Positions 1-64,000 of a stretch of 64,000 nucleotides of DNA are shown here, piece after piece. The stretch lies in contig NZ_KB913017.1 of assembly GCF_000383975.1 (NCBI RefSeq), positions 3,882,265 to 3,946,264 on the forward strand, written 5' to 3'. This DNA comes from Natronorubrum tibetense GA33. GTDB taxonomy: Archaea > Halobacteriota > Halobacteria > Halobacteriales > Natrialbaceae. The notes below the pieces were generated by a model. It was not told the origin of the DNA. It ran no database searches and saw only the letters and a program-made list of their open reading frames with translations. The number at the start of each line of letters is the position of its first letter. Positions within the stretch are counted from its first letter, which is position 1. The position numbers were made by a program, and so were the translations under genes.

Positions 1-196
1 CGGCCGACGGCGTCGGCCGTTTTTCGTCGGCGGCAGTCTGCTCGTCCTCGAAACCGGTGTCCGTGGCGATATCGGAGAGTTCGACGACGGTCGCGACGAC
101 TTCGGACTTTCGGTGCTCGACCTCAAGGTGGACGCGGAGGTCCGTTCGGTCGTCGTGCGGTTCAGCACAGAGAGGACAGCGTAGCTTGTCAGTCAT
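1..196 (-). CDS. Small C2H2-type zinc-finger protein, cut by the left edge
   Basis: Reading leftward from an ATG at 196 gives an open frame of 65 codons with no stop before the window edge, so the C-terminus is missing. The protein starts MTDKLRCPLCAEPHDD and has a C2H2 spacing: C7, C10, H23, H28 (CxxC-x12-HxxxxH). The remainder is acidic. An AT-rich stretch near 229-240 lies about 39 nt upstream and could be the promoter. Small C2H2 proteins are common in haloarchaea and usually lack an assigned role; DNA or RNA binding is only a guess. The frame has typical haloarchaeal codon use, which supports a real gene. Confidence 0.7.
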   Translation of the reverse strand, partial: MTDKLRCPLCAEPHDDRTDLRVHLEVEHRKSEVVATVVELSDIATDTGFEDEQTAADEKRPTPSA

Positions 197-300
197 TCGC
201 TCGATCACTGGAGTCTACTGTCGACGCTCTCTAAAGTAATAGTGTCGGTCGTTCCACATTCTGGTATTTCAACGTCGGCTGACAGTCCGCGACCGCGCAG

Positions 301-1812
301 TCACATGAAGTCGCTCAGTCCGGACTGGTCGTCGTCCGGTTCGGGATCTGCCGCTGGCGAGCCGGTATCGGACTCGCCGTCTTCGTTCCCCGAATCGGCG
401 ACCGCGGTCAGCGTCTCCTGATCGTTTTCGTCGTCGGATGTGTCCGTGTCGCTCTCCCCGTTCGAGTCGATGTCGGCCGTCTCGTCGTCGCTCGAGTCAC
501 CGGTGTCGAAGAACGCGCTGCCGGAGTGTTCGACGGTCTCCTCGGTGAGCAGTTCTTCGGCGTCCTCGACGACCGACTGGACCTTGTTGGTGTCTTTCCC
601 GCTGCCGGTGATGAACGACACCTCCTTTTCGTCGAGATCGTAGGTTGCGGCCATCCGAACGGTGAGGTCGCGGTTCGTGCAGTGATGGGTCATCGCCGAA
701 AGGAACGGGAGGATCTCCCGTCGTGCAGTGGCGACGCTCGTTCCCTCCTGTTCGGCGATACGTTCCGCGATGGCGTCACGGGTGTTCCGCGTCCCCTTGG
801 TGCGGCCGAGTTTCGACCAGTAACTCGGCGGGCCGTAGCGGGTCCAGCCGCCTTTCGGTTCGCGTCGGGAGGCGGCGACACCGGCGGTCATGTTGTCCGT
901 CGCGTAGCGCCAGTAGGAGTAGTTCTGGGTAGCGCGAACGCGGCCGAGCCAGCGGTCGGCGTTCGCGAGGTAGCCGTAGGCGTCGGCCAGCTCCGCCCCC
1001 TCGTAGTCCTTCGGCATGTTGTCCTCGATCCAGTTGAGCATCTCGTCGGGATTCTCGTCGACGTCGTAGGACGCCCGCAGCGCCTCCTCGGCGGTCGCCT
1101 CCTTGATGACCGTATCGAGGAAGTCGAAGATGCCTTCGGTCCGGTCGCGCTGGCTCGTGACGACGTCGTCGACGGTTAGCCGATCGGCTTCTTCGGCGAC
1201 AGCCTGCAGGTCGTTGACCGCCGATCGCAGGTCGCCGCTCGTCGACTCGGAGATCTTTTCTAACGCTTCCTCCTCGAACTCGACGCCCTCACGTCGGCAG
1301 ATGTCCCGCAAGACGGGGACGATCGAGCGTTTCGAGACGTCCCGGAACTCGATCGTCTCGCAGCTATTGCGCAGCGACTTACTCATGTCGTAGAACTCGT
1401 TGGCCACGAGGATCACCGGCTGGTTGGCCTCCTTGACGACGCGAGTGACCTCTCGAGAGCCGCCGTAGTCGGCGTTGCCGTGGAAGTTGTCCGCCTCGTC
1501 CATGATCACGAGTCGCCGGCCGGCGCCGCCCGCCGTGAGGGTCCCGCTCTTCGAGGCCTCGCCGGCGACCCGCTCGATAACGTCGGCTCCGCGGCTGTCG
1601 CTGGCGTTGAGTTCCATCACGGGCCAGCCCATGTCGTTGGCCAGCGCGTGGGCCGCCGAGGTCTTCCCGATGCCCGGACTCCCGTGGACGATCACGGCTT
1701 TTCGGTGATCGTCCCAGGTTTTCGCCCACTCCTCGAGGCTGTCGCGGGCCTTGTTGTTTCCGCGTACCTCCGACAGCGTGGTCGGACGGTACTTCTCGGT
1801 CCAGTCGCTCAT
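301..1812 (-). CDS. rfcL: Replication factor C large subunit (clamp loader)
   Basis: 503-residue AAA+ ATPase that, with small RFC subunits, opens and loads the PCNA sliding clamp at primer-template junctions. Visible: RFC box EKYRP at 6-10, Walker A GSPGIGKT at 44-51, Walker B LVIMDEAD at 101-108, then the lid and collar regions. From about residue 420 the chain becomes a very acidic low-complexity tail typical of haloarchaeal RfcL. The last residues QSGLSDFM (496-503) match a PCNA-interacting peptide (Q-x-x-L-x-x-F-M), as expected for this subunit. ATG start 1812 gives the expected N-terminus MSDWTEKYRP. It reads in the same direction as the zinc-finger gene to its left but is separated from it by about 100 bp. 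Confidence 0.96.
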   Translation of the reverse strand: MSDWTEKYRPTTLSEVRGNNKARDSLEEWAKTWDDHRKAVIVHGSPGIGKTSAAHALANDMGWPVMELNASDSRGADVIERVAGEASKSGTLTAGGAGRRLVIMDEADNFHGNADYGGSREVTRVVKEANQPVILVANEFYDMSKSLRNSCETIEFRDVSKRSIVPVLRDICRREGVEFEEEALEKISESTSGDLRSAVNDLQAVAEEADRLTVDDVVTSQRDRTEGIFDFLDTVIKEATAEEALRASYDVDENPDEMLNWIEDNMPKDYEGAELADAYGYLANADRWLGRVRATQNYSYWRYATDNMTAGVAASRREPKGGWTRYGPPSYWSKLGRTKGTRNTRDAIAERIAEQEGTSVATARREILPFLSAMTHHCTNRDLTVRMAATYDLDEKEVSFITGSGKDTNKVQSVVEDAEELLTEETVEHSGSAFFDTGDSSDDETADIDSNGESDTDTSDDENDQETLTAVADSGNEDGESDTGSPAADPEPDDDQSGLSDFM

Positions 1813-1855
1813 TGTGATGTGGTTGGGGTGAGCCGCGTTTAGTGGTTGCGGAGCG

Positions 1856-2230
1856 TCACTGCTCGCCGACCGTCTTCAGGTCGAGACGGGACGTAACGCC
1901 CTCGTACGTGTCGTCGCTCGAGACGATCGTATCGCCGTCCGATTCGACGAGGTGAAGCGCGTCGAACGGCGTGAAGCCGTGATCTTCGACGTACGTTGCC
2001 GCGGCGACGACGGTATCGACGTCACCGCGTACCTCGACGAGGTTGGCGGCGTTCGTGACGACGCGTTCGGTGTCTCGGTCCTCGCGGTAGGCAACCAGAA
2101 GCAGTTCGATAAGTGTGAACTGTGACGTCCACAACTCGTCTCGTCGGTCTCGATATACCGACTCGGCGGCATCTCCGAGCCAGTCGTCGTCCTTGATGAG
2201 CGCCAGCAGAAAGTCGGTTTCCGCGTACAT
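1856..2230 (-). CDS. vapC: VapC-like PIN-domain toxin ribonuclease
   Basis: 124-residue PIN-domain protein, the usual length of VapC toxins, which are Mg-dependent endoribonucleases that cleave tRNA or rRNA. Candidate acidic metal ligands are D6 (YAETDFLL), E42 (TLIELLL), D90 (PFDALH) and D106/D107 (SSDD), in the canonical order. The ATG at 2230 directly abuts the TAA of the upstream gene at 2231-2233, with no spacer, so the pair is translationally coupled and the start is secure. The partner is an AbrB-fold antitoxin. RNA target unknown. Confidence 0.88.
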   Translation of the reverse strand: MYAETDFLLALIKDDDWLGDAAESVYRDRRDELWTSQFTLIELLLVAYREDRDTERVVTNAANLVEVRGDVDTVVAAATYVEDHGFTPFDALHLVESDGDTIVSSDDTYEGVTSRLDLKTVGEQ

Positions 2231-2461
2231 TTATCGCCCGGCTTCGTCGAGGGCCGCTTTTCGTGCGTTTTCACGAAGTTCGTCGGCCGACTTGTCGACG
2301 TCCGTGAACTCGTCTCTGAGCGCGTCGAGCGGATCGTCAGCGATTGGAACTAATTTGATTCCGTCGTGAAGTTGAACAATGTGATATCGGTCGCCGTATC
2401 GTTCTCGGACTTCCTTCGGGAGCGTGAGACGACCGCGGTCGTCTAGCGACGCATCGGTCAT
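2231..2461 (-). CDS. vapB: AbrB/SpoVT-type VapB-like antitoxin
   Basis: 76 residues. The N-terminal part (DDRGRLTLPKEVRERYG, about residues 7-23) is the swapped-hairpin AbrB DNA-binding motif. The charged helical C-terminal part (about 45-76) is where VapB proteins usually bind and block the PIN toxin. It is first in a two-gene operon with the PIN protein, which starts immediately after this stop codon. By analogy with known VapBC pairs it should neutralise the toxin and autorepress the operon. A short AT-rich segment lies just upstream (about 2485-2515). Confidence 0.85.
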   Translation of the reverse strand: MTDASLDDRGRLTLPKEVRERYGDRYHIVQLHDGIKLVPIADDPLDALRDEFTDVDKSADELRENARKAALDEAGR

Positions 2462-3057
2462 GTCTTGCGATATGGTGGGAAACGATAAAAATATTCCCTG
2501 CCTAAGTAAAATTACCCATCAACGATGGCAGCTACCCGCCTTGTCAACGGACACTCGACTACTGCATCCGGGATATCGAATCTCCATCGTATTCTGCAGA
2601 CTTCTCCCGCAAGTCGTGCAGTACTGATGCGTGGGGTGAGCAGCGGTTGGGGGTTGCAGAGCGTCACTCCGTGTCGGCGGATTTCGGATCAAAACGAACT
2701 CCAACAGAGGGTCTGTAGACCGTTCCTACGTGGTGGATAGCCGTGACTGAACGATATAGACGACTCTTCGACGAACGATTCGATACCGATGAAGTCTCCG
2801 CTCGAGGACTCGATTCCACGGGCGTCGAATCCGGGGTCGGGGGCCGGAGACGACCGCTCCATCTGACAAACGACACCCTAGAGCGAAACGCGAAGATGCG
2901 GGCGGAACGCTTGTACAGATATTGATGTCTTCTATACGTGAACGTTGAAAGATTCTGGTATACGCTACCTTGGACAGGTCAAATAGCTCCTGATGAAAAT
3001 AATCAGATGTGACAGATTAAACATGGTTTGATGTGTGTTGACCACGATACGTCGGCT
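2462..3057. other. Intergenic region of about 600 bp, no secure gene
   Basis: Holds only short frames. A GTG-started frame at 2743-2925 (+, 60 codons, ending RAERLYRY) and an ATG frame at 2519-2704 (-, 61 codons, with a CTTCG zinc-knuckle-like motif) could be tiny genes or decayed remnants, but neither is recognised and they have no neighbours to support them. GC is lower near 2900-3020, consistent with promoter DNA for the lipoprotein gene on the right. Confidence 0.4.
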
Positions 3058-4233
3058 ATGGAACGGCGTACGTTTATCGCGACCACGGGAACCGGGATCG
3101 GAATCGGGGTCGGTGGCTGTCTGGACAGCGGGGGTACCGCGGACGAAGGGGACGAGACGACGGCCATCAACGATGGCGATATCGACACCGAGGGATCGAC
3201 GGTCCCCGCGACGTTCGAGGTGGCGTCGATGTCGACGAACTCCCCCGTCGAGGGCGGGGAGTTGCTCGTTGTCGAGGCGACGATTGAGAACGTCGGCGAC
3301 GAGGAGGGAACGACCGACGTCGACCTCGTCGTCGGCCACGATCCCAGCATCGAGGACAGCGAGATGTTGACGCTCGAGGCGGGCGAGATGGCCGACCTCA
3401 CGCTCGAGTTCCAAGCCGGTTACCCGGCGGGCGACAGCGAGTCGTTCCCCGTCTGCGTCGATACGGGGGCTCACGAGGCTTGCGAGACGGTCGTCGTCGG
3501 AGAGGCGGAGAACGGGAACGGCGAACCGGACCCTGGGCGGGAGGTCACGTTCGAATCCTGCGAGCGAGCGACCGTCAGCGGAACGTTCGAGGAGGGCGAC
3601 ATCGCCTACGCGAGTACGGGATTCTACACGGAGGCGGGCTTCGGCAACACGATCATCGAAGACGGCATCACCGTCGGCGAGGACGTCGCGCCGTTCACTG
3701 GAACAATCACCTTCGAAATCGCGGACGGGCAGGCCGTCTCCGAGGGCGTCGACGGCGTCACCGTCACCGTCCCCGACTACGGGGAGTACGGCACGGCGAT
3801 CACCGGGCTGACGACTGATCCGGGCGACTACGCCATCGCTGGCATCACCCACTCGAACCCGCATGCGGAAGATTGCCTCGCGGAGTTCGAATCCGAGTGG
3901 GAAGACGAGACCGGCCAGAACGGCGAGCCGACGCCCGCGACCTTCGAGGTAGCGTCGATGGCCACGAACTCGCCGGTTGGGGGCGGGGAGTTGCTCGTCG
4001 TCGACGCGACGATCGAGAACGTCGGCGACGAGGCGGGAACGACCGATGTCGATCTCGTCGTCGGCCACGATCCCAGCATCGAGGACAGCGAGATGTTGAC
4101 GCTCGAGGCGGGCGAGACGGCCGACCTCACGCTCGAGTTCCAGGCCGGCCATCCGGCGGCAGACAGCGAGTCGTTCCCCGTTTGCGTCGATACGGGTGCC
4201 CACGAAAGCTGTCAGACGGTTACGGTCGAGTGA
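3058..4233 (+). CDS. Tat-exported lipoprotein with two CARDB-like domains
   Basis: 391 residues from the ATG at 3058, chosen over an in-frame ATG ten codons upstream because it puts the twin arginine MERRTFIA at the extreme N-terminus. A glycine-rich hydrophobic stretch and a lipobox VGGC with C21 follow, so it is probably a Tat-exported membrane-anchored lipoprotein. Two CARDB-like beta-sandwich domains (about residues 51-147 and 294-391), the second reaching the C-terminus, flank a different central domain of about 130 residues (rich in acidic and aromatic residues, unrecognised). CARDB domains usually mediate cell-surface protein or ligand adhesion. The two copies are nearly identical at DNA level. 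No catalytic motif was seen. Confidence 0.8.
   Translation: MERRTFIATTGTGIGIGVGGCLDSGGTADEGDETTAINDGDIDTEGSTVPATFEVASMSTNSPVEGGELLVVEATIENVGDEEGTTDVDLVVGHDPSIEDSEMLTLEAGEMADLTLEFQAGYPAGDSESFPVCVDTGAHEACETVVVGEAENGNGEPDPGREVTFESCERATVSGTFEEGDIAYASTGFYTEAGFGNTIIEDGITVGEDVAPFTGTITFEIADGQAVSEGVDGVTVTVPDYGEYGTAITGLTTDPGDYAIAGITHSNPHAEDCLAEFESEWEDETGQNGEPTPATFEVASMATNSPVGGGELLVVDATIENVGDEAGTTDVDLVVGHDPSIEDSEMLTLEAGETADLTLEFQAGHPAADSESFPVCVDTGAHESCQTVTVE
3208..3504 (+). repeat. Intragenic direct repeat, copy 1 (CARDB-like domain)
   Basis: About 297 bp, offset by exactly 729 bp from copy 2 at 3937-4233. Long blocks are identical, including the stretch encoding TTDVDLVVGHDPSIEDSE. Both copies are in frame. 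Confidence 0.85.
3937..4233 (+). repeat. Intragenic direct repeat, copy 2 (CARDB-like domain)
   Basis: Second copy of the domain-sized duplication, ending at the stop codon of the lipoprotein gene. Scattered differences from copy 1, for example VEGGE versus VGGGE, show limited divergence. Confidence 0.85.
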
Positions 4234-4307
4234 TCCGATCGGAGTCGCAGGATTGTCGAGGGAACGAGGAGCGCAGGCGCTAACTAGCGCGACGCCGAAC
4301 GACCCGT

Positions 4308-5054
4308 ATGAACGTCGCGATCGTCACCGTCGGTGACGAGTTACTCGCCGGGACGACGACGAACACGAACGCCGCCTGGCTATCGAGCCAGATTACCGAG
4401 CGCGGGAGCACCGTCGAACGGATCCTGACGATTCCCGACGACCGAGCGCTCATCGCCGACTACGTCGCTCGCTGGGCCGACGCCTTCGACGCCGTCGTCG
4501 TCACTGGCGGGATCGGGGGGACGCCCGACGACGTCACCGTCGAAGCCGTCGCGGACGGACTAGACCGAAACCTCGTCGTCCACGAGCGAATCAGAGACCG
4601 ACTGCTCGAGAAGGCGGCCGCGTTCCGGGAGGAGAACCCGGATCTAGTCGAGGAGTACGACCTGGACCTCGATCTCGACGCCGCGGCGTCGATCCCCGAG
4701 GGCGCGACGCCGCTCGTCACCGACGCGGGGTGGGCTCCGGGTTGTGTCGTCGAGAACATCTACGTCCTCGCAGGCATCCCCGACGAAATGAAGGCCACGT
4801 TCGCAGAAGTCGCCGACGAATTTCGGGGCGGCGGCGTCGCCCGAACGATTTACACGCCTGCACCCGAAGGGTCGCTCCACGACGCGCTCGAGGGCGTGAC
4901 CGACCAGTTCGACGTCGCCGTCGGTAGCTATCCGCGCAGCGAGGATCGCCCGGGCCGAATCCGCGTGCGTGGAACGGACGAGAATGCGGTCGAGGGGGCG
5001 ATAGCGTGGCTCCGAGAGCGCGTCGAGACGACGGAGTCGCCCGCGTGCGAGTGA
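4308..5054 (+). CDS. CinA-like protein, MoaB/Mog (molybdopterin-binding) fold only
   Basis: 248 residues. The N-terminal domain has the typical CinA/MoaB signature: VGDELLAGTTTNTNAAWL near residue 7 and VTGGIGGTPDD near residue 65. This is the COG1058 domain, linked to nicotinamide-nucleotide or ADP-ribose processing and structurally like molybdopterin-binding proteins. The C-terminal amidase (PncC) domain of full bacterial CinA is absent, which is normal for archaeal versions. The ATG at 4308 matches the conserved start MNVAIVTVGDE. Whether the substrate is NMN, ADP-ribose or a pterin cannot be decided from the sequence. Confidence 0.88.
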   Translation: MNVAIVTVGDELLAGTTTNTNAAWLSSQITERGSTVERILTIPDDRALIADYVARWADAFDAVVVTGGIGGTPDDVTVEAVADGLDRNLVVHERIRDRLLEKAAAFREENPDLVEEYDLDLDLDAAASIPEGATPLVTDAGWAPGCVVENIYVLAGIPDEMKATFAEVADEFRGGGVARTIYTPAPEGSLHDALEGVTDQFDVAVGSYPRSEDRPGRIRVRGTDENAVEGAIAWLRERVETTESPACE

Positions 5055-5055
5055 C

Positions 5056-5100
5056 GGAAAACGGAGCTGAGGTCAGCGGGAAAACTGAGCCGAGGTCAGC
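5056..5100. repeat. Tandem 22-bp repeat between convergent genes
   Basis: Two copies (5056-5077 and 5079-5100) of a 22-mer starting GGAAAAC and ending GAGGTCAGC, 20 of 22 positions identical and one base apart. They lie just past the CinA-like stop and cover the stop of the convergent membrane-protein gene. Confidence 0.7.
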
Positions 5101-5368
5101 GATAGAGCGACAGGTAGAGCATGCCGAACCCGACGATGAAAGGAACCGTCTCGGCTATGTAAAACGCCGTCGGCGCCGACGAAAGCTGGGAGTTGATCGT
5201 CGTGAGTCCGACACCCATACTGAGAAAAGCGAACCCGATGAACGCGGATTCCAGCCGCTTCGATTTGGTCTGTGTGTACGACTGAAAGCTGATAAGCGTC
5301 AGTCCGAGCGAGAGCGCGAAGACGGCCATCTGCATCAGCATCAGGATCGCGTCGACGATCTCGTTCAT
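5096..5368 (-). CDS. Small three-helix membrane protein (DUF7521-like)
   Basis: 90 residues with three hydrophobic segments (about 8-28, 40-60 and 68-88) and little else. It resembles the small haloarchaeal membrane proteins annotated as DUF7521, which commonly accompany a winged-helix regulator; here such a regulator lies 73 bp upstream on the same strand. Its stop codon falls inside the short tandem repeat. No catalytic residues are visible; a role in membrane signalling or stress sensing with the regulator is inference from pairing only. Confidence 0.72.
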   Translation of the reverse strand: MNEIVDAILMLMQMAVFALSLGLTLISFQSYTQTKSKRLESAFIGFAFLSMGVGLTTINSQLSSAPTAFYIAETVPFIVGFGMLYLSLYR

Positions 5369-5441
5369 TCGTACTCACCGCTCCACGAGTGGTGCGTGTG
5401 TCCGCTACGGATGTGAGGTGTGCCGTGCATCTGTGCGGGCG

Positions 5442-5792
5442 TTATTTCACACCGAGTTCGTCCCAGAGCTTCGTGAAGCGATCCGGTAGGTTCTCTTCCC
5501 GGAAGATACGGATGTCGTACTCGTCGTCTTCTAACGAGATGACGGTGCTGTTGAAGTTACACGTGAACTCTTTGTAGTGGTTCCCGTCGTCCGCGACGAG
5601 GGTTCGATCCTTGATCAGTTCGTTCTCCTCGAGCAGTTCGAGGCGTCGATAGATCGTCGGCTGAGAGAGTTCGAGGCGCTCGGCGAGTTCTTTCGCGGAG
5701 CCGGGTTCGCGGCTGATCGAGGCGAGGACGGTTCGAGCGTGCTCGTCCCCGATCGTATTCAGAATTTCCTCGATGGAGGACTCGTCATCCAT
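5442..5792 (-). CDS. Winged helix-turn-helix (ArsR-like) transcriptional regulator
   Basis: 116 residues. The N-terminal part is an ArsR-like wHTH: DEHARTVLASIS leading helix, then AKELAERLELSQPTIYRRLELLEENEL (about 33-59) as the HTH with recognition helix, then a wing (about 62-75). The C-terminal 40 residues are an acidic partner or dimerisation region. No cysteine pair typical of metal-sensing ArsR is present. It is first in a likely two-gene unit with the small membrane protein. Ligand and target unknown; autoregulation is plausible. Confidence 0.82.
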   Translation of the reverse strand: MDDESSIEEILNTIGDEHARTVLASISREPGSAKELAERLELSQPTIYRRLELLEENELIKDRTLVADDGNHYKEFTCNFNSTVISLEDDEYDIRIFREENLPDRFTKLWDELGVK

Positions 5793-5940
5793 ATGCTATT
5801 GCGTTGGGAGACTCATAGCAAAAGGTTTTCCGAGTGTCGAGGAAAGTTAGCGTTACCGACAGGTCCGGCCGACAGCGACGGATAACGGCCACCAGAGACG
5901 ACCTCACGACTAAAGAAGCCTGAAACGGGCTCGGTGTTCG

Positions 5941-6004
5941 GCAACACCCCCGTTTCCAGTGATGGGGTTTTAATATGTGGGCGATCGGTAGGGGGTGTTT
6001 TCAG
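5941..6004. promoter_or_regulatory. Possible Orc1/Cdc6 origin-recognition-box-like element
   Basis: Reverse complement of 5943-5966 reads CATCACTGGAAACGGGGGTG in its core, resembling haloarchaeal ORB elements (a TGGAAAC half-dyad followed by a G-string). A second G-string GGGGGTGTTT occurs in the opposite arrangement at about 5992-6001. No orc1/cdc6 gene is in the window and only one clear box is present, so this may be an isolated binding site or chance. Confidence 0.3.
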
Positions 6005-6016
6005 ATCGCGAGAACA

Positions 6017-6030
6017 CCTATTTATACCCC
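6017..6030 (+). promoter_or_regulatory. TATA-type promoter for the zinc-ribbon gene
   Basis: CTATTTATACCCC is a good archaeal TATA box; transcription would begin near 6050, giving a leader of about 40 nt before the ATG at 6089. Confidence 0.5.
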
Positions 6031-6088
6031 TTCTCTGGCTCCGAAGTCAGTGTCGATGATATATGCTGGATGGCTCTAATGGGCAGGT

Positions 6089-6289
6089 ATGGCAACGACA
6101 GGTGGCGTATCAAACGGGATGACCGAACCGTGTGATGTCTGTGAAACCAGTACCCTACACGAGGTCAGCATCCAACTCGTGACAGAGAGCATGAACGAAG
6201 ACAACGCGCAGTACTCTCGCGAGCCCTACCGGGTCCGAGAGTGTACACGGTGTGGCAACCGCGACAGTCAGCGAATGAATAACGCGTAA
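6089..6289 (+). CDS. Small zinc-ribbon protein
   Basis: 66 residues with two CxxC knuckles, C15/C18 (EPCDVCET) and C52/C55 (ECTRCGNR), separated by a beta-rich segment, so probably one zinc ribbon. It resembles a family of short haloarchaeal putative zinc-ribbon proteins (DUF7835-like). A TATA box lies upstream, so it is probably transcribed alone. An internal ATG at codon 11 is an alternative start. Function unknown; nucleic-acid or protein binding is likely for this fold but unproven. Confidence 0.75.
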   Translation: MATTGGVSNGMTEPCDVCETSTLHEVSIQLVTESMNEDNAQYSREPYRVRECTRCGNRDSQRMNNA

Positions 6290-6422
6290 CCAGTTCGTAT
6301 TCCCTTACCACTGGTTTTTCTCGGCGTTTCGGGCCGTCTCGAGGATTCGAAACGCCACCGTGGCGAAACTTCCGGCAACTCGTCTTCAGTAGCTACTTGA
6401 GTCGACCGTCCAACCGTCGCAT

Positions 6423-7133
6423 ATGAGCGGCCGTGGGCCAAAACGAGAACTCGCGGAGAAGATTGCCGGGGAGATCACGCTGAGCGACGACCCTGGTGCC
6501 ACCCTACGCAAATGGCGGACCGATTTCGACATCTCCCAAACCGATCTGGCGTCGGAGCTGGACATCTCCTCGTCGGTTATCTCCGATTACGAGAGCGGCC
6601 GGCGCGAGAGTCCCGGTATCGGTGTCGTGCGCCGACTCGTCAGGGGACTGCTGACGATCGACGAACGACGGGGTGGCGACCGCATCCGACAGTACGGCCG
6701 CGTCCTATCGGCCGGCTTCGACAGCGACGTCGTCTACGATCTCCAGGAGTACGCGACCTCGATCCCCCTCGAGCGACTCCACGACGACCTCGACGCAACC
6801 GTGGTCTCCCCGGGCAACACCGACCACATCAGCGGCCACACAGTGATCGATAGCATCGAGGCGATCACCCGCCTCTCGAGCGAGGAGTTCTTTCGACTCT
6901 ACGGCCAGAGCACGAACCGAGTGCTGGTATTCACCAACGTCACGCGCGGCGAAGGCGTCGGCATCGCGCTGCGCGTCCTCAACCCGACACCGAACGCCGT
7001 GATCCTCCACGGTCTCGAGGAAGACGAACTGTGGGACCACGCGGCGGAACTCGCCCGCATCGACGGCTACTCGCTCGCCGTGACCAACGCCGGGCTAGAC
7101 GAGATGCTCGAACGACTCGCCAGCCTCGAGTGA
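6423..7133 (+). CDS. XRE-type HTH transcriptional regulator (COG1709-like)
   Basis: 236 residues. The region WRTDFDISQTDLASELDISS (about 31-50) followed by SVISDYESGRRESPG is a Cro/CI-type HTH with a typical recognition helix. The C-terminal two thirds (about 90-236) form a separate alpha/beta domain of the COG1709 archaeal regulator family, probably a ligand- or partner-sensing module (contains RVLVFTNVTRGEGVGIALR). The ATG at 6423 gives MSGRGPKRELAEKIAGEI, a common start for this family. A small membrane protein gene follows after 5 bp, suggesting one transcript. Target genes unknown. Confidence 0.85.
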   Translation: MSGRGPKRELAEKIAGEITLSDDPGATLRKWRTDFDISQTDLASELDISSSVISDYESGRRESPGIGVVRRLVRGLLTIDERRGGDRIRQYGRVLSAGFDSDVVYDLQEYATSIPLERLHDDLDATVVSPGNTDHISGHTVIDSIEAITRLSSEEFFRLYGQSTNRVLVFTNVTRGEGVGIALRVLNPTPNAVILHGLEEDELWDHAAELARIDGYSLAVTNAGLDEMLERLASLE

Positions 7134-7138
7134 TCGAC

Positions 7139-7336
7139 ATGCTCGACCGACTCGACTGGGCCGAACGACTGACGGTCGCGCTGACGGTCGTTTTCGCGAT
7201 CACCCTGATGCTACCGTTGCAAACGGAGAACGCGATCGTCTGGGTCGTCTGGGGAGCCGCGATGGTGGTGCTGTCGGGAACTGCACTGGTCCTGATGAAC
7301 CGGGCCGACTCGCCGGCGGACGAAACGGCCGACTGA
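7139..7336 (+). CDS. Small two-helix membrane protein
   Basis: 65 residues from the ATG at 7139, five bases after the HTH regulator stop. Two hydrophobic segments (about 12-28 and 33-52) with a short acidic C-terminal tail. The very short gap implies co-transcription with the regulator. No family is recognised; a membrane anchor or sensor role is only suggested by position. It converges with the next gene, whose stop is 10 bp away. Confidence 0.7.
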   Translation: MLDRLDWAERLTVALTVVFAITLMLPLQTENAIVWVVWGAAMVVLSGTALVLMNRADSPADETAD

Positions 7337-7345
7337 GTAAACCGA

Positions 7346-8494
7346 TCAGCTGTGACCGGCCAGGAGCCACAGGACACTGATCCCGGTTCCCGTCAACGCG
7401 ACCGCCGCGAGCACACAGCCGGCGATCGTTCGCCGAAACTGGTGGTCGACGCTGCGCTCGCACCCGCTGGCGACGACGAACTCGCCGAACGAGTCGCTGG
7501 CCGTGATCGTCGGGAGCGTCGTCGGTCGCAAATCAGTCAGCGACGTCGGTCCGGACTCGGCGTGACTCTCGGGGCTGTCCCCCGACTCTCCTCGTGCGAT
7601 TAGTTCCGCAGTATCGATCGATTCGATGGACGAGTTGGGACGAGCGACGCCGATGACCGACAGTTCCTCACCCGGTTCGATCCTCGTTTCTCGGTAGCGC
7701 TCTCGGCGCTCGGTCGGCTCGTACTCGGTCTCACGGACGAGATACCGGAGCAGCGATCCGGACGGGCGGTCGCCGCTGGGGACGATCGTCGTCGTCTCGG
7801 TCTCGAGTCGGAGCGCGGCGTCCGTCGGGTCGACGGCGACCCGGCCGGTCTCGTCCTCGAGAACGAACGTCGTTCGAACATTATTGACGGGAATCGTTTC
7901 CCGGAACGCCGACGAGAGCAAGCCAGTCGAACCGCCGGCCCCGAAGTCGTCGCCCTTCGGCGTCGACTCGTCTTCGACGAGGTCTCGAGCGACGGTCAGG
8001 TCGTAACAGACGGCGTCGCGACCCGAGAGCGGGGCTTCGTGCGAGTCCGTCGACGCTCGAACCGTTCCCGAAACCTGAATGTGCCCCGTTTCGACGGCGG
8101 CGGCGTCGACGACGGGTGTTCGCCGGACGGCGGCGTACGACCGGAGCGTGGTCACCGCGCCGCCCGCGTAGTAGAATCCGGCCCAGACTGCGGCGAAACT
8201 CCCGACCAGCAGGACGATAGCGAGCCGTCGCTCACTTCGAGCGCCGCCGAGAGCCACCGGGTACGTGCCGCCGAGCGCGAACGGAAGCCAGGTGACGACC
8301 GTCGCGAGCAACGCGAGGAATGCGTACTGGCGGATGCTGAGGTCGATGCGCTGACTCCAGGGGAGTCCGGAGCGTTCGCTGTAGGCCGCGAGACCGACGC
8401 CGACGAACCAGACGTGGAGGAGCAAGAGGAGTGCGAGCAGGTCCAGTCCCGTGATCGACGAGTACGCGGCGACGCCCGATGACGGGACCGACAT
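7346..8494 (-). CDS. GIDE-domain membrane protein
   Basis: 382 residues. N-terminal half has three transmembrane segments (about 16-36, 52-74, 92-112). A soluble domain begins with RRTPVVDAAAVETGHIQVSG and continues with APLSGRDAVCYDL, the pattern of the GIDE (BAM) domain found in MULAN-type membrane proteins. A final hydrophobic helix (about 360-378) closes the chain. The eukaryotic relatives carry a RING E3 domain; none is present here. The function of archaeal GIDE proteins is unknown; membrane quality control is a speculation from the family. Confidence 0.78.
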   Translation of the reverse strand: MSVPSSGVAAYSSITGLDLLALLLLLHVWFVGVGLAAYSERSGLPWSQRIDLSIRQYAFLALLATVVTWLPFALGGTYPVALGGARSERRLAIVLLVGSFAAVWAGFYYAGGAVTTLRSYAAVRRTPVVDAAAVETGHIQVSGTVRASTDSHEAPLSGRDAVCYDLTVARDLVEDESTPKGDDFGAGGSTGLLSSAFRETIPVNNVRTTFVLEDETGRVAVDPTDAALRLETETTTIVPSGDRPSGSLLRYLVRETEYEPTERRERYRETRIEPGEELSVIGVARPNSSIESIDTAELIARGESGDSPESHAESGPTSLTDLRPTTLPTITASDSFGEFVVASGCERSVDHQFRRTIAGCVLAAVALTGTGISVLWLLAGHS

Positions 8495-8586
8495 AGTGTG
8501 CTACTGCAGACACTGCTCTGTGAGTGAAAGTACATCTTTCGGAGTAGCGCACCGGACCGGGTTTGTCGGTCGGAGCGCAGCGACGC

Positions 8587-8970
8587 TCAAGCGATCTGGT
8601 CTTCGTACTCCTCGGCGCTCAGCAGGGCCTGGAGTTCGTCGGTGTCGTCGGCGTCGATCTCGAGCATCCAGCCCTCTCCGAAGGGGTCCTCGTTGACGAG
8701 TTCTGGGGCGTCAAACAGGTCCTCGTTAATGGCCGTTACCTCGCCGCTGACCGGCGCGTAGAGGTCCGAGACGGCCTTGATCGATTCGATGACGCCGAAC
8801 TCGTCTTCCTGCGTGAGTTCGTCGCCAGCCTCGGGGAGTTCGACGAAGACCACGTCGCCGAGTTCGTCCTGTGCGAAGTCGGAGATGCCGACTCGGACGG
8901 TGCCGTTTTCCTCGAGTGCCCACTCGTGCGATTCCAGATAGCGTCTGTCGTCGGGAATTTCGAAACTCAT
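8587..8970 (-). CDS. gcvH: Glycine cleavage system H protein
   Basis: 127-residue lipoyl carrier that shuttles the aminomethyl intermediate between P, T and L proteins. The lipoyl-lysine motif is [15 protein letters not shown] with K65 as the attachment site, and the surrounding beta-barrel half-motifs ([15 protein letters not shown]) are intact. Length is normal. It starts two bases after the gcvT stop, so gcvT-gcvH is an operon. The P-protein and lipoate genes are not in this window. Confidence 0.97.
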
Positions 8971-8972
8971 AG

Positions 8973-10079
8973 TTATACGGTATCGATGAAGGGTGTTGTT
9001 TCAACTCTTGCCTTTTTCGACTGGCCGCGGACGACGACCTGCAGGGTCGTCCCCGGCTCCGCGTATTCGGTCGGCACGTAGCCGAGCCCAATCGCCTTCT
9101 CGAGCGACGGGCTCATCGTCCCGCTCGTGACGGAGCCGATGACCCGGCCCTCGGTGTTCGTGATGTCGTAGCCGTGACGGGGGACGCCGCGGTCGATCAG
9201 CTGGAAGCCGACGAGTTGCTCCTCGACGCCGTCCTCGCTGACCCGCTCGAGGGCGTCCCGGCCGACGAAATCGGTGTCCAGATCCACCGTGAAGCCGATA
9301 CCGGTCTCGTAGGGAGTTCGCGGATTCGACTCGAGGTCGAAGTCCTGTCCGGCCAACAAGAGCCCCGCCTCGATCCGCAACGTGTCTCGAGCGCCGAGTC
9401 CGCAGGGCTGGCAGTCGAACAGCGACCAGATCTCCGTCGCTTCCGACCACGGAACGATCAGTTCGAAGCCGTCCTCGCCGGTGTAACCCGTCCGGGCGAT
9501 CCAGCAGCTGACGTCGTCGATCGTTCCGTACTGGGCCTCGAACCGGGAGAGGTCGGTGACGGATTCCTCGGTGACGTCCGCAACGAGATCGGCCGCGTTC
9601 GGTCCCTGCACGGCGAACATGGCGTACTCGTCGGTTCGGTTGTCGACGGTCGCCTCGAGCCCCCACTCGTTGCGGTAGCCGATCCACCGTTCGTGGGTCG
9701 CCTCGTCGGTTCCGGCGTTGGGAACGAAGAGATAAGTCGGCTGGTCGACGACTTCGTCGTCGTCCGGCAACCGATAGACGACGGTGTCGTCGATGATGTG
9801 TCCCTCCTCGTCGGTGATCGCAGCGTACTGGGAGTCACCGACCTCGAGTCGGCTGATGTCGTTCGAAGTGAGCCGTTGCATCAACTCGGTCGCGTCCGGT
9901 CCGGTGACGTGAATCTGGCCCATGTGCGAGACGTCGAAAATGCCGACATCCTCGCGGACGGCCTCGTGTTCCGTCCGGATCGAATCGAACTCGACCGGCA
10001 TATCCCAGCCGCCAAACTCCGTGAACTTCGCGCCTTGCTCGGCGTGAATCCCACGTAACGGCGGCGTCTGAAGCGGCAT
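8973..10079 (-). CDS. gcvT: Glycine cleavage system T protein (aminomethyltransferase)
   Basis: 368 residues from the ATG at 10079. That start is preferred over an upstream in-frame ATG because it gives the family N-terminus [20 protein letters not shown]; the extra 49 codons are arginine/serine-rich and unlike the family. It transfers the methylene group from the aminomethyl-lipoyl H protein to tetrahydrofolate, releasing ammonia. Seen: [20 protein letters not shown], the conserved YTGEDGFEL and the C-terminal domain ([11 protein letters not shown]). First gene of a two-gene operon with gcvH. Confidence 0.95.
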
Positions 10080-10525
10080 ATGCGAGCCATCACCCGCGGA
10101 GTAGTAATGTCTTTTCGTCGGCCGGCGGCGAAAGCGGGGGGATTCATGCAGTTCAATTGATCTTTCAGACTCGGACCGAGTGTTCAGTTCAAATGGAGAC
10201 GTTACCGCTCGTGGTGACCAAACCACGTGCAGTGGCGCGCACTGAGCCGCGGTGAACCGACAGTGAGCCGCGGCTTGAAGATGCGCGAGGGATGAGCGAG
10301 CGACTCCGGAGCGAGTGAATCGGTTGGGGAGGACGTGGGACTCATCGTTGGCAGCGACAGCAACACGCTCGTCCTCACCGACACCTCATCAACAGAGATC
10401 CGTTCACTACACATGCTTATCGAACACTGAACTGTCTATCAGGGATAAGGAATATTCAGATTACCGTGCTGAATACAAGGCGCGAACGCAACACGAGATG
10501 AGATTCAAACTGCGTAGGGTGGTGT
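10080..10525. other. Noncoding region with repeat-like GC-rich and AT-rich parts
   Basis: About 446 bp without a credible gene. 10240-10330 is GC-rich with the direct repeat TGAGCCGCGG (about 10243 and 10265) and a local palindrome CTCCGGAG. From about 10400 the DNA is much AT-richer and contains one arm of an inverted repeat (10466-10497). I see no tRNA or clear small RNA. Confidence 0.45.
10466..10497 (+). repeat. Left arm of a diverged 32-bp inverted-repeat pair
   Basis: Begins GTGCTGAATACA and ends CACGAG; matches the reverse complement of 12877-12908 at 25 of 32 positions. The two arms point toward each other across the serine hydrolase gene. Confidence 0.6.
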
Positions 10526-12475
10526 TCAAAACGCCGCTGTGAATAGATTCCAGTACCACGCTTGCCAGAGTAAGACGAGAAGTGCCATTACCAGCGTGGT
10601 CAGATATACCAGACCGTACCGGCTAGTTGATCCTGCATCGAGGTCGCGGGCGACGAAAACTCGTTGCCACTCAATGCCAACCGAGACCACCGTGACTACG
10701 GCTCCGATGGCCAAGACGTACAGCAGCACGAACGTCAGCCGTTGCCAGAGCGAGAAGCCGTACACCCAGGACGCCATATCGAACGGCGGATTCAACGCGA
10801 CGCCACCGATAAACGCCACCAGAAGGGCAACACATCCCAAGATTGCGAGGCGAGGGCGGTTCAGATACCCGCGCATCGCTCCCCAACCGCGGTGTCGATA
10901 GGCGTTGATCGGCCAGATGACAATCGTTGAGAGGAGGGTCACAATAACTGCGCCGGCGAGACTGACCTGGAAACCCGCCGTCTCGTACCACGAGAGGCGT
11001 TCGAATGGTGGTGCTGGTGCGTTCATGTAGAGGTAGCCATCTTCGATCGCCACGCTCGTCTGGCCGAAGCTTGCATCATCGTCGGTTTTGGGCTCGAAAA
11101 CGCCCGGTTCGACCTCGACCCATCGAGTCTTCTCACCTGCTGATGATGTGAGTTCGAGCACGCCGTCATCGGTCACGGAGGCCGTCACTGTCCCTTGAGC
11201 CAGCCCCAGGAACTTTTCGTGTGTCGTCTGGAACGTTGTCATCCGGTACTCCCCGGCGTACTCGTCCGCTCGATCAGCCGTCGCCGGGTCCGATTCGATC
11301 GAACTCTCGGCCGGTACGAATCGCTCGTCGATGAATCCGTCGAGGACATCGTCGAAGGGTGCCATCGAATTGAAGCTCACGAAGAGACCAACGTCGTGTT
11401 CGGGAAACAAGACGAACAACGTGTGAAAGTACTCGGTTCCACCGGTATGCATGACAAGTTGCTCGCCACGATATTCGCTCAACATATACCCGTATCCCAA
11501 TCCTTGTACACCTGGATGATTCGTCGCCTGCTGATCGAACATCTCCACGACTGACGCAGGCTCGAGGATCTGGACATTTTCACCGTCGTGTTCGACTGCT
11601 CCGTCCTGGAGTTTAGCGAGCGCAAATGCACCCATGTCGGGTCCGGTGGCACTCACCGAACCAGCTGGCGGAATACCAACGATCGTCGGATCACGCGTTT
11701 CGAACCCGTCGTCGACCGGGACGTGCCCCTTCGAAAGCGTTCGGTCTTCTGGAGCGGGTTGGACAAACGTGGCGCTGTCCATCCCCAGTGGGTTGAAAAT
11801 TTCGTCCTCAATGTGGGACTCGAGGGGTTTGCCGTACGCTTCCTGAACGACGAGGCCGGCAAGGACGGTACCGTGGTTCGAATACGAGATCGTCTCGCCA
11901 GGCTCCCAGATCTGTGGCGGCATCTCCGATTCGAGTTTTTCTTCCCATTCATCGATCTCGCTGTGTTCCTGGACGAAGATCCCTTCGAAGCGGTCATCGT
12001 ATCCTCCTGAGTGCGTTGCAAGGTGTGCAAGCGTTACCTCGTCGTCGCCTTCGAACTCGTAGGCATCGAGGTACGTCCCGACTGGTTCATCGAGGTCGAG
12101 CGTGCCATCTTCTACGCCCTGCATTACCGCGGTCCAGACCAGCAATTTCGAGACCGATCCGATCATGAAGGAGGTTTCATCCGGATCGACAGACTCACCC
12201 GTCTCGTAGTCGGCATACCCATAGCCCTCAGCGTGGACGATCTCGTCTCCCTCCACGTACGCGACCGTTGCCCCTGCCACGTCGTGTTCAGTTATCGTCT
12301 CCTCAATCATCGAATCGATAACCTTCGGTTCAAGTGGTTCGTCACCATCCACTTCTTGTGCATCCGCAGCGTCCCCGGTACCCACTGCGAATGGCCCAAT
12401 CATAGCCATTGCAAGAAGTACACAAATCGTTAGAACGGTCGCGTTAGAGTTGAACTGCATGTGCGTAGACCCCAT
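10526..12475 (-). CDS. Serine beta-lactamase-family hydrolase with C-terminal membrane domain
   Basis: 649 residues. Signal-anchor at about 14-35, then a class C beta-lactamase/PBP-like domain with SVSK (S107-x-x-K110), YSN (198-200) and HTG (343-345), i.e. nucleophile and base in canonical order. A beta-rich linker follows (about 400-485) and then four hydrophobic segments at the C-terminus. The catalytic domain should face outside the cell. Archaea lack peptidoglycan, so the substrate is probably a D-amino-acid peptide or an ester. A TATA-like ATCGATATAG near 12501-12510 fits transcription starting just before the ATG at 12475. Flanking inverted repeats and a neighbouring tnpB suggest an accessory gene. 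Confidence 0.88.
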   Translation of the reverse strand: MGSTHMQFNSNATVLTICVLLAMAMIGPFAVGTGDAADAQEVDGDEPLEPKVIDSMIEETITEHDVAGATVAYVEGDEIVHAEGYGYADYETGESVDPDETSFMIGSVSKLLVWTAVMQGVEDGTLDLDEPVGTYLDAYEFEGDDEVTLAHLATHSGGYDDRFEGIFVQEHSEIDEWEEKLESEMPPQIWEPGETISYSNHGTVLAGLVVQEAYGKPLESHIEDEIFNPLGMDSATFVQPAPEDRTLSKGHVPVDDGFETRDPTIVGIPPAGSVSATGPDMGAFALAKLQDGAVEHDGENVQILEPASVVEMFDQQATNHPGVQGLGYGYMLSEYRGEQLVMHTGGTEYFHTLFVLFPEHDVGLFVSFNSMAPFDDVLDGFIDERFVPAESSIESDPATADRADEYAGEYRMTTFQTTHEKFLGLAQGTVTASVTDDGVLELTSSAGEKTRWVEVEPGVFEPKTDDDASFGQTSVAIEDGYLYMNAPAPPFERLSWYETAGFQVSLAGAVIVTLLSTIVIWPINAYRHRGWGAMRGYLNRPRLAILGCVALLVAFIGGVALNPPFDMASWVYGFSLWQRLTFVLLYVLAIGAVVTVVSVGIEWQRVFVARDLDAGSTSRYGLVYLTTLVMALLVLLWQAWYWNLFTAAF

Positions 12476-12637
12476 TGGTTAGACTGAGTAGGCGAGTGAA
12501 ATCGATATAGGGCTATTGCTGGTTCTCTTCGTATAGGAAATACAGAAAGTACCGGGTTAATATGGAGTAGTTCTGTTGGAACCCTACTCCTCAGCCGTAT
12601 TGTAACTTGGGCTACACGCACAGTATGGATGCAGAAG

Positions 12638-12836
12638 TACCTTTTTCCGCCTCGGGATTCCTCACTTCGTTCGGAACCGCTCTCTGCTCACGGGCACGAA
12701 GTGCCCGTTCGCACGGCTCGCGGGACCTTTGGTCCCGCGCTGGGCGCAAAAATCTACGCTAAAAAGGCCGCTCGCTCCCGTTGGTCGCTCGCGGGTGCTG
12801 CGCTTGTGGCTCGACCGCAGCGGTAACTCCCTACCC
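12638..12836 (-). repeat. Dispersed noncoding repeat, copy 1
   Basis: Matches 45335-45473 in reverse orientation. The shared part includes GGCGCAAAAATCTACGCTAA, followed by AAAGGCCGCTCGCTCCCG, TTGGTCGCTCGCGG and CCGCAGCGGTAA; copy 1 has about 60-80 extra bases in the middle (about 12670-12748). Read on the minus strand, it lies downstream of tnpB and upstream of the serine hydrolase gene. Confidence 0.85.
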
Positions 12837-12876
12837 TGTACTGAGCATCCGCCCCTCCGCGTTGATCGCGCTCTGA

Positions 12877-12908
12877 CTCGTGCGACATTCACGCTCTGTA
12901 TTCAGCAC
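12877..12908 (-). repeat. Right arm of a diverged 32-bp inverted-repeat pair
   Basis: Reverse complement begins GTGCTGAATACA and ends CACGAG, matching 10466-10497 at 25 of 32 positions. Confidence 0.6.
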
Positions 12909-12974
12909 AGTTCTCACAATATCACTGAGATTTGGTGGAAGTTACAGCGATAAGTTTTCCCAGCGAGTCAACTA

Positions 12975-13023
12975 CCCCACCCTACTTCGCTCACCCTGAC
13001 GGGTTCGCTCGTGGAGGGTGGGG
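12975..13023 (-). ncRNA. Right-end hairpin / guide-RNA 3' part of the first tnpB element
   Basis: Nested structure overlapping the 3' end of tnpB: outer 9-bp stem CCCCACCCT (12975-12983) with AGGGTGGGG (13015-13023), inner ACCC-TGAC-GGGT stem (12993-13004). IS200/IS605-type right ends encode such structures, transcribed as omegaRNA (called sotRNA in haloarchaea). A guide would lie to the left of about 12970. Transcript ends are inferred. Confidence 0.6.
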
Positions 13024-14247
13024 CTTGTCCATGAACTCGGCCTCGAACCCATCCAGGTGGGCGGTGAACCCGCCACTTGGCGTCGCCGTTCCAGACTTCA
13101 GGGCAAGCTGACTGTTGCCCGTCCGCCGAGACGACTGTTGGCCTCGACGGACATACCGTATTCCGATATTTTTCGCTGCGTTGTAATCTGCGTTCGCCTT
13201 CGACTCGCACTTCACACAGTGGAAGTCGTTTCGTGCTGGACGATTCTCGTCTGCTGTGAACCCACACTCGGCGCACCGTTTCGACGTGTACGCTGAACCA
13301 ACTTGCTCCACCGAAACGCCCATCGCTTCGGCCTTGTACTCCACCTGTTCGTACAGCGTTCTGAACGCCCATTTGTGTCCCCACGATGCGCCTGTGCAAT
13401 CGCGGATGTCTGTCAGGTCCTCGAATGCGATCACGTCGCACTCATACCGAAGTGCTTCGTTCACAATTGCATTCGACGCCCGGTGTAGCACGTCCCGGAC
13501 GTACCGGAGTTCCCGGCCACTCGACTGTTCGAGCGTTCGGTGGGCGCTTCGCGTCCCGATCTGTTGGAGTCCACCACGCACTTTCTCAAACTCACGGAGG
13601 TTGTGGGTTAGCTCCCGTCCGCAAAAGAAGTAGGCGGTGCTGGTGACAGCGAGGTTTTCGATACCAAGGTCAACCCCGAGGACCGTTCCGTCCTCGGCGG
13701 TGTTCCTCTCAGCATCGTTCTTGTGTCGGCGGAAGCCGATATGCAGGAAGTAGTCACCGTCACGGGCGGTGAGCGTACTTTCCGTGACGTTCCATGTGTC
13801 TGAATCGAGATACTGCCGTTGGTAGCCATCGTCGGCGTCGGGGAGAGCGAGCTGACATCGGACTCTGCTCTCTGTTGTGGAGAGCGACACGGTATCGTCC
13901 TCAAACAACATCATGGTCCGGGTGTCGTACTTCACTGTGGGTGCAGTGAATGTTGGCTTGCTCACCTTCTTGCCTTTGGACCGACGTTCGATACAGCCGG
14001 TGATGGCTTGGGCGGCTTGGTGGGTAGCGAGAATCGCGTGCTGACTACCGAGGTCGGTTTGTTCGCGTACGTCATCGTAGGCGAGGGGTTGCACGTCGCT
14101 TTTAGCGTTGCATTTTTTCCACGCCATGTCAGTGGCGATTTGACAACCACGCTTCCACTCGGAGATAGTATCTTCGAGAAGGTCGCGTTGCTCGTCCGTG
14201 ATTTCGAGACGAGTGATTGCCGTCCGACGCACGTAGTCGTCTGCCAC
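12991..14247 (-). CDS. tnpB: TnpB, IS200/IS605 (IS1341-type) RNA-guided nuclease
   Basis: 418 residues, full length. RuvC-like catalytic set complete: D193 (GVDLGIENLA), E276 (DVIAFEDLTDI), D354 (ANADYNAAKN). Zinc ribbon C325/C328 and C344/C347 sits between RuvC-II and RuvC-III as in the family; the N-terminal wedge/REC part occupies residues 1-185. No tnpA transposase is adjacent, so this is an IS1341-type solo element. TnpB proteins cut DNA matching an RNA made from the right end of the element; here a nested hairpin overlaps the 3' end of the gene. The ATG at 14247 gives MADDYVRRTAITRL, a normal start. Confidence 0.93.
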   Translation of the reverse strand: MADDYVRRTAITRLEITDEQRDLLEDTISEWKRGCQIATDMAWKKCNAKSDVQPLAYDDVREQTDLGSQHAILATHQAAQAITGCIERRSKGKKVSKPTFTAPTVKYDTRTMMLFEDDTVSLSTTESRVRCQLALPDADDGYQRQYLDSDTWNVTESTLTARDGDYFLHIGFRRHKNDAERNTAEDGTVLGVDLGIENLAVTSTAYFFCGRELTHNLREFEKVRGGLQQIGTRSAHRTLEQSSGRELRYVRDVLHRASNAIVNEALRYECDVIAFEDLTDIRDCTGASWGHKWAFRTLYEQVEYKAEAMGVSVEQVGSAYTSKRCAECGFTADENRPARNDFHCVKCESKANADYNAAKNIGIRYVRRGQQSSRRTGNSQLALKSGTATPSGGFTAHLDGFEAEFMDKPHPPRANPSG

Positions 14248-14310
14248 AGTTTCAGTGTGATTGTGTGGCTACTTATGGGTAAGCGTTTATAGTCTATACG
14301 AACGCGCTCC

Positions 14311-14355
14311 TCCCCTCCCTACTCACTCGTTTCACTCGTTCCTTGAGGAAGGGGA
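14311..14355. repeat. Hairpin upstream of the first tnpB (probable left end)
   Basis: TCCCCTCCCT (14311-14320) pairs with AGGAAGGGGA (14346-14355), one mismatch that is a G-U pair on the minus strand. It lies about 65 bp before the tnpB start, where a subterminal left-end hairpin of an IS200/IS605-type element is expected. Confidence 0.45.
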
Positions 14356-14421
14356 CTCCACGCTACCGCTTCAGTTGAATGACCGGCTCGAGTGCGTCGA
14401 GCCGGTGTCGCTCCGACCCGG

Positions 14422-16677
14422 TTATCGCCCCCGTTCGTCGATTCGAAGCTCGTATTCGCCGCTGCCGCTGTCGGCGTCGACCCGTACCCTGATCTCTTCG
14501 TCGCCCGAGAGCTCGAGCGAGACCTCCTCGGACGCGCCCGATCCAGTCGACGACTCGTCGTGGATCCATTTGCTTGGCGGGAGTCCGTTGGCCGTCACGT
14601 AGAGATCGAAGTCGGCATCCGATGGCCCCTCGAGCGTGAGCGTCGCCGAACACGGGTCGTCCGTCCGAAGCGAGTAGGTGTACCGGTCACTGTCACCCGT
14701 CCAGCCGGCGTCGAGTTCGCCGTCGAAGCGTTCGCTCGCGGTTTCGTTGCCGCAGCTGGGTTCCTCGTCGTCATCGTCTGGCTCATCTTCGTCGGGTTGG
14801 TCGTCGTTAGGTTCCTCCTCGTCAGGTTCGTCTTCGTCAGGTTCGTCTTCGTCAGGTTCGTCTTCGTCAGGTTCGTCTTCGTCAGGTTCGTCTTCGTCAG
14901 GTTCCTCCTCGTCAGGTTCGTCTTCGTCAGGTTCCTCCTCGTCAGGTTCGTCTTCGTCGGGTTCCTCCTCGTCGGGTTCGTCTTCGTCAGGTTCCTCCTC
15001 GTCGGGTTCGTCGGGGTCGCCACCAGTTTCGTCGATGACCTCCTCGGGGCTCAGCTCCTCCCTGTCGAGTTCGATCCACATCACGTCTGGCTGGTCGAGA
15101 TCGATCGACGTCACCGGACCGGAGACGGTGAAGGCATCGCCGTATCCGCCGCCGGTAACCCCGCCGGCGCGGACCGTCTCCCCCTCCTCGTCGATGAAGT
15201 CTTCGGCAGTGTACGTGCCGCCCTCGATGCTCCTGCCGGATGGACTGTCGTACGGTGCCTCGGTGAACTCGACGGTATCTTCGGCCGTGAACTCGTAGCC
15301 CGCGTTGCTGGCGTCGGGTTCAGTGATGAACGCGAGGAGACGTTCCTCGAGTTCGTTGTCGTCATCTTCCTCGCCGTCGTCTTCCTCGCCGTCGCGCTCG
15401 TCACCGTCGTATCCCTCGGGAACGGTAGTTACGGCCTCGCCGGCGTCGACGCGACCGTAACCCTGCGCGTTCGAGGAGAGACCGACATCGACGGCCGTCG
15501 ACTGCAGGTGCTCGCGCACTTCTCCTCCCGAGAGGCCCGGGTACGCCGACAGCACCAGTCCGGCGACGCCGGCGACGACCGGAGCCGCCATCGACGTGCC
15601 CGACATTCTGGTGTAGCTGTCCCAGGGAACCGCCGAAATAAGGCGGGTGCCGGGCGCAGCGAGGTCGATCTGGGACCCCCTGTTGGAGAACGACGCGAGC
15701 GAATTGCTGGCAGTGAGCGCCGAGACGGCAACTACGTCATCGTAAGCCGCCGGGTACGCGACGCCGTACGACCCCGAGTTGCCGGCGGCCGCGACGACCA
15801 ACACGTCGTTGTCGACGGCGTACCGACAGGCCGAACGGAGCGTCCGATAGTCGCTCGAGGAACCCAGCGAGAGGTTGATGACATCCGCGCCGGCGTCGAC
15901 CGACCACTGGACCGCGTCGGCGATATCGGAAAGCGAGCCCCGACCCTGCCGGTTGAGCGCTCGAGCGGAGAGCAACGAGCAGTTGCTGATTCCGGCATGG
16001 CCAGTGCCGTTGTTCGTTCCGCCGCCGGCGATGCCGCCGACGTGGGTGCCGTGTCGTTCGTCACCGGCGATCGGGTACGGATCGCTGCCGCCACTGACGA
16101 ACTCGCGTCCGTGATTCGAGACGCTGTCGTCCATGTGGTCCTCGAGCACCGGGTGGTCGTACTGGATCCCCTGATCGACGATGGAGATGGTGACGTCATC
16201 GCTTCCGTAGGTCGTCTCCCACGCGGTTTCGCAGTTGACCTGTTGGGGCGCGTGCTGGCTGCTGTAGTAGGGATCGTTGGGCGTGCCGAGGGCCTCGAGC
16301 GTCGCGTTCTCTTCGGCGTACTCGATCTGATCGATGTTGGTGAGCGTTTCGATGAGTGACTCGCGAGCCGACTCCGGCAGTTCCTCCGGGAGAGAGACGA
16401 CCGCGTAGTGGATCGTCTCGTTCGTGTGTTCGATCCCCGCGTCGCCGGGAATCTGCGGTCCGATTTCGCGATCGATGTCCGATACCGACGGCGAAACTCC
16501 GATAAGAATCTCGTCTTTTTTCGGGCCCGGGTCCCGACCATCGTCCCGGTCGTCGGCGCTGACGAGTCCGGTCGAAGCGAGCAGCCCGCCGACTGAGACC
16601 GAACCGGCTCCGGTCAGGATCGACCGCCGGTTGTATCCGCTTGTGTCGTCATCCCCTGGGGGATCGTTCTGTTGCAT
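14422..16677 (-). CDS. Halolysin-type secreted subtilase with acidic repeat linker and PPC domain
   Basis: 751 residues from the ATG at 16677; a TATA-like TTTTACTA (minus strand, about 16705-16712) sits 30 bp upstream. Tat signal NRRSILTGAG (16-25), I9-type propeptide (about 56-130), then S8 catalytic domain with D168 (ISIVDQG), H209 (ERHGTHVGG), oxyanion N300 (AAAGNSG) and S362 (SGTSMAAP). After about residue 470 comes a domain of about 80 residues, then a long linker of E/D/P repeats and a C-terminal pre-peptidase (PPC-like) beta domain (about 640-751) with a cysteine pair. Exported folded and probably auto-processed; the linker likely spaces the PPC domain from the protease in high salt. 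Confidence 0.94.
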   Translation of the reverse strand: MQQNDPPGDDDTSGYNRRSILTGAGSVSVGGLLASTGLVSADDRDDGRDPGPKKDEILIGVSPSVSDIDREIGPQIPGDAGIEHTNETIHYAVVSLPEELPESARESLIETLTNIDQIEYAEENATLEALGTPNDPYYSSQHAPQQVNCETAWETTYGSDDVTISIVDQGIQYDHPVLEDHMDDSVSNHGREFVSGGSDPYPIAGDERHGTHVGGIAGGGTNNGTGHAGISNCSLLSARALNRQGRGSLSDIADAVQWSVDAGADVINLSLGSSSDYRTLRSACRYAVDNDVLVVAAAGNSGSYGVAYPAAYDDVVAVSALTASNSLASFSNRGSQIDLAAPGTRLISAVPWDSYTRMSGTSMAAPVVAGVAGLVLSAYPGLSGGEVREHLQSTAVDVGLSSNAQGYGRVDAGEAVTTVPEGYDGDERDGEEDDGEEDDDNELEERLLAFITEPDASNAGYEFTAEDTVEFTEAPYDSPSGRSIEGGTYTAEDFIDEEGETVRAGGVTGGGYGDAFTVSGPVTSIDLDQPDVMWIELDREELSPEEVIDETGGDPDEPDEEEPDEDEPDEEEPDEDEPDEEEPDEDEPDEEEPDEDEPDEDEPDEDEPDEDEPDEDEPDEEEPNDDQPDEDEPDDDDEEPSCGNETASERFDGELDAGWTGDSDRYTYSLRTDDPCSATLTLEGPSDADFDLYVTANGLPPSKWIHDESSTGSGASEEVSLELSGDEEIRVRVDADSGSGEYELRIDERGR
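14770..15013 (-). repeat. Low-complexity tandem repeat coding for (D/E)EPDE linker
   Basis: About 14 imperfect 18-bp units (two interlaced forms, GTCAGGTTCGTCTTC and GTCAGGTTCCTCCTC on the + strand) encode PDEDEPDEEE-type repeats between the catalytic and PPC domains. Units near 14820-14910 are identical, suggesting recent slippage. Confidence 0.85.
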
Positions 16678-16980
16678 GGAACGAAAGTCATCAAAACTTG
16701 AACTTAGTAAAACCTTATCGAACTTCGATTCGTTTATTTCTAGAAATATGCGCAGCCTACACCCAGGATCAAAATACAATTGCAGATAAAAGAGGAACAT
16801 TTGAATTACGGCCCTTAGATACTCGCGAAACGACGAACAAACACGTCGCGAGTTTCCCAGCCGTGCGTCGAATACGAGAGTGACTCGAGTCGGGTTATTG
16901 CCCGCTAACCGATGTCGCCAATCCCGCCTCAGTCGGTGCCTTTCGGTAGAACTATTTCTCGCGCGCGGAAATCGGACGGC

Positions 16981-17457
16981 ATGATCGACCGCGTTCGCGC
17001 CCGTCTCGCTCGCCTCGCGGAACCCGACCCCGAACTCGAGACCGAGCCGACGGTGGGGCTGCTCGTCGACGGGCCGAACGTCCTGCGCGACGAGTTCGAC
17101 GTCGACCTGAACGATCTTCGTGACGTCGCCCGCGATCTCGGCCACGTCGGCGTTATTCGCCTCTATCTCGACGAACACGCCACGCCGGGTCTCATTCAGG
17201 CCGCCGAGGCGCGGGGATTCGAGGTGATCATCACCAGCGGCGACGTCGACGTCAAACTCGCCGTCGACGCGACCGCGCTGTGCAGCGAGGGGACCATCGA
17301 CCGGCTGGCGATCGCCTCCCGCGATACGGATTTCAAACCTGCCCTCGAGTACGCGGGGACCGTCGGCATCGAGACGATCGCCGTCGCACCGGGGTCACAC
17401 GGCCGCTCGGACGCGTTGCAGAACGCGGCCGACGAGGCGATTACGCTCGGTACCTGA
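16981..17457 (+). CDS. NYN-domain (LabA/DUF88-like) putative ribonuclease
   Basis: 158 residues from the ATG at 16981 (MIDRVRARLARLAEPD), chosen over an upstream ATG that adds unconserved residues. PIN-like NYN fold: VGLLVDGPNVLRDEF (about 24-38), ITSGDVDVKLAVDA (about 82-95) and LAIASRDTDFKP (about 106-117) supply the acidic metal ligands. NYN proteins are usually RNases of RNA processing. It is transcribed alone; the region downstream holds a kinase relic. Confidence 0.85.
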   Translation: MIDRVRARLARLAEPDPELETEPTVGLLVDGPNVLRDEFDVDLNDLRDVARDLGHVGVIRLYLDEHATPGLIQAAEARGFEVIITSGDVDVKLAVDATALCSEGTIDRLAIASRDTDFKPALEYAGTVGIETIAVAPGSHGRSDALQNAADEAITLGT

Positions 17458-17536
17458 CGGCCGGTTCGCTCGAGGCGCACGTCCGGTCTTCGATTCGCGA
17501 CGAGGGGATCGACATCGATCCCACCGAGCGAGACTG

Positions 17537-17700
17537 AATCTTCAGGTATTCGAACGCCTGCACAGCCGCGATGAGTATCAGAGGACAGGTGTCAAACTCG
17601 CGCTCTATCGGAAGATCATCACCACTCACGACGGTGAGATCTGGGTCGACTCCGAGCCCGGGAGGGCTCGACGTTTTCGTGGTACTCCCGCCGGCACGCT
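17537..17700 (+). pseudogene. Remnant of a histidine-kinase C-terminus
   Basis: In one frame the DNA reads VFERLHSRDEYQRTGVKLAL then YRKIITTHDGEIWVDSEPG, matching the conserved end of haloarchaeal sensor kinases: the F-box, the G2 box (usually GTGIGLAL) and HGGEIWVDSEPGEGS. There is no start codon, no upstream ATPase boxes, and the terminal part diverges (RARRFRGT instead of GSTF). It is therefore a decayed fragment of a GHKL ATPase domain, not a working gene. It lies between the NYN and hydrolase genes. Confidence 0.75.
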
Positions 17701-17783
17701 TCGAGACGTGGTCACGAGTCTCAATTGCCTCGGTTCGGTCCGAAGTCGGAGATTTTTCCCGCGCGGGCCGCCCACCGTCGGCT

Positions 17784-18626
17784 ATGATCGACGACGAGAC
17801 GCCGGTGCTGGATAACCACCTCCACCTCGATCCGGACAACCACCGCGGCATCGACGCCGTCCGGGACTTCGCCCACATGGGTGGCACGCACTTGCTCGTG
17901 GTGAACAAGCCCTCCTGGCACCTCGGTGTCGAGGCCGAGGCCGGTGAGGATTTCCGGGCCGTCTTCGAGCGAACGATCGATATCGTCGCCGAGGCCGACA
18001 AGGAACTCGAGGGGCGAGCCTGGCCCGTACTGGGCATCCATCCCGGCCTGATCTCGCGGCTGGTCGATGACCGCGGGTTCAGCCCCGAGGACGCGCGCGA
18101 CCTGATGCAAGCCGGAATCGACGTCGCGGCCGAGTACGTCGAGGCCGGCGACGCGCTGGCGCTGAAGTCCGGCCGTCCACACTACGACGTCGAGGATGCC
18201 GTCTGGAACGCCTCGAACGATGTCATGTGCCGCGCGTTCGAGCGCGCCGCCGACCTCGAGTGTGCCGTCCAACTCCACACCGAAGCCAGCGAGGAGATGA
18301 CCGAGGTGGCGGAGTGGGCCGAGGAGGCGGGACTCCCGCGACACAACGTCGTCAAACACTACGCAGGCGGCCGACTCGAGGGACCGATTCCGAGCGTGAT
18401 GTGTGAAAAAGACGCCCTCGAGACGGCCGCCGAACGGGGCGAGCCGTTCCTGATGGAGACCGACTATATCGACGACCCGGACCGGCCCGGAGCCGTCCTG
18501 GGACCGAAGACGGTCCCGCGACGCGTGCGGTGGTTGCTCGAGAACGGTCACGCGGATGCGGTTCGAAACGCACACGTCGAGACGCCGGATCTCGTCTACG
18601 GAATCGACACGGAAGGGACCCTCTAA
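17784..18626 (+). CDS. TatD-like TIM-barrel metal-dependent hydrolase (COG1099)
   Basis: 280 residues from the ATG at 17784 (MIDDETPVLDNHLHLDPDN); longer starts run into the kinase relic. Metal ligands of the amidohydrolase/TatD superfamily are visible: HLH (12-14), GIHPG, QLHTEAS, KHYAGG and ETDYIDDP near the C-terminus. This matches the archaeal COG1099 predicted hydrolases. TatD relatives act as 3'-5' DNA exonucleases or aminohydrolases; which applies is not known. An 83-bp gap separates it from the next gene. Confidence 0.85.
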   Translation: MIDDETPVLDNHLHLDPDNHRGIDAVRDFAHMGGTHLLVVNKPSWHLGVEAEAGEDFRAVFERTIDIVAEADKELEGRAWPVLGIHPGLISRLVDDRGFSPEDARDLMQAGIDVAAEYVEAGDALALKSGRPHYDVEDAVWNASNDVMCRAFERAADLECAVQLHTEASEEMTEVAEWAEEAGLPRHNVVKHYAGGRLEGPIPSVMCEKDALETAAERGEPFLMETDYIDDPDRPGAVLGPKTVPRRVRWLLENGHADAVRNAHVETPDLVYGIDTEGTL

Positions 18627-18709
18627 CGGCCATAGCCCGCCCGTACGGCTTCGTTCGGTTCCGCATACAGTAGAGAAAGGCATTTCAAGCGGCCGGTGTA
18701 GGTGTCTGT

Positions 18710-19288
18710 ATGAGCAATCCCCCGACCGAGTTCTACTCGGAGGAACGCTGGCAGAACTGGATCGGCCGAATCAAAGACGAAGAGATCGATCCGGAAGACG
18801 AAGACTCGGCGCGACTCCTGTTGAACCTGCAGGACGACACGGCGATCGCGATCGCAAAGATCGTCGCCGCCTACGACGACGGGGATCTCGAACAGGAGGA
18901 AGCGCTCGAGGAGATCAACGAGGTCCGCGAGATCGTCCTCAGCGAGGTCGATATCGAAGACGAGGAGAAACTGATCCTCGTCGACGGCGTCCAGACGAGT
19001 CTCGTCTGCGTCTTCTTCGCCGCCGAGGAGTACATCGCCGGCGGCCCACCGGAAGAGGGCAGCGTGGGCGACTATCTCGGCGCCGCGGCCGACGCCGAGG
19101 CCGACGAGGAACTCGACGCCGCGCTCGGCTACGCTGCACAGGCCGGGACTCTCATTATCGACGGCGAAGCGCTGGATATGGGCGTCGCGGAGGACCTCGA
19201 GTACGGACTCGTCACCGAGTGGATCAACGGACTCGACAGCCTCCAGAGCGCGATGAGCGACCCGGAAGTCGTCGAAGAAGACGAGTAG
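18710..19288 (+). CDS. DUF2150 family protein
   Basis: 192 residues, acidic and largely helical, beginning MSNPPTEFYSEERWQNWIGR. It matches the archaeal DUF2150 family in length and in the N-terminal YSEERW motif and the central DGVQTSLVCVFFAAEEYI. No enzyme motif or membrane segment is seen. The family is widespread in haloarchaea without a known role. ATG 18710 has no competing upstream start. Confidence 0.85.
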   Translation: MSNPPTEFYSEERWQNWIGRIKDEEIDPEDEDSARLLLNLQDDTAIAIAKIVAAYDDGDLEQEEALEEINEVREIVLSEVDIEDEEKLILVDGVQTSLVCVFFAAEEYIAGGPPEEGSVGDYLGAAADAEADEELDAALGYAAQAGTLIIDGEALDMGVAEDLEYGLVTEWINGLDSLQSAMSDPEVVEEDE

Positions 19289-19811
19289 GCGACGCTACAT
19301 CGGGAGTCGACGCGTCGACCGTCCCGCCGATCGATCGGGCGATCGTCCCGGTCGACGACCGAGGCATTCCGACCCGGGGATTCGGTCCGATCACCGTTCG
19401 CCGAACGTGATTCTTCGAGCCGTTCGTTACTTACAACGACTGACACGCCGTATTTCTGGATCGAGCGGCTGGAGTTACTCGAGCCGCTCTCGAAACGTTC
19501 CAGATTGTGGTACTGTCAATACTGGCCTCGTTTTATCCTCGGCGGTGTTTCCCTTCCCCGCCGCTGGACTGGCCGTATTGTGACCGAATCACACGAGAGG
19601 AGTGGCAGATTTCAGCCCCTCGAGCGAAACCATGTGGGCCGCCAAAATGGCAGTATAGAGCCTTACAAACACGAGTCCGAGACTCACCGCGGCATCAGCT
19701 CACTCGAGACGCACACGTAACCCCGGCCGTCTCTCCACCGTCGCAGGTCCCGTCAGACGTTTCCGGTCCCCCAAAGGGTTTAAATGTGGTAATTATATCT
19801 CATTACACGAT
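19289..19811. other. Intergenic region of 520 bp, promoter at right end
   Basis: No credible gene. The left 150 bp are GC-rich and unstructured to my reading; the right end holds TTTAAATG (19779-19786), a TATA box about 26-30 bp before the ATG at 19812, implying a nearly leaderless mRNA. Confidence 0.5.
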
Positions 19812-20783
19812 ATGACGGCAAACTTCCCCAAATACGTCGACATCGACTATGAGGATGGTGAGGGTGAAGATCCCGAGGATTATCCACACGTTCAGGATCG
19901 AATCGAGAAGGCAATCGAGGTCACCCGAAAGGGCCTCGAGGAGTACGAGAACCCGGCCGTGATGTGGACCGGCGGCAAGGACTCGACGCTCACGCTGTAC
20001 TTCATCAAAGAGGTCGCCGAGCGCTTCGACCTCGAGGTACCGCCCGCGGTCTTCATCGACCACTACCAGCACTTCGACGAGATCCACGACTTCGTCGACC
20101 ACTGGGCCGACGAGTGGGATCTCGAGGTCTACTACGCACGCAACGAAGACATCGGCGACATCGTCGAGGAACAGGGGCTGACCCCCGGCGACGAGATCGC
20201 AATCGAGGATCTCTCCGAACACAACCAACACCACGTTCGGGAGATCCTCGAGTACGAGGAAGACGAGTTCCCGTTCCTGCTTGACACCTACGTCGGGAAT
20301 CACTTGCTGAAGACGGTCGCGCTCAACGACGCGCTCGAGGAGTACGACATCGACGGCGTCATCTCCGGCGTTCGCTGGGACGAACAAGAGGCCCGCGCCG
20401 ACGAGACGTTCTTCTCGCCGCGTCACGACCCCGACATCTACCCGCCCCACGACCGCATCCAGCCAATTCTGCAGTTCGACGAAGCCGCGGTGTGGGAAGC
20501 GTTCTGGAACTTCGTGGTTCCGGACACGGTCGAGAACTTCCCGGACGACGGCTACGTCCCACAGAGCGACGACGACCTCCCCGAAGGCGTCGAGCAAGAA
20601 GACATCCCGATTTCACCGAAGTACTTCGCCGGCTTCCGTTCGCTCGGCAGCGAGATCTCGACGGAAAAGAGCGAAGAGGAGCCTGCCTGGCTGCAGGACC
20701 TCGACGGAACGACCGAACGCGCTGGCCGCGCCCAGGACAAAGAGGACCTGATGGAGCGCCTGCGCGATCTCGGCTACATGTGA
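19812..20783 (+). CDS. Phosphoadenosine phosphosulfate reductase-like (PP-loop) protein
   Basis: 323 residues. PP-loop ATP-pyrophosphatase motif MWTGGKDSTLTLYF at 51-64, followed by the adenine-nucleotide-binding alpha/beta fold (VFIDHYQHFDEIHDFVDHWA) and GVRWDEQEARADETFFSPRH. This is the haloarchaeal PAPS-reductase/CysD-like group. No redox cysteine motif of CysH (ECGLH) is present, so sulfonucleotide reduction is doubtful; a sulfur-transfer or AMP-forming reaction is equally possible. The acidic N-terminus and a strong TATA box just upstream suggest high expression. Confidence 0.85.
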   Translation: MTANFPKYVDIDYEDGEGEDPEDYPHVQDRIEKAIEVTRKGLEEYENPAVMWTGGKDSTLTLYFIKEVAERFDLEVPPAVFIDHYQHFDEIHDFVDHWADEWDLEVYYARNEDIGDIVEEQGLTPGDEIAIEDLSEHNQHHVREILEYEEDEFPFLLDTYVGNHLLKTVALNDALEEYDIDGVISGVRWDEQEARADETFFSPRHDPDIYPPHDRIQPILQFDEAAVWEAFWNFVVPDTVENFPDDGYVPQSDDDLPEGVEQEDIPISPKYFAGFRSLGSEISTEKSEEEPAWLQDLDGTTERAGRAQDKEDLMERLRDLGYM

Positions 20784-20901
20784 TCGCGGTCGACAGTCGC
20801 TAACCGACGCCGACTCGATTTTCTTTCCCCGTTCGCTCTCCGTTTCGGACGATTCAGGACTCGAGCAGTCGCGTGCTGCTCGAAACGAAAACCGACAACT
20901 C

Positions 20902-21093
20902 TCAGTTCGTCGCGCGGTACTCGCCGAATTTGACCCCGAGTGCCAGCATAATCGCGCCGAAGACGACCATCGACGGCGCGACCATCATCAGGATCGTTTC
21001 GGTCACCATCATGTCCGAGGCGATCATCCCGCCGACGCCGATGGCGATCACGGCGACGAACGCGACTGCTGTCGTTACTTCGTTGAACTCCAT
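20902..21093 (-). CDS. Small two-helix membrane protein
   Basis: 63 residues with hydrophobic segments at about 9-27 and 33-53 and a short basic C-terminus (KFGEYRATN). This is a typical small haloarchaeal integral membrane protein without an assigned role. It is convergent with the PP-loop gene (118 bp apart) and lies downstream of, and co-directional with, the larger membrane-protein gene at 21179. No motif indicates function. Confidence 0.65.
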   Translation of the reverse strand: MEFNEVTTAVAFVAVIAIGVGGMIASDMMVTETILMMVAPSMVVFGAIMLALGVKFGEYRATN

Positions 21094-21178
21094 ATGCGAC
21101 CGTTAGGAGTCGATCACCTAATCATATCGGAAATCGGTAAGCAGTTTTTGTCCGTGGAAAACGGGCGTTGGCGCGCCG

Positions 21179-21949
21179 CTACTGCGAGGGCCGCACAAGA
21201 TTCGCCAGCGCAACGAGGGTTCCGAGGAACCAACCCAGCGGAATCGAGATTCCGAGCCACATCGCCGCGTAGGCAGCTCCCTCGAGTTGGTAATTCCCGC
21301 GCAGGTACTCGTTCAACCCGCCGACGAAGAGGACGTTGTCGAGCGCCCACGCCGCAAACTCGTAGCTGGGGTCGAGGATGTACGGGTGCAGCGACGGCGT
21401 CACGAGGGCGGCGACGACCGGCGGCAGGAACAGCGCCGTCATCGCGAACGGATACGCGAGGACGACCGTCACGATACGCCCGCCGACTTTCGAAAACGTC
21501 GCGGCGAGCGCGGTCGAGAGCGTCGCGACGCCGCTCGCGGCCGCGACGGCGAGCACCGCGTCGAGCGGGATGTCGGCCTGGTCCATGTACGACATCGCCC
21601 CCCAGACGAGCGTCAACAATCCCCAGCCGAGCAGCGCAATGCCAGTGACGCCGACGATGCCGAGTCGGGTCCGCGTCGAGTCGAGTTTCGCCGCGTAGAA
21701 GCGGGTTGCGAGGCCGATAACGGTGAGTGGGTAAAGGAGCAGTAAGCCGAACAGTCCGAGAATGCTCCAGCCATGGTAGCCGACCTTCTGGGGGAGCGTT
21801 TCGGGTTTCCACTTCCCCATGACGGAGTGGCCGCGGCCACGTTGGCGCGGAAAGACGAGTTCCATCCAGGCGCCGTGTAACCGCTGTACGTCGGTCCGGA
21901 TCGCACCGACGACCCCACCACCGCCACTGTTTCGTGAGCGGGTGGACAT
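21179..21949 (-). CDS. Multi-pass membrane protein (haloarchaeal hypothetical)
   Basis: 256 residues with about six hydrophobic segments (about 60-82, 96-116, 127-148, 160-182, 196-214, 232-252). The N-terminus is basic and cytosolic (MSTRSRNSGGGG), with PRQRGRGHSVMGKWKPET before the first helix. No transporter or enzyme signature was recognised. It is followed on the same strand, after 85 bp, by the 63-residue membrane protein. Possibly a permease-like or stress membrane protein; unassigned. Confidence 0.75.
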   Translation of the reverse strand: MSTRSRNSGGGGVVGAIRTDVQRLHGAWMELVFPRQRGRGHSVMGKWKPETLPQKVGYHGWSILGLFGLLLLYPLTVIGLATRFYAAKLDSTRTRLGIVGVTGIALLGWGLLTLVWGAMSYMDQADIPLDAVLAVAAASGVATLSTALAATFSKVGGRIVTVVLAYPFAMTALFLPPVVAALVTPSLHPYILDPSYEFAAWALDNVLFVGGLNEYLRGNYQLEGAAYAAMWLGISIPLGWFLGTLVALANLVRPSQ

Positions 21950-22063
21950 ACGCGTGCCAAAAAGCCGGGCTACCGTAAACTTTCCTGCTTATTCCCGATC
22001 GAAGATAGGTCACTAATGGTACGTCGACCGGACCCACAGCCCGCAGTTACCCGCCAGCGGCCG

Positions 22064-22906
22064 TCAGTTCCACGGCGCGAAGTCGGGATCGACCTCGCGG
22101 TTCGTCTCGTCAATACTGTCGATTCGTTCGACATCTTCGCGATCCAACTCGAGCGTCAGCGACGCCCAGTTGTCGCGAATGTGTTCCTCGCCCGTGGCCT
22201 TCGGAATCGCCGTCACGCCCTTCTCGCGCAGCCAGGCCAGACTGACCTGCGCCTCGCTGACGTCGTGTTTCTCGGCGACCGCCTGAATCTCGGGCTGATC
22301 GAACACCGCACCCCGAGCGATGGGGGAGTAGGCGACGACCTCGACGCCGGCGTTCTCGCAGGCTTCCCGAAGCTCCGGTTGCGGGAGCATCGGGTGCAGT
22401 TCGACCTGGTTCGCCAGAATCGGCGCGTCGCAGCTGTCGACGGCGTCGGCGACCTGTTCGGGCAGGAAGTTACTGATGCCGACGTTCTCGACGAGTCCCT
22501 CGTCGTACAGCTCCGAGAACGCCGAGAGCGTCTCCTCGCCTTCGTACGCTCGGGCCGGCCAGTGAACGTACAGCAGGTCGACGTGGTCGACGCCGAGTCG
22601 ATCGATGCTCTCACGGGCCGTCTCGAGGACGTCGTCGGGTGCGAGGTTCGAGGCCCAAATTTTAGTCGCGAGGAAGACGTCCTCGCGGTCGACATCGGCT
22701 CGTGCGATCCCGTCGCCGACGGCTTCCTCGTTGTCGTAGATCTGCGCGGTGTCGATGTGGCGATAGCCCGTCTCGAGGGCCGTCCGGACGCTCTCGGCGC
22801 ACTGTTCCGGATCGTCGTTCTGCCAGGTGCCGAGTCCGAGCATCGGCATCCCGTTCGCGGTTGGACACGTTCCCGGCGCGACGGTTTCGGCGTCTTCTGT
22901 TCCCAT
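22064..22906 (-). CDS. Aldo/keto reductase
   Basis: 280-residue NAD(P)H-dependent TIM-barrel oxidoreductase. The catalytic tetrad is complete: D52, Y57 (HIDTAQIYDNE), K82 (FLATKIW) and H115 (LLYVHWP). GLGTWQ near residue 25 and the C-terminal cofactor-binding region (AIPKATGEEHIRDN) are conserved. Length is typical. The substrate is not predictable; haloarchaeal members reduce aldehydes and sugars. A second aldo/keto reductase begins at the right edge of this window (63919). Confidence 0.93.
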   Translation of the reverse strand: MGTEDAETVAPGTCPTANGMPMLGLGTWQNDDPEQCAESVRTALETGYRHIDTAQIYDNEEAVGDGIARADVDREDVFLATKIWASNLAPDDVLETARESIDRLGVDHVDLLYVHWPARAYEGEETLSAFSELYDEGLVENVGISNFLPEQVADAVDSCDAPILANQVELHPMLPQPELREACENAGVEVVAYSPIARGAVFDQPEIQAVAEKHDVSEAQVSLAWLREKGVTAIPKATGEEHIRDNWASLTLELDREDVERIDSIDETNREVDPDFAPWN

Positions 22907-23056
22907 GTGCGAGACGAGGGTCAGGACGCGAAAATGGGTTTGGATTGCGGTGAGCGGTTCGGGTTCCGCCTCGGAAGCGTCCCTCGACCCACTCGAGTGC
23001 GGTGAACCGCCGAAACGGATGGGGCTTCGTAGCGCTCAAGGCGGTCCCCCAACTGA

Positions 23057-23740
23057 GTGGAACCAGTGGTACAGGTACTCGAAACCGTCCTGTTCGCCGA
23101 TCCGTTCGTCGCGATGAACGCGGTCGGGCTCGTCGCGTTCGCGCTCGTCGGTGCGAGCAAGGCGATCCGCGAGTCGTTCGATCTGTTCGGCATCGCCGTC
23201 GTCGGGCTCGCCACGGCGTTCGCCGGCGGCGTCACCCGCGACCTCCTGGTCAACCGCGTCCCGCTTGCGCTCAGCGACCCGAACGAAATCGCGCTCGGCT
23301 TGCTCGGTGTCGGGCTGGCGATCGGCCTGTCGATCGCGCTCGAGTCGCCGGACGATCACCCCATCACGCTCGTTTCGGACGCCGTCGGCCTCGCCGCATT
23401 CGCGACCGCTGGTGCCATTGTAGCGACCGAAGCCGGCGTCTCGAGTTTCGGCGTCGTCGCCATCGCGACGATCAACGCGGTCGGCGGCGGGGCGATCGCG
23501 GACATCCTGCTGGATCGGACGCCGTTCATCCTCTTCGAAGATTTCTACGCGAGCTGTGCCGTGCTGGGCGGCGTCACCTACTGGATCGGTTTGACTATCG
23601 GCGTCACCGGAAGCGGTGCCGCAGCCGCGTGCGCAGCCGTCACGGTCGGGACGCGGCTCGCGGCGGTCACCTACGGCTGGACGCTCCCGACGGCACAGAC
23701 GCTCCGGCCGGTAAGCGAGAAGTTCGGCAGAGATCGGTGA
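23057..23740 (+). CDS. TRIC-like (UPF0126) cation channel family membrane protein
   Basis: 227 residues, seven hydrophobic segments. Two internally repeated halves each carry the family glycine motif: FAGGVTRDLLVNRVP (about 54-68) and VGGGAIADILLDRTP (about 137-151). Prokaryotic members form trimeric monovalent-cation channels. The start is GTG at 23057. The gene is convergent with the amidase gene, 20 bp apart. Confidence 0.88.
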   Translation: MEPVVQVLETVLFADPFVAMNAVGLVAFALVGASKAIRESFDLFGIAVVGLATAFAGGVTRDLLVNRVPLALSDPNEIALGLLGVGLAIGLSIALESPDDHPITLVSDAVGLAAFATAGAIVATEAGVSSFGVVAIATINAVGGGAIADILLDRTPFILFEDFYASCAVLGGVTYWIGLTIGVTGSGAAAACAAVTVGTRLAAVTYGWTLPTAQTLRPVSEKFGRDR

Positions 23741-23760
23741 GTGGGCAAACGCCAGGCTAC

Positions 23761-25188
23761 TCACCAGTCGTACAGAAATTTCCAGGGTCGCTCGCGCTCG
23801 AGTGCACCGCTCGCCGCGAGGACCCGATCGTCTTCGAACCGGGAGCCGACCAGTTGCAGACCGACGGGGTGGCCCTCCCCCGTCAGCCCTGCCGGCGCGG
23901 CACCGACTGGGTGACCCGTCCAGTTGAACGGCCAGGTCAGCGGCCAGTCCCACGCGCTGGACTCGAGGTCCTCCTCCAGGCCGACGTCGGCCCGCGAGAG
24001 CGTCGGCGTCACGAGGAGGTCGTAGTCGGCCAGCACGTCCTGGACGGCGTCGAAAAAGCCAGTCCGGACGACCCCCGAGCGGGCGAGTTCCTCCGGACCG
24101 AATCCTTCGCCGATGTGGATCATCGCGAGCAGGCTATCGGTGACCTCGTCGGGGTGGTCCCGGAAGTCGATCCCGTGTGCCTCCTCGACGGTGGTCGCGG
24201 TCTCGAGGATCGAGATCATATACGTCGCCATCGTCGCCTCCTGCAGCTCGGCCATCGAGTAGCCGTGGTCGATCGAGACCTCGTCGACGGTCGCGCCCGC
24301 CGACTCGAGCGCGACGACGGCCTCCTCAACGACCTCGTTCACTGCCTCGTCGACCGGAAACGCGTCCAGATCCGGGCTGTAGGCGATCCGATAGTCGTCG
24401 ATCTGAGTCTCGACCGCAGATCGGTAGTCGATCTCGACGGGAACGCTCGAGGGGTCCGCCGAGTGCGGGCCAGCCATCGCCTCGAGCATCACTGCAGCGT
24501 CCGCGACGGTACGGGCCATCGGTCCCTTGGTGACGTGTTGGGTCGTCCGGCCGAAGGCGCTCGGTCGGCCGTCGTCGGGAACCAGCCCGAACGTCGGCTT
24601 GATGGCGTAGATGCCACACGCTGCGGCCGGAATCCGAAGCGAGCCGCCCGCATCGCTGCCCGTCGCGAGCGGGACCATCCCTGCCCCGAGTGCCGCGGCC
24701 GAGCCGCCCGAGGAGCCGCCGGCGTTGAGGTCGGTGTCGATCGGCGACGCCGTTGCCCCCACGAGTTCGTTGGTCGTCGTTCCCTTGTGCCCGAACTCGG
24801 GCGTGTTCGTCTTCCCGATCACGATCGCGCCCGCGTCCTCGAGTCGCTCGACGATCGCAGACGTCTCCTGGGCGACGTTGTCCGCGAAGAGCGCCGAGCC
24901 GTAGGTGTGGCGAACGCCCGCCTTGAGCGCGCCGAGATCCTTCAGCGCCAGCGGAACGCCGTGGAGCGGGCCGACGTCTTCATCGGATTCAACTGCGCGG
25001 TCGGCCTCGGCGGCCGCCTCGAGCGCCTCGTCCTCGCAAACCGTGACGAATGCGTTGATCTCGTCGTCAAACTGTTCGATTCGCTCGAGATGGGCTTCGA
25101 CGGCCTCCTTCGCGGTCACGTCGCCGTTGCGAATTCGGGTCGCAAGTTCAGTCGCGGAGAGCTGCGTGAGTTCCGACTCGAGTGACAT
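23761..25188 (-). CDS. Amidase signature family hydrolase
   Basis: 475 residues from the ATG at 25188 (MSLESELTQLSATELATRI), preferred over an earlier ATG that adds 31 non-family residues. Ser-cisSer-Lys triad: K83 (PLALKDLG), cis-Ser S159 in AGGSSGGSAAA and nucleophile S183 in SDAGGSLRIPA. This is the GatA/amidase family, but it lacks a GatB/C neighbour and has variable substrate regions, so it is probably a stand-alone amidase (nitrogen scavenging or detoxification) rather than the tRNA amidotransferase subunit. Confidence 0.9.
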   Translation of the reverse strand: MSLESELTQLSATELATRIRNGDVTAKEAVEAHLERIEQFDDEINAFVTVCEDEALEAAAEADRAVESDEDVGPLHGVPLALKDLGALKAGVRHTYGSALFADNVAQETSAIVERLEDAGAIVIGKTNTPEFGHKGTTTNELVGATASPIDTDLNAGGSSGGSAAALGAGMVPLATGSDAGGSLRIPAAACGIYAIKPTFGLVPDDGRPSAFGRTTQHVTKGPMARTVADAAVMLEAMAGPHSADPSSVPVEIDYRSAVETQIDDYRIAYSPDLDAFPVDEAVNEVVEEAVVALESAGATVDEVSIDHGYSMAELQEATMATYMISILETATTVEEAHGIDFRDHPDEVTDSLLAMIHIGEGFGPEELARSGVVRTGFFDAVQDVLADYDLLVTPTLSRADVGLEEDLESSAWDWPLTWPFNWTGHPVGAAPAGLTGEGHPVGLQLVGSRFEDDRVLAASGALERERPWKFLYDW

Positions 25189-25284
25189 ACCGCTAGCAGC
25201 GGTGCGCGGTGTGATATAAGTTAACTCGTTCTTCGACCGGTAAGCGGTTCGGCCGACGTTTACGAACGGTTCACGAAACAATAC

Positions 25285-26661
25285 CTAATACTTCGGCTGG
25301 GCACCCGTAATGTCGTAGACGCGATCCATCACAGAGTCACGCTCTTTCTGCCAGGCCTCGAACTGGCCGGGACCGTCGGGATAGCTGTCGTAGACGTCTT
25401 TGAGCGAGCTAGCCGCGTTCTGGACTTTGTAGAGATCGTAGAGGGTGTCCCAGTGGCCGAACGTCTTCACGAGCGTCTTGAGTTTGAGCCCGAGACTCAT
25501 GTCGGTGGTCCCCTTTTTGCCGATGGCGTCGACGAGTTGCTGGCCGGGGAGCGCCGTCACCATTGAGACGAGATCCGCCTGGTCGCGAGCGGTGCCGAAG
25601 ATGTTGTAGCAGTCCATCGCGGCGAATCGCTTGCCGAAGTCGGTCTGGACGCGACGGTTGTACTCCCAGAGCGCGGCCTCGCTCACGTCGCCGTCCTCGA
25701 TCGCTTCGATGGCGGCCTCGGCGGCCCAGTGGCCCGCCTTCGCGGCCCCGGGAATCCCCCCGCCGGTACAGGGATTGACGTGCGCTGCAGCGTCGCCGAC
25801 AGCCACGTAGCCGGGGTGGACGGCCGAGTCGTAGGGCCGTCGCGTCGGGAGGGCCGCGCCGAGTTTGTTCTTCACCGTCGCGCCCGCGAACTCCGCGCGG
25901 TTCGCGATGTCGTCTTTGAGCACGTCGACCAGTTCCAGGGGTTGTTGGCACATCTGGAAGCCCAGGCCCGCGTTGATCTCCGTCGACGACCGCGGGAAGT
26001 ACCAGAGATAGCCCAGTTCCTCGGTCGGCTTGAAGACGAGCGCGTCATCCCAGTCGACCGGTTCGGGTACCTCGAGCACCTCACGATAGGCCGAGCAGAA
26101 CTGCGAGTAGTTGACGTTCGTATCGAACGTGGACCCCGAGAGGTCCGTTTTGTCCTGCAAGACAGAAAGCGCGCCTGCTGCGTCGACGACAATATCGGAT
26201 CGATACTCGAGCGGGTCGCCGTCCCGAATCGCCGTCACGCCCTCGACCTGCCCGTTCGGCTGGATCACGTCGTTGACGACCGTGTCGTAGTGCAACTCGA
26301 CGCCGGCGCGGTCGGTCTCCTCGAGCAACACCTGTCCGTACCGGAACCGGTCGACGACCGCGCCCGTCTCGTCGAACGGAATCTCGAGCGAGTCGCCCGA
26401 CTGGGGGTTCTCGAAGATGCCCCGTGTGATCGCCTCGTTGGTGAACGATTCCTCCCTGAGTCGGTCGCGGTCGACGACATCGGGAAACGTACTCTTCCCC
26501 TTGATGCCGTCCCCGCAGGCGATGTAGCCGCCCTCGTCCTCGCTCTTTCGCTCGAGGAGGACGACGTCGAGTCCCGCTCGAGCGGCGGTCGCCGCGGCGA
26601 AACAGCCACCCGTTCCGCCTCCGACGACGACCATGTCGTACGACACCGACTTCGTTGTCAT
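25285..26661 (-). CDS. Geranylgeranyl reductase family FAD-dependent protein
   Basis: 458 residues. N-terminal Rossmann FAD site VVVGGGTGGCFAAATAA (about 11-27) and ERKS, a conserved YIACGDGIKGKS loop, then the second FAD motif VGDAAAHVNPCTGGGIPGA near residue 290. This is the GGR/digeranylgeranylglycerophospholipid reductase family, which saturates the isoprenoid chains of archaeal membrane lipids. Assignment to lipid hydrogenation is by family; the electron donor is unknown. It is transcribed in the same direction as the amidase but with a 96-bp gap. Confidence 0.87.
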   Translation of the reverse strand: MTTKSVSYDMVVVGGGTGGCFAAATAARAGLDVVLLERKSEDEGGYIACGDGIKGKSTFPDVVDRDRLREESFTNEAITRGIFENPQSGDSLEIPFDETGAVVDRFRYGQVLLEETDRAGVELHYDTVVNDVIQPNGQVEGVTAIRDGDPLEYRSDIVVDAAGALSVLQDKTDLSGSTFDTNVNYSQFCSAYREVLEVPEPVDWDDALVFKPTEELGYLWYFPRSSTEINAGLGFQMCQQPLELVDVLKDDIANRAEFAGATVKNKLGAALPTRRPYDSAVHPGYVAVGDAAAHVNPCTGGGIPGAAKAGHWAAEAAIEAIEDGDVSEAALWEYNRRVQTDFGKRFAAMDCYNIFGTARDQADLVSMVTALPGQQLVDAIGKKGTTDMSLGLKLKTLVKTFGHWDTLYDLYKVQNAASSLKDVYDSYPDGPGQFEAWQKERDSVMDRVYDITGAQPKY

Positions 26662-26841
26662 TGTTATCCGCTCGAAAGAGTTCGGGAACTAAAAATACGT
26701 GGGAAGTGTTTTGACGCCGTCACGAGGACGGAAACCGTCCGACGCATCCCGCCGTACTGTCGGCCGCTCGCCGCGACGCGTAAGCCACACGGCGAGAGAC
26801 GAAATCTAATCCGTGTAAACGCCGATCGTCGGTGGTCCCGC

Positions 26842-27285
26842 TCACTCGCTGACGCTCTTTCGTCCTGTCAGCGTCTCCGGAACGAGCCGGAAGTCTCGAA
26901 ACGAGATCTCTTCGCGCGGACGGTCGAACACGTCGACCGTCGGGATTTGAACCGCCCACATTCCCTGAACGGCGGCCGACTCGGCCGGGGCGTCAGCCAA
27001 CTCCTCGAGGGAGCCGGTGGCGACGACGCTGCGCCAGCCGTCGTCAGTCTCGTCGAACACGACGAACGATACCGGCCTGTCGATCACGTCGCTCTTCGAA
27101 CTGTCCGGTGGAAACGAGAGTCGAAAGTAGAAGTTTCCGGCGTCGGCGTAGTAGCCGTACGATACGGGGAGGGAAGCAGGCGACTCGCCCGCGTCCGACC
27201 CAAACGAAAGGACACCGACACCGCCGGTGTCTAGAAACGCGTCTCGTTCGTCCGCCGTCAGTTGAACCCAGCGTAACCCAGTCAT
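26842..27285 (-). CDS. Pyridoxamine 5'-phosphate oxidase-like flavin-binding protein
   Basis: 147-residue split-barrel protein beginning MTGLRWVQLTADERDAFLDT. The motif GVGVLSFGSDAGESPASLPVSYGY (residues about 22-45) and SFVVFDETDDGWRSVVATGSLEEL follow the small PNPOx-like flavin-reductase family common in haloarchaea. It probably binds FMN or F420; pyridoxal metabolism is not implied. It stands alone between the flavoprotein and sulfatase genes. Confidence 0.85.
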   Translation of the reverse strand: MTGLRWVQLTADERDAFLDTGGVGVLSFGSDAGESPASLPVSYGYYADAGNFYFRLSFPPDSSKSDVIDRPVSFVVFDETDDGWRSVVATGSLEELADAPAESAAVQGMWAVQIPTVDVFDRPREEISFRDFRLVPETLTGRKSVSE

Positions 27286-27466
27286 AGCGAGTCGCTACAA
27301 CGCGGACATTAAAAAACCTCGAACGCGTCGGATTGACAGGTATTCTCGGTTCGGGAATCGCATTCGACGTCTTCGGAGCAAACGACTCTGGTATGGCACT
27401 CGTCCGCCAGCCAACCTCACTCCGTCCCTCCCTCGAGCAGACCGAATAGGGTAGCGCGGCGGTCGT

Positions 27467-28816
27467 TCAGTCGGATTCGTGGGGCCACGCCGTAATGGTC
27501 TCGTAGTCGCCGGAGACGACCGGCCCGTCGAGCAGAGGGTCGTCGGTCTCGACCATCCAGTCGTGAAGTCGACCCGAGAGGTCCATCCGAACGTCCTGGT
27601 ATCTGGGTTCGAAGACGACGTTCTCGTCTTCCTGGGGACTCTCCCGGAGATCGTACAGTTCCTCGTACGCTCGGGCGGGGACGCCGTCTCTCTCCCGGAC
27701 CATCCGTCCGGCTTCGCTCGCGAAGATGTCCTTCGTGAGGTACACCTTCGGCAGGTGCCAGAAGTTTCGGATGTACTTGTACCGCTCCGTCCGTATCGCG
27801 CGGACCGGATTGTACATGTCGTGCCAGGTCATCTCCGCGAAGACGCGGTCGCGCTCCCCGTACCCGTCGTCGGTCAGGAGCGGCAGAAAGCTGCGTCCGT
27901 CGAGATCGGTCGGCGCGTCGATGTCGACGAGTTCGAGCAGCGTCGGCAGGAGGTCGACGTTGCTAATCAGTTCGTCGTACACGCTTCCGTCGTCGACAAG
28001 GCCCGGATAACGGAAAACCAACGCTGCCTCGATGCCGGCGTCGTAACAGCTCCCTTTGGCTCGAGGAAAGGCGATGCCATGTTCGGTGGTGAAGATCACG
28101 AGCGTCTCTTTCTCGAGACCGGTCTCGGCCAGCGAGTCGAGGATCGTCCCGACGGCGTCGTCGACGGCATACACCATCCCGCGCATCTCCGCGAGGTCGT
28201 GTCGAATGCCCCGGCGGTCGGGAAGGTACGACAACGGCGGGACTTCGTCAGGGTCGTCCGTCTCGTAGTGGTCAGAATCGAACCCGAACCGGCCGTGTTC
28301 CTCCTCGACGCGGTGGAGTTCGAAGAGACCGATCGACGCGAAAAACGGCGAGTCGAACGCCTCTCGCTCGAGGAAGCCCGAGACGACCGAGGCGACGTTT
28401 CGTGCCCTATTCGCCTGGTGGACGGACGGCGAGACGCCAGGGTAGAGGTTTCCCTCGGAGTGGACGTAGTCGTAGCGGAGTCGGTCGGTGTCCTGCGTGA
28501 TGTGCTGGAGGCCGAAGAGGTGCGTCTCGTAGCCCGCGTCGCCGAGATAGTGCGGCAGGATGCGCTCGTCGTCGTGGAGTTCCCAGTCGCCGTGAGCGAG
28601 CCCCATGAGCCCGTTGACGTGAGGGAATCGGCCGGTCATCAGGCTGCCGCGGCTGGGCGAACACTGCGGCGCCGTCACGAAGTGGTTCTCGAAGCGGGCG
28701 CCAGTCGCCGCGAGGCCGTCGATCCGGGGCGTCTCGATGTCGACGTCGTAACAACCGAGGTACTGTCCGAGGTCGTGGCACGTAATCAAGACGATATTCG
28801 GTCGGGGACCAGTCAT
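27467..28816 (-). CDS. Sulfatase family hydrolase (Cys-type)
   Basis: 449 residues from the ATG at 28816 (MTGPRPNIVLITCHDLGQYL), preferred to an upstream ATG whose extra residues are arginine-rich. Alkaline-phosphatase-like fold; formylglycine signature C52-S-P-S-R56 followed by GSLMTGR is intact, so Cys52 should be converted to formylglycine. Metal site residues (CHD near 13-15; FTTEHG in the centre) are present. No signal peptide, so it acts in the cytoplasm. Substrate could be a sulfated sugar, choline sulfate or a phosphonate ester. Confidence 0.9.
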   Translation of the reverse strand: MTGPRPNIVLITCHDLGQYLGCYDVDIETPRIDGLAATGARFENHFVTAPQCSPSRGSLMTGRFPHVNGLMGLAHGDWELHDDERILPHYLGDAGYETHLFGLQHITQDTDRLRYDYVHSEGNLYPGVSPSVHQANRARNVASVVSGFLEREAFDSPFFASIGLFELHRVEEEHGRFGFDSDHYETDDPDEVPPLSYLPDRRGIRHDLAEMRGMVYAVDDAVGTILDSLAETGLEKETLVIFTTEHGIAFPRAKGSCYDAGIEAALVFRYPGLVDDGSVYDELISNVDLLPTLLELVDIDAPTDLDGRSFLPLLTDDGYGERDRVFAEMTWHDMYNPVRAIRTERYKYIRNFWHLPKVYLTKDIFASEAGRMVRERDGVPARAYEELYDLRESPQEDENVVFEPRYQDVRMDLSGRLHDWMVETDDPLLDGPVVSGDYETITAWPHESD

Positions 28817-28930
28817 TTCACTCACACGTCCACGCCGTCTCGGATAACTGTTAGGCGTTGATAGCCGTCTCCGGACGGGGGGAGCGAACGATCGGCGGCA
28901 ATCGGCTGCCATCGTCGCGTGCGAGAGACG

Positions 28931-29359
28931 CTATCGGACGACAGTCACCGGTACGTCTGCGCGCCTGACGACGAGTTCGGCGACGCTCCCCAGTCGCAGA
29001 TCAGCGGGACCGCCCCGACCGCGGTGCCCCATGACGATACCGTCGAGATCGTTCTCACCCACGTATGCGACGATACACTGGGCAGCGGAGCCGAACGCGG
29101 TGTCCGTCTCGAGCGTCGCCTCGTCCGCGTCGATCTCGGCGCGCGCCGCTTCGAAGAGGTCCGCTACCTCGGCTCGCTGACGCTCGAGCCACTCCTCGGT
29201 CAGCGGCGGACGCCCTTCCTCCGCGTTCGGCGTCACCTCGAACGGATCGATCGCGTGAAAGAGGACGATTCGCGCGTCCGGGAAGCTCTCGAGGGCGTAC
29301 TGCAGCGCTTTCTGTGCGTGCTCCGAGCCGTCGTGGGGAACGAGGATCGATCGTGCCAT
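28931..29359 (-). CDS. Universal stress protein (UspA family), first of a pair
   Basis: 142 residues with the UspA ATP-binding pattern: ILVPHDGSEHAQKALQYAL at 5-23 and GHRGRGGPADLRLGSVAELV near the C-terminus, matching G-x2-G-x9-G-S. So it belongs to the ATP-binding branch. It is co-directional with a second UspA gene at 29477, only about 120 bp away; the two differ clearly and arose by old duplication. Probably a stress-induced nucleotide-binding regulator. Confidence 0.92.
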   Translation of the reverse strand: MARSILVPHDGSEHAQKALQYALESFPDARIVLFHAIDPFEVTPNAEEGRPPLTEEWLERQRAEVADLFEAARAEIDADEATLETDTAFGSAAQCIVAYVGENDLDGIVMGHRGRGGPADLRLGSVAELVVRRADVPVTVVR

Positions 29360-29476
29360 CCACTAATCGTTCGACGGAGACTGTTGTAAAATCTCACCCG
29401 CGGGATCGCCGTCCGGCCATCGTTTCGGACGATCCCGCGGCCGACTCGAGTCGACTGCGTGGCGACGATCGACCGA

Positions 29477-29893
29477 TTACCGAACGACCGTCACGGGAAC
29501 CGGCGACCGGCGAACGACCTTTTCGGCGACGCTGCCCAGCAGGACCCGCGAGACGCCGGACCGACCGTGGCTGCCGAGGACGATCTGATCGACGTCGTTC
29601 TCCGTCGCGAACGTGACAATACTGCGGGCGGGCGTCCCGAGGAGGATCTCCGTCGTCACCGACACGCCGTGCTCGTCGGCGAACTCCTGGGCTGCGTCGA
29701 GGAACGTTTCGGCGCGTTCCGTCTCGAGTTTGATGAGCCGCTGGTAGTCGTACGACATTTCGCCGCGGTACATCGTCAGCGCCGGATCGATTACGTGCAA
29801 CAGCGTTACAGATGCGTCGGGAAACGCCGTGGTAGCGTGTTCGAGCGCTGCTCGAGCGGGTTCGGAGCCGTCGGTTGGAACTAACACGTGCAT
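29477..29893 (-). CDS. Universal stress protein (UspA family), second of a pair
   Basis: 138 residues from the ATG at 29893 (MHVLVPTDGSEPARAALEHA); the longer frame adds 50 non-family residues and is rejected. ATP motif GSHGRSGVSRVLLGSVAEKV conforms to G-x2-G-x9-G-S. Member of the same family as the protein to its left, and on the same strand. The roughly 120-bp gap could hold a separate promoter. Confidence 0.92.
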   Translation of the reverse strand: MHVLVPTDGSEPARAALEHATTAFPDASVTLLHVIDPALTMYRGEMSYDYQRLIKLETERAETFLDAAQEFADEHGVSVTTEILLGTPARSIVTFATENDVDQIVLGSHGRSGVSRVLLGSVAEKVVRRSPVPVTVVR

Positions 29894-30114
29894 ACCTGCA
29901 CCGACGGTGAGTGGCCCTAAATAACCAAACGCCGGCTCGAGTTGGCGAGGCGCCGTTGGGCCGAGTTGGGGCCGCCGCGGGTTCCGGTGAGCGACGGGTC
30001 CTGCGGTGGTGCCGTCTACCCTAACGACTGAAACGATTGACACACGGATCGCAACGCGGGCCTGCGATCGGATGTGCAGTGACGGTCAGTGGCTACTATA
30101 GAACGCGAGCGATG

Positions 30115-30855
30115 TCACTGATACATCCGCAGCGGCTGGGCCTGCGAGCTCTCCTCCTGTCCGATCTGTTGCATCTGCTGGGCGAACTGTTCGCGTTTCT
30201 CTTTGATCTCCTCGGCGCGGTCGAGGAGGTCTTCGACGTCGATCTCGAGGTCGGCGATCGGTGCGATTCCCTCCTCGAGGAGGACGCTCGCGGCCTCGGG
30301 ATCGGGGAACTGCGGACTCGATTCGACGACCAGCCCGACGCTGTCAAGATCGCGGTGTGCGGCGCGATTGATGAGCGCCCCGGTCGGCCCGGTGATGACG
30401 CCGTCTTCGGGCGGGACATCGATGTCGTGGGCCTCGAGCGTCTCGCCGGCGTCACCGGTCGCGATACCGTAGATATCCGGCGCCTCCTCCCGCTCCGACG
30501 GAAGCCCGCTGAGATAGATCGGCGTCGCCTCCTGGGCGACGGTCCACTCAGTTACGCAGTCGGAAACGGTACCGACGGCCTCGGATCCGATCGGCGCGTC
30601 GCTCTGGAGTGCGAACAGATCGTGCTCCTCGCTGACGTAGATCCGTACCGGTGGGCGAGCCGTCCGGTCGCCGCCGCGATAGACGCCGATTCGCGGTAGT
30701 CCCTCACAGTCGACACCCGCGTAGTAGCGCATGTCGAGTTCGCGGACAAGGTGGTCGGTCGCGATCTTCCCGACGAGGCCCAGCCCGGGGAAACCCTCGA
30801 TCAGCGTCGGCTCCTCAAGGTCGGCCTCCGATTCCTGTAAACAGATCTGTGCCAT
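30115..30855 (-). CDS. PAC2-family (proteasome assembly chaperone-like) protein
   Basis: 246 residues from the ATG at 30855 (MAQICLQESEADLEEPTLI); the longer frame adds unconserved residues. The motif TLIEGFPGLGLVGKIATDHLV (about 17-37) is the PAC2 signature. A C-terminal helical/coiled part (about 195-246) ends in a Q-rich tail (QFAQQMQQIGQEESS). Archaeal PAC2 proteins are thought to help 20S proteasome assembly. It is divergent from the RNA methyltransferase, sharing a 104-bp promoter region. Confidence 0.9.
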   Translation of the reverse strand: MAQICLQESEADLEEPTLIEGFPGLGLVGKIATDHLVRELDMRYYAGVDCEGLPRIGVYRGGDRTARPPVRIYVSEEHDLFALQSDAPIGSEAVGTVSDCVTEWTVAQEATPIYLSGLPSEREEAPDIYGIATGDAGETLEAHDIDVPPEDGVITGPTGALINRAAHRDLDSVGLVVESSPQFPDPEAASVLLEEGIAPIADLEIDVEDLLDRAEEIKEKREQFAQQMQQIGQEESSQAQPLRMYQ

Positions 30856-30959
30856 GTGTGAGAGGACTGTCGGCGGCGGCTTAAAATCGAGGGCGCGCGA
30901 GCCAAGCGGCTCCGGCCGCTTCGAAACCCACAAACGCCGGGCACCCGAATTCCGGGCTA

Positions 30960-31871
30960 ATGGAGCCATTCGAGCGGTATCGACCCATCGTCGACGATTT
31001 CGAGGCGTTTCTCGCGGCCTGCGAGCGACCGCTCGGCAACGCCGTGCGCGTCAACACCATCAAGGCGTCCGTCGAGCGAACGCTCGAGACCCTAGACGAG
31101 GACGGTGTCACGTACGAACAGGCGAATTGGAACCCACGAGTGTTGCGTCTCGAGACCGATTCACCGGGGTCGACGTGGACGTCGTTCCACGGCTTTACCC
31201 ACGGCCAGGAGGAGGTGTCGGCAGTGCCGCCGGTCGTTCTCGATCCACAACCCGGCGAGCGAGTCTGGGACTGCTGTGCCGCGCCGGGAGGCAAGGCGAC
31301 CCAGATCGCGGCGCTGATGGACGACCGCGGGACCGTCGTCGCGAACGACAACAACCTCGGTCGCATCTCGGCCCTGCGATTCAACGCGGAGCGACTCGGG
31401 GCGACGAGTCTGGCGGTGACAGTCGATGACGCGCGCAACTACTCGCTGAAGCGGTTTCCCTTCGACGAGTTCGACCGGACGCTCGTCGACGCCCCCTGTT
31501 CCTGCGAGGGAACGATCCGGAAGAACCCAGACGCGCTTGATAACTGGTCGGAAGGCCACATCTCCTCGATCGCGGGCATTCAGAAAGGGATCCTGCGACG
31601 AGCGATCCAGGCCACCCGCGAGGGCGGCACGGTCGTCTACTCGACGTGTACCTTCGCCCCCGAGGAGAACGAGGCCGTCGTTCAGCACGCACTCGAGGCG
31701 GAGTCCTGTCGCGTCGTCGACTTCGAGATCGAACTCGAGCACTCGCCGGGACTCACGGAGTGGGAGGGCGAAACCTTCGACGAGAGCCTCAAGCAAGCGA
31801 TCAGGATCTATCCGCACCAGAACGATACTGGTGGCTTCTTCGTCGCGAAACTGGAGGTGACCGCCGAATGA
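30960..31871 (+). CDS. NOL1/NOP2/Sun (RsmB/NOP2) family RNA m5C methyltransferase
   Basis: 303 residues. SAM-binding motif I VWDCCAAPGGKATQIAAL (about 103-120), motif IV VDAPCSCEGT with catalytic-pair C180, and motif VI VVYSTCTFAPEENEAVV with nucleophile C230, complete for 5-methylcytosine formation in rRNA or tRNA. Its stop overlaps the next gene start as ATGA, so the two products are probably made together and may act as a complex. The PUA domain often fused to this enzyme is missing here and could be supplied by the partner. Confidence 0.93.
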   Translation: MEPFERYRPIVDDFEAFLAACERPLGNAVRVNTIKASVERTLETLDEDGVTYEQANWNPRVLRLETDSPGSTWTSFHGFTHGQEEVSAVPPVVLDPQPGERVWDCCAAPGGKATQIAALMDDRGTVVANDNNLGRISALRFNAERLGATSLAVTVDDARNYSLKRFPFDEFDRTLVDAPCSCEGTIRKNPDALDNWSEGHISSIAGIQKGILRRAIQATREGGTVVYSTCTFAPEENEAVVQHALEAESCRVVDFEIELEHSPGLTEWEGETFDESLKQAIRIYPHQNDTGGFFVAKLEVTAE

Positions 31872-32425
31872 CTGCAGATAACGACGGCCAGCGATTCGAT
31901 CGACTTCCCGAAACGCCGAGCGATCGAACCGTCGAGGGTCGAGCCAGTCGCGCGGAAGTTGTCGACTACTTCGCGGATCGGTTCGGTATCCCCGCCGAGA
32001 CCTTCGACGACTACACGTTCTGGGAGAAAGGCGCCGGCAAGATCTGGATCTACGCCGGCGAGGCTGAGACGCCGCTCGAGATCGAAGCCATCGGAATGAC
32101 CTGCCTGCGCACCAGACAGGAACACTGGAAGCCGACGACGGACTTCGCCCAGCGCTTCGGCCGCGAGGCCACGGAGTGCGTGATCGAACTGGACCGGCAG
32201 GAGGCGCGCGCATTCGCGGCGGGCGAGGACCAGGAGATCGAGCGCTGGGACGGCGACTGGGGCTACCTGATCGGTGCCCACGAGATCGGGGCCGAGCCGG
32301 AGAGCCGACCAAAGCGAGACGGTGACGCCGTCGAGCGAGAGAACCTCGAGCCGCTGGGGATCGGCCTCTACGTCCACGGCGAACTGCGGTCGATGGTCCC
32401 CAAGGGACGACAGCGCGATTTGTAG
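31868..32425 (+). CDS. Methyltransferase-associated partner, possible PUA-like domain (DUF7122-like)
   Basis: 185 residues from an ATG overlapping the methyltransferase stop by 4 bases. Alpha/beta protein with no catalytic motif: SRAEVVDYFADRFGIPAETF, GAGKIWIYAG and LGIGLYVHGELRSMVPKG. The compact C-terminal GIGLYVHGE pattern resembles PUA-like RNA-binding modules, which are often fused to NOP2-type enzymes. Translational coupling with the methyltransferase supports a role in RNA substrate binding. The fold assignment is inference. Confidence 0.72.
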   Translation: MTADNDGQRFDRLPETPSDRTVEGRASRAEVVDYFADRFGIPAETFDDYTFWEKGAGKIWIYAGEAETPLEIEAIGMTCLRTRQEHWKPTTDFAQRFGREATECVIELDRQEARAFAAGEDQEIERWDGDWGYLIGAHEIGAEPESRPKRDGDAVERENLEPLGIGLYVHGELRSMVPKGRQRDL

Positions 32426-32469
32426 CGCAACTCACTCGACGCTCCGTCGACCGGCCGAGAATTGACCGA

Positions 32470-33396
32470 TCAGGGAGAGAGCGCCGGCAATCCGGCTTCG
32501 ATCTCCTCGCGTCGGTCCTCGAGCCACTCGGTGAGGACGAGCCGTTCGCCTAACTCGTCGAGCTCTTCGTCGACCGTGTAGCCCGGTTCCGCAGTCGCGA
32601 ACTCGAAGAGAATTCCGCCGTGTTCGCGGGCGTAGACCGACTCGAACCACTTGCGGTCGATGATTCCGGTCGGGCGAAGCCCCCGATCCATCAGGAGCTG
32701 ACGCCAGTCGGGCTGGTCGTGCCTCGTGACCCGAAACGCGACGTGGTGGACGGTTCCCGCACCGGGAATCCCGCGGGGGGCCTGCGGATCCTCGCGCACG
32801 TCGACGACGTATCCCAGGTCGCCGTCCGCTTCGTACCGGTATCGGCTCCCGTCGCGGTCGGTCTGTCGGTACCCCATCTCTTTCAGTAGCTCGCCGGTGG
32901 CGTCGCCGCTCGTCAACGAGAGCGTGACGCCGAAGAAACCGCGAATCGCGTGGGCGTGGGGAACCGGGCTCTCGGGTAGATTCGGCGACGGTGCGTCCTC
33001 GCGGGCGACCAGTTCCAGCGGGAGTCCGTCGGGATCGACAAAGGAGAGCACGGTGTCGCCGAACCGTTCGCGGGGCTTCTCGAGGTCGACACCGGCGTCT
33101 TCGAGTCGCTTGCGCCAGTAGTCGATCGATCCGGCGGGGACGAGAAACGAGACGGCGCTGGCCTGGCCCGCCCCGACCTGTCCGGGCCGAGCGTCAGTGT
33201 AGGGGAAAAAGGTCATACTCGTTCCCGGCGCCCCCTCGTGATCCGCGTAGAACAGGTGATAGACCGAGACGTCGTCCTGGTTGACGCTTTGCTTGACGAG
33301 TCGCAGACCGAGCGTCTCCGTGTAGAACTCGTGATTTTCTCGCGGATCGCTCGCGATCGCAGTGACGTGGTGGATGCCGGGCGTGTCGGCGGGCAT
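32470..33396 (-). CDS. Ring-cleaving dioxygenase / VOC (glyoxalase) superfamily protein
   Basis: 308 residues, two tandem VOC modules (about 1-140 and 150-300), each with a beta-alpha-beta-beta-beta core. Putative metal ligands: H9/H10 (GIHHVTAI), H of TVHHVAFRV, and E of GGILFEFAT near the C-terminus, the pattern of MhqO-like extradiol dioxygenases. The ATG at 33396 gives MPADTPGIHHVT. Likely acts on hydroquinone or catechol; a metalloprotein of other activity is possible. Convergent with the partner gene on its left, 44 bp apart. Confidence 0.85.
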   Translation of the reverse strand: MPADTPGIHHVTAIASDPRENHEFYTETLGLRLVKQSVNQDDVSVYHLFYADHEGAPGTSMTFFPYTDARPGQVGAGQASAVSFLVPAGSIDYWRKRLEDAGVDLEKPRERFGDTVLSFVDPDGLPLELVAREDAPSPNLPESPVPHAHAIRGFFGVTLSLTSGDATGELLKEMGYRQTDRDGSRYRYEADGDLGYVVDVREDPQAPRGIPGAGTVHHVAFRVTRHDQPDWRQLLMDRGLRPTGIIDRKWFESVYAREHGGILFEFATAEPGYTVDEELDELGERLVLTEWLEDRREEIEAGLPALSP

Positions 33397-33500
33397 ACTC
33401 GTTTCTACACCGTCTGCGGGGATAATGGTGGGGCCGGTGGGATGAGAACTCGAACGGATCGGGGTGGCACCGGAGCTGTGTCAGGTCAAGAATCGACAGA

Positions 33501-33926
33501 TCACGCCGGGGCTGGCGGCAGCGTCGCCTCCTCGAACCAGAACGCTTCGACCGCTTTTCCCAGTTTTGTGAACTCGTCGGGGTTGCTCGGCTTGGTGAGA
33601 TACGCGTTCGCATACAGTTCGTAGCTCCGGGCGACATCTTCTTCGGCCTTCGAACTCGTCAGGACGAGCACCGGCGGCGCGGTCAGTTCGTCGTCGTTCT
33701 TGATCTCCTCTAAGACCTCGAACCCGCTAATCCGTGGGAGATTGAGATCTAGTAGCGCAAGATCGAGTTCGGTGGTCGAACCGGCTCGCTGTCGCTCGCG
33801 AAGCAACTCGAGGGCCGCATCGCCGTCGTGGACCGTGTGGAACGTCGTCTCGACGTTCGCCTCCCGGAACGCCTCCTCTATCAGGCGAACGTCGCCGGGA
33901 TTGTCCTCGACGAGCAAGATCTGCAT
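33501..33926 (-). CDS. Stand-alone response regulator receiver protein
   Basis: 141 residues from the ATG at 33926 (MQILLVEDNPGDVRLIEEAF), the only start that puts the acidic pair E7/D8 at the normal place. Phospho-acceptor D60 (ALLDLNLPRISG), T90 and K112 (YLTKPSNP) are all present, so it should be phosphorylated. There is no output domain; it is a CheY/Rcp1-like receiver. No kinase is adjacent (the kinase relic at 17537 is far away). Confidence 0.94.
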   Translation of the reverse strand: MQILLVEDNPGDVRLIEEAFREANVETTFHTVHDGDAALELLRERQRAGSTTELDLALLDLNLPRISGFEVLEEIKNDDELTAPPVLVLTSSKAEEDVARSYELYANAYLTKPSNPDEFTKLGKAVEAFWFEEATLPPAPA

Positions 33927-34258
33927 GGGTTCAGTAGAGCGAGAATCCTTCACGAGTCGTGCACATATGGACACTGACATCTCAACGGCTTAAGGATACC
34001 TACTAATATCGTTGGAACGGAGTCCATGTTCGCGATCGGGAACCGGCAGTCGCACGGTATCCTGACAAGTTTCTTCCCACGAGCCGTTCGGCTGGGATCC
34101 TGGTGCATACCGTCTCACTCGAGCGAACGGTCGAGCCGGACCGAAGACGGTCTGAACGCGATCAACAATATTTTCGTTTAATCGACAGAAAGCTGGAGAG
34201 CAAGTCTCGTCGATCGATCCACCAGTGCGACAGCTGATCGACGCCTCGCCGACTCTCG
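33927..34258. other. Intergenic region of 330 bp, no gene seen
   Basis: Upstream of the response regulator and downstream of the Bax1-like gene, both on the minus strand. A moderately AT-rich stretch AACAATATTTTCGTTTAATC at about 34161-34180 could act as promoter or terminator. No reading frame, tRNA or repeat could be supported. Confidence 0.4.
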
Positions 34259-35797
34259 TTAGCGCTCGACTAGCGTTCCGCCTGCCAGTCCCTCCCACTC
34301 GACGCGGTAACCGAGCGCCGAGAGGAGGGCACTCGAGTCGGAAATTCCGACGTTCTCAAGTGTGCTTTCGGCCGCCGCGAGGTTCATCCCGGCCTCGAGA
34401 TCGTCGCTGAGCGAGTCGAGTACCGCCGGCCTGACGAGCGTTCGGCCGACCCGCTCGTGGTCGGGTGTCGAGATATCAGCGAGTGCGTCCTCGCTCACGC
34501 CGTGGCGGGCGGCGAGGGTCTCGAGCGAGACGACAGCCGCGTCGGGCCGCAGTTCGTCGGGCAGCGACGCGGCGCTTTCGGCGACGAGTTGACGTTCGTA
34601 CTCCCGGAGGACATCGGCGACGTCCTTGACGCGGACGGTGTCGGTGTAGGGAATCGCCCGGAAGTCTCGAGCGGCGATCTCTTCGCCGACGCCCAGCGAC
34701 TCGTCGACGGCCACGATCAGTTCGACGTCCTCGAGTCCCTCGAGCTGTCCGAGCTTCTTTGCGACGTACTCCGGCGTCCAGAAGCCCATGATTTCGAAGT
34801 AGACCCGGAAATCGGCGTGTTCGTAATCGAACGCGAAATCCGGGATCATCACGCGCGTTCCGGTCGCAAGCGGCTCCGGCTCCCGTACGAGGTCCCACTC
34901 GAGTCCCAGATTCGAGAACCGTCCGGCGAAATCGGCTTCGACGCCGCTGTCGAAGGAGACCTCGGCAACCGGGTCCGCGTCGGGAACGCTGACGGGATCC
35001 TCGTGAGAGAGCATGAGCGTACGCTCGGTCCCGCGGTCGTCGACGGTCGCCTCGAGGTGCCACTCGTCGGCTTTTACGACGGTGCGCAGGAGCCGCGCGA
35101 AGCGAGTGCCGTACCGGCGAGTCGCCCGAAAGAGCCGCGTAGGCCCGGTGACGATGATTTCGCGTTCGACGATCCCGTCGCGTTCCGGGTGATTCGTCCC
35201 TTCGCCCTCGAGTCGGCGAATTTCGTACATCAGTCGCAGCCGTTTGATCGCCGAAATCAACGCTTTGGGGTCGCTCGAGCGCACGCGAATCTCCGTCGCG
35301 TCGAACAGCGCCGTCTGGGCCAGCGAGAGGTTGTACTGTGCGACGAGGCCGTCGGGATCCCACGGTGAGTCGAGTGCTGTCAGCAGCTGTCGTTCCTCGA
35401 GGTCGGCATAGAGCGCGCGCTCGAGGTCGTCCGCCGAGACGCCGAGCGACTCGCCGGCGCGAACGAGCGCCATCGCTCGCTCGTCTTCGGTGACGACGCC
35501 GACGGCCTCGGCGGCCTCGAACGCCGCTTTTCGGGCACGTTCGGGTTCGAGGGCGGCGTCTGTCTCGAAGGTGGCCTCGCGCTCGAGCAGGGCGGAAAAG
35601 CCGCGGACGAGTTTGAAGTCCTCGGCGTCGCGCTCGAGGTCAGTTATTGCGTCCTCGAGCGCCGAGCGAGGTTCGCCGACGTGGCCCTGATAGGTTCCGA
35701 TGACGCGGGCGGCCAGCGGTCGATGCTCTCGGTCGGCGAACTGGGGGTGGTAGCCGCCACCGGCCCGCGAGACGCGCAACAGGTCCTTCGTCAGCAT
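34259..35797 (-). CDS. DUF790 / Bax1-like nuclease, XPB partner
   Basis: 512 residues starting MLTKDLLRVSRAGGGYHPQF, the typical DUF790 N-terminus. Archaeal Bax1 is the nuclease partner that binds XPB helicase in DNA repair; the PD-(D/E)xK-like part would be in the C-terminal third (PDFAFDYEHADFRVYFEIMGFWTP, about residues 325-348). An XPB-type helicase lies in this window at 40375-41838, but five genes separate the two, unlike the common adjacent arrangement. The ATG at 35797 has no better alternative. Confidence 0.88.
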   Translation of the reverse strand: MLTKDLLRVSRAGGGYHPQFADREHRPLAARVIGTYQGHVGEPRSALEDAITDLERDAEDFKLVRGFSALLEREATFETDAALEPERARKAAFEAAEAVGVVTEDERAMALVRAGESLGVSADDLERALYADLEERQLLTALDSPWDPDGLVAQYNLSLAQTALFDATEIRVRSSDPKALISAIKRLRLMYEIRRLEGEGTNHPERDGIVEREIIVTGPTRLFRATRRYGTRFARLLRTVVKADEWHLEATVDDRGTERTLMLSHEDPVSVPDADPVAEVSFDSGVEADFAGRFSNLGLEWDLVREPEPLATGTRVMIPDFAFDYEHADFRVYFEIMGFWTPEYVAKKLGQLEGLEDVELIVAVDESLGVGEEIAARDFRAIPYTDTVRVKDVADVLREYERQLVAESAASLPDELRPDAAVVSLETLAARHGVSEDALADISTPDHERVGRTLVRPAVLDSLSDDLEAGMNLAAAESTLENVGISDSSALLSALGYRVEWEGLAGGTLVER

Positions 35798-36104
35798 CCG
35801 TCTCGGTATCGGCGCGGGGCGCTCAAAAGCACCCCGCTCGGTCGATGGGCCGAACTGGACACAGAACCGCCACCGTTCAGGCAGCGATATTACGGTGACA
35901 CGAGCGACGCGATCGCTGACGGCGAAACGGCAGCCCGATTGACGGTCGACCGACGCGGGCGAATCGGATCCGAGACAGTGTTCGCGACGGGACTGTCCGC
36001 CCGTCGTAAATCACACTTTTGCCGGTCCGCGTCGAATCGGTCGTATCGTCCGACCGAACGGAGTCGACCAGTAGCAAATCGGATTACAATACGCTCTTCG
36101 ACAC

Positions 36105-38126
36105 ATGGACGACGAATTTCTCCCGATCGACGACTACGGTGTTATCGGTAACGACGATCGGTGCGCGCTCGTCGGTCGAAACGGCTCGATCGACTGGTAC
36201 TGCGTCCCCCACATCGAGTCGCCCAGCGTGTTCGCCTCGATTCTCGACAGCGAGGACGGCGGCCGGTTTGCCGTTCGACCCGCCGCTGAGTACGAGGCGA
36301 GCCACCAGTACGTCGAGCGAACGAACGTCCTCGAGACGACGTTCGAAACCGACGGCGGAACGGCGACGGTGACAGATTTCATGCCCGTACCGGGGCCTGA
36401 CGCGGTTCGCGACGGGGAAAACGAAGACGACGGCGACGAACCAGAAAATGAAGACGGCGAGACCGACGAACGACTACAACGGGCCATCTACCGCAAAATC
36501 GAGGCCGTGTCGGGAACCGTCGAGATGGAGGTCGTCTTCGAGCCTCGGTTCGGCTACGCGCGGGTTCCGACAGCCCTCGAGCGGACTGAACGCGGCGATA
36601 TCGTCGCGACCGAAGCGGGCGAGGACGAAGCCGACTCGGCGAACGCCGACCGCCAGGAGCCGGCTCCCGAGGACGATCGACTGCACGACCACGAGGACGG
36701 AGCACTCTACCTTCACGGCGATATCGACCTCGAGATCGACCCGGTCGACTCGACCGCGACGGCCACGGTGGCGCTCGAGGCGGGCGAGACCCGGTGGCTC
36801 TCTCTCCAGTACGGAGACCCGAACCGGCGATCCGTCGAGGAGTACGAGGGACACCTCCAGGGAACGATCGACTACTGGCGGACGTGGCTCGACGGCTGCG
36901 AGGAGTCGGCGACGGACATCTTCGAGTTCGAGGAGGAGTGGCGAGACGCCCTCGTTCGATCCGCGCTGGTTCTCAAACTGTTGATCCACGACGAGACCGG
37001 CTCGATCGTCGCCGCCCCGACGACGTCGCTTCCCGAGGAGATCGGCGGCGAACTCAACTGGGATTACCGGTACAACTGGATCCGGGACGCGAAGTTCACG
37101 ATTCAGGCGCTCCAGAACGCCGGCCAGTCCACGGAGGCCCACCGCTACTTCGAGTGGTTCCGAGAGATCGGCCACGAAACGCCCGAAGAAATCCAGCCGC
37201 TGTACGGTCTCCACGGCGAATCGAACCTCGAGGAGGAGTGTCTCGACCACCTCTCGGGCTATCGGGAGTCGACGCCGGTACGAATCGGCAACGCCGCGGC
37301 GACCCAGGTGCAACTGGACATCTACGGCACGATCATCCAGGGGATCTACGAGACGATCCGCTACGAGAACGGGCTCTCGGAGTACGACTGGGAGTCGATT
37401 CGCGCCCTCGCCGGCTACGTCTGCGAGCACTGGGAGGAACAGGACAAGAGCCTCTGGGAGTTTCGCGACCTCGAGGCACACTTCGTCCACTCGAAGCTGC
37501 TGTGCTGGGTCGCCCTCGACCGCGCGCTCCGGCTGGCCGAGGAGTACGACCGCGACGGCCCGATCGAGCGCTGGGAGCGGGAACGCGAGGCGATTCGGAC
37601 GGCGATCGAGGAGCGCGGGTACGACGAGGAGCGCGGCAGTTTCGTCCAGTTCTTCGACGCCGACGACGCGCTGGACGCGACCGCGCTGCTGCTCCCAATC
37701 TATGACTTCCTGCCGGCCGACGACGAGCGCGTCCAGAACACGATCGATACGATCCTCGAGGAGTTGACGACCGACGACGGACTCGTCTACCGATTCGCCG
37801 ACAGCCCCGCGCGGCCGAGAGAACCCGGCGGATTCGTTATCTGCTCGTGCTGGCTCGTCGACGCGCTCGTCCTCTCCGGGCGACTCGAGGAGGCCAACGA
37901 GATCTTCGAACAGCTCCTCGAGCACACCTCCTCGCTCGGCCTCCTCTCGGAGATGATCCACGACGAAGACGGAACCTTCCTCGGGAACTTCCCGCAGGCG
38001 TTCAGCCACATCGGCCTGCTCAACAGCGCGATCTACCTCGCGAGTGCGAGCGATATTGAGGACGCTACGCCCGAGGAACGCGAGAGCAGTGCGGCGACGC
38101 CGCTGTTCCGACGGCACCAGACCTGA
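36105..38126 (+). CDS. Glycoside hydrolase family 15 (glucoamylase/trehalase-like)
   Basis: 673 residues. N-terminal beta domain begins with IDDYGVIGNDDRCALVGRNGSIDWYCVPH. The alpha6/alpha6 barrel contains the GH15 motif GELNWDYRYNWIRDAKFTIQA and the second acidic motif SLGLLSEMIHDEDGTFLGNFPQAFSHIG near the C-terminus. No signal peptide, so it acts in the cytoplasm on trehalose or maltooligosaccharides. An acidic insert rich in E/D/N (about 95-130) is a haloarchaeal feature. A TATA-like ATTACAAT lies at 36083-36090, 15 bp before the start. Confidence 0.92.
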   Translation: MDDEFLPIDDYGVIGNDDRCALVGRNGSIDWYCVPHIESPSVFASILDSEDGGRFAVRPAAEYEASHQYVERTNVLETTFETDGGTATVTDFMPVPGPDAVRDGENEDDGDEPENEDGETDERLQRAIYRKIEAVSGTVEMEVVFEPRFGYARVPTALERTERGDIVATEAGEDEADSANADRQEPAPEDDRLHDHEDGALYLHGDIDLEIDPVDSTATATVALEAGETRWLSLQYGDPNRRSVEEYEGHLQGTIDYWRTWLDGCEESATDIFEFEEEWRDALVRSALVLKLLIHDETGSIVAAPTTSLPEEIGGELNWDYRYNWIRDAKFTIQALQNAGQSTEAHRYFEWFREIGHETPEEIQPLYGLHGESNLEEECLDHLSGYRESTPVRIGNAAATQVQLDIYGTIIQGIYETIRYENGLSEYDWESIRALAGYVCEHWEEQDKSLWEFRDLEAHFVHSKLLCWVALDRALRLAEEYDRDGPIERWEREREAIRTAIEERGYDEERGSFVQFFDADDALDATALLLPIYDFLPADDERVQNTIDTILEELTTDDGLVYRFADSPARPREPGGFVICSCWLVDALVLSGRLEEANEIFEQLLEHTSSLGLLSEMIHDEDGTFLGNFPQAFSHIGLLNSAIYLASASDIEDATPEERESSAATPLFRRHQT

Positions 38127-38261
38127 GCCCGCTCGTTCCACCGACATCGACCGCTACACTATCGAATCGGCCAGTTGTGGCGGAACGTCGACCGCGAGTC
38201 AAGCAGCACCACGCCGTGGAACTAAGTAGCGTTTTGTGGAGGTACCGACCGTGCAGGCGAC

Positions 38262-38284
38262 GAACCCGCAGACGGCGGGTTCGC
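38262..38284. other. Perfect 9-bp hairpin in intergenic DNA
   Basis: CGAACCCGC (38262-38270) pairs with GCGGGTTCG (38276-38284) around a 5-base loop. It lies between the GH15 gene and the LLM oxidoreductase, in a gap of about 280 bp with no gene. It is not followed by a T-run, so a terminator is uncertain; a protein-binding site or RNA structure is possible. Confidence 0.45.
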
Positions 38285-38408
38285 CTACGGATAAGACGGG
38301 CTGCAACCGGGAAGGCGTACTCACGAAACGCACCCGAGCAGCCGAAGTCGCGACGACGATCACGCACGGTCGCGATGAGACTCGTACTGCAGACGAGGGA
38401 GACAGATC

Positions 38409-39368
38409 ATGACCAAGATCGGCTACCACGCTTCGCACGAACAGTTCGCGCCGAGTGACCTCCTCGAGTACACCACGCTCGCGGACGAGCGGGGGTTCGA
38501 CCACGCCCTCGCGTCGGATCACTTCCACCCCTGGAGCGAGCGCCAGGGCGAGTCGGGGTTCGTCTGGTCGTGGCTCGGGTCAGCGCTCGAGGCGACCGAG
38601 ATGACCTTCGGAACGGTCAACGCGCCCGGCTACCGCTACCATCCCGCGATCATCGCCCAGAGCGCGGCGACGCTGCGCGAGATGTACCCCGAGCGGTTCT
38701 GGCTGGCCGTCGGCAGCGGGCAGTTGCTCAACGAGGGGATCACAGGCACCGATTGGCCCGTCAAGCGCGAGCGGAACGCCCGCCTCGAGGAGTGTGCGGA
38801 CGTCATGCGCCGACTCTGGGACGGCGAGGAGGTGACCCACCACGGCCGGGTCGACGTCGAACAGGCCCAACTCTACTCGCGACCCGAGACAGCCCCGCCG
38901 CTGATCGGCGCCGCACTGTCGGAGGAGACCGCGGCGTGGCTCGCCGGGTGGGCCGACGGGATGATCACGATCGCGACGCCGGATCACGAGGACGACGCGG
39001 CTCGCGTCGAGGCGTTCAAAGAAAAGGCGCCCGATAAACCGGTCTTCCTCAAGGCCCAGCACTCCTACGACGACAGCGACGACGCCGCACTCGAGGGCGC
39101 CTACGAGCAGTGGCACACCAACTGCGTGCCGGGCCCGGTAACCCAGGAGCTCCGGACACCCGAGCAGTTCGACGACCTCTCGGAGACCGTCGACGAGGAA
39201 CAGGTCGCGGAGAACGTCCGCGTTTCGTCGGACCTCGAGGAGCACGTTGCGTGGCTCGAGACCGATTTCAAACTCGACGTGGAGCGGGTGTTCGTCCATA
39301 ACGTCAATACGAATCAGGAGACGTTCATCGAGGCGTTCGGAGAAGAGGTACTACCCGAGTTCGAGTGA
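38409..39368 (+). CDS. F420-dependent LLM-class oxidoreductase (TIGR03557-like)
   Basis: 319-residue luciferase-like TIM-barrel protein. N-terminus MTKIGYHASHEQFAPSDLLE, then the conserved ASDHFHPW and AVGSGQLLNEGITG. It belongs to the coenzyme-F420-dependent group often named glucose-6-phosphate dehydrogenase-like (TIGR03557), but the sugar-phosphate role is not shown in archaea. The ATG is at 38409. Adjacent small genes are convergent or unrelated. Confidence 0.9.
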   Translation: MTKIGYHASHEQFAPSDLLEYTTLADERGFDHALASDHFHPWSERQGESGFVWSWLGSALEATEMTFGTVNAPGYRYHPAIIAQSAATLREMYPERFWLAVGSGQLLNEGITGTDWPVKRERNARLEECADVMRRLWDGEEVTHHGRVDVEQAQLYSRPETAPPLIGAALSEETAAWLAGWADGMITIATPDHEDDAARVEAFKEKAPDKPVFLKAQHSYDDSDDAALEGAYEQWHTNCVPGPVTQELRTPEQFDDLSETVDEEQVAENVRVSSDLEEHVAWLETDFKLDVERVFVHNVNTNQETFIEAFGEEVLPEFE

Positions 39369-39425
39369 GCCAACCGTACCGTCTCGAGTGCTCTCGGTCT
39401 CGGCGGGGCGACCGCGGACGTTTCG

Positions 39426-39629
39426 CTACCCGCCCCATTCCCCACCAATGTCGTCAGCGACGTTCTCTCGCCACTGCTCGAAGCGGTCTCGACAGGCCTC
39501 GTTCTCGTCGTTCTCGACGTGGTCAATGAACCCTGGACCGCCGTCCGAGAGCCCGTGACCACAAAACGGGCAGAAGTCCGGGTTGTTCCACGCGTCCGAC
39601 TCTCGAGGCGGATGATCGTGATCGGTCAC
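39426..39629 (-). CDS. Small zinc-finger protein (DUF7501-like)
   Basis: 67 residues. C20/C23 (FCPFCGHG), H37 (FIDHVEN) and C46 (ACRDRF) form a CCHC-type knuckle. Acidic, with a C-terminal GG-rich tail (DDIGGEWGG). It matches a group of short haloarchaeal zinc-finger proteins with unknown function. Convergent with the LLM oxidoreductase (58 bp apart). ATG at 39629 is the only plausible start. Confidence 0.75.
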   Translation of the reverse strand: MTDHDHPPRESDAWNNPDFCPFCGHGLSDGGPGFIDHVENDENEACRDRFEQWRENVADDIGGEWGG

Positions 39630-39798
39630 ACTCGTCTCACACCACCGAGCTATATCAATTGTCTCCCGAACGCGACCCGGCCCTCGTCGGTCGGCAGCGA
39701 CAGCGACCCGAATCGCTCGAGACGACTCGTCCTGTGCGCTGGCCGCTGTGACATCTGTGAGCGAAACGCTTGATATCGTACGACGCCTCTAGGACTCG

Positions 39799-40224
39799 AT
39801 GATAAACGAAACGTATCGCACGGACATCAGTACCGACACCGCGACTGAACTCGCGAGCGTCGCACGTACTAGCCTCGGTGACACGCTCCGAAGCATCATC
39901 TACTTTACACCGTCGTCGTTCGACATCATCTATCTCCGTCAGGGCCTCTACGATTCCCCCGACGCGGCACGGCCGGATAAGAAGCAATTGGTCGAACTCG
40001 AACGAGTCGGTTTCGCGGAAGTCCCCGTTCGAACGACAACCGCCGAGCGCGGGGATGGCTTGAGTATCGGTCCCTATGAGTTCACCATCCGGTTCCACGA
40101 CGACGGGTTCGTCATCAGAGTCCTGCAAGACGACGCGGGAGTGATCCTGACGGCCGATAGCATGGACGTCAACGCGTTCGAAGATGCGGCAATCGCCATC
40201 CGGCGGCTGCTCAGTAGCGAGTAG
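39799..40224 (+). CDS. Conserved haloarchaeal hypothetical protein (DUF7522-like)
   Basis: 141 residues, mixed alpha/beta, no membrane segment. Pattern: YFTPSSFDIIYLRQGLYDSP then a short variable stretch and GPYEFTIRFHDDGFVIRVLQ, which resembles the DUF7522 family found only in haloarchaea. No catalytic residue or partner identified; neighbours are a zinc-finger gene and the XPB helicase. Function unknown. Confidence 0.72.
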   Translation: MINETYRTDISTDTATELASVARTSLGDTLRSIIYFTPSSFDIIYLRQGLYDSPDAARPDKKQLVELERVGFAEVPVRTTTAERGDGLSIGPYEFTIRFHDDGFVIRVLQDDAGVILTADSMDVNAFEDAAIAIRRLLSSE

Positions 40225-40374
40225 CCGAGGCGGTGTGAACGGACCGACACACCGATTTGGATGGAGCCGATCCCGATCGAAACAGGGCGTTCTGTTGGCT
40301 CTTCCCCTCGTTAGCGGAGCTTTCACGTCCCGCGAATCGAACGACGAGTGTACTCTACGGGGCTACTCACGGAG

Positions 40375-41838
40375 CTACGTTCCGTCTCGTCGACGACTCG
40401 AGACGCCTTCCTCGCTCGTGTCCGCCGAAACGACCTCGTACAGAACCGCCCGGCTCCCGTCGGCCTTCGGGCGCAGAATTCGCCCCAACCGCTGGACGAA
40501 CTCCCGTTCGCTCCCGCTGCCCGAGAGGACGACCGCGACCGAGGCGTCGGGGACATCGACGCCCTCGTCCAACACGTTCGAGGTCGCGATTCGGGTATAC
40601 GTCCCGTCGCGAAACCGCTCGAGGACCTCTCGACGCTCCGCGACTCCCGTCTGGTGGGTGATCGTCGGGATCAAAAACCGCTCGCTGACGTCGTACGCGA
40701 GGTCGTTGTGGGCCGTAAAGACGATCGTCCGCTCCTCGCGGTGGTCGTCCAGAACGTCCGCGAGCGCCTCGAGTTTGGCCTCGCTGCCGTACATGATCTC
40801 GCGAGCGCGCTGGCGGGCGAGCAACGCCTCGCGCGCCTCGGGGTCGCTGCCGGAGCGTTTGACGAGTTCCTGGTAGTCCGAACCGCTTTGCATGTTGATC
40901 CCCGAGCGTGCCAGATAGTTTGTAAACGTCTCCTGGGCTCGCTCGTACGCCTCGCGTTCGTCGGACGTGAGGGCCACTTCGAGTCGCTTCAGGTCGTAAT
41001 TCGCGAGGTGGTCGCCCGCCAACTCGTCGACGTCGACGCGGTGGATCAGCGGGCCGGCGATCTCTTCGATGATCTCGTGGGCGTCGTCCGGACGCTCGAA
41101 CGTCGCCGTGAGCCCAAGTCGTGCGGGCGCGGCGAGCAGGCGAGCGATCTCGCGGTAGCCCTCCCCGCCGAGGTGGTGGACCTCGTCGAAGACGACGAGG
41201 CCGAAGCGGTCGCCCACCGAATCGGCTTTCAGGTACGCCGAGTCGTACGTCGAGACCGTGATCGACTCGAGGCGTTGTTCGCCGCCGCCGAAGCGGCCGA
41301 TATCGCATTCGAACTCACGGTCCAGTTCACGCTGCCACTGCTCTAACAGGTCGATCGTCGGGACGACGACGAGTGTCGGGACCGAGAGCCGTTCGATCGC
41401 CTTCAGGGCGATAACGGTCTTTCCGCTCCCCGTCGGGAGTTCGAGGACCCCCGCGGGCGCGGTAGTAATCGGGTCGTCGTCCGCCGCGTTCGCTCCCCAC
41501 CGATCCGTCTCGAGCCACGTCTCGAGTGCCTCCTGTTGATACGCGCGAAGTTCGTACGCCGACCGGAGCGGCGGGAGCGAGTCGAGGGCGAGCACGCGGT
41601 CGTCGATTCGATCAGAGACGCTCACAGCGTCCAGCAGCGCTGCTCGAAGCGCCGCGTACCGAAACCCCGGCACGCGCCAGCCGTCGGTCCGCGGGTCGCG
41701 CTCGAGGTCGAGAACCGACTCCCGGAGGAAGGATGGGGAGACGGACGCCTCCCCGAGTCCGTCGATTCTGACGGTGCCGTCCTCGTAGCGGAGCGCGATC
41801 GATTCCGGATCCGTCCGCTCGTCGCGTGGCCGCGTCAC
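40375..41838 (-). CDS. XPB-like superfamily 2 DNA helicase
   Basis: 487 residues from the GTG at 41838 (VTRPRDERTDPESIALRYED); longer frames reach into grpE on the other strand and look spurious. SF2 motifs: I (PTGSGKT, 135-141), II (DEVHH, 218-222), III (TATFER), VI (QRLGRILRPK). The N-terminal damage-recognition-like domain (1-95) and the short linker are as in archaeal XPB. It should act in DNA repair with the Bax1-like nuclease at 34259-35797. TATA-like CAGTATTTG lies just upstream on the minus strand (about 41869-41877). Confidence 0.9.
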   Translation of the reverse strand: MTRPRDERTDPESIALRYEDGTVRIDGLGEASVSPSFLRESVLDLERDPRTDGWRVPGFRYAALRAALLDAVSVSDRIDDRVLALDSLPPLRSAYELRAYQQEALETWLETDRWGANAADDDPITTAPAGVLELPTGSGKTVIALKAIERLSVPTLVVVPTIDLLEQWQRELDREFECDIGRFGGGEQRLESITVSTYDSAYLKADSVGDRFGLVVFDEVHHLGGEGYREIARLLAAPARLGLTATFERPDDAHEIIEEIAGPLIHRVDVDELAGDHLANYDLKRLEVALTSDEREAYERAQETFTNYLARSGINMQSGSDYQELVKRSGSDPEAREALLARQRAREIMYGSEAKLEALADVLDDHREERTIVFTAHNDLAYDVSERFLIPTITHQTGVAERREVLERFRDGTYTRIATSNVLDEGVDVPDASVAVVLSGSGSEREFVQRLGRILRPKADGSRAVLYEVVSADTSEEGVSSRRRDGT

Positions 41839-41993
41839 GGTGACCGATCCGAGCGGGGCGAACAAATACTGTCGGGATAGCGATGGCGGCAGTTGGGACG
41901 ACGAACGCAGTCGAAACGAGTCCGCGAATACGGTCGGAGGGCATCGACGGCCGAGGGCAAAAATCGGGGGCCGTCGGACCCCTACCTCAACCC

Positions 41994-42001
41994 TTTTATT
42001 A
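41994..42001 (+). promoter_or_regulatory. TATA box of grpE
   Basis: TTTTATTA lies centred about 26 bp before the ATG at 42023, so the mRNA would be leaderless or nearly so. Confidence 0.65.
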
Positions 42002-42022
42002 CCGGTGTTCCTTGACTGGCAC

Positions 42023-43159
42023 ATGAGCGAAGACGAGGGCACGAACTCTTCAGCCCAGAGTGTCCCGTCCGAGGAGCAATCCGACGACGGCGAGATGATC
42101 GACGGCGACTCCGCCTCGGTGGACGCGGACGGGTCGGACGCCGAATCCGCCCCTGCTGGCGACGCCGAATCTGACGGAGACGACTCGAGCGTCGGTGCGG
42201 CAGACACCGTCGAGGAATCCGACAGCGAACCGTCCGCGCCGCCCCAGACGAGCGAGGACATTCAGGAACTGCTCGACGACGTGACCGAGTACGACGACGA
42301 ACTCGCCCACCAGGTCAGCGCCATCGTCGACGAGGCTCGCGACCTGAACGGCACCGTCGCCCACCAGCGCGAGGAACTCGAGGATCTCTCCGAGCGCGTC
42401 GAGGAACAGGCTGAGACCATCGGCGAGCTACAGGACGAACTCGAAACTCGAGAGGAACAGGTCGAGGAACACGAGGAGACGGTCGAGGATTTGAAAAGTC
42501 GCCTCAAGCGCAAGCAGGCCGACTTCCAGAACTACAAGAAGCGAGCCAAAAAGCGCCAACAGCAGATCAAAGACCGAGCGACCGAGGATCTCGTCGAACG
42601 ACTGCTCGGCGTTCGAGACAACCTGAAACGCGCGCTCGAGGAGGACAGCGACGACGCGGAGAGCCTCCGGCAGGGCGTCGAGATGACGAAACGGGAGTTC
42701 GACCGCATCTTGGAGGACGAGAACGTCTCGGAGATCGATCCCGACCCCGGCACGGCGACCGACCCACAGCGCCACGAGGTCATGATGCAGGTCGACAGCG
42801 CCCAACCGGAGGGGACCGTCGCCGACGTCTACACGCCCGGCTACGAGATGGGCGACAAGGTCATCCAGAACGCGCAGGTGACGGTCTCGAACGGCGAACT
42901 CGAGGCCGAAGAAGAGACGACGCCGAACGAGAGCGGCGACGATGGCGAGAACGGCGGCGAGGAGACCGAGGAAGCGTCCGAAACGTCAGACGCGGATGTG
43001 GACTCGAACGATGACGGTGTGGCTGCCGACGACGCCGAGAAATCGGCTGATGGGGAGGACGAGGAGCCAGCGATCGAACTCGGTGGCGACATCGCGAGCG
43101 ACGAGTCCGCGGACGCCGAAGGGGACAGCTCCACCGACTCCGACGAAACTGCCAACTGA
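42023..43159 (+). CDS. grpE: Nucleotide exchange factor GrpE
   Basis: 378 residues from the ATG at 42023 (MSEDEGTNSSAQSVPSEEQS), with a TATA box 22 bp upstream. The core is the long helical dimer region (VAHQREELEDLSERV to LVERLLGVRDNLKRAL, about 114-210), then FDRILEDENVSEIDPD and the beta domain HEVMMQVDSAQPEGTVADVYTPG (about 252-275). Very acidic N- and C-terminal extensions (about 1-80 and 290-378) are typical of salt-in haloarchaea. It releases ADP from DnaK; dnaK is 190 bp downstream on the same strand. Confidence 0.95.
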   Translation: MSEDEGTNSSAQSVPSEEQSDDGEMIDGDSASVDADGSDAESAPAGDAESDGDDSSVGAADTVEESDSEPSAPPQTSEDIQELLDDVTEYDDELAHQVSAIVDEARDLNGTVAHQREELEDLSERVEEQAETIGELQDELETREEQVEEHEETVEDLKSRLKRKQADFQNYKKRAKKRQQQIKDRATEDLVERLLGVRDNLKRALEEDSDDAESLRQGVEMTKREFDRILEDENVSEIDPDPGTATDPQRHEVMMQVDSAQPEGTVADVYTPGYEMGDKVIQNAQVTVSNGELEAEEETTPNESGDDGENGGEETEEASETSDADVDSNDDGVAADDAEKSADGEDEEPAIELGGDIASDESADAEGDSSTDSDETAN

Positions 43160-43316
43160 AAGAGCAGTCGGCCGCTTATCGCCGGATCATTCTCGACGAC
43201 CGACATCATATTATCGTGGCCAAAGTCGAATATACTCGAGTCGTTGCAGCCGCTGCTCCCGCCATTCACGGGCGTTTGAGTGGATTTTATTCGCCTCACG
43301 ATACTGCCTAGTAACC

Positions 43317-43324
43317 TTTAAAAC
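43317..43324 (+). promoter_or_regulatory. TATA box of dnaK
   Basis: TTTAAAAC is centred about 30 bp before the dnaK ATG at 43350; the gene thus has its own promoter in addition to any read-through from grpE. Confidence 0.65.
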
Positions 43325-43349
43325 AAAGTGCGCACAATAGCCTGCCACG

Positions 43350-45287
43350 ATGGCCAGCAACAAAATTCTCGGAATCGACCTTGGGACGACGAACAGCGCG
43401 TTCGCGGTGATGGAAGGTGGCGATCCGGAGATCATCGTCAACGCCGAAGGCGAACGGACGACACCCTCCGTCGTCGCCTTTACCGACGACGACGAGCGAC
43501 TCGTCGGCAAACCGGCGAAGAATCAGGCGATTCAGAACCCCGAAAAGACGATCGCCTCGATCAAACGCCACATCGGCGAGGAAGACTATACCGTCGAGGT
43601 AGACGACGAGGAGTACACGCCGGAACAGATCTCGGCGATGATCCTCCAGAAGATCAAACGCGACGCCGAAGACTACCTCGGCGACGAGGTCGAAAAGGCC
43701 GTCATCACGGTCCCTGCGTACTTCTCGGACCGACAGCGCCAGGCGACCAAAGACGCCGGCGAGATTGCCGGCTTCGAGGTCGAGCGCATCATCAACGAGC
43801 CGACGGCCGCGTCGATGGCCTACGGGCTTGACGACGATTCCGACCAGACCGTGCTCGTCTACGACCTCGGTGGCGGTACGTTCGACGTTTCTATTCTCGA
43901 TCTCGGCGGCGGCGTCTACGAAGTCGTCGCAACGAACGGTGACAACGACCTCGGTGGCGACGACTGGGACGGAGCAATCATCGACTGGCTCGCCGACGAG
44001 TTCGAGGCAGAACACGGCATCGACCTCCGCGACGACCGACAGGCCCTCCAGCGGCTCAAAGACGCCGCCGAGGAGGCCAAGATCGAACTCTCGAGTCGGA
44101 AAGAGACCGAGATCAACCTGCCGTTCATCACGGCGACCGACGACGGCCCGATCCACCTTGAGGAATCGATGACGCGAGCCAAGTTCGAGTCGCTCACCAG
44201 CGATCTGATCGATCGCACCGTCGAGCCGACCGAGCAGGCGCTCGAGGACGCGGGCTACGAGAAAGAAGATATCGACGAAGTCCTCCTCGTCGGTGGCTCG
44301 ACCCGAATGCCCCAGGTCGCAGAGAAAGTCGAGGATCTGACTGGCAAGGAACCCCAGAAGAACGTCAACCCCGACGAGGCCGTCTCGCTGGGCGCGGCGA
44401 TTCAGGGCGGCGTCCTCGGCGGCGAGGTCGACGACATCGTGCTGCTCGACGTCACGCCGCTCTCGCTCGGTATCGAGGTCAAGGGCGGCCTCTTCGAGCG
44501 ACTCATCGAGAAGAACACGACGATTCCGACCGAAGAGTCGAAAATCTTCACCACGGCGGCGGACAACCAGACCTCCGTGCAGGTTCGGGTCTTCCAGGGC
44601 GAGCGCGAACTGGCCGAGAAAAACGAAATGCTCGGCGAGTTCCACCTGACCGGCATCCCGCCGGCCCCCGCGGGCACGCCACAGATCGAGGTCACGTTCT
44701 CCATCGACGAGAACGGGATCGTCAACGTGAGCGCCGAGGACAAAGGGACCGGCGAAAGCGAGGAGATCACTATCGAGGGCGGTGCCGGACTCTCCGACAC
44801 CGAGATCGAGAAGATGCAGGCCGAAGCCGAGAAACACGCCGAAGAGGACAAGGAAAAGCGCGAGCGCATCGAGGCCCGCAACACGGCCGAAGCCACGATC
44901 CAGCGCGCCGAAACCCTGCTCGAAGAGAACGAGGATGTCGACGACGACCTCCGCGGCGACATCGAGGCCGCCGTCGAAGATCTCGAGGAGACCATCGACG
45001 ACACCGACGCGGACGCCGACGATATCGAAGCCGCGACCGAGAACCTGAGCAAGGAGCTCCAGGAGATCGGCAAGCAGATCTACCAGGAGGCCGGCGCGGC
45101 GGGCGCTGGCGGTGCCGCAGGCGGCGCGGCCGGCGGTGCGGCTGGCGCAGGCCCCGGTGGCATGGGTGGCGGACCGAACCCAGGCCCAGACGGCGCTGCG
45201 GCCGGCGGCGACGACGGCGAGGAGTACGTTGACGCTGACTTCGAAGATATCGCTGACGAAGTCGAGGACGAAGAAGACGACGAGTAA
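43350..45287 (+). CDS. dnaK: Chaperone DnaK (Hsp70)
   Basis: 645 residues. ATPase domain begins [20 protein letters not shown]; conserved [28 protein letters not shown] and [15 protein letters not shown] all present. The substrate-binding domain starts near [16 protein letters not shown] (about 364); the lid ends in a Gly/Ala-rich stretch and acidic tail ([10 protein letters not shown]). A complete, typical haloarchaeal Hsp70, transcribed with grpE upstream and dnaJ 237 bp downstream. The GGG-rich tail is a spacer rather than an EEVD motif. Confidence 0.98.
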
Positions 45288-45334
45288 GTCGTCTCCTTCG
45301 GTTCGTCCCATCACTCGATGGACGAACAGTGTCT

Positions 45335-45473
45335 GCGGTGGTATTACCGCTGCGGGTGAGACACAAGCACTGCAACCGCGAGCGACCAACGGGAGCGAGC
45401 GGCCTTTTTAGCGTAGATTTTTGCGCCGAGTGGTTCCTCGCGAAGCGAGGAATCCCGAGGCGGAAAAAGGTAC
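45335..45473 (+). repeat. Dispersed noncoding repeat, copy 2, in the dnaK-dnaJ gap
   Basis: Matches 12638-12836 (opposite orientation). Contains GGCCTTTTTAGCGTAG and a small hairpin CCTCGC-GAA-GCGAGG (about 45437-45451); copy 1 carries extra sequence in the hairpin region. In dnaK orientation it presents a T5 run after a GC-rich segment, which could terminate or attenuate transcription before dnaJ. Confidence 0.85.
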
Positions 45474-45524
45474 GTTCGGAACGTTCGTTTCAAGTGCCTC
45501 AACCGAGTATCGGTTTGACAACGA

Positions 45525-46694
45525 ATGAGCGAGGACTTCTACGACGCACTCGGCGTGAGCCCTGATGCGTCGACCGAGGACATCAAACAGGCGTACCGGA
45601 AGAAGGCCACGGAGTACCATCCGGACGTCAGCGACGACCCCGATGCCGAAGAAAAGTTCAAGCGGATCCAGAAGGCAAAGCAGGTCCTCACGGACGAGGA
45701 AAAGCGCAAGGCGTACGACCGGATGGGCCACGACCGCTACGAACAGGCCGAAAAACACGGCTTCGACGCCGGCGAGGCGGGCGGCGCCGGCGGGATGGGC
45801 GGCGGACCGTTCGGTGGTATGGGCGGCGGCGGTGGTGGCATGGGCGGCGGCCTTGGCGACATCTTCGAACAGGTCTTCGGCGGCGGTGGCGGCGGCCGCG
45901 GTCGTCGTCGGCCGCGAAAGGGACGGGATCTGCGAACCGAGCTCCGGATCGACCTCGAGGAGGCCTACGACGGCGTCGAAAAGCAATTCACCGTCGAACG
46001 ACCCGAGGAGTGTGACACCTGCGAGGGCGAGGGACATCCGCACGACGCGGATTCGGAGACCTGCCCTGAGTGTCAGGGTCGCGGCCAGGTGACCCAGGTC
46101 CAGCAGACGCCGCTGGGTCGCGTCCAGCAGACGACGGCCTGTCCCCGCTGTGAGGGCGACGGGACGCTGTACTCCGAGAGCTGCGACGACTGTCGCGGCG
46201 AGGGCTACGTCCGGAACGAGGCCTCGTTGACCGTCGACGTCCCGGAGGGCATTCAGGAGGGCCAGACGCTCCGAATGGAAGGCGAGGGCGCACCCAGTCC
46301 CGAAGGCGGTCGTCACGGCGACCTGCTCATCGACGTCTCGATCCGCGAGCACGAGGAGTTCGAACGCGAGGGCGACGACCTCCAGTATCGACTCCCCATC
46401 TCGTTCCCGCAGGCGACGTTCGGCGACACCGTCGAAGTGCCCACCCTCGACGGCGCTGCCGAGTTCGAGATTCCGAAGGGGACCCAGAGCGGCGAGACGT
46501 TCCGCCTCGAGGGCAAGGGGATGCCCCGCCTCCGTCGTCGCGGGCACGGCGACCTCTTCGTGCAGGTCCAGATCGTCACTCCAGACAGCCTGAACGAGGA
46601 CCAGCGCGACGCGCTCGAGGCGTTCGCCGAAGCCGGCGGCGACGAGATCGAGGTCAAAGAAGGCTTCTTCGAGAAGATCAAGCGGGCGTTTTAG
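45525..46694 (+). CDS. dnaJ: Chaperone DnaJ (Hsp40)
   Basis: 389 residues. J domain with HPD at 32-34 (EYHPDVS), G/F-like region (about 83-125, Gly/Met-rich), zinc domain with four CxxCxGxG repeats (CDTCEGEG, CPECQGRG, CPRCEGDG, CDDCRGEG) and C-terminal substrate domains ending in an FEKIKRAF helix. It stimulates DnaK ATPase. It is separated from dnaK by 237 bp containing the dispersed repeat, so it may have its own promoter or be reduced by attenuation. Confidence 0.98.
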   Translation: MSEDFYDALGVSPDASTEDIKQAYRKKATEYHPDVSDDPDAEEKFKRIQKAKQVLTDEEKRKAYDRMGHDRYEQAEKHGFDAGEAGGAGGMGGGPFGGMGGGGGGMGGGLGDIFEQVFGGGGGGRGRRRPRKGRDLRTELRIDLEEAYDGVEKQFTVERPEECDTCEGEGHPHDADSETCPECQGRGQVTQVQQTPLGRVQQTTACPRCEGDGTLYSESCDDCRGEGYVRNEASLTVDVPEGIQEGQTLRMEGEGAPSPEGGRHGDLLIDVSIREHEEFEREGDDLQYRLPISFPQATFGDTVEVPTLDGAAEFEIPKGTQSGETFRLEGKGMPRLRRRGHGDLFVQVQIVTPDSLNEDQRDALEAFAEAGGDEIEVKEGFFEKIKRAF

Positions 46695-46817
46695 GCCGTG
46701 AGTTCGTGGGGTCGCCGGATCCCACCTCTGTAACCTCGTACCGCGGCTCGAGGCGAGAAACTGATACTGTCCTGAGCATTTCACAAGAGTTATTCTGTCC
46801 GTCGGTACTGTTTGAGT

Positions 46818-47198
46818 ATGATATCCCGCGAGACGGCCGTCCACCTCGTCGCCGTCGGGTTGGCGTTCGGTAGTCTGCTCGCAGTCGATGCCGCCACCGA
46901 CGGTCCAGTCCCGTCGGTCCCGGCGTTTCTGCTGTTCTACGGAGTCGTACTCGGCGGGGCACACTTCTATCTCGCCGTCCGCGGCGAAGACGGGATGGTG
47001 CCGGTCGCGTCACGGTGGCGGTACGTGACGTTGCTCGCGGTGCTCTTCACCACGGGGGCGGTGATTACCTACTGGGGCGACCGAACCGTCGCCACCGTCG
47101 AAATCGAGTCGATCGGAACCGCGATCATCGGCCTCACGCTCGTCGCCTACCTTCTCACCGAATCTATCGATGGCTATCGAGCGTCCCGAACGGAGTAA
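46818..47198 (+). CDS. Small four-helix membrane protein
   Basis: 126 residues from the ATG at 46818 (MISRETAVHLVAVGLAFGSL); an in-frame TTG lies two codons upstream. Four hydrophobic segments: about 6-22, 32-54, 67-87 and 97-117. No motif is recognised. It stands alone between dnaJ and the DJ-1 gene. Function unknown. Confidence 0.68.
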   Translation: MISRETAVHLVAVGLAFGSLLAVDAATDGPVPSVPAFLLFYGVVLGGAHFYLAVRGEDGMVPVASRWRYVTLLAVLFTTGAVITYWGDRTVATVEIESIGTAIIGLTLVAYLLTESIDGYRASRTE

Positions 47199-47338
47199 TC
47201 CTCGAGCATCCCCGACTTCGACCGCCCCTTCGGCGAATAGAATGCAGGGAGATCGATCGTATTCGACATCGTGAGTGTCATGGTGTCATCCAACACAACC
47301 TATGACGGCTGTCGTCGAATCGATATGTGGGAATTCCA

Positions 47339-47935
47339 ATGTCACACCAAATCCTGCTCCTCGCCGGCGATTACGTCGAGGACTACGAAGTGATGGTTCC
47401 GTTCCAAGCGCTCGAGATGGTCGGCCACGAGGTCCACGCCGTCTGTCCCGAAAAGGGCGAAGGCGACACCTGCCCGACCGCGATCCACGACTTCGAGGGC
47501 GACCAGACTTACACCGAGAAGCCGGGGCACAACTTCGAACTGAATCACGACTTCGACGCGGTCGACCCCGCCGACTACGACGCGCTCGTGGTTCCCGGCG
47601 GCCGCGCGCCCGAGTACCTCCGGACGTACGACGAGGTGCTCGATATCACGCGTCACTTCTTCGAGGAAGACAAACCCGTCGCCGCGCTGTGTCACGGCGT
47701 TCAGATTCTCGCCGCCGCGGACGTCCTCGAGGGACGGACCTGTACCGGCTATCCCGCGCTCGAGGCCGACGTCCGAATCGCGGGCGGCGACTGGACGGAC
47801 GGCGTCACGCGCGAGGGGAACCTCGTGACTGGACAGGCCTGGCCCGACCACCCCGAGTGGCTCGCCGAGTTCCTCGACTGCCTCGGGACCGAGATCGACC
47901 ACCAGGACGCCGCGCCCGCGGCGGCGGACGACTGA
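47339..47935 (+). CDS. DJ-1/PfpI family protein
   Basis: 198 residues from the ATG at 47339 ([20 protein letters not shown]). Class-I glutamine-amidotransferase-like fold with nucleophile C118 in the nucleophile elbow VAALCHGVQ and the usual acidic residue after [13 protein letters not shown]. Members work as deglycases, chaperones or peptidases; no specific reaction can be given from the sequence. Its length and [18 protein letters not shown] are family-typical. Confidence 0.9.
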
Positions 47936-48037
47936 GACGGCTATCGGGGAGAGAGTCCCGACGTATGGCGGCCACTGACCGCGATCGCGTCGCCTCGAGT
48001 CGGCGACCTTTTTTCGACCCGGCCTCGAGTTACGCAC

Positions 48038-48784
48038 ATGACCGCCGAGACAGTGGACGATCTACTCACGCGGGAACTCCGGGACGACCGCACGGCGCTC
48101 GTGGACGCGACGGGCCGGGAGTTCGACAATCACTGGCTATGTACGACCTCCTGGAAGGCCGGGAACTTCCTTCGGCACGCGGGCGTCCGCACGGATGTCA
48201 CCGTCGGCATCGTCGGCGAGGGACCGCTCCCCCTGCTCGCCTTTTTCGGCACGACGCTCCTCGAGGGGACGACGCGGTTCGAGCCGCCGATGGATCTCGC
48301 TGAGGCGGAGGACTTCCGCGCGCTCGTCGCTCCCGTTGCTACTCTCGAGTCCGACGAGTACACCCTCCCGCGGGGGGCCCAGCGGGTCGGCTACGGGCAG
48401 AAACCCGACGAACCCGACATTCACCACTTCGACGCCGGCGTCTGGAGCGAGAACCCCGCCTTCCCGCCGCTGGATGTCGATCTCGAGACGGTCCTTCTGA
48501 CTGACGGCGAACGGAACGTGAGTCACGGAGATGCGCTCGAGGCGGCCAGCGAAATCGTCGAGGCACACGGACTCGAGGCCGGCGACCGCGTCGTCGTTCG
48601 CGACTCCCTCGCGGATCCTCGAGCCGTGATCGCGGGCGTTCTCGCACCGATGCTCGCCGACGGCGTGATCGTTCTCACCGGCGACGAGGACGAGACGACG
48701 GTCGAGCGCGGCGAGTACGGACTCTCGAGCGAGTCGGTGCCGGAGGCGAACCGAATCGAACTACGCGACGTTTCCCTCGAGTGA
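48038..48784 (+). CDS. Haloarchaeal hypothetical, resembles an AMP-binding enzyme remnant fold
   Basis: 248 residues. SWKAGNFLRHAGVRTDVTVG and PLPLLAFFGTTLLEGTTRF look like the N-terminal Rossmann-like part of acyl-CoA synthetase (ANL) proteins, but the P-loop YTSGTTGxPK and the downstream ATP motifs are absent, so no adenylation is expected. A second half (VLLTDGERNVSHGDALEAAS) has the form of another alpha/beta unit. Conserved through haloarchaea without a function that I recognise. It precedes hpt by 104 bp and could be co-expressed. Confidence 0.62.
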   Translation: MTAETVDDLLTRELRDDRTALVDATGREFDNHWLCTTSWKAGNFLRHAGVRTDVTVGIVGEGPLPLLAFFGTTLLEGTTRFEPPMDLAEAEDFRALVAPVATLESDEYTLPRGAQRVGYGQKPDEPDIHHFDAGVWSENPAFPPLDVDLETVLLTDGERNVSHGDALEAASEIVEAHGLEAGDRVVVRDSLADPRAVIAGVLAPMLADGVIVLTGDEDETTVERGEYGLSSESVPEANRIELRDVSLE

Positions 48785-48888
48785 CCGGCCGCGGACGGAC
48801 GACTCGGTCTCGAGGACGCGGGAGGTGAATCGGTTCGGAACAGACGCGAGAACGAACCGTTTTTGCCGCGATTCGCCCAATCAGCAGC

Positions 48889-49434
48889 ATGGAGAAACTC
48901 CTCGCCTCGCTGGACGACGCGCCGATCATCGACAAAGACGGCTACGAGTACCTCGTTCACCCGATCAGTAACGGCGTGCCGATGCTCGACCCGGCCCTCC
49001 TGCGGGAGGTCGTTATCGAGGTCATGCAAACGGCCGATCTGGACGTCGACAAGATCGTCGCTCCGGAGGCGATGGGCATTCACCTCGCGACCGCGCTCTC
49101 GCTCCAGACCGACATCCCCCTGGTCGTGATCCGCAAGCGACCGTACGGGCTCGAGGGCGAAGTCTCGTTGCACCAGCAGACCGGCTACTCGGAGTCAGAA
49201 ATGTACATCAACGACGTCGAAGCGGGGGACCGCGTCCTCATCGTCGACGACATGCTTTCGACGGGCGGCACGCTGGCGTCTATCTGTACTGCACTGGACG
49301 ACATCGGCGCTGAGATCGAGGATATCGTCGTTGTCATGCGGAAGGTGGGGCCGTCCGCGCTCGACGAGACGGCGTTCGAGGCGACGAGCCTCATCGACAT
49401 CACCGTCGAGGACGGTGAAGTGACTGTTCACTGA
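48889..49434 (+). CDS. hpt: Hypoxanthine/guanine phosphoribosyltransferase
   Basis: 181 residues. PRPP-binding motif [13 protein letters not shown] at 116-128 and the N-terminal catalytic core ([17 protein letters not shown]) identify a purine phosphoribosyltransferase of the archaeal Hpt/Apt-like group. It converts hypoxanthine and guanine to nucleotides with PRPP. The downstream gene is an NCS2 nucleobase permease, so import and salvage are likely linked. Confidence 0.93.
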
Positions 49435-49592
49435 CTGTTCCCGGGAGAACGGACGACGGCGAGCGCCTGTCTCGTGTCGCCACGGTGCGTTCACCTATAC
49501 ACATTCATGGGTAACCGGAGCCGTTCGGAGCACCGATATACGCTCATATACGAATCTTTTTGATGGGTGATCCGCAACGTGGCGGCCATAGC

Positions 49593-50972
49593 ATGTCGAA
49601 CGAAACGGACGGGAGTATTCAACTGGAGTACGGACTCGACGACAAGCCACCGTGGCCGAAGTCGGTCCTCCTCGGCTTACAACACGTCGCGGTCATGATC
49701 GTCCCGGCGACGGCGGTGGCGTTCATCGTCGCCGGCGACGTCGGCCTCAGCGGCGCCGATACGGCCTACATCGTACAGATGGTCCTCCTGTTTTCGGGAC
49801 TGGCAACGGTCGTCCAGGCGTACACCGTCGGTCCCGTCGGCGCGCGCCTCCCAATCGTGATGGGGTCGAGTTTCACGTTCGTCGGCGCGGCGGTGACGAT
49901 CGGAATCGACTACGGTATGGCCGCCGTCTTCGGGGCCATTCTCGTCACCGGATTCGCGGTCGAGGGACTCATCGGCTGGCAGTTCAAACGGATCAAACCC
50001 TTCTTCCCGCCGCTCGTCACCGGACTCGTCGTCGTCATCATCGGCCTCTATCTCATCCCCGTCGGCATGGACTACGCCGCCGGCGGCGTCGGAGCAGACG
50101 ACTACGGCGCGCTTCACAACATCGGTCTGGCCGCACTCGTCCTGGCCATCGCCGTCGGCCTCAACCTGTTCACTCGAGGCATCGCGCGACTGCTGAGCAT
50201 CCTCGCCGGAATCGCCATCGGCTACGTCGTCGCCGTCGCGTTCGGGCTGGTCGACTTCTCGCCGATCGGCGAGGCGGCCTGGGTCGCCGTCCCCTCGCCG
50301 ACCCGGTTCGGCTTCGAGTTCGAACCGATCGCCATCGTCGTTTTCGCCTTCCTCTTTCTCGTCTCCGCGATGGAGACCGTCGGCGATATGTCCGGCGTTA
50401 CGGCCGCGGAAGGGCGAAATCCGACGGATAAGGAGTTCCGCGGCGGGCTGTTCAACGACGGTCTCCTGAGTTCGGTCGGCGCCGTCTTCGCCGCGTTTCC
50501 GATCACGTCGTTCTCCCAGAACGTCGGCATCGTTAACTTCACCGGTGTGATGAGCCGTCACGTCGTCGGCATCAGCGGCGTGATTCTCGCGATTCTCGGA
50601 CTCAGCCCGAAAGTCGGGGCCGCCGTCACGACGATTCCCAGCGCGGTCTTCGGGGGCGCAGTCTTGCTCATGGTCGGCATGGTCGCCGCCAGCGGCGTCA
50701 GACTGATTGTCCTGCACACCGACCTCGACCGCCGCAATATGGTTATCGTCGCTGTCTCGCTGGGTCTCGGACTCGGCGTCGCGACGACCCCCGAGGCGCT
50801 CTCCGGCCTGCCGACCGCGGCCGAGACGTTCTTCGGCGAACCCGTCATCATGACCGCGCTGTCGGCCCTGCTGCTCAACACGTTCGTCCCCGGCGAGCAG
50901 AGTCCGCTGTTCGACATCCCCGCGGAGAATTCCACCGATCCTGATCCAGCGGTCGGCCCGAGCGACGACTAA
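49593..50972 (+). CDS. NCS2-family uracil/xanthine permease
   Basis: 459 residues from the ATG at 49593 (MSNETDGSIQLEYGLDDKPP); upstream ATG/TTG at 49560-49563 would sit within 20 bp of a TATA-like TCATATA at about 49544-49550, making it less likely. 12-14 hydrophobic segments; typical SLLGLQHVAVMI-like start (VLLGLQHVAVMIVPATAV) and TFVGAAVTIG, with FPITSFSQNVGIV in the centre. Imports a nucleobase, probably a purine or uracil, and pairs with hpt. Confidence 0.9.
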   Translation: MSNETDGSIQLEYGLDDKPPWPKSVLLGLQHVAVMIVPATAVAFIVAGDVGLSGADTAYIVQMVLLFSGLATVVQAYTVGPVGARLPIVMGSSFTFVGAAVTIGIDYGMAAVFGAILVTGFAVEGLIGWQFKRIKPFFPPLVTGLVVVIIGLYLIPVGMDYAAGGVGADDYGALHNIGLAALVLAIAVGLNLFTRGIARLLSILAGIAIGYVVAVAFGLVDFSPIGEAAWVAVPSPTRFGFEFEPIAIVVFAFLFLVSAMETVGDMSGVTAAEGRNPTDKEFRGGLFNDGLLSSVGAVFAAFPITSFSQNVGIVNFTGVMSRHVVGISGVILAILGLSPKVGAAVTTIPSAVFGGAVLLMVGMVAASGVRLIVLHTDLDRRNMVIVAVSLGLGLGVATTPEALSGLPTAAETFFGEPVIMTALSALLLNTFVPGEQSPLFDIPAENSTDPDPAVGPSDD

Positions 50973-51065
50973 CTCCCGTTCGTCTCGTCCGCCGGCTCCG
51001 CCGATCGTCCCCCCGCCGAAGCCGACACCGTCGATTTCAAGAGGAGCGACGCCGAATATCGTGCC

Positions 51066-51347
51066 GTGCAACTCGAGTGCGTCTTCTTCGGCCCGTTTCG
51101 CGATGCCGTCGGCGAGAAGACCGTCCGCTACGAGACGGACGCAGAAAGCGTGGGGGAGCTCCTCCTCGACCTCGAGTCGACCTATCCCGACCTCGAGGGG
51201 CAACTCGTGGCTAACAGTGGGGATGGCTTCGCGGGGAAAACGGTCGTCACGAAGAACAAACGAGACGTGACCCACATCGACGGTCTCGAGACGGGACTCG
51301 AAGAGACCGACGTGGTTCGGCTGGTACCGTCGGTGTACGGCGGCTGA
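51066..51347 (+). CDS. MoaD/ThiS-fold small archaeal modifier (SAMP-like)
   Basis: 93 residues, GTG start. Beta-grasp fold (VFFGPFRDAVGEKTVRYETD) ending in VYGG; a C-terminal diglycine is the hallmark of ubiquitin-like SAMP and MoaD proteins and is the site of adenylation by an E1-like enzyme. It may conjugate to lysines of other proteins or donate sulfur for molybdopterin or tRNA thiolation. No E1-like gene is near. Confidence 0.88.
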   Translation: MQLECVFFGPFRDAVGEKTVRYETDAESVGELLLDLESTYPDLEGQLVANSGDGFAGKTVVTKNKRDVTHIDGLETGLEETDVVRLVPSVYGG

Positions 51348-51483
51348 CTCGGTAGATAAACCGCGCGTCGGGTCGAATCCGTACCGGTGCGCCAAATCGG
51401 TCGACGAGTGTGTACTCATCCTCGAGCACCTGCCACCTCGTTCCGATCGGAACGACTAACCAGTCCACCTGACAAACCATGCC

Positions 51484-52704
51484 ATGGACCGGAACGATCG
51501 CGCGATCGCTCGATTCACCATGCTCGGGCATGCGACGTTCCACCTGTACGAACTCACGATCCCGCTGTTCGTCGTCGTCTGGCTGGACGCGTTCGATGTT
51601 TCGCCGGCCGTCCTTGGCACGGTCGTCGCGGTCGGCTACGGGCTCATCGGGCTCGGCGCGCTGCCGAGTGGCGCACTCGCCGACAGATACGGCTCGAGAC
51701 GGCTGGTCGTCCTCTCGATGGTCGGCATGGGTGGCGGCTTCGTGCTCGTCAGCCTTGCACCGACCGTCTGGCTGCTCGGCGTCGCACTCGTTCTCTGGGG
51801 CGCCGCGGCGAGCCTCTACCACCCCGCGGGACTCTCGCTGATCACCCGCGGCTCGGACCAGCAGGGAACCGTCCTCGCCTACCACGGCGTCGCGGGCAAC
51901 GTCGGGACGGCGGTCGGTCCCCTCGTGGCGGCGATCGCACTAACCCTGCTGGACTGGCGGCTCGTCGCCGCGCTGTTCGCCGTCCCGGCGCTCGTCGCCG
52001 TCCTTGCGGCCTCGATCTTCCGCTTCGACGAGCGGGCGGGCGTCGACGCCGAAACCGCTTCGACTACCGACTCGAGAAACGGGTTCGTGACGCTACTCAA
52101 ACGGACGAAACTGCTTTTCGCCGGCAGCTTCGTCGTCGTGTTCGTCATCGCCATGCTCGCTGGGACGTACTATCGTGGGGTCTTTACGTTCCTCCCGGAC
52201 GTCCTCGCGGCGCTCCCCGTCTTCGATCCCGTCATCGTCGCCGGGGAGACGTTCGAACCGAGCCAGTACGTCTACGCCGGTCTGCTGTTGATCGGCGCTG
52301 TCGGGCAGTACGTCGGTGGACGGGTGAGCGATTACCGCTCGCCCGAGTGGGCCATCGTCGGCGCGTTCGCCGCCTTGGTCGCCGTCTCGTTGCTCTTTCC
52401 CCTCGCGACGAACGCCGGTCTCGTCGCGACGCTGCTGATTTGTGCGGCGCTCGGTTTTTTCGTCTACGTGGAAGCACCGATTCATCAGGCTCTGATCGGG
52501 AAGTACGCCACTGCGGACGCCCACGGGCTATCGTTCGGTATCACGTATCTCGGCGTCTTCGGTATCGGCGCCGCGGGGGCGTCCGTCGCCGGCGTCGCCC
52601 TCACCTACGGAGGGACCTCTCTCCTGTTTCTCGTCCTCGCCCTCTTCCCGGCGCTCGGACTCCTGCTAGCCGGTTACCTCGCGATGACGAAGCGGCGTGA
52701 CTGA
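51484..52704 (+). CDS. Major facilitator superfamily transporter
   Basis: 406 residues, 12 hydrophobic segments. The A-motif-like GALADRYGSRRLVVLS lies in the loop after helix 2. Close to fosmidomycin-resistance-like or sugar/drug efflux members by layout, but substrate is not predictable. The ATG at 51484 gives MDRNDRAIARFTMLG. About 140 bp separate it from the SAMP gene, so it is likely its own unit. Confidence 0.88.
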   Translation: MDRNDRAIARFTMLGHATFHLYELTIPLFVVVWLDAFDVSPAVLGTVVAVGYGLIGLGALPSGALADRYGSRRLVVLSMVGMGGGFVLVSLAPTVWLLGVALVLWGAAASLYHPAGLSLITRGSDQQGTVLAYHGVAGNVGTAVGPLVAAIALTLLDWRLVAALFAVPALVAVLAASIFRFDERAGVDAETASTTDSRNGFVTLLKRTKLLFAGSFVVVFVIAMLAGTYYRGVFTFLPDVLAALPVFDPVIVAGETFEPSQYVYAGLLLIGAVGQYVGGRVSDYRSPEWAIVGAFAALVAVSLLFPLATNAGLVATLLICAALGFFVYVEAPIHQALIGKYATADAHGLSFGITYLGVFGIGAAGASVAGVALTYGGTSLLFLVLALFPALGLLLAGYLAMTKRRD

Positions 52705-52879
52705 TTGACCGGCCGATCTGTTCGCTCGACTGTTCCGAAAATCATCCAGTATGGTTCTGCGCGTGGTTCCGGCAACTCGAGGTCAATCCAGCCCCCACCA
52801 CACCTTGCATGAGGTTGACTGGCATGAATTTATGTGACTGAGGGGACGATGCTGTCGTGCGGTCGGGCGATGACATCCT

Positions 52880-52946
52880 CCCCGGCGTGAACAGAGAGGG
52901 AGCTTCGCTCCCTCAAGCAGTCGGGCTACGCCCGACGACGCCGGGG
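52880..52946 (-). ncRNA. Guide-RNA (omegaRNA) structure at right end of the second tnpB element
   Basis: Three-way junction 44 bp past the tnpB stop: outer stem CCCCGGCGT (52880-52888) with ACGCCGGGG (52938-52946); inner stem GAGGGAGC/GCTCCCTC (52896-52914) and perfect GTCGGGC/GCCCGAC (52920-52936). This is the typical architecture of IS200/IS605 right ends, transcribed from the tnpB strand. A guide segment would follow on the left, in roughly 52850-52875; transcript ends were not determined. Confidence 0.75.
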
Positions 52947-52989
52947 TTTCCCGTACCGCGTTGGGATATTGGGGTTCGCGGTTCGACCC

Positions 52990-54243
52990 TTATTCTCGCG
53001 GGGCGAAACTGCCCTCGCTACGGTCGAACAAGTGAACCGCTGGCTGTGCCATCCAGCCGTTATCCCTATCCCGGCCACCGTCTGTGGCGAGATTCGGGAG
53101 TACCTTTCGTCGGATATTCTCGGCTCCGTTAACGTCGGCGTTGGCGACCGTTCCACAGTCGTCACAGACGTACAACCCGCGCTCGATACGCTGGTTCCCG
53201 TCTTTCGTTCCACACGACGAACACGTTTTCGAGGTATCACGCTCGGACTTCCGAACGACCTCGATACCTTCGTCCTCAGCCTTGTATTCGAGCATCGACG
53301 TGAAGCGGTCGAACGCCCACCCGTGAAGGTCGAGGTTGCCGTGGTCGCCCCAGTTGCGGGCGTCTCCGTTCTCGTCGTCGCGGATACCGCCAAGGTCGCC
53401 AACCACGATGGTCCCGACGCTACGTTGCTTGCACGCCGAAACGATGTGCTTCGAGAGCGCATGCAAGAAGTGGGTTCGGCGCTCGGTCTGTTTCCGGTCG
53501 AGCCGGCGCGCTTCCCGTGAGGCTGAATGGGCGCACTTCGCCCGTTCTTTGGCGAAGTAGTAGATATCCTCCTTAAGCGCGCCACCGGGATACAACGTAG
53601 CTTCGTCTCCATACGAGACGGTAGCGAAGTTGCATATCCCGAGGTCGATACCGGCGGTTCGGTCGCCCGATGAACGGAATTCGACCTCATGCCGGCAGAC
53701 GATATGCAACCGCCACTCTCCGTGTTCGTAGACCGCACGAACCAGTTGGACGTTCTCGATTTCGGCGTCCGGTCGGGTTTCATATTCGCACAGAAGAAAG
53801 TCCGACCAATGCGCTTTGAGGTTCCGCCCTTTCGAGAGACGGATACGTCCGTTCTTCGAGTCGTGCTTGAAGCCGTCTTCTTTGAACGTGACGGTCGAAC
53901 GGGGGTGGTCGTCGCCGTGTTTTCGGTAGCCGGGCGGATTCGCGTTCTTGTTCCCGTTTCGGCGGTGACCGTACCATGATTTGAACGCCTCAGACAATTC
54001 TTCGAGAACTGCCTGACTTGACTGTGCGTTGAGGTCAGCGTAGCGTTCGTGGTTTTTTAGGTACGACTTGAGCGCGCCTTCGCCGGGAATTGTCCCCGTT
54101 TCGTCCCAAATACGCCCGATGGTCCACCGGGCAACATTCCAGAGTTTCGAGGCGGCGAATCCGAGCGAATCGAGACCGTCGCGGACCTGTTGCTGGTTGC
54201 GTATGGACGCAACGTGGGTCCGGGTGACGGACCTTTTCGCCAT
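52990..54243 (-). CDS. tnpB: TnpB, IS200/IS605 family, with altered RuvC-II motif
   Basis: 417 residues, from a lineage different from the tnpB at 12991. D200 (AGIDLGICNFA) and D370 (ANADVNGAENI) are present, but the RuvC-II motif reads TIVVGDLGGIRDD, with G282 where E is expected (the other TnpB here has AFEDL). Some TnpB clades carry a displaced catalytic glutamate, and nuclease-dead derivatives are known; which applies here is not decided. Zinc ribbon C341/C344 and C360/C363 is intact, and the gene is full length with a good guide-RNA structure downstream. No tnpA nearby. Confidence 0.9.
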   Translation of the reverse strand: MAKRSVTRTHVASIRNQQQVRDGLDSLGFAASKLWNVARWTIGRIWDETGTIPGEGALKSYLKNHERYADLNAQSSQAVLEELSEAFKSWYGHRRNGNKNANPPGYRKHGDDHPRSTVTFKEDGFKHDSKNGRIRLSKGRNLKAHWSDFLLCEYETRPDAEIENVQLVRAVYEHGEWRLHIVCRHEVEFRSSGDRTAGIDLGICNFATVSYGDEATLYPGGALKEDIYYFAKERAKCAHSASREARRLDRKQTERRTHFLHALSKHIVSACKQRSVGTIVVGDLGGIRDDENGDARNWGDHGNLDLHGWAFDRFTSMLEYKAEDEGIEVVRKSERDTSKTCSSCGTKDGNQRIERGLYVCDDCGTVANADVNGAENIRRKVLPNLATDGGRDRDNGWMAQPAVHLFDRSEGSFAPRE

Positions 54244-54351
54244 ACATAGCCTATGTCACTGCGTGGACTTATAGGTTGGCCGTGCACGGTGAAAGTGAAT
54301 ATCCGGCCGGCCATCGACGGAGGTTGCGGAACGGAGCGTACGCGATTCTCG

Positions 54352-54402
54352 CCCGCCCTTCGGCCTTCGGCCTCAGGACGGGATTCTCTCGCTGTTGAGA
54401 GA
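54352..54402. repeat. Two hairpins upstream of the second tnpB
   Basis: CCCGCC...GACGGG (54352-54382, one mismatch, containing GGCC-TTC-GGCC) followed by TCTCTC-GCTGTT-GAGAGA (54385-54402). They lie 110-160 bp beyond the tnpB start, either as the left end of that element or as a relic right end of another element reading on the + strand. Confidence 0.45.
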
Positions 54403-54510
54403 TAGCAAGTCCGACGGTTGGCTGGTCGCGTCGTGTCCAAGCACGATAACGGGCCACGCACTGCACGCCGACAGTACCCGCGTGGCCCGGTTTTGCGTTT
54501 CACTCGTCGG

Positions 54511-56397
54511 TCAGGCGCCCGCTTGTTCTCCGTCGGCGCGCCGCTCGAGGAAATCCGTCAACAGCCGAAAGAGCCGAAGCTTCTGGGTCTGATCCGAGGA
54601 GGCGTGGCCCTCCTCGCCGAGTTCGTGGTACTCGAACGCGCCGGTCTCGCCCACTTCGAGTCCGCGGGCCTCGAGCGCCTCGCGGAACAGCCGCGCCTGT
54701 GAGACGGGAACGCGTCGGTCGTTGACGCCATGAACGACACAGATGGGTGCGTCGAGATTCTCGACGTGCGTAAGGGGTGAGCGGTCCTCGTAGAGGTCCG
54801 GATTCCCCTCGGGGGTGCCGAGGTACTTTTCCATCAGTTCGATACGGTAGTGGTCCATCGTGGTCTCGTACATCTCCTCGAGATCCGTGAGGCCGATCCA
54901 CGCGATGCCGGCGTCGTAGAGGTCGGGGTACTGGACCAGCTGCCAGTACGCCGAGTAGCCGCCGTAGGAGCCCCCGAAGACCACGACGCGGTCCTCGTCG
55001 AGCCAGTCGTAGCGCTCGAGGGCGTACTCGACGGCCGTCGCGACGTCGCCCTGTTCGGCGCCACCCCAGTCGTCGAGCAGTTCCTCGACGAACTCGCGGC
55101 CGCGGCCGGTCGATCCCCGGTAGTTGACTTGCAGCACCGAAAAGCCCTGCGAGACCAGCGTCTGCGCGTAGAGGTCAAAGGACGTGTCGTCGCGACTTCG
55201 CGGGCCGCCGTGGGGGGTGACGATCAGCGGCGAAGGCCGCTCACCGGAGTCGTAGAAAAGCGCGCCGATCTCGAACTCATCGTACGGCTCGTGATCAACC
55301 GCTCGAGCCGGCGTCTCGGGGACGCCGTCCGAGTGGAACGTCAGGTATTCGGCGTCGGCGAAGTCGTCGGGATCGAACGGGCCGTACTCGGCCTCGAGCA
55401 GCGTCTCGTACTCGTCGCTCTCGAGATCGTAAACCAGCAGCTCCGGACGCCGCGTCGGACTGGTGTGCTCGAGAAGGATCCGATCCTCGTCGATGCTGAT
55501 TCCGGTCGGCCCCATCCCGAACGAGGTGACGCCCTCGGGAAGGTCGAGTTCCCGGCCGGCACCCGTCTCTCGGTCGTAGACGACGGGAACGGTGTCCGCG
55601 TTCCGACTGCGGGTGGCGAGGAGTCGGTCGCCGCCGGAGAGCACCGCGATCGGCTGCTCGTCGTACTCGCCGTCGCCGTACCAGGTCAGATCCTCGGCCT
55701 CGAGGTCGTAGACGCCGACGCGGCCGAGGTCGGTCGTGTTGTCGCCGACGAGCAGCCACTCGCCGTCGGGCCCCCAGTCTGCAGGCGTGGCTTCGGCACC
55801 GATTTCGCCGATCTCGAGGTTTCGAGGGTCGGAGCCGTCCGCGTTCGCGACGTAGACGTCCCGGTTGTCGAAGTCGTCGGTCTCGTTGGTCGCGTACGCG
55901 ATCCGGTCGCTGTCCGGCGAGAGGTGCGCCTCCCAGACCGCTCGCTCGTAATCGGTGATCTTGGTCGTCTCGCCGCTCGAGAGATCGTGCCGGTAGACGT
56001 TCAGTTGACCGTCCCGATTCGAGCCGACGAGGAGCGTTTCGCCGTCCTCGCCGACGTCCTGCAGGACGACTTGTCCGTCCATCTCGACGACCGCCTCAGT
56101 CGATCCGTCGCGGGAGAGCGCGTAGATGTCGTTCTGTTCGTCGCCCGCGTCGTCGAGGTGAAAGAAGACGCGGTCGCCGTCGGCACCCCAGGCGACGTAC
56201 CAGCGAGCGTTGCGCGGTACCTCGCCGTCGGACCAGCGCTCGAGATCGCCGCTCTCGACGTCGACGACGTGGAGTTCGTTTCGGCCGGTGACATCGTAGT
56301 AGCACGCGACCTCGTCGCCGGACGGCGAGACGGTCGGATGGGCGATCGTCGGCAGCCCCGCGAGTTCCTCGAGTACGGATTCGTCTGAGTCGCTCAT
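54511..56397 (-). CDS. S9 family prolyl-oligopeptidase-like peptidase
   Basis: 628 residues. N-terminal beta-propeller (about 1-370, with repeated YVANADGSDPRNLE-type blades), then the alpha/beta-hydrolase domain with S477 (FGGSYGGYSAY), D560 (HGVNDRRVP) and H598 (GEEGHASSD), a complete triad in order. It probably cleaves short peptides in the cytoplasm; no signal peptide is seen. The acylaminoacyl-peptidase subgroup fits best. Confidence 0.93.
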   Translation of the reverse strand: MSDSDESVLEELAGLPTIAHPTVSPSGDEVACYYDVTGRNELHVVDVESGDLERWSDGEVPRNARWYVAWGADGDRVFFHLDDAGDEQNDIYALSRDGSTEAVVEMDGQVVLQDVGEDGETLLVGSNRDGQLNVYRHDLSSGETTKITDYERAVWEAHLSPDSDRIAYATNETDDFDNRDVYVANADGSDPRNLEIGEIGAEATPADWGPDGEWLLVGDNTTDLGRVGVYDLEAEDLTWYGDGEYDEQPIAVLSGGDRLLATRSRNADTVPVVYDRETGAGRELDLPEGVTSFGMGPTGISIDEDRILLEHTSPTRRPELLVYDLESDEYETLLEAEYGPFDPDDFADAEYLTFHSDGVPETPARAVDHEPYDEFEIGALFYDSGERPSPLIVTPHGGPRSRDDTSFDLYAQTLVSQGFSVLQVNYRGSTGRGREFVEELLDDWGGAEQGDVATAVEYALERYDWLDEDRVVVFGGSYGGYSAYWQLVQYPDLYDAGIAWIGLTDLEEMYETTMDHYRIELMEKYLGTPEGNPDLYEDRSPLTHVENLDAPICVVHGVNDRRVPVSQARLFREALEARGLEVGETGAFEYHELGEEGHASSDQTQKLRLFRLLTDFLERRADGEQAGA

Positions 56398-56463
56398 TGT
56401 TGCACCGTTTCAACGAACTGACTTAATAGTTCGAGAAGTAGCAAACGAGGAATTGATCGGTCC

Positions 56464-58140
56464 CTAATCGTCGGAGAGCGCGGCCCCGGCCACGGGCTCG
56501 AGTCTCGCATCGGAGACGGTTCCGTCGTCCGACCAGCCGCGGGCGTCGTAGTACTCCACGATCGCGTCCTCGATGTCCGGCAGGTCGTAGGGGACGCCGT
56601 CGTCGTCCCGGTCGAAGCCCCGCTGGTTGTTGAAGTGGCGCTCGAGTTCGACGGTCCGGGCACCGACGAGCGCGAGTTCCTCGTAGTTGGCATCGAACAG
56701 CGTCTCGAGGCGCTCTTCGGTGACGTAGTCGTCGCCGAAGGCGCAGACGATTCCGGTGTCGCGGAACGCGTTGTGGTTCTCCCGGTCGACGAGCGTCTCG
56801 GCTTTGCCGAGGGTGCCGTCGGGATCGAGTTGGCCGGCGTACTCGAGGCTCAGCATGCTCGCGTACATGTGGTCGGCACCGCGGTTCGCGACGGCGTAGG
56901 AGAGCCCCTGTCCGTGGAGGACGCGGCCGTCGTGGGCCGCAAACTCCATCCCTTTGACCGTGTAGTTCTCGACACCCAGTTCCTCGTGACAGCGGGCGAC
57001 GCCCTCCGCGAGCGTGTCCCCGATTCCCTCGCGACGAGCGATCTTCTCGGTGAGCTCTTGGGCGAGCTCCGCGTTGCCGAACTCGTCAACGCTGTCGAGG
57101 TAGGCCGCGACCGTCACCCCAGCCGAGATCGTATCCATCCCCAGCGTGTCACAGAGTTCGTTGGCCTGCATCACGTCGACGATATCGTCCACGCCCTGCT
57201 GGGAGCCGAAGGCGTAGACGGTCTCGAACTCCGGCCCCTCGGTCTCGACGCCAGTCTCCTCGTCCCGCGTCGGGAGCTTACAGGCGTAGGCGCAGGCTGA
57301 GCAGGCTCCCTTCTTGTACTTCTTTTCCTCGACGGCGTTGCCGCCGATGTCGGCCGCGCCCTCGAACTCGTACTCTCGGAAATATCTGGTAGGAAGCGAG
57401 AAGTTGTCGTTGATGAACTCCGTCCCGCCCGTAGTACCCTGAGTGCGCATCCGGTCGTCCGAGGTGGCAGCCTCCCGATGGATCTCCGACTCCGGCGGGT
57501 TCGGAATCTCGAGCGGCGGCTCGACGTTCCCGTCGAACGTGACGCACTTGACGTTCTTCGAGCCCAGCACGGCTCCGAGACCGCCGCGGCCGAAGGCTCG
57601 CGAGTCGAACGTCATCACCGACGCGAACCGAACGCGGTTCTCGCCCGCGGGACCGATCGCAATGCAGTGTTCGGGACCCAGACCCTGCTGGTTCTCGACG
57701 TAGTCGGAGGTCTCAGGCACCGTCGCGCCCTCGAGTTCCGGCACTTCCTCGAACTCGACGCCGTCATCCGTGACGTGGACGGCGAGCAGTTCCTCGCTCT
57801 CGCCCGCGATCTCGAGGACGCTGTAGCCCGTCGCGACGAAGTTTCGCGAGAGGTAGCCGCCGGCGTTGGTCGAAACCAGGCCGTCGGTCAGCGGTGAGAG
57901 CCCAGTCATGTTCATCCGGCCGGTAAAGGACATCTGGGACTGCTGGAGCGGTCCCGTCGAGAGGTACGCCCGGTTCTCGGCTCCGAACGGGTCCGCGTCG
58001 AAGGGGATCCGCTCGTGGGCGAGGGCGGTCGCAGTGGCTCGACCGCCGACCGTCGCCTCGAGCACCTCGTCTATCACCGTTTCGTCTGCAGTTCGCTCAC
58101 CGACATCGACGGTGAGCAATGGTCCTGTGGCGTGGAGCAT
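56464..58140 (-). CDS. Aldehyde:ferredoxin oxidoreductase family protein (tungsten enzyme)
   Basis: 558 residues from the ATG at 58140 (MLHATGPLLTVDVGERTADE), preferred to an upstream start with basic leader residues. [4Fe-4S] ligands C280, C283, C287 (GACSACAYACKLP) with a fourth cysteine near TGIVCAFGDD, plus the tungstopterin-binding regions GGLGAVLGSKNVK and HGQGLSYAVANRG. AOR enzymes oxidise aldehydes with reduction of ferredoxin. Shorter than Pyrococcus AOR (about 605) but within the family range. Divergent from the HAD gene. Confidence 0.9.
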   Translation of the reverse strand: MLHATGPLLTVDVGERTADETVIDEVLEATVGGRATATALAHERIPFDADPFGAENRAYLSTGPLQQSQMSFTGRMNMTGLSPLTDGLVSTNAGGYLSRNFVATGYSVLEIAGESEELLAVHVTDDGVEFEEVPELEGATVPETSDYVENQQGLGPEHCIAIGPAGENRVRFASVMTFDSRAFGRGGLGAVLGSKNVKCVTFDGNVEPPLEIPNPPESEIHREAATSDDRMRTQGTTGGTEFINDNFSLPTRYFREYEFEGAADIGGNAVEEKKYKKGACSACAYACKLPTRDEETGVETEGPEFETVYAFGSQQGVDDIVDVMQANELCDTLGMDTISAGVTVAAYLDSVDEFGNAELAQELTEKIARREGIGDTLAEGVARCHEELGVENYTVKGMEFAAHDGRVLHGQGLSYAVANRGADHMYASMLSLEYAGQLDPDGTLGKAETLVDRENHNAFRDTGIVCAFGDDYVTEERLETLFDANYEELALVGARTVELERHFNNQRGFDRDDDGVPYDLPDIEDAIVEYYDARGWSDDGTVSDARLEPVAGAALSDD

Positions 58141-58254
58141 ATCATGGGCTTGTACTCTGAGGGTCTTAGTGATATGCCAAGATGGAACACGCAAACAGCA
58201 GCGAGCGCGGCGTCTCAGTAGAATTATTGTCCCCGAATAGAGACTCATTCAGTG

Positions 58255-58920
58255 ATGCAGTACGACGCGGTTCTGCTCGACTTCGACGGCGTCGTCGTCG
58301 AAACCCCCTCCAGCCGGCGACTGTCCGACGCACTCAGCCGCACGTACGAGCAGTTCGATCGCTCGGGACCGGCGGCCGAGACGCTTCAGGAACTCACATG
58401 CGGCGACTTCGAGTCGATCGCCGACCGGTGTCGAACGCTCGACATCGACACCGACGTCTTCTGTACGCGGGCCGCCCGCGAACTGATCCGCACCCAACTC
58501 GCCGAAATCGAGCGCGGACTGCGATCGGTTTACGACGACGTGAGCGTTGTCCGCTCGCTCGAGTTGCCGCTCGGCATCGTCAGCGACAACCATCCGACCG
58601 TCGTCACGAACGTGCTCGACCGGTTCGGCCTTCGATCGCTCTTCGAGACCGTCTACGGCTGCGCGCTGACGCCGGACGGGCTCGCTCGTCGCAAACCCGA
58701 TCCGACGAACATCGAGGCCGCGATGGACACCCTCGAGGCCGAGTCGGCGCTCTACGTCGGCGATCGGTCAGTCGACGTACGGGCCGCCGACAACGCGGGC
58801 ATCGACTCGGTGTTGCTCTCGCGTTCGGCCTCGAGCGACGAGTCTGCCGACGACGCCCTCGACGTGACGCCCACGTACCACAGTTCCTCGCTCGCAGCGT
58901 TGCCGGCGCTCCTCGAGTGA
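58255..58920 (+). CDS. HAD superfamily hydrolase
   Basis: 221 residues from the ATG at 58255. HAD motif I D9-x-D11 in VLLDFDGVVVE, motif II in GIVSDNHP (S/D), motif III lysine in RRKPDPTN, and motif IV in YVGDRSVDVRAADNAG. The cap domain (about 20-85) is helical. It acts as a phosphatase on a small phosphorylated metabolite, unspecified. Diverges from the AOR gene with a 114-bp promoter region. Confidence 0.9.
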   Translation: MQYDAVLLDFDGVVVETPSSRRLSDALSRTYEQFDRSGPAAETLQELTCGDFESIADRCRTLDIDTDVFCTRAARELIRTQLAEIERGLRSVYDDVSVVRSLELPLGIVSDNHPTVVTNVLDRFGLRSLFETVYGCALTPDGLARRKPDPTNIEAAMDTLEAESALYVGDRSVDVRAADNAGIDSVLLSRSASSDESADDALDVTPTYHSSSLAALPALLE

Positions 58921-59076
58921 TCCGGCCCCCGTCCGACCGAGCGTCTCGGCGAACTGAACGGGAGAGCGGTGGGGACCCCCCTCGCGGGTGTTACGCGCCC
59001 CGAATGTTTCGATAACGGGGACGACCGGGCAGATTCCAGCCGTCGATTTTTGCAGGAGACAGTGGGAGTGGACCGT

Positions 59077-60012
59077 ATGAACGACGAGAACTGGGCCGAA
59101 CTTCGATCGCAGTGTGAACGCGTTTCCACCGGCGCACAACTGCTGACACCGCTCTCTGAGCGCCCGTTCGGAATCGAGGCGACCGCGGACGATCGAATCC
59201 TCGTCCGGTTCGCCGACAGCACCGAAGAACGCCCCCTCTGGCGCGAGCAGTTCGGCGTATTCGACGAGCAACTCGAGGGCGGCGCAATGGCCATCGACGA
59301 CCTTCAGCCGGGCGTCGAACCCTACGCCGCGGTGATCTCGCTCTCCGAATCGTACACCGTCGACGACGAGTCGATCGTCACCGCGCCCGACGACGCCACC
59401 GGCGGAGAGAGTCCCTTCCTGGTCTCAGCGGCCGAGGCGCGGACGCCACCCGAGCGCGTCCACGACGACGCCATCCTGCTGGCCCACCTCGTCGAGCGAC
59501 TCGAGATCGACGACCTCGCGTCACTCGATTCAATGGACACCGACTCGCTAACCGACTACTACGTCCTCGCTTCGGACGTCCAGCGCGGCGCCGACGGGGT
59601 GCGGTCGGCGGCGCGAGACGAACTGCTCGAGCGCCTCGGACCCGATCAGGAACTTCACGGTCGCTTCGGGACGGTCCGCCGAACGACCCGCGAGCGTCGC
59701 CGGCCGAAGGACGACGAGACCGTCCTCGCCGCGCTCGACGAGCACGGCATCCCCCGCGAGTGGGTGCTCGGGGTCGACCGAGACAAACTGGACGTCGTCC
59801 TCTCCGTCACCGATCTCGCCGACGACGACGTTTACGACACCAGCGAGGACGTCTACGTCCAGAAAACCGCCGTCGACGAGGACGAAAAGTACTCGCGGCT
59901 GCAGGGGCTCGCCGATCGGATCGAGGATCTCGAGAACGCCGACGGCGAGGCGCTAGAGGACGAACTCGAGGCGATCGAGGATCGACTCGAAGAGGCGCTG
60001 ACAGCAAACTGA
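59077..60012 (+). CDS. Uncharacterised haloarchaeal protein with C-terminal coiled coil
   Basis: 311 residues from the ATG at 59077 (MNDENWAELRSQCERVSTGA); a longer frame adds 36 unlikely residues. No motif recognised. The centre has GIPREWVLGVDRDKLDVVLS and the end is an acidic coiled coil (RLQGLADRIEDLENADGEAL, about 275-311). One transcript by itself. I could not assign a family; the stretch VHDDAILLAHLVERLE and a basic segment (RRTTRERRRPKDDE) suggest a soluble regulatory or nucleic-acid-associated protein, but this is weak. Confidence 0.62.
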   Translation: MNDENWAELRSQCERVSTGAQLLTPLSERPFGIEATADDRILVRFADSTEERPLWREQFGVFDEQLEGGAMAIDDLQPGVEPYAAVISLSESYTVDDESIVTAPDDATGGESPFLVSAAEARTPPERVHDDAILLAHLVERLEIDDLASLDSMDTDSLTDYYVLASDVQRGADGVRSAARDELLERLGPDQELHGRFGTVRRTTRERRRPKDDETVLAALDEHGIPREWVLGVDRDKLDVVLSVTDLADDDVYDTSEDVYVQKTAVDEDEKYSRLQGLADRIEDLENADGEALEDELEAIEDRLEEALTAN

Positions 60013-60134
60013 GTGAGTGTGAGCGACGACATCGGTTTTCGGAAACGTGTCTCACGTCGATGGGTTTCCGTCGATCGTTTGGCGCAAGCAGCGCCGGTTC
60101 CACACTTTCGATAGCGTTTGATCGCAATCGTAAG

Positions 60135-60147
60135 AAATACTTATTAT
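60135..60147 (+). promoter_or_regulatory. TATA box of the PAP2-type phosphatase gene
   Basis: AAATACTTATTA is centred 24 bp before the ATG at 60167, giving a leaderless transcript. Confidence 0.6.
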
Positions 60148-60166
60148 TCGTTTGAAGTTTCTGTCG

Positions 60167-61120
60167 ATGTGGTTTGACCCCGCTGTCGTCGAAGCCGTCC
60201 GTGACGCCGTTCCGACGTGGCTCGGCGTCGTCATGGTCGTCCTCTCGTATCTCGGGAGCATCTACCTGATCGCCCCCTCCATGATCGCCGCCTACTGGGC
60301 CAACCGCGACCTCGTCGCGCCGTGGCTCGGGGGTATCATCGGCTGTTACGGCCTGATGTCGATCACGAAATCGTATCACACCGCGAGTCGTCCGATCATC
60401 GGCCCGCCCGTCGATGGGAGCATCTTCCCCGGCTGGTTCGTCCCCTGGTACGAACACGCCGCGCATATCTCCACGACGAGCTTCCCGAGCGGCCACGCGA
60501 TGGCGGCGACGATCATCGTTGGCATGCTCGTCGTCGACCTGCCGGTAGGCACGTTCTGGAAACGAGCCGTGACCGGTCTCGCGGTGATCGGCTGGGTCGG
60601 CTTCACTCGAGTCGGACTCGCCGTCCACTTCCCTGGAGACGTTGCCGGCGGCATCGCCTATGCGCTTGGCTTCCTCGCCGTCTACTACCTGGGTCGGCGG
60701 TATGTCCCCCGGCGAACGTCGTACGGCGAGACGACGGCCGCCTTTGCCGTCGGCTTCGTCTTCGCGCTGGTCGCGGTGACCTACGTTGGGAGCCGTAACT
60801 CGCACATCGCCTTCGGCGGGGGTATCGGTGCGCTGCTCGCCTGGCAGTACGCACCGGCGATCGCGAGTCTGATTCGAGAAACCGTCTGGGAGACGGTGGC
60901 TCCACTCGTCGGCGTCGCCATCGTCGTCGGGACGTGGTTCGTCACCGATCTGGGAATCGGCAACCGGGCGTTCATCGTGGTCTGGTCCGCGCTGTTCCTC
61001 GCGGCCGTCATCCTCGTTCCGTGGATCTCGCCGACGGGCGCGTTCTGGGCAGCGGCGAAGCGTCGCAGTCGGCGACTGATCGGCTGGCAAATCGGTCGCG
61101 GCGATCACGAGTCCGGATGA
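60167..61120 (+). CDS. PAP2-family membrane phosphatase
   Basis: 317 residues, six to eight hydrophobic segments. Phosphatase signature: K68-x6-R75-P76 (KSYHTASRP), PSGH at 107-110, and R148...H154...D158 (TRVGLAVHFPGD; S to T in the third motif). It should dephosphorylate a lipid or prenyl phosphate at the membrane. ATG at 60167 is preferred over a TTG five codons upstream because the TATA box places transcription there. Independent unit. Confidence 0.9.
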   Translation: MWFDPAVVEAVRDAVPTWLGVVMVVLSYLGSIYLIAPSMIAAYWANRDLVAPWLGGIIGCYGLMSITKSYHTASRPIIGPPVDGSIFPGWFVPWYEHAAHISTTSFPSGHAMAATIIVGMLVVDLPVGTFWKRAVTGLAVIGWVGFTRVGLAVHFPGDVAGGIAYALGFLAVYYLGRRYVPRRTSYGETTAAFAVGFVFALVAVTYVGSRNSHIAFGGGIGALLAWQYAPAIASLIRETVWETVAPLVGVAIVVGTWFVTDLGIGNRAFIVVWSALFLAAVILVPWISPTGAFWAAAKRRSRRLIGWQIGRGDHESG

Positions 61121-61308
61121 TAACGGCGACTCGAGCACTGAACGGACGATCGTCGCACCGACAACTCCCACTGGTGTGACGGTCGCGATAACGGAACCCG
61201 AGGGGACGACGGCACGCTGACGGAAGACGGACCGTGGTGCAGACGAACGCTCCCTCGAGTTCGTCACCGCCGCAAACGCTTTTGGAGATACACCCCCTAC
61301 TTCGAATC

Positions 61309-61923
61309 ATGTACGTGCGGGACGCGAAAAACAGAGAGGAGGTCTGGCTGCTCGACGCCATCGAGGCGATGGAACTCGACGAGACGGCGTTCCGCTCGCG
61401 CGATTACGTCGTCGCCGTCGACGAAACGTCAGGCGAGAAGGCCGGGTTCGGTCGTATTCGCGTTCACAAACGCGACGACGCTGGGTCGGCTGACGCCGAC
61501 TCCGGGCGCACAGACGACGTCTGCGAACTGACCAGCATCGGCGTCCTCGAGAGTTGGCGCGGCCAGGGCGTCGGCGCACACGTCGTCGAACGACTGGTCG
61601 AGTACGCCGGCGATCAGGGGTTCGAGACCGTCTACGCCCTGACGGGCGAAGGAAGTTATCTCGCCCAGTTCGGCTTTCGACGAATCGAGGAGTCGGCGCT
61701 GCCGGTGCCGTTACAGAATCGACTCGAGGACAAACGCGACGGCGTCGATCCCGACGCCGTTCCCCTCGAGATTGACGTCGACGAGTTTCAACTGCCCGAG
61801 CGACTCCGCGAGGCGTTCAAACGGGCGCCCGACGATCGCGACGAGGACTCGGACGACGATTCTCCCGAGGACTTCGGGATCGACCCCGAGTCGGCGACGT
61901 ACAAGTACGATACGGGTCGCTAG
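61309..61923 (+). CDS. GNAT N-acetyltransferase
   Basis: 204 residues from the ATG at 61309 (MYVRDAKNREEVWLLDAIEA). Acetyl-CoA binding motif A is TSIGVLESWRGQGVGAHVVE (Q/R-x-x-G-x-G/A), followed by YLAQFGFRRIEES. The C-terminal third is acidic and unrelated to GNAT core, ending in SATYKYDTGR. Substrate unknown. About 235 bp upstream of the methylmalonyl-CoA mutase gene, so a functional link is not implied. Confidence 0.87.
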   Translation: MYVRDAKNREEVWLLDAIEAMELDETAFRSRDYVVAVDETSGEKAGFGRIRVHKRDDAGSADADSGRTDDVCELTSIGVLESWRGQGVGAHVVERLVEYAGDQGFETVYALTGEGSYLAQFGFRRIEESALPVPLQNRLEDKRDGVDPDAVPLEIDVDEFQLPERLREAFKRAPDDRDEDSDDDSPEDFGIDPESATYKYDTGR

Positions 61924-62158
61924 CTCGAGCCGTTCGCCGCCGGTCGCACGCCGCGTCGTCGCTCGGTACCGGCTGCTCCATTTCGGCTCCACCACGGCTC
62001 GAGTGAAAAGCGGCCGTCCCGACTCGAGTGACTCTCGCGGATTCGTACCGGTTCCACTCGTCGACCGATTAGCGACCCACTGGTACCGATCGCAACTCGA
62101 GACGATACTGGCCGCCTTCATCAAGCTTCAAGCCCCACCCCAACCTAGATAAACGATA

Positions 62159-63841
62159 ATGTTCGATTCCGACGATCTCGAGGAGATCCGTGCCGGCCGG
62201 GAGGAGTGGCACGAGGAAGAAGTCGAGCCGGTGGTCGAACGGTTCGGCGAACGGAAAGAGACGTTCACGACGGATACGGGGGGGCAGGACGTCGACCGAC
62301 TCTACACGCCCGACGATGTCGACGATCTGGACTATCGGGAGGACATCGGCTATCCGGGCGAGCCGCCGTACACGCGCGGCGTCTACTCAACCGGCTACCG
62401 CGGCCGACTGTGGACGATGCGCCAGTACGCGGGCTTTTCGACGCCCGAAGACACCAACGAGCGCTACCATTACCTGATGGATCAGGGCCAGACCGGGCTG
62501 TCGATGGCGTTCGACCTGCCGACACAGATGGGTTATGACTCCGACGCCAGCATGGCCGCCGGCGAGATCGGGAAAGCAGGAGTCGCCATCGACTCGTTAG
62601 ACGACATGGAGACCGTCTTCGACGGCATTCCGTTGGACGAGGTCTCGACGTCAATGACGATCAACGCGCCCGCATCCGTCCTGCTCGCGATGTACATCGC
62701 CGTGGGCGACCAGCAGGGCGTCGACCGCGAGGAGCTTCGGGGGACGATCCAGAACGACATCCTGAAGGAGTATATCGCCCGCAACACGTACATCTACCCT
62801 CCCGAACAGTCGATGCGGATTATCACCGACATCTTCGAGTTCTGCGCGTCGGAGACGCCGAAGTTCAACACCATCTCGATCTCGGGCTACCACATCCGCG
62901 AGGCCGGCTCGACGGCCGCCCAAGAGCTCGCTTTCACGCTCGGCGACGGCATCGAGTACGTCGAGACGGCGATCGAGGCCGGACTGGACGTCGACGAGTT
63001 CGCCCCACAGCTCTCCTTTTTCTTCAACGGCCACAACAACATCTTCGAGGAGGTCGCGAAGTTCCGCGCCGCCCGCCGGATGTGGCACGACATCATCGAC
63101 GAGCGCTTCGACGCGGACGATCCCAAGTCCAAACAGCTCAAGTTCCACACCCAGACCGCGGGCTCGATGCTCACCGCCCAGCAGATCGAAAACAACGTGG
63201 TTCGGGTGGCCTACCAGGCCCTCGCCGCGGTGCTCGGCGGTACCCAGAGTCTCCACACCAACGGCAAGGACGAGGCGCTCGCACTGCCGACAGAGCAGTC
63301 GGTCCGCACCGCCTTGCGCACCCAGCAGATCCTGGCCCACGAGTCCGGTGCCGCCGATACCATCGATCCCCTCGCGGGCAGCTACTACGTCGAATCGCTG
63401 ACCGACGAGGTCGAGGAAGAGGCCTACGAGATTCTCGAGGAGGTCGACGAGCGTGGCGGCATGCGCGAGGCGATCGAACAGCAGTGGGTCCAGCGCCAGA
63501 TTCAGGATACCGCCTTCGATCGCCAGCGAGAGATCGAGGAGAAAGAACGCATTATCGTCGGCGTCAACGAGTTCGAGGTCGACGAGGATCCCGAGATGGA
63601 CGTCGAGGAAGTCACGCCGGAGGACCAGCAACGCCAGATCGACAGCCTCGAGTCGGTTCGTGAGGAGCGAGACGACGAGGCTGTCGAGGACACGCTCGAG
63701 GCCCTGCGCGAGGCCGCACGGGGCGAGGAGAACCTCATGCCGTACATCATCGAGGCCGTGAAGGTGTACGCGACAGTCGGGGAGATCTGTAACGTTCTGC
63801 GCGACGAGTTCGGCGAGTATCAGCCTGGCAGTGCAGTCTGA
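62159..63841 (+). CDS. mcmA1: Methylmalonyl-CoA mutase large (catalytic) subunit
   Basis: 560 residues, the TIM-barrel part without the B12-binding domain. Conserved [40 protein letters not shown] and the substrate-binding motif [19 protein letters not shown] are present. In archaea the B12-binding small subunit is a separate gene; it is not in this window. It isomerises methylmalonyl-CoA to succinyl-CoA using adenosylcobalamin, for propionate and amino-acid catabolism. Confidence 0.95.
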
Positions 63842-63918
63842 ACTGACTTGATCTGCGGGCACCAAGACGCGATTTCCCGGGCCCGGGTTTGATTATGTGT
63901 CTCGGTAACGCTTGGAGT

Positions 63919-64000
63919 ATGGCTTCAGATATCTCGACCGCGACCGTGACAGCTAGCGGCGCCGAGATTCCGGCCCTCGGCTTCGGCACCGCACGGATGA
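63919..64000 (+). CDS. Aldo/keto reductase, N-terminal fragment cut by the right edge
   Basis: Starts MASDISTATVTASGAEIPAL and continues GFGTARM to the edge; EIPALGFGT is the N-terminal strand of the aldo/keto reductase barrel (compare GMPMLGLGT in the gene at 22064). Only 27 codons are in the window, so catalytic residues are not visible. Confidence 0.7.
   Translation, partial: MASDISTATVTASGAEIPALGFGTARM

Follow-up and report, generated by a model that had tools for sequence, protein, structure and literature searches.

On sequence evidence, both copies of a noncoding repeat in the window (the whole 64,000-nucleotide stretch of Natronorubrum tibetense GA33 DNA that was analyzed) belong to a real, widespread, and structured element at the 3′ ends of genes in Halobacteria. 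The best explanation, which we hold to be probable, is that this is a composite RNA 3′-end element of Halobacteria, a putative terminator lying on the strand of the upstream gene.

Anatomy of the two window copies and their relatives

The initial annotation described a match of about 140 bp, in opposite orientations, between a stretch near 12638 and the gap between dnaK and dnaJ. BLAST against the own genome bore this out, aligning 12637–12682 (89%) and 12740–12826 (92%) with 45335–45475. The reported variable middle is real, a 57-nt insertion splitting the 12638 copy into two BLAST blocks, and can now be placed in the interior of a hairpin (H2), where this copy carries extra hairpins. Both copies do lie on the coding strand between co-directional genes. 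One sits between dnaK (43350–45287, + strand) upstream and dnaJ (45525–46694, +) downstream, and the other between tnpB (12991–14247, –) upstream and a gene for a beta-lactamase-family serine hydrolase (10526–12475, –) downstream. The T5 run noted after a GC-rich stretch is present, but it is not the only tract: a second T5 follows 8 nt further on, and an A5 tract is present as well. A check on whether only these two copies exist genome-wide returned about 25 related elements in the host genome. Chance homology of the two window stretches was ruled out by the genome-wide and class-wide counts.

On the strand of the upstream gene, the element reads as a GC-rich hairpin (H1), a U5 tract (U1), exactly 8 nt of spacer, a second U5 tract (U2), H2, an A5 tract, and GG-UNN. 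In the dnaK–dnaJ copy (+ strand), H1 spans 45376–45402 (CCGC-GA-GC-GA-CC-AAC-GG-GA-GC-GA-GCGG), is interrupted only by tandem G·A/A·G mismatches, and pairs in the minimum free energy (MFE) structure. U1 (T5, 45405–45409) lies immediately 3′ of H1 and is followed by the 8-nt spacer AGCGTAGA (45410–45417), U2 (T5, 45418–45422), H2 (45423–45463), and A5 + GG + TAC (45464–45473). U2 pairs with the A5 tract in the MFE fold, and H2, with another GA/GA internal loop, forms the interior of a long stem, P2. Spacer nucleotides 4–6 (GTA) pair with the TAC at 45471–45473, a pairing backed by covariation, and this TAC forms the right boundary of the element. In the 12638 copy (– strand), H1 (12768–12794) has the identical sequence, and U1 (12765–12761), the spacer AGCGTAGA (12760–12753), and U2 (12752–12748) together occupy 12748–12765. 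H2 (12647–12747) is enlarged by the extra hairpins to 101 nt, an expanded module that recurs in loci L005 and L006 and other Natrialbaceae. The closing A5 (12646–12642), GG (12641–12640), and TAC (12639–12637) take up 12637–12646. Upstream of H1, the dnaK–dnaJ copy (45335–45375) and the 12638 copy (12795–12836, CCGCTGCGGT..CAAGCGC-GCACC) have the same subfamily-specific segment, common to the Natrialbaceae subfamily with AGCGTAGA or CATCGAAG spacers. Judged by the spacer AGCGTAGA and this common upstream segment, both window copies are members of that subfamily.

Across the family, both hairpins are imperfect inverted repeats; tandem G·A accounts for most of their mismatches, and only on the sense strand. 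Loop statistics for H1 were taken from a set that had not been selected by H1, as the other locus set had been picked via the 3′ arm of H1. In this set GA/GA loops outnumbered TC/TC loops 45:0 in H1 and 17:0 in H2, compared with 26:24 in other 3′ regions. Spacings between T5 tracts in the host genome showed a sharp peak at exactly 8 nt (about 20 of about 48). When elements were sought with a pattern that starts downstream of U1, a U1 of at least five T stood at exactly the right distance in 25 of 32. By these counts U1 is integral to the element, and about a fifth of P2 elements are without a full U1. A T4/T4/A4 subclass with the same spacer pairing was observed in loci L013, L015, L018, L020, L021, L030, and L034, several of which have additional GA-rich hairpins separating H1 from U1. 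Spacer pairing was kept in seven of eight such variants.

Covariation, folding, and distribution

Covariation was scored in 190 elements with A5-GG. Spacer nucleotide 5 formed a Watson–Crick pair with the first nucleotide after A5-GGU in 184 of them, against 77 expected from composition, and nucleotide 4 did so with the second in 181, against 98 expected. Nucleotide 6 is nearly always A, opposite U, and nucleotides 1–3 showed no pairing excess. G·U is almost absent at the two covarying pairs. These pairings imply that a single long stem, P2, is closed by U2 and A5. The 8-nt spacer can be read as a 3-nt linker, three pairs, and a two-nucleotide mismatch. Covariation stops at UNN, and the gene-end copies found elsewhere begin there, which sets the right boundary of the element. 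In a 34-sequence alignment, 98.3% of cells were paired, compared with 87.2% after shuffling and at most 71% when slid.

The predicted fold of the whole dnaK–dnaJ copy consists of H1 and one long stem that includes the covarying pairs (z = –4.15). The MFE fold of the 12638 copy pairs A5 with U1, not U2. Both U2:A5 and NNA:UNN occurred in the best P2 fold of 204 of 208 elements. The sense strand of P2 folded better than the antisense strand in 198 cases and worse in 10, against 99 and 106 in the control. For L011 and L014, shuffled sequences folded as well as the real ones, in slices that missed part of H1 (L011) or the 3′ half (L014). The sense-strand bias and the covariation together argue for a folded single strand and against a double-stranded protein site. 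Directly before U1, H1 had a mean MFE of –17.2 kcal/mol and a mean z of –1.33, compared with –11.4 kcal/mol and –0.22 in control stretches. As in an intrinsic terminator, a stable hairpin (H1) thus ends within a few nucleotides of a U tract (U1).

The lengths of the tracts vary together. Among 205 elements, U1/U2/A lengths were 5/5/5 in 138 and 6/6/6 in 27. Where U2 and A were both 5, U1 was 5 in 138 and 6 in 15; where both were 6, U1 was 5 in 5, 6 in 27, and 7 in 2. Within-genome shuffles matched the U1–U2 covariance in 0 of 5000 trials and the U1–A covariance in 58 of 5000, and U1 length correlates with A mainly via U2. In their matching lengths and their order, the two U tracts and the A tract have the arrangement of an ENE/MALAT1-type triple helix. 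The coordinated lengths suggest, without proving, U•A-U triples, and from the sequences such a helix in the element is possible. Coordinated C/G substitutions in the tracts, which would correspond to C+·G-C triples, were sought in 292 genomes; central-position variants were absent but for one chance-like match.

BLAST of the dnaK–dnaJ core against the host genome recovered the 12638 copy, some 14 further good copies, and short matches. A covariance model was built on an alignment of the dnaK–dnaJ copy and copies from other genomes. In the window it recovered 45405–45473 (+, E = 1.9e-11), which belongs to its own training set, and 12765–12637 (–, E = 3.4e-7), which does not, with one further match at E = 0.43. 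In the host genome it gave 27 places at E ≤ 10, of which about 25 are plausible. The pattern T5N8T5N{26,56}A5GG occurred in 220 of 292 Halobacteria genomes and in 69 of 77 genera; reverse-read controls yielded almost no matches. Carriers among the matches listed include Natrinema, Haloterrigena, Natronococcus, Halococcus, Halobium, Halobellus, Halorhabdus, and Haladaptatus. The element is almost entirely lacking in genus g27 (family f4) and in several more f4 genera, so that it can be missing from a given model species. In the phylum outside Halobacteria, pattern matches stayed at control level and were AT-rich and unstructured, as expected of chance. The element was also seen in records L085 and L118 (Actinarchaeum halophilum) and L095 and L099 (YIM strains). 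Viral contigs gave one match to the strict pattern, and the loose pattern was swamped by AT-rich sequence.

No Rfam family matched at gathering score at the elements or at E ≤ 1 in six loci; the dnaK–dnaJ copy gave only matches at E ≥ 2, far below the cut-off. Elsewhere in the window, Rfam sot0042 (sense overlapping transcript) matched at 52928–53105 (–), at the 3′ end of a second tnpB (52990–54243, –). As predicted from their sequences, the elements are a family of folded RNA elements absent from the RNA library and from the literature searched.

Position at gene ends, gain, and loss

Positions relative to genes were taken from a simple codon-usage caller, not curated annotation; raw stop-codon counts were uninformative because stops on both strands rise in AT-richer spacers. 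With these calls, the upstream neighbor was co-directional in 131 of 174 elements. An opposing downstream gene was found in 111 of 176, its stop codon a median of 9 nt past the A tract (n = 111). This places the element where the upstream gene ends and, where two genes converge, directly against the opposing gene. A U tract thus lies downstream of the gene and on its strand, as in archaeal U-tract terminators. The initial proposal of a terminator gains support from this position across Halobacteria and from the hairpin-plus-U5 anatomy. The element is very likely a terminator or other marker of mRNA ends. In Haloferax volcanii, a T5C tract alone ends 95% of reporter transcripts (PMC7237163), and the parts of that study consulted make no mention of an element of such shape.

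The end of the upstream gene (X) is often repeated directly after the element (E) as a copy (X′). An X of at least 30 nt recurred as X′ in 51 of 206 elements and in 0 of 224 gene ends without an element. X′ starts at or within a few nucleotides of GGTNN, most commonly 5 nt past the A tract. A second P2 followed X′ in 14 of 55 duplication cases and none in 41. At pheT in genus g30, three genomes have gene-X-E-X′ and at least nine have gene-X. At this gene, X and X′ resemble each other more closely inside one genome (0.97) than across genomes (0.87 and 0.83). At a usp-like gene in the same genus, E and X′ occur in ten genomes, some of them decayed, and neither occurs in three; there, X and X′ were more alike within than between genomes only where E is intact. 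Outside the window copies, a directly duplicated gene end appears, from these comparisons, to accompany gain or loss of the element. The empty sites may be ancestral or may have arisen by deletion between the repeats, and with two possible origins the polarity of gain and loss is not proved. Tandem duplication of a gene 3′ end plus element, or flanking direct repeats, was observed at L014, L027, L054, L068, L079, L100, L102, L177, L355, and others. In the own genome (C1:3061229–3061611), a tandem array consists of three 158-bp units, each made up of an spt5/nusG-like gene end and the element, and a decayed fourth.

The element had also been proposed to be mobile, and the idea of a mobile terminator appears largely right. 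Mobility is supported in part by the quarter of elements with a duplicated gene end, by the empty sites in relatives, and by one copy of the same subfamily in the own genome (L003), which lies inside a 380-bp MITE (L003:1375–1754). This MITE has 16-bp TIRs (GGCTCTGTTGAAATCC, one mismatch) and an 8-bp target-site duplication (GGTAAGCT), with ends that we take to resemble the IS6 type. L008 has TIRs without a target-site duplication. The AGCGTAGA subfamily thus appears dispersed, at least once inside a MITE. The claim fared less well at the window copies themselves: no TIR pair was found at the 12638 copy, and no flanking gene-end duplication at either copy. The 12638 copy may be a decayed MITE (12571–12935), a weak suggestion, as TTCTGTTGGAACCCT at 12571 resembles the L003 TIR and the right end is unrecognizable.

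At the dnaK–dnaJ site, relatives have the element in a AGCGTAGA- or CATCGAAG-type form or lack it, beside a conserved block before dnaJ. Spacer and 3′ partner changed together at this same site (GTTCG with CATCGAAG, GGTAC with AGCGTAGA). Upstream of dnaJ in L273–L301, the adjacent block GGAACGTTCGTTTCAAGTG was conserved across the family, irrespective of whether the element or a neighboring dnaK is present. This conservation fits separate transcription of dnaJ, and the GGAACGTTCGTTTCAAGTG-like block is probably the dnaJ promoter.

Alternative explanations and known systems

As a composite 3′-end element, it would act in steps. RNA polymerase would slow or end at the hairpin-backed U tracts, and transcripts passing them would end just after P2, whose structure would act as a fail-safe at the 3′ side. 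P2 can form only in transcripts that have run through both U tracts, however, and polymerase stopping simply at the first U5 gives no reason for its conservation. For convergent genes, the opposing one would find its U tract (NNACC-UUUUU) in the complement of A5. With less confidence, U1 might fold back parallel to A5, the orientation required for U•A-U triples, and form them on the U2:A5 helix with spacer nucleotides 1–3 as linker. The fixed 8-nt spacing and coordinated tract lengths would follow from this fold-back, and all the evidence for this part of the explanation comes from tract lengths and spacing. The U1–A correlation, which runs mainly via U2, and the fifth of P2 elements without a full U1 count against it. 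We consider it unlikely that the whole is a class-wide RNA element whose own end, at the 3′ termini of mRNAs, is a U•A-U triple helix and which is acquired, possibly via an RNA intermediate, by an insertion duplicating 30–150 bp of gene tail exactly at its 3′ edge.

An ordinary double U-tract bidirectional terminator, with A5 serving only as the opposing strand's U tract and no triple helix, is a sizable but lesser possibility. It overlaps the composite 3′-end element in function and differs in the role of structure. The opposing stops close behind the A tract (median 9 nt, 111 cases) agree with it, as does termination by T5C alone in Haloferax (PMC7237163), but it leaves unexplained the fixed 8-nt spacing, the covariation of spacer nucleotides 4–5 with the 3′ side, the strand-biased folding, and the joint variation of U1 and U2 lengths. 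A palindrome in double-stranded DNA, serving as the site of a dimeric protein or extruding into a cruciform, would account for half-sites (NNA-xx-TTTTT) identical on both strands and for the near absence of G·U at the covarying pairs. The distance between half-sites ranges from about 25 to about 100 bp, the GA mismatches lie on one strand only, and the sense strand folds better 198:10, all of which make this reading highly improbable.

The strand-specific hairpins and sharp right edge, the copies starting from GGTNN after 51 of 206 elements against 0 of 224 control ends, and the empty sites in relatives could also point to a primarily mobile element, either REP/BIME-like single-strand DNA or RNA copied into DNA, which inserts at gene ends with a long direct duplication and terminates transcription as a tolerated by-product. 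Against this, elements within one genome are mostly unrelated in sequence beyond structure, unlike recent mobile copies, and no transposase or reverse transcriptase is linked to them. In addition, a second P2 comes after 14 of 55 copies, a pattern like that of tandem duplication, and E and X′ are kept across species at some sites. We judge such an origin improbable. Still less credence goes to a processing site or attenuator controlling the downstream gene, dnaJ. The element does occupy the dnaK–dnaJ gap here and precede dnaJ in at least six of the family genomes examined, but the genes preceding most elements are unrelated, and many elements sit between convergent genes, where nothing downstream could be attenuated.

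The usual account of termination in archaea is of a bare U tract in which RNA structure has no part. A 3′-end element whose structure is kept by covariation in most haloarchaeal genera would change this picture for Halobacteria. If a triple helix does form at these mRNA ends, the literature searched holds no archaeal precedent for it. Duplication of gene tails at the edge of the element offers a testable route for terminator gain and loss. The element would thus bear on the ending of transcripts in archaea and on the spread of such signals.

The putative terminator shares with bacterial intrinsic terminators a GC-rich hairpin followed by U5 (H1 and U1). Compared with bidirectional bacterial terminators (A-stem-U), it adds a conserved U5-hairpin-A5 stem in reverse order. 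The ENE/MALAT1 3′-terminal triple helix is built from U-rich motif 1, U-rich motif 2, and an A tract near the RNA 3′ boundary. The order of parts is the same here, but the element would hold at most about five triples, joins its U motifs by an 8-nt connector where ENE/MALAT1 has a stem-loop, and is archaeal. REP/BIME sequences are extragenic imperfect palindromes after genes, with strand-specific mismatches and tandem arrays. The element has the same traits, but differs from REP/BIME and RAYT systems in having no identified conserved REP tetranucleotide or linked transposase and in the gene-end duplication at its edge; the gene beside the 12638 copy encodes TnpB, not a REP-type TnpA. Haloarchaeal MITEs, PATEs, and SMRs (PMC3119063) are represented by the L003 copy, which sits in a MITE with TIRs and an 8-bp target-site duplication, whereas the class-wide core has no TIRs of its own. 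The paired USS/DUS terminators of Haemophilus and Neisseria (PMC1852404) are likewise dispersed inverted repeats that terminate at gene 3′ ends, but they keep a fixed sequence, while the element keeps its structure as its sequence varies. Archaeal U-tract terminators (the T stretch or T5C of H. volcanii, PMC7237163, and aCPSF1-linked U tracts, PMC8716108), resemble the element in placing U5 downstream of genes. They consist of a U tract alone, whereas the element has two U tracts at a fixed spacing, tied to hairpins and an A tract by covariation.
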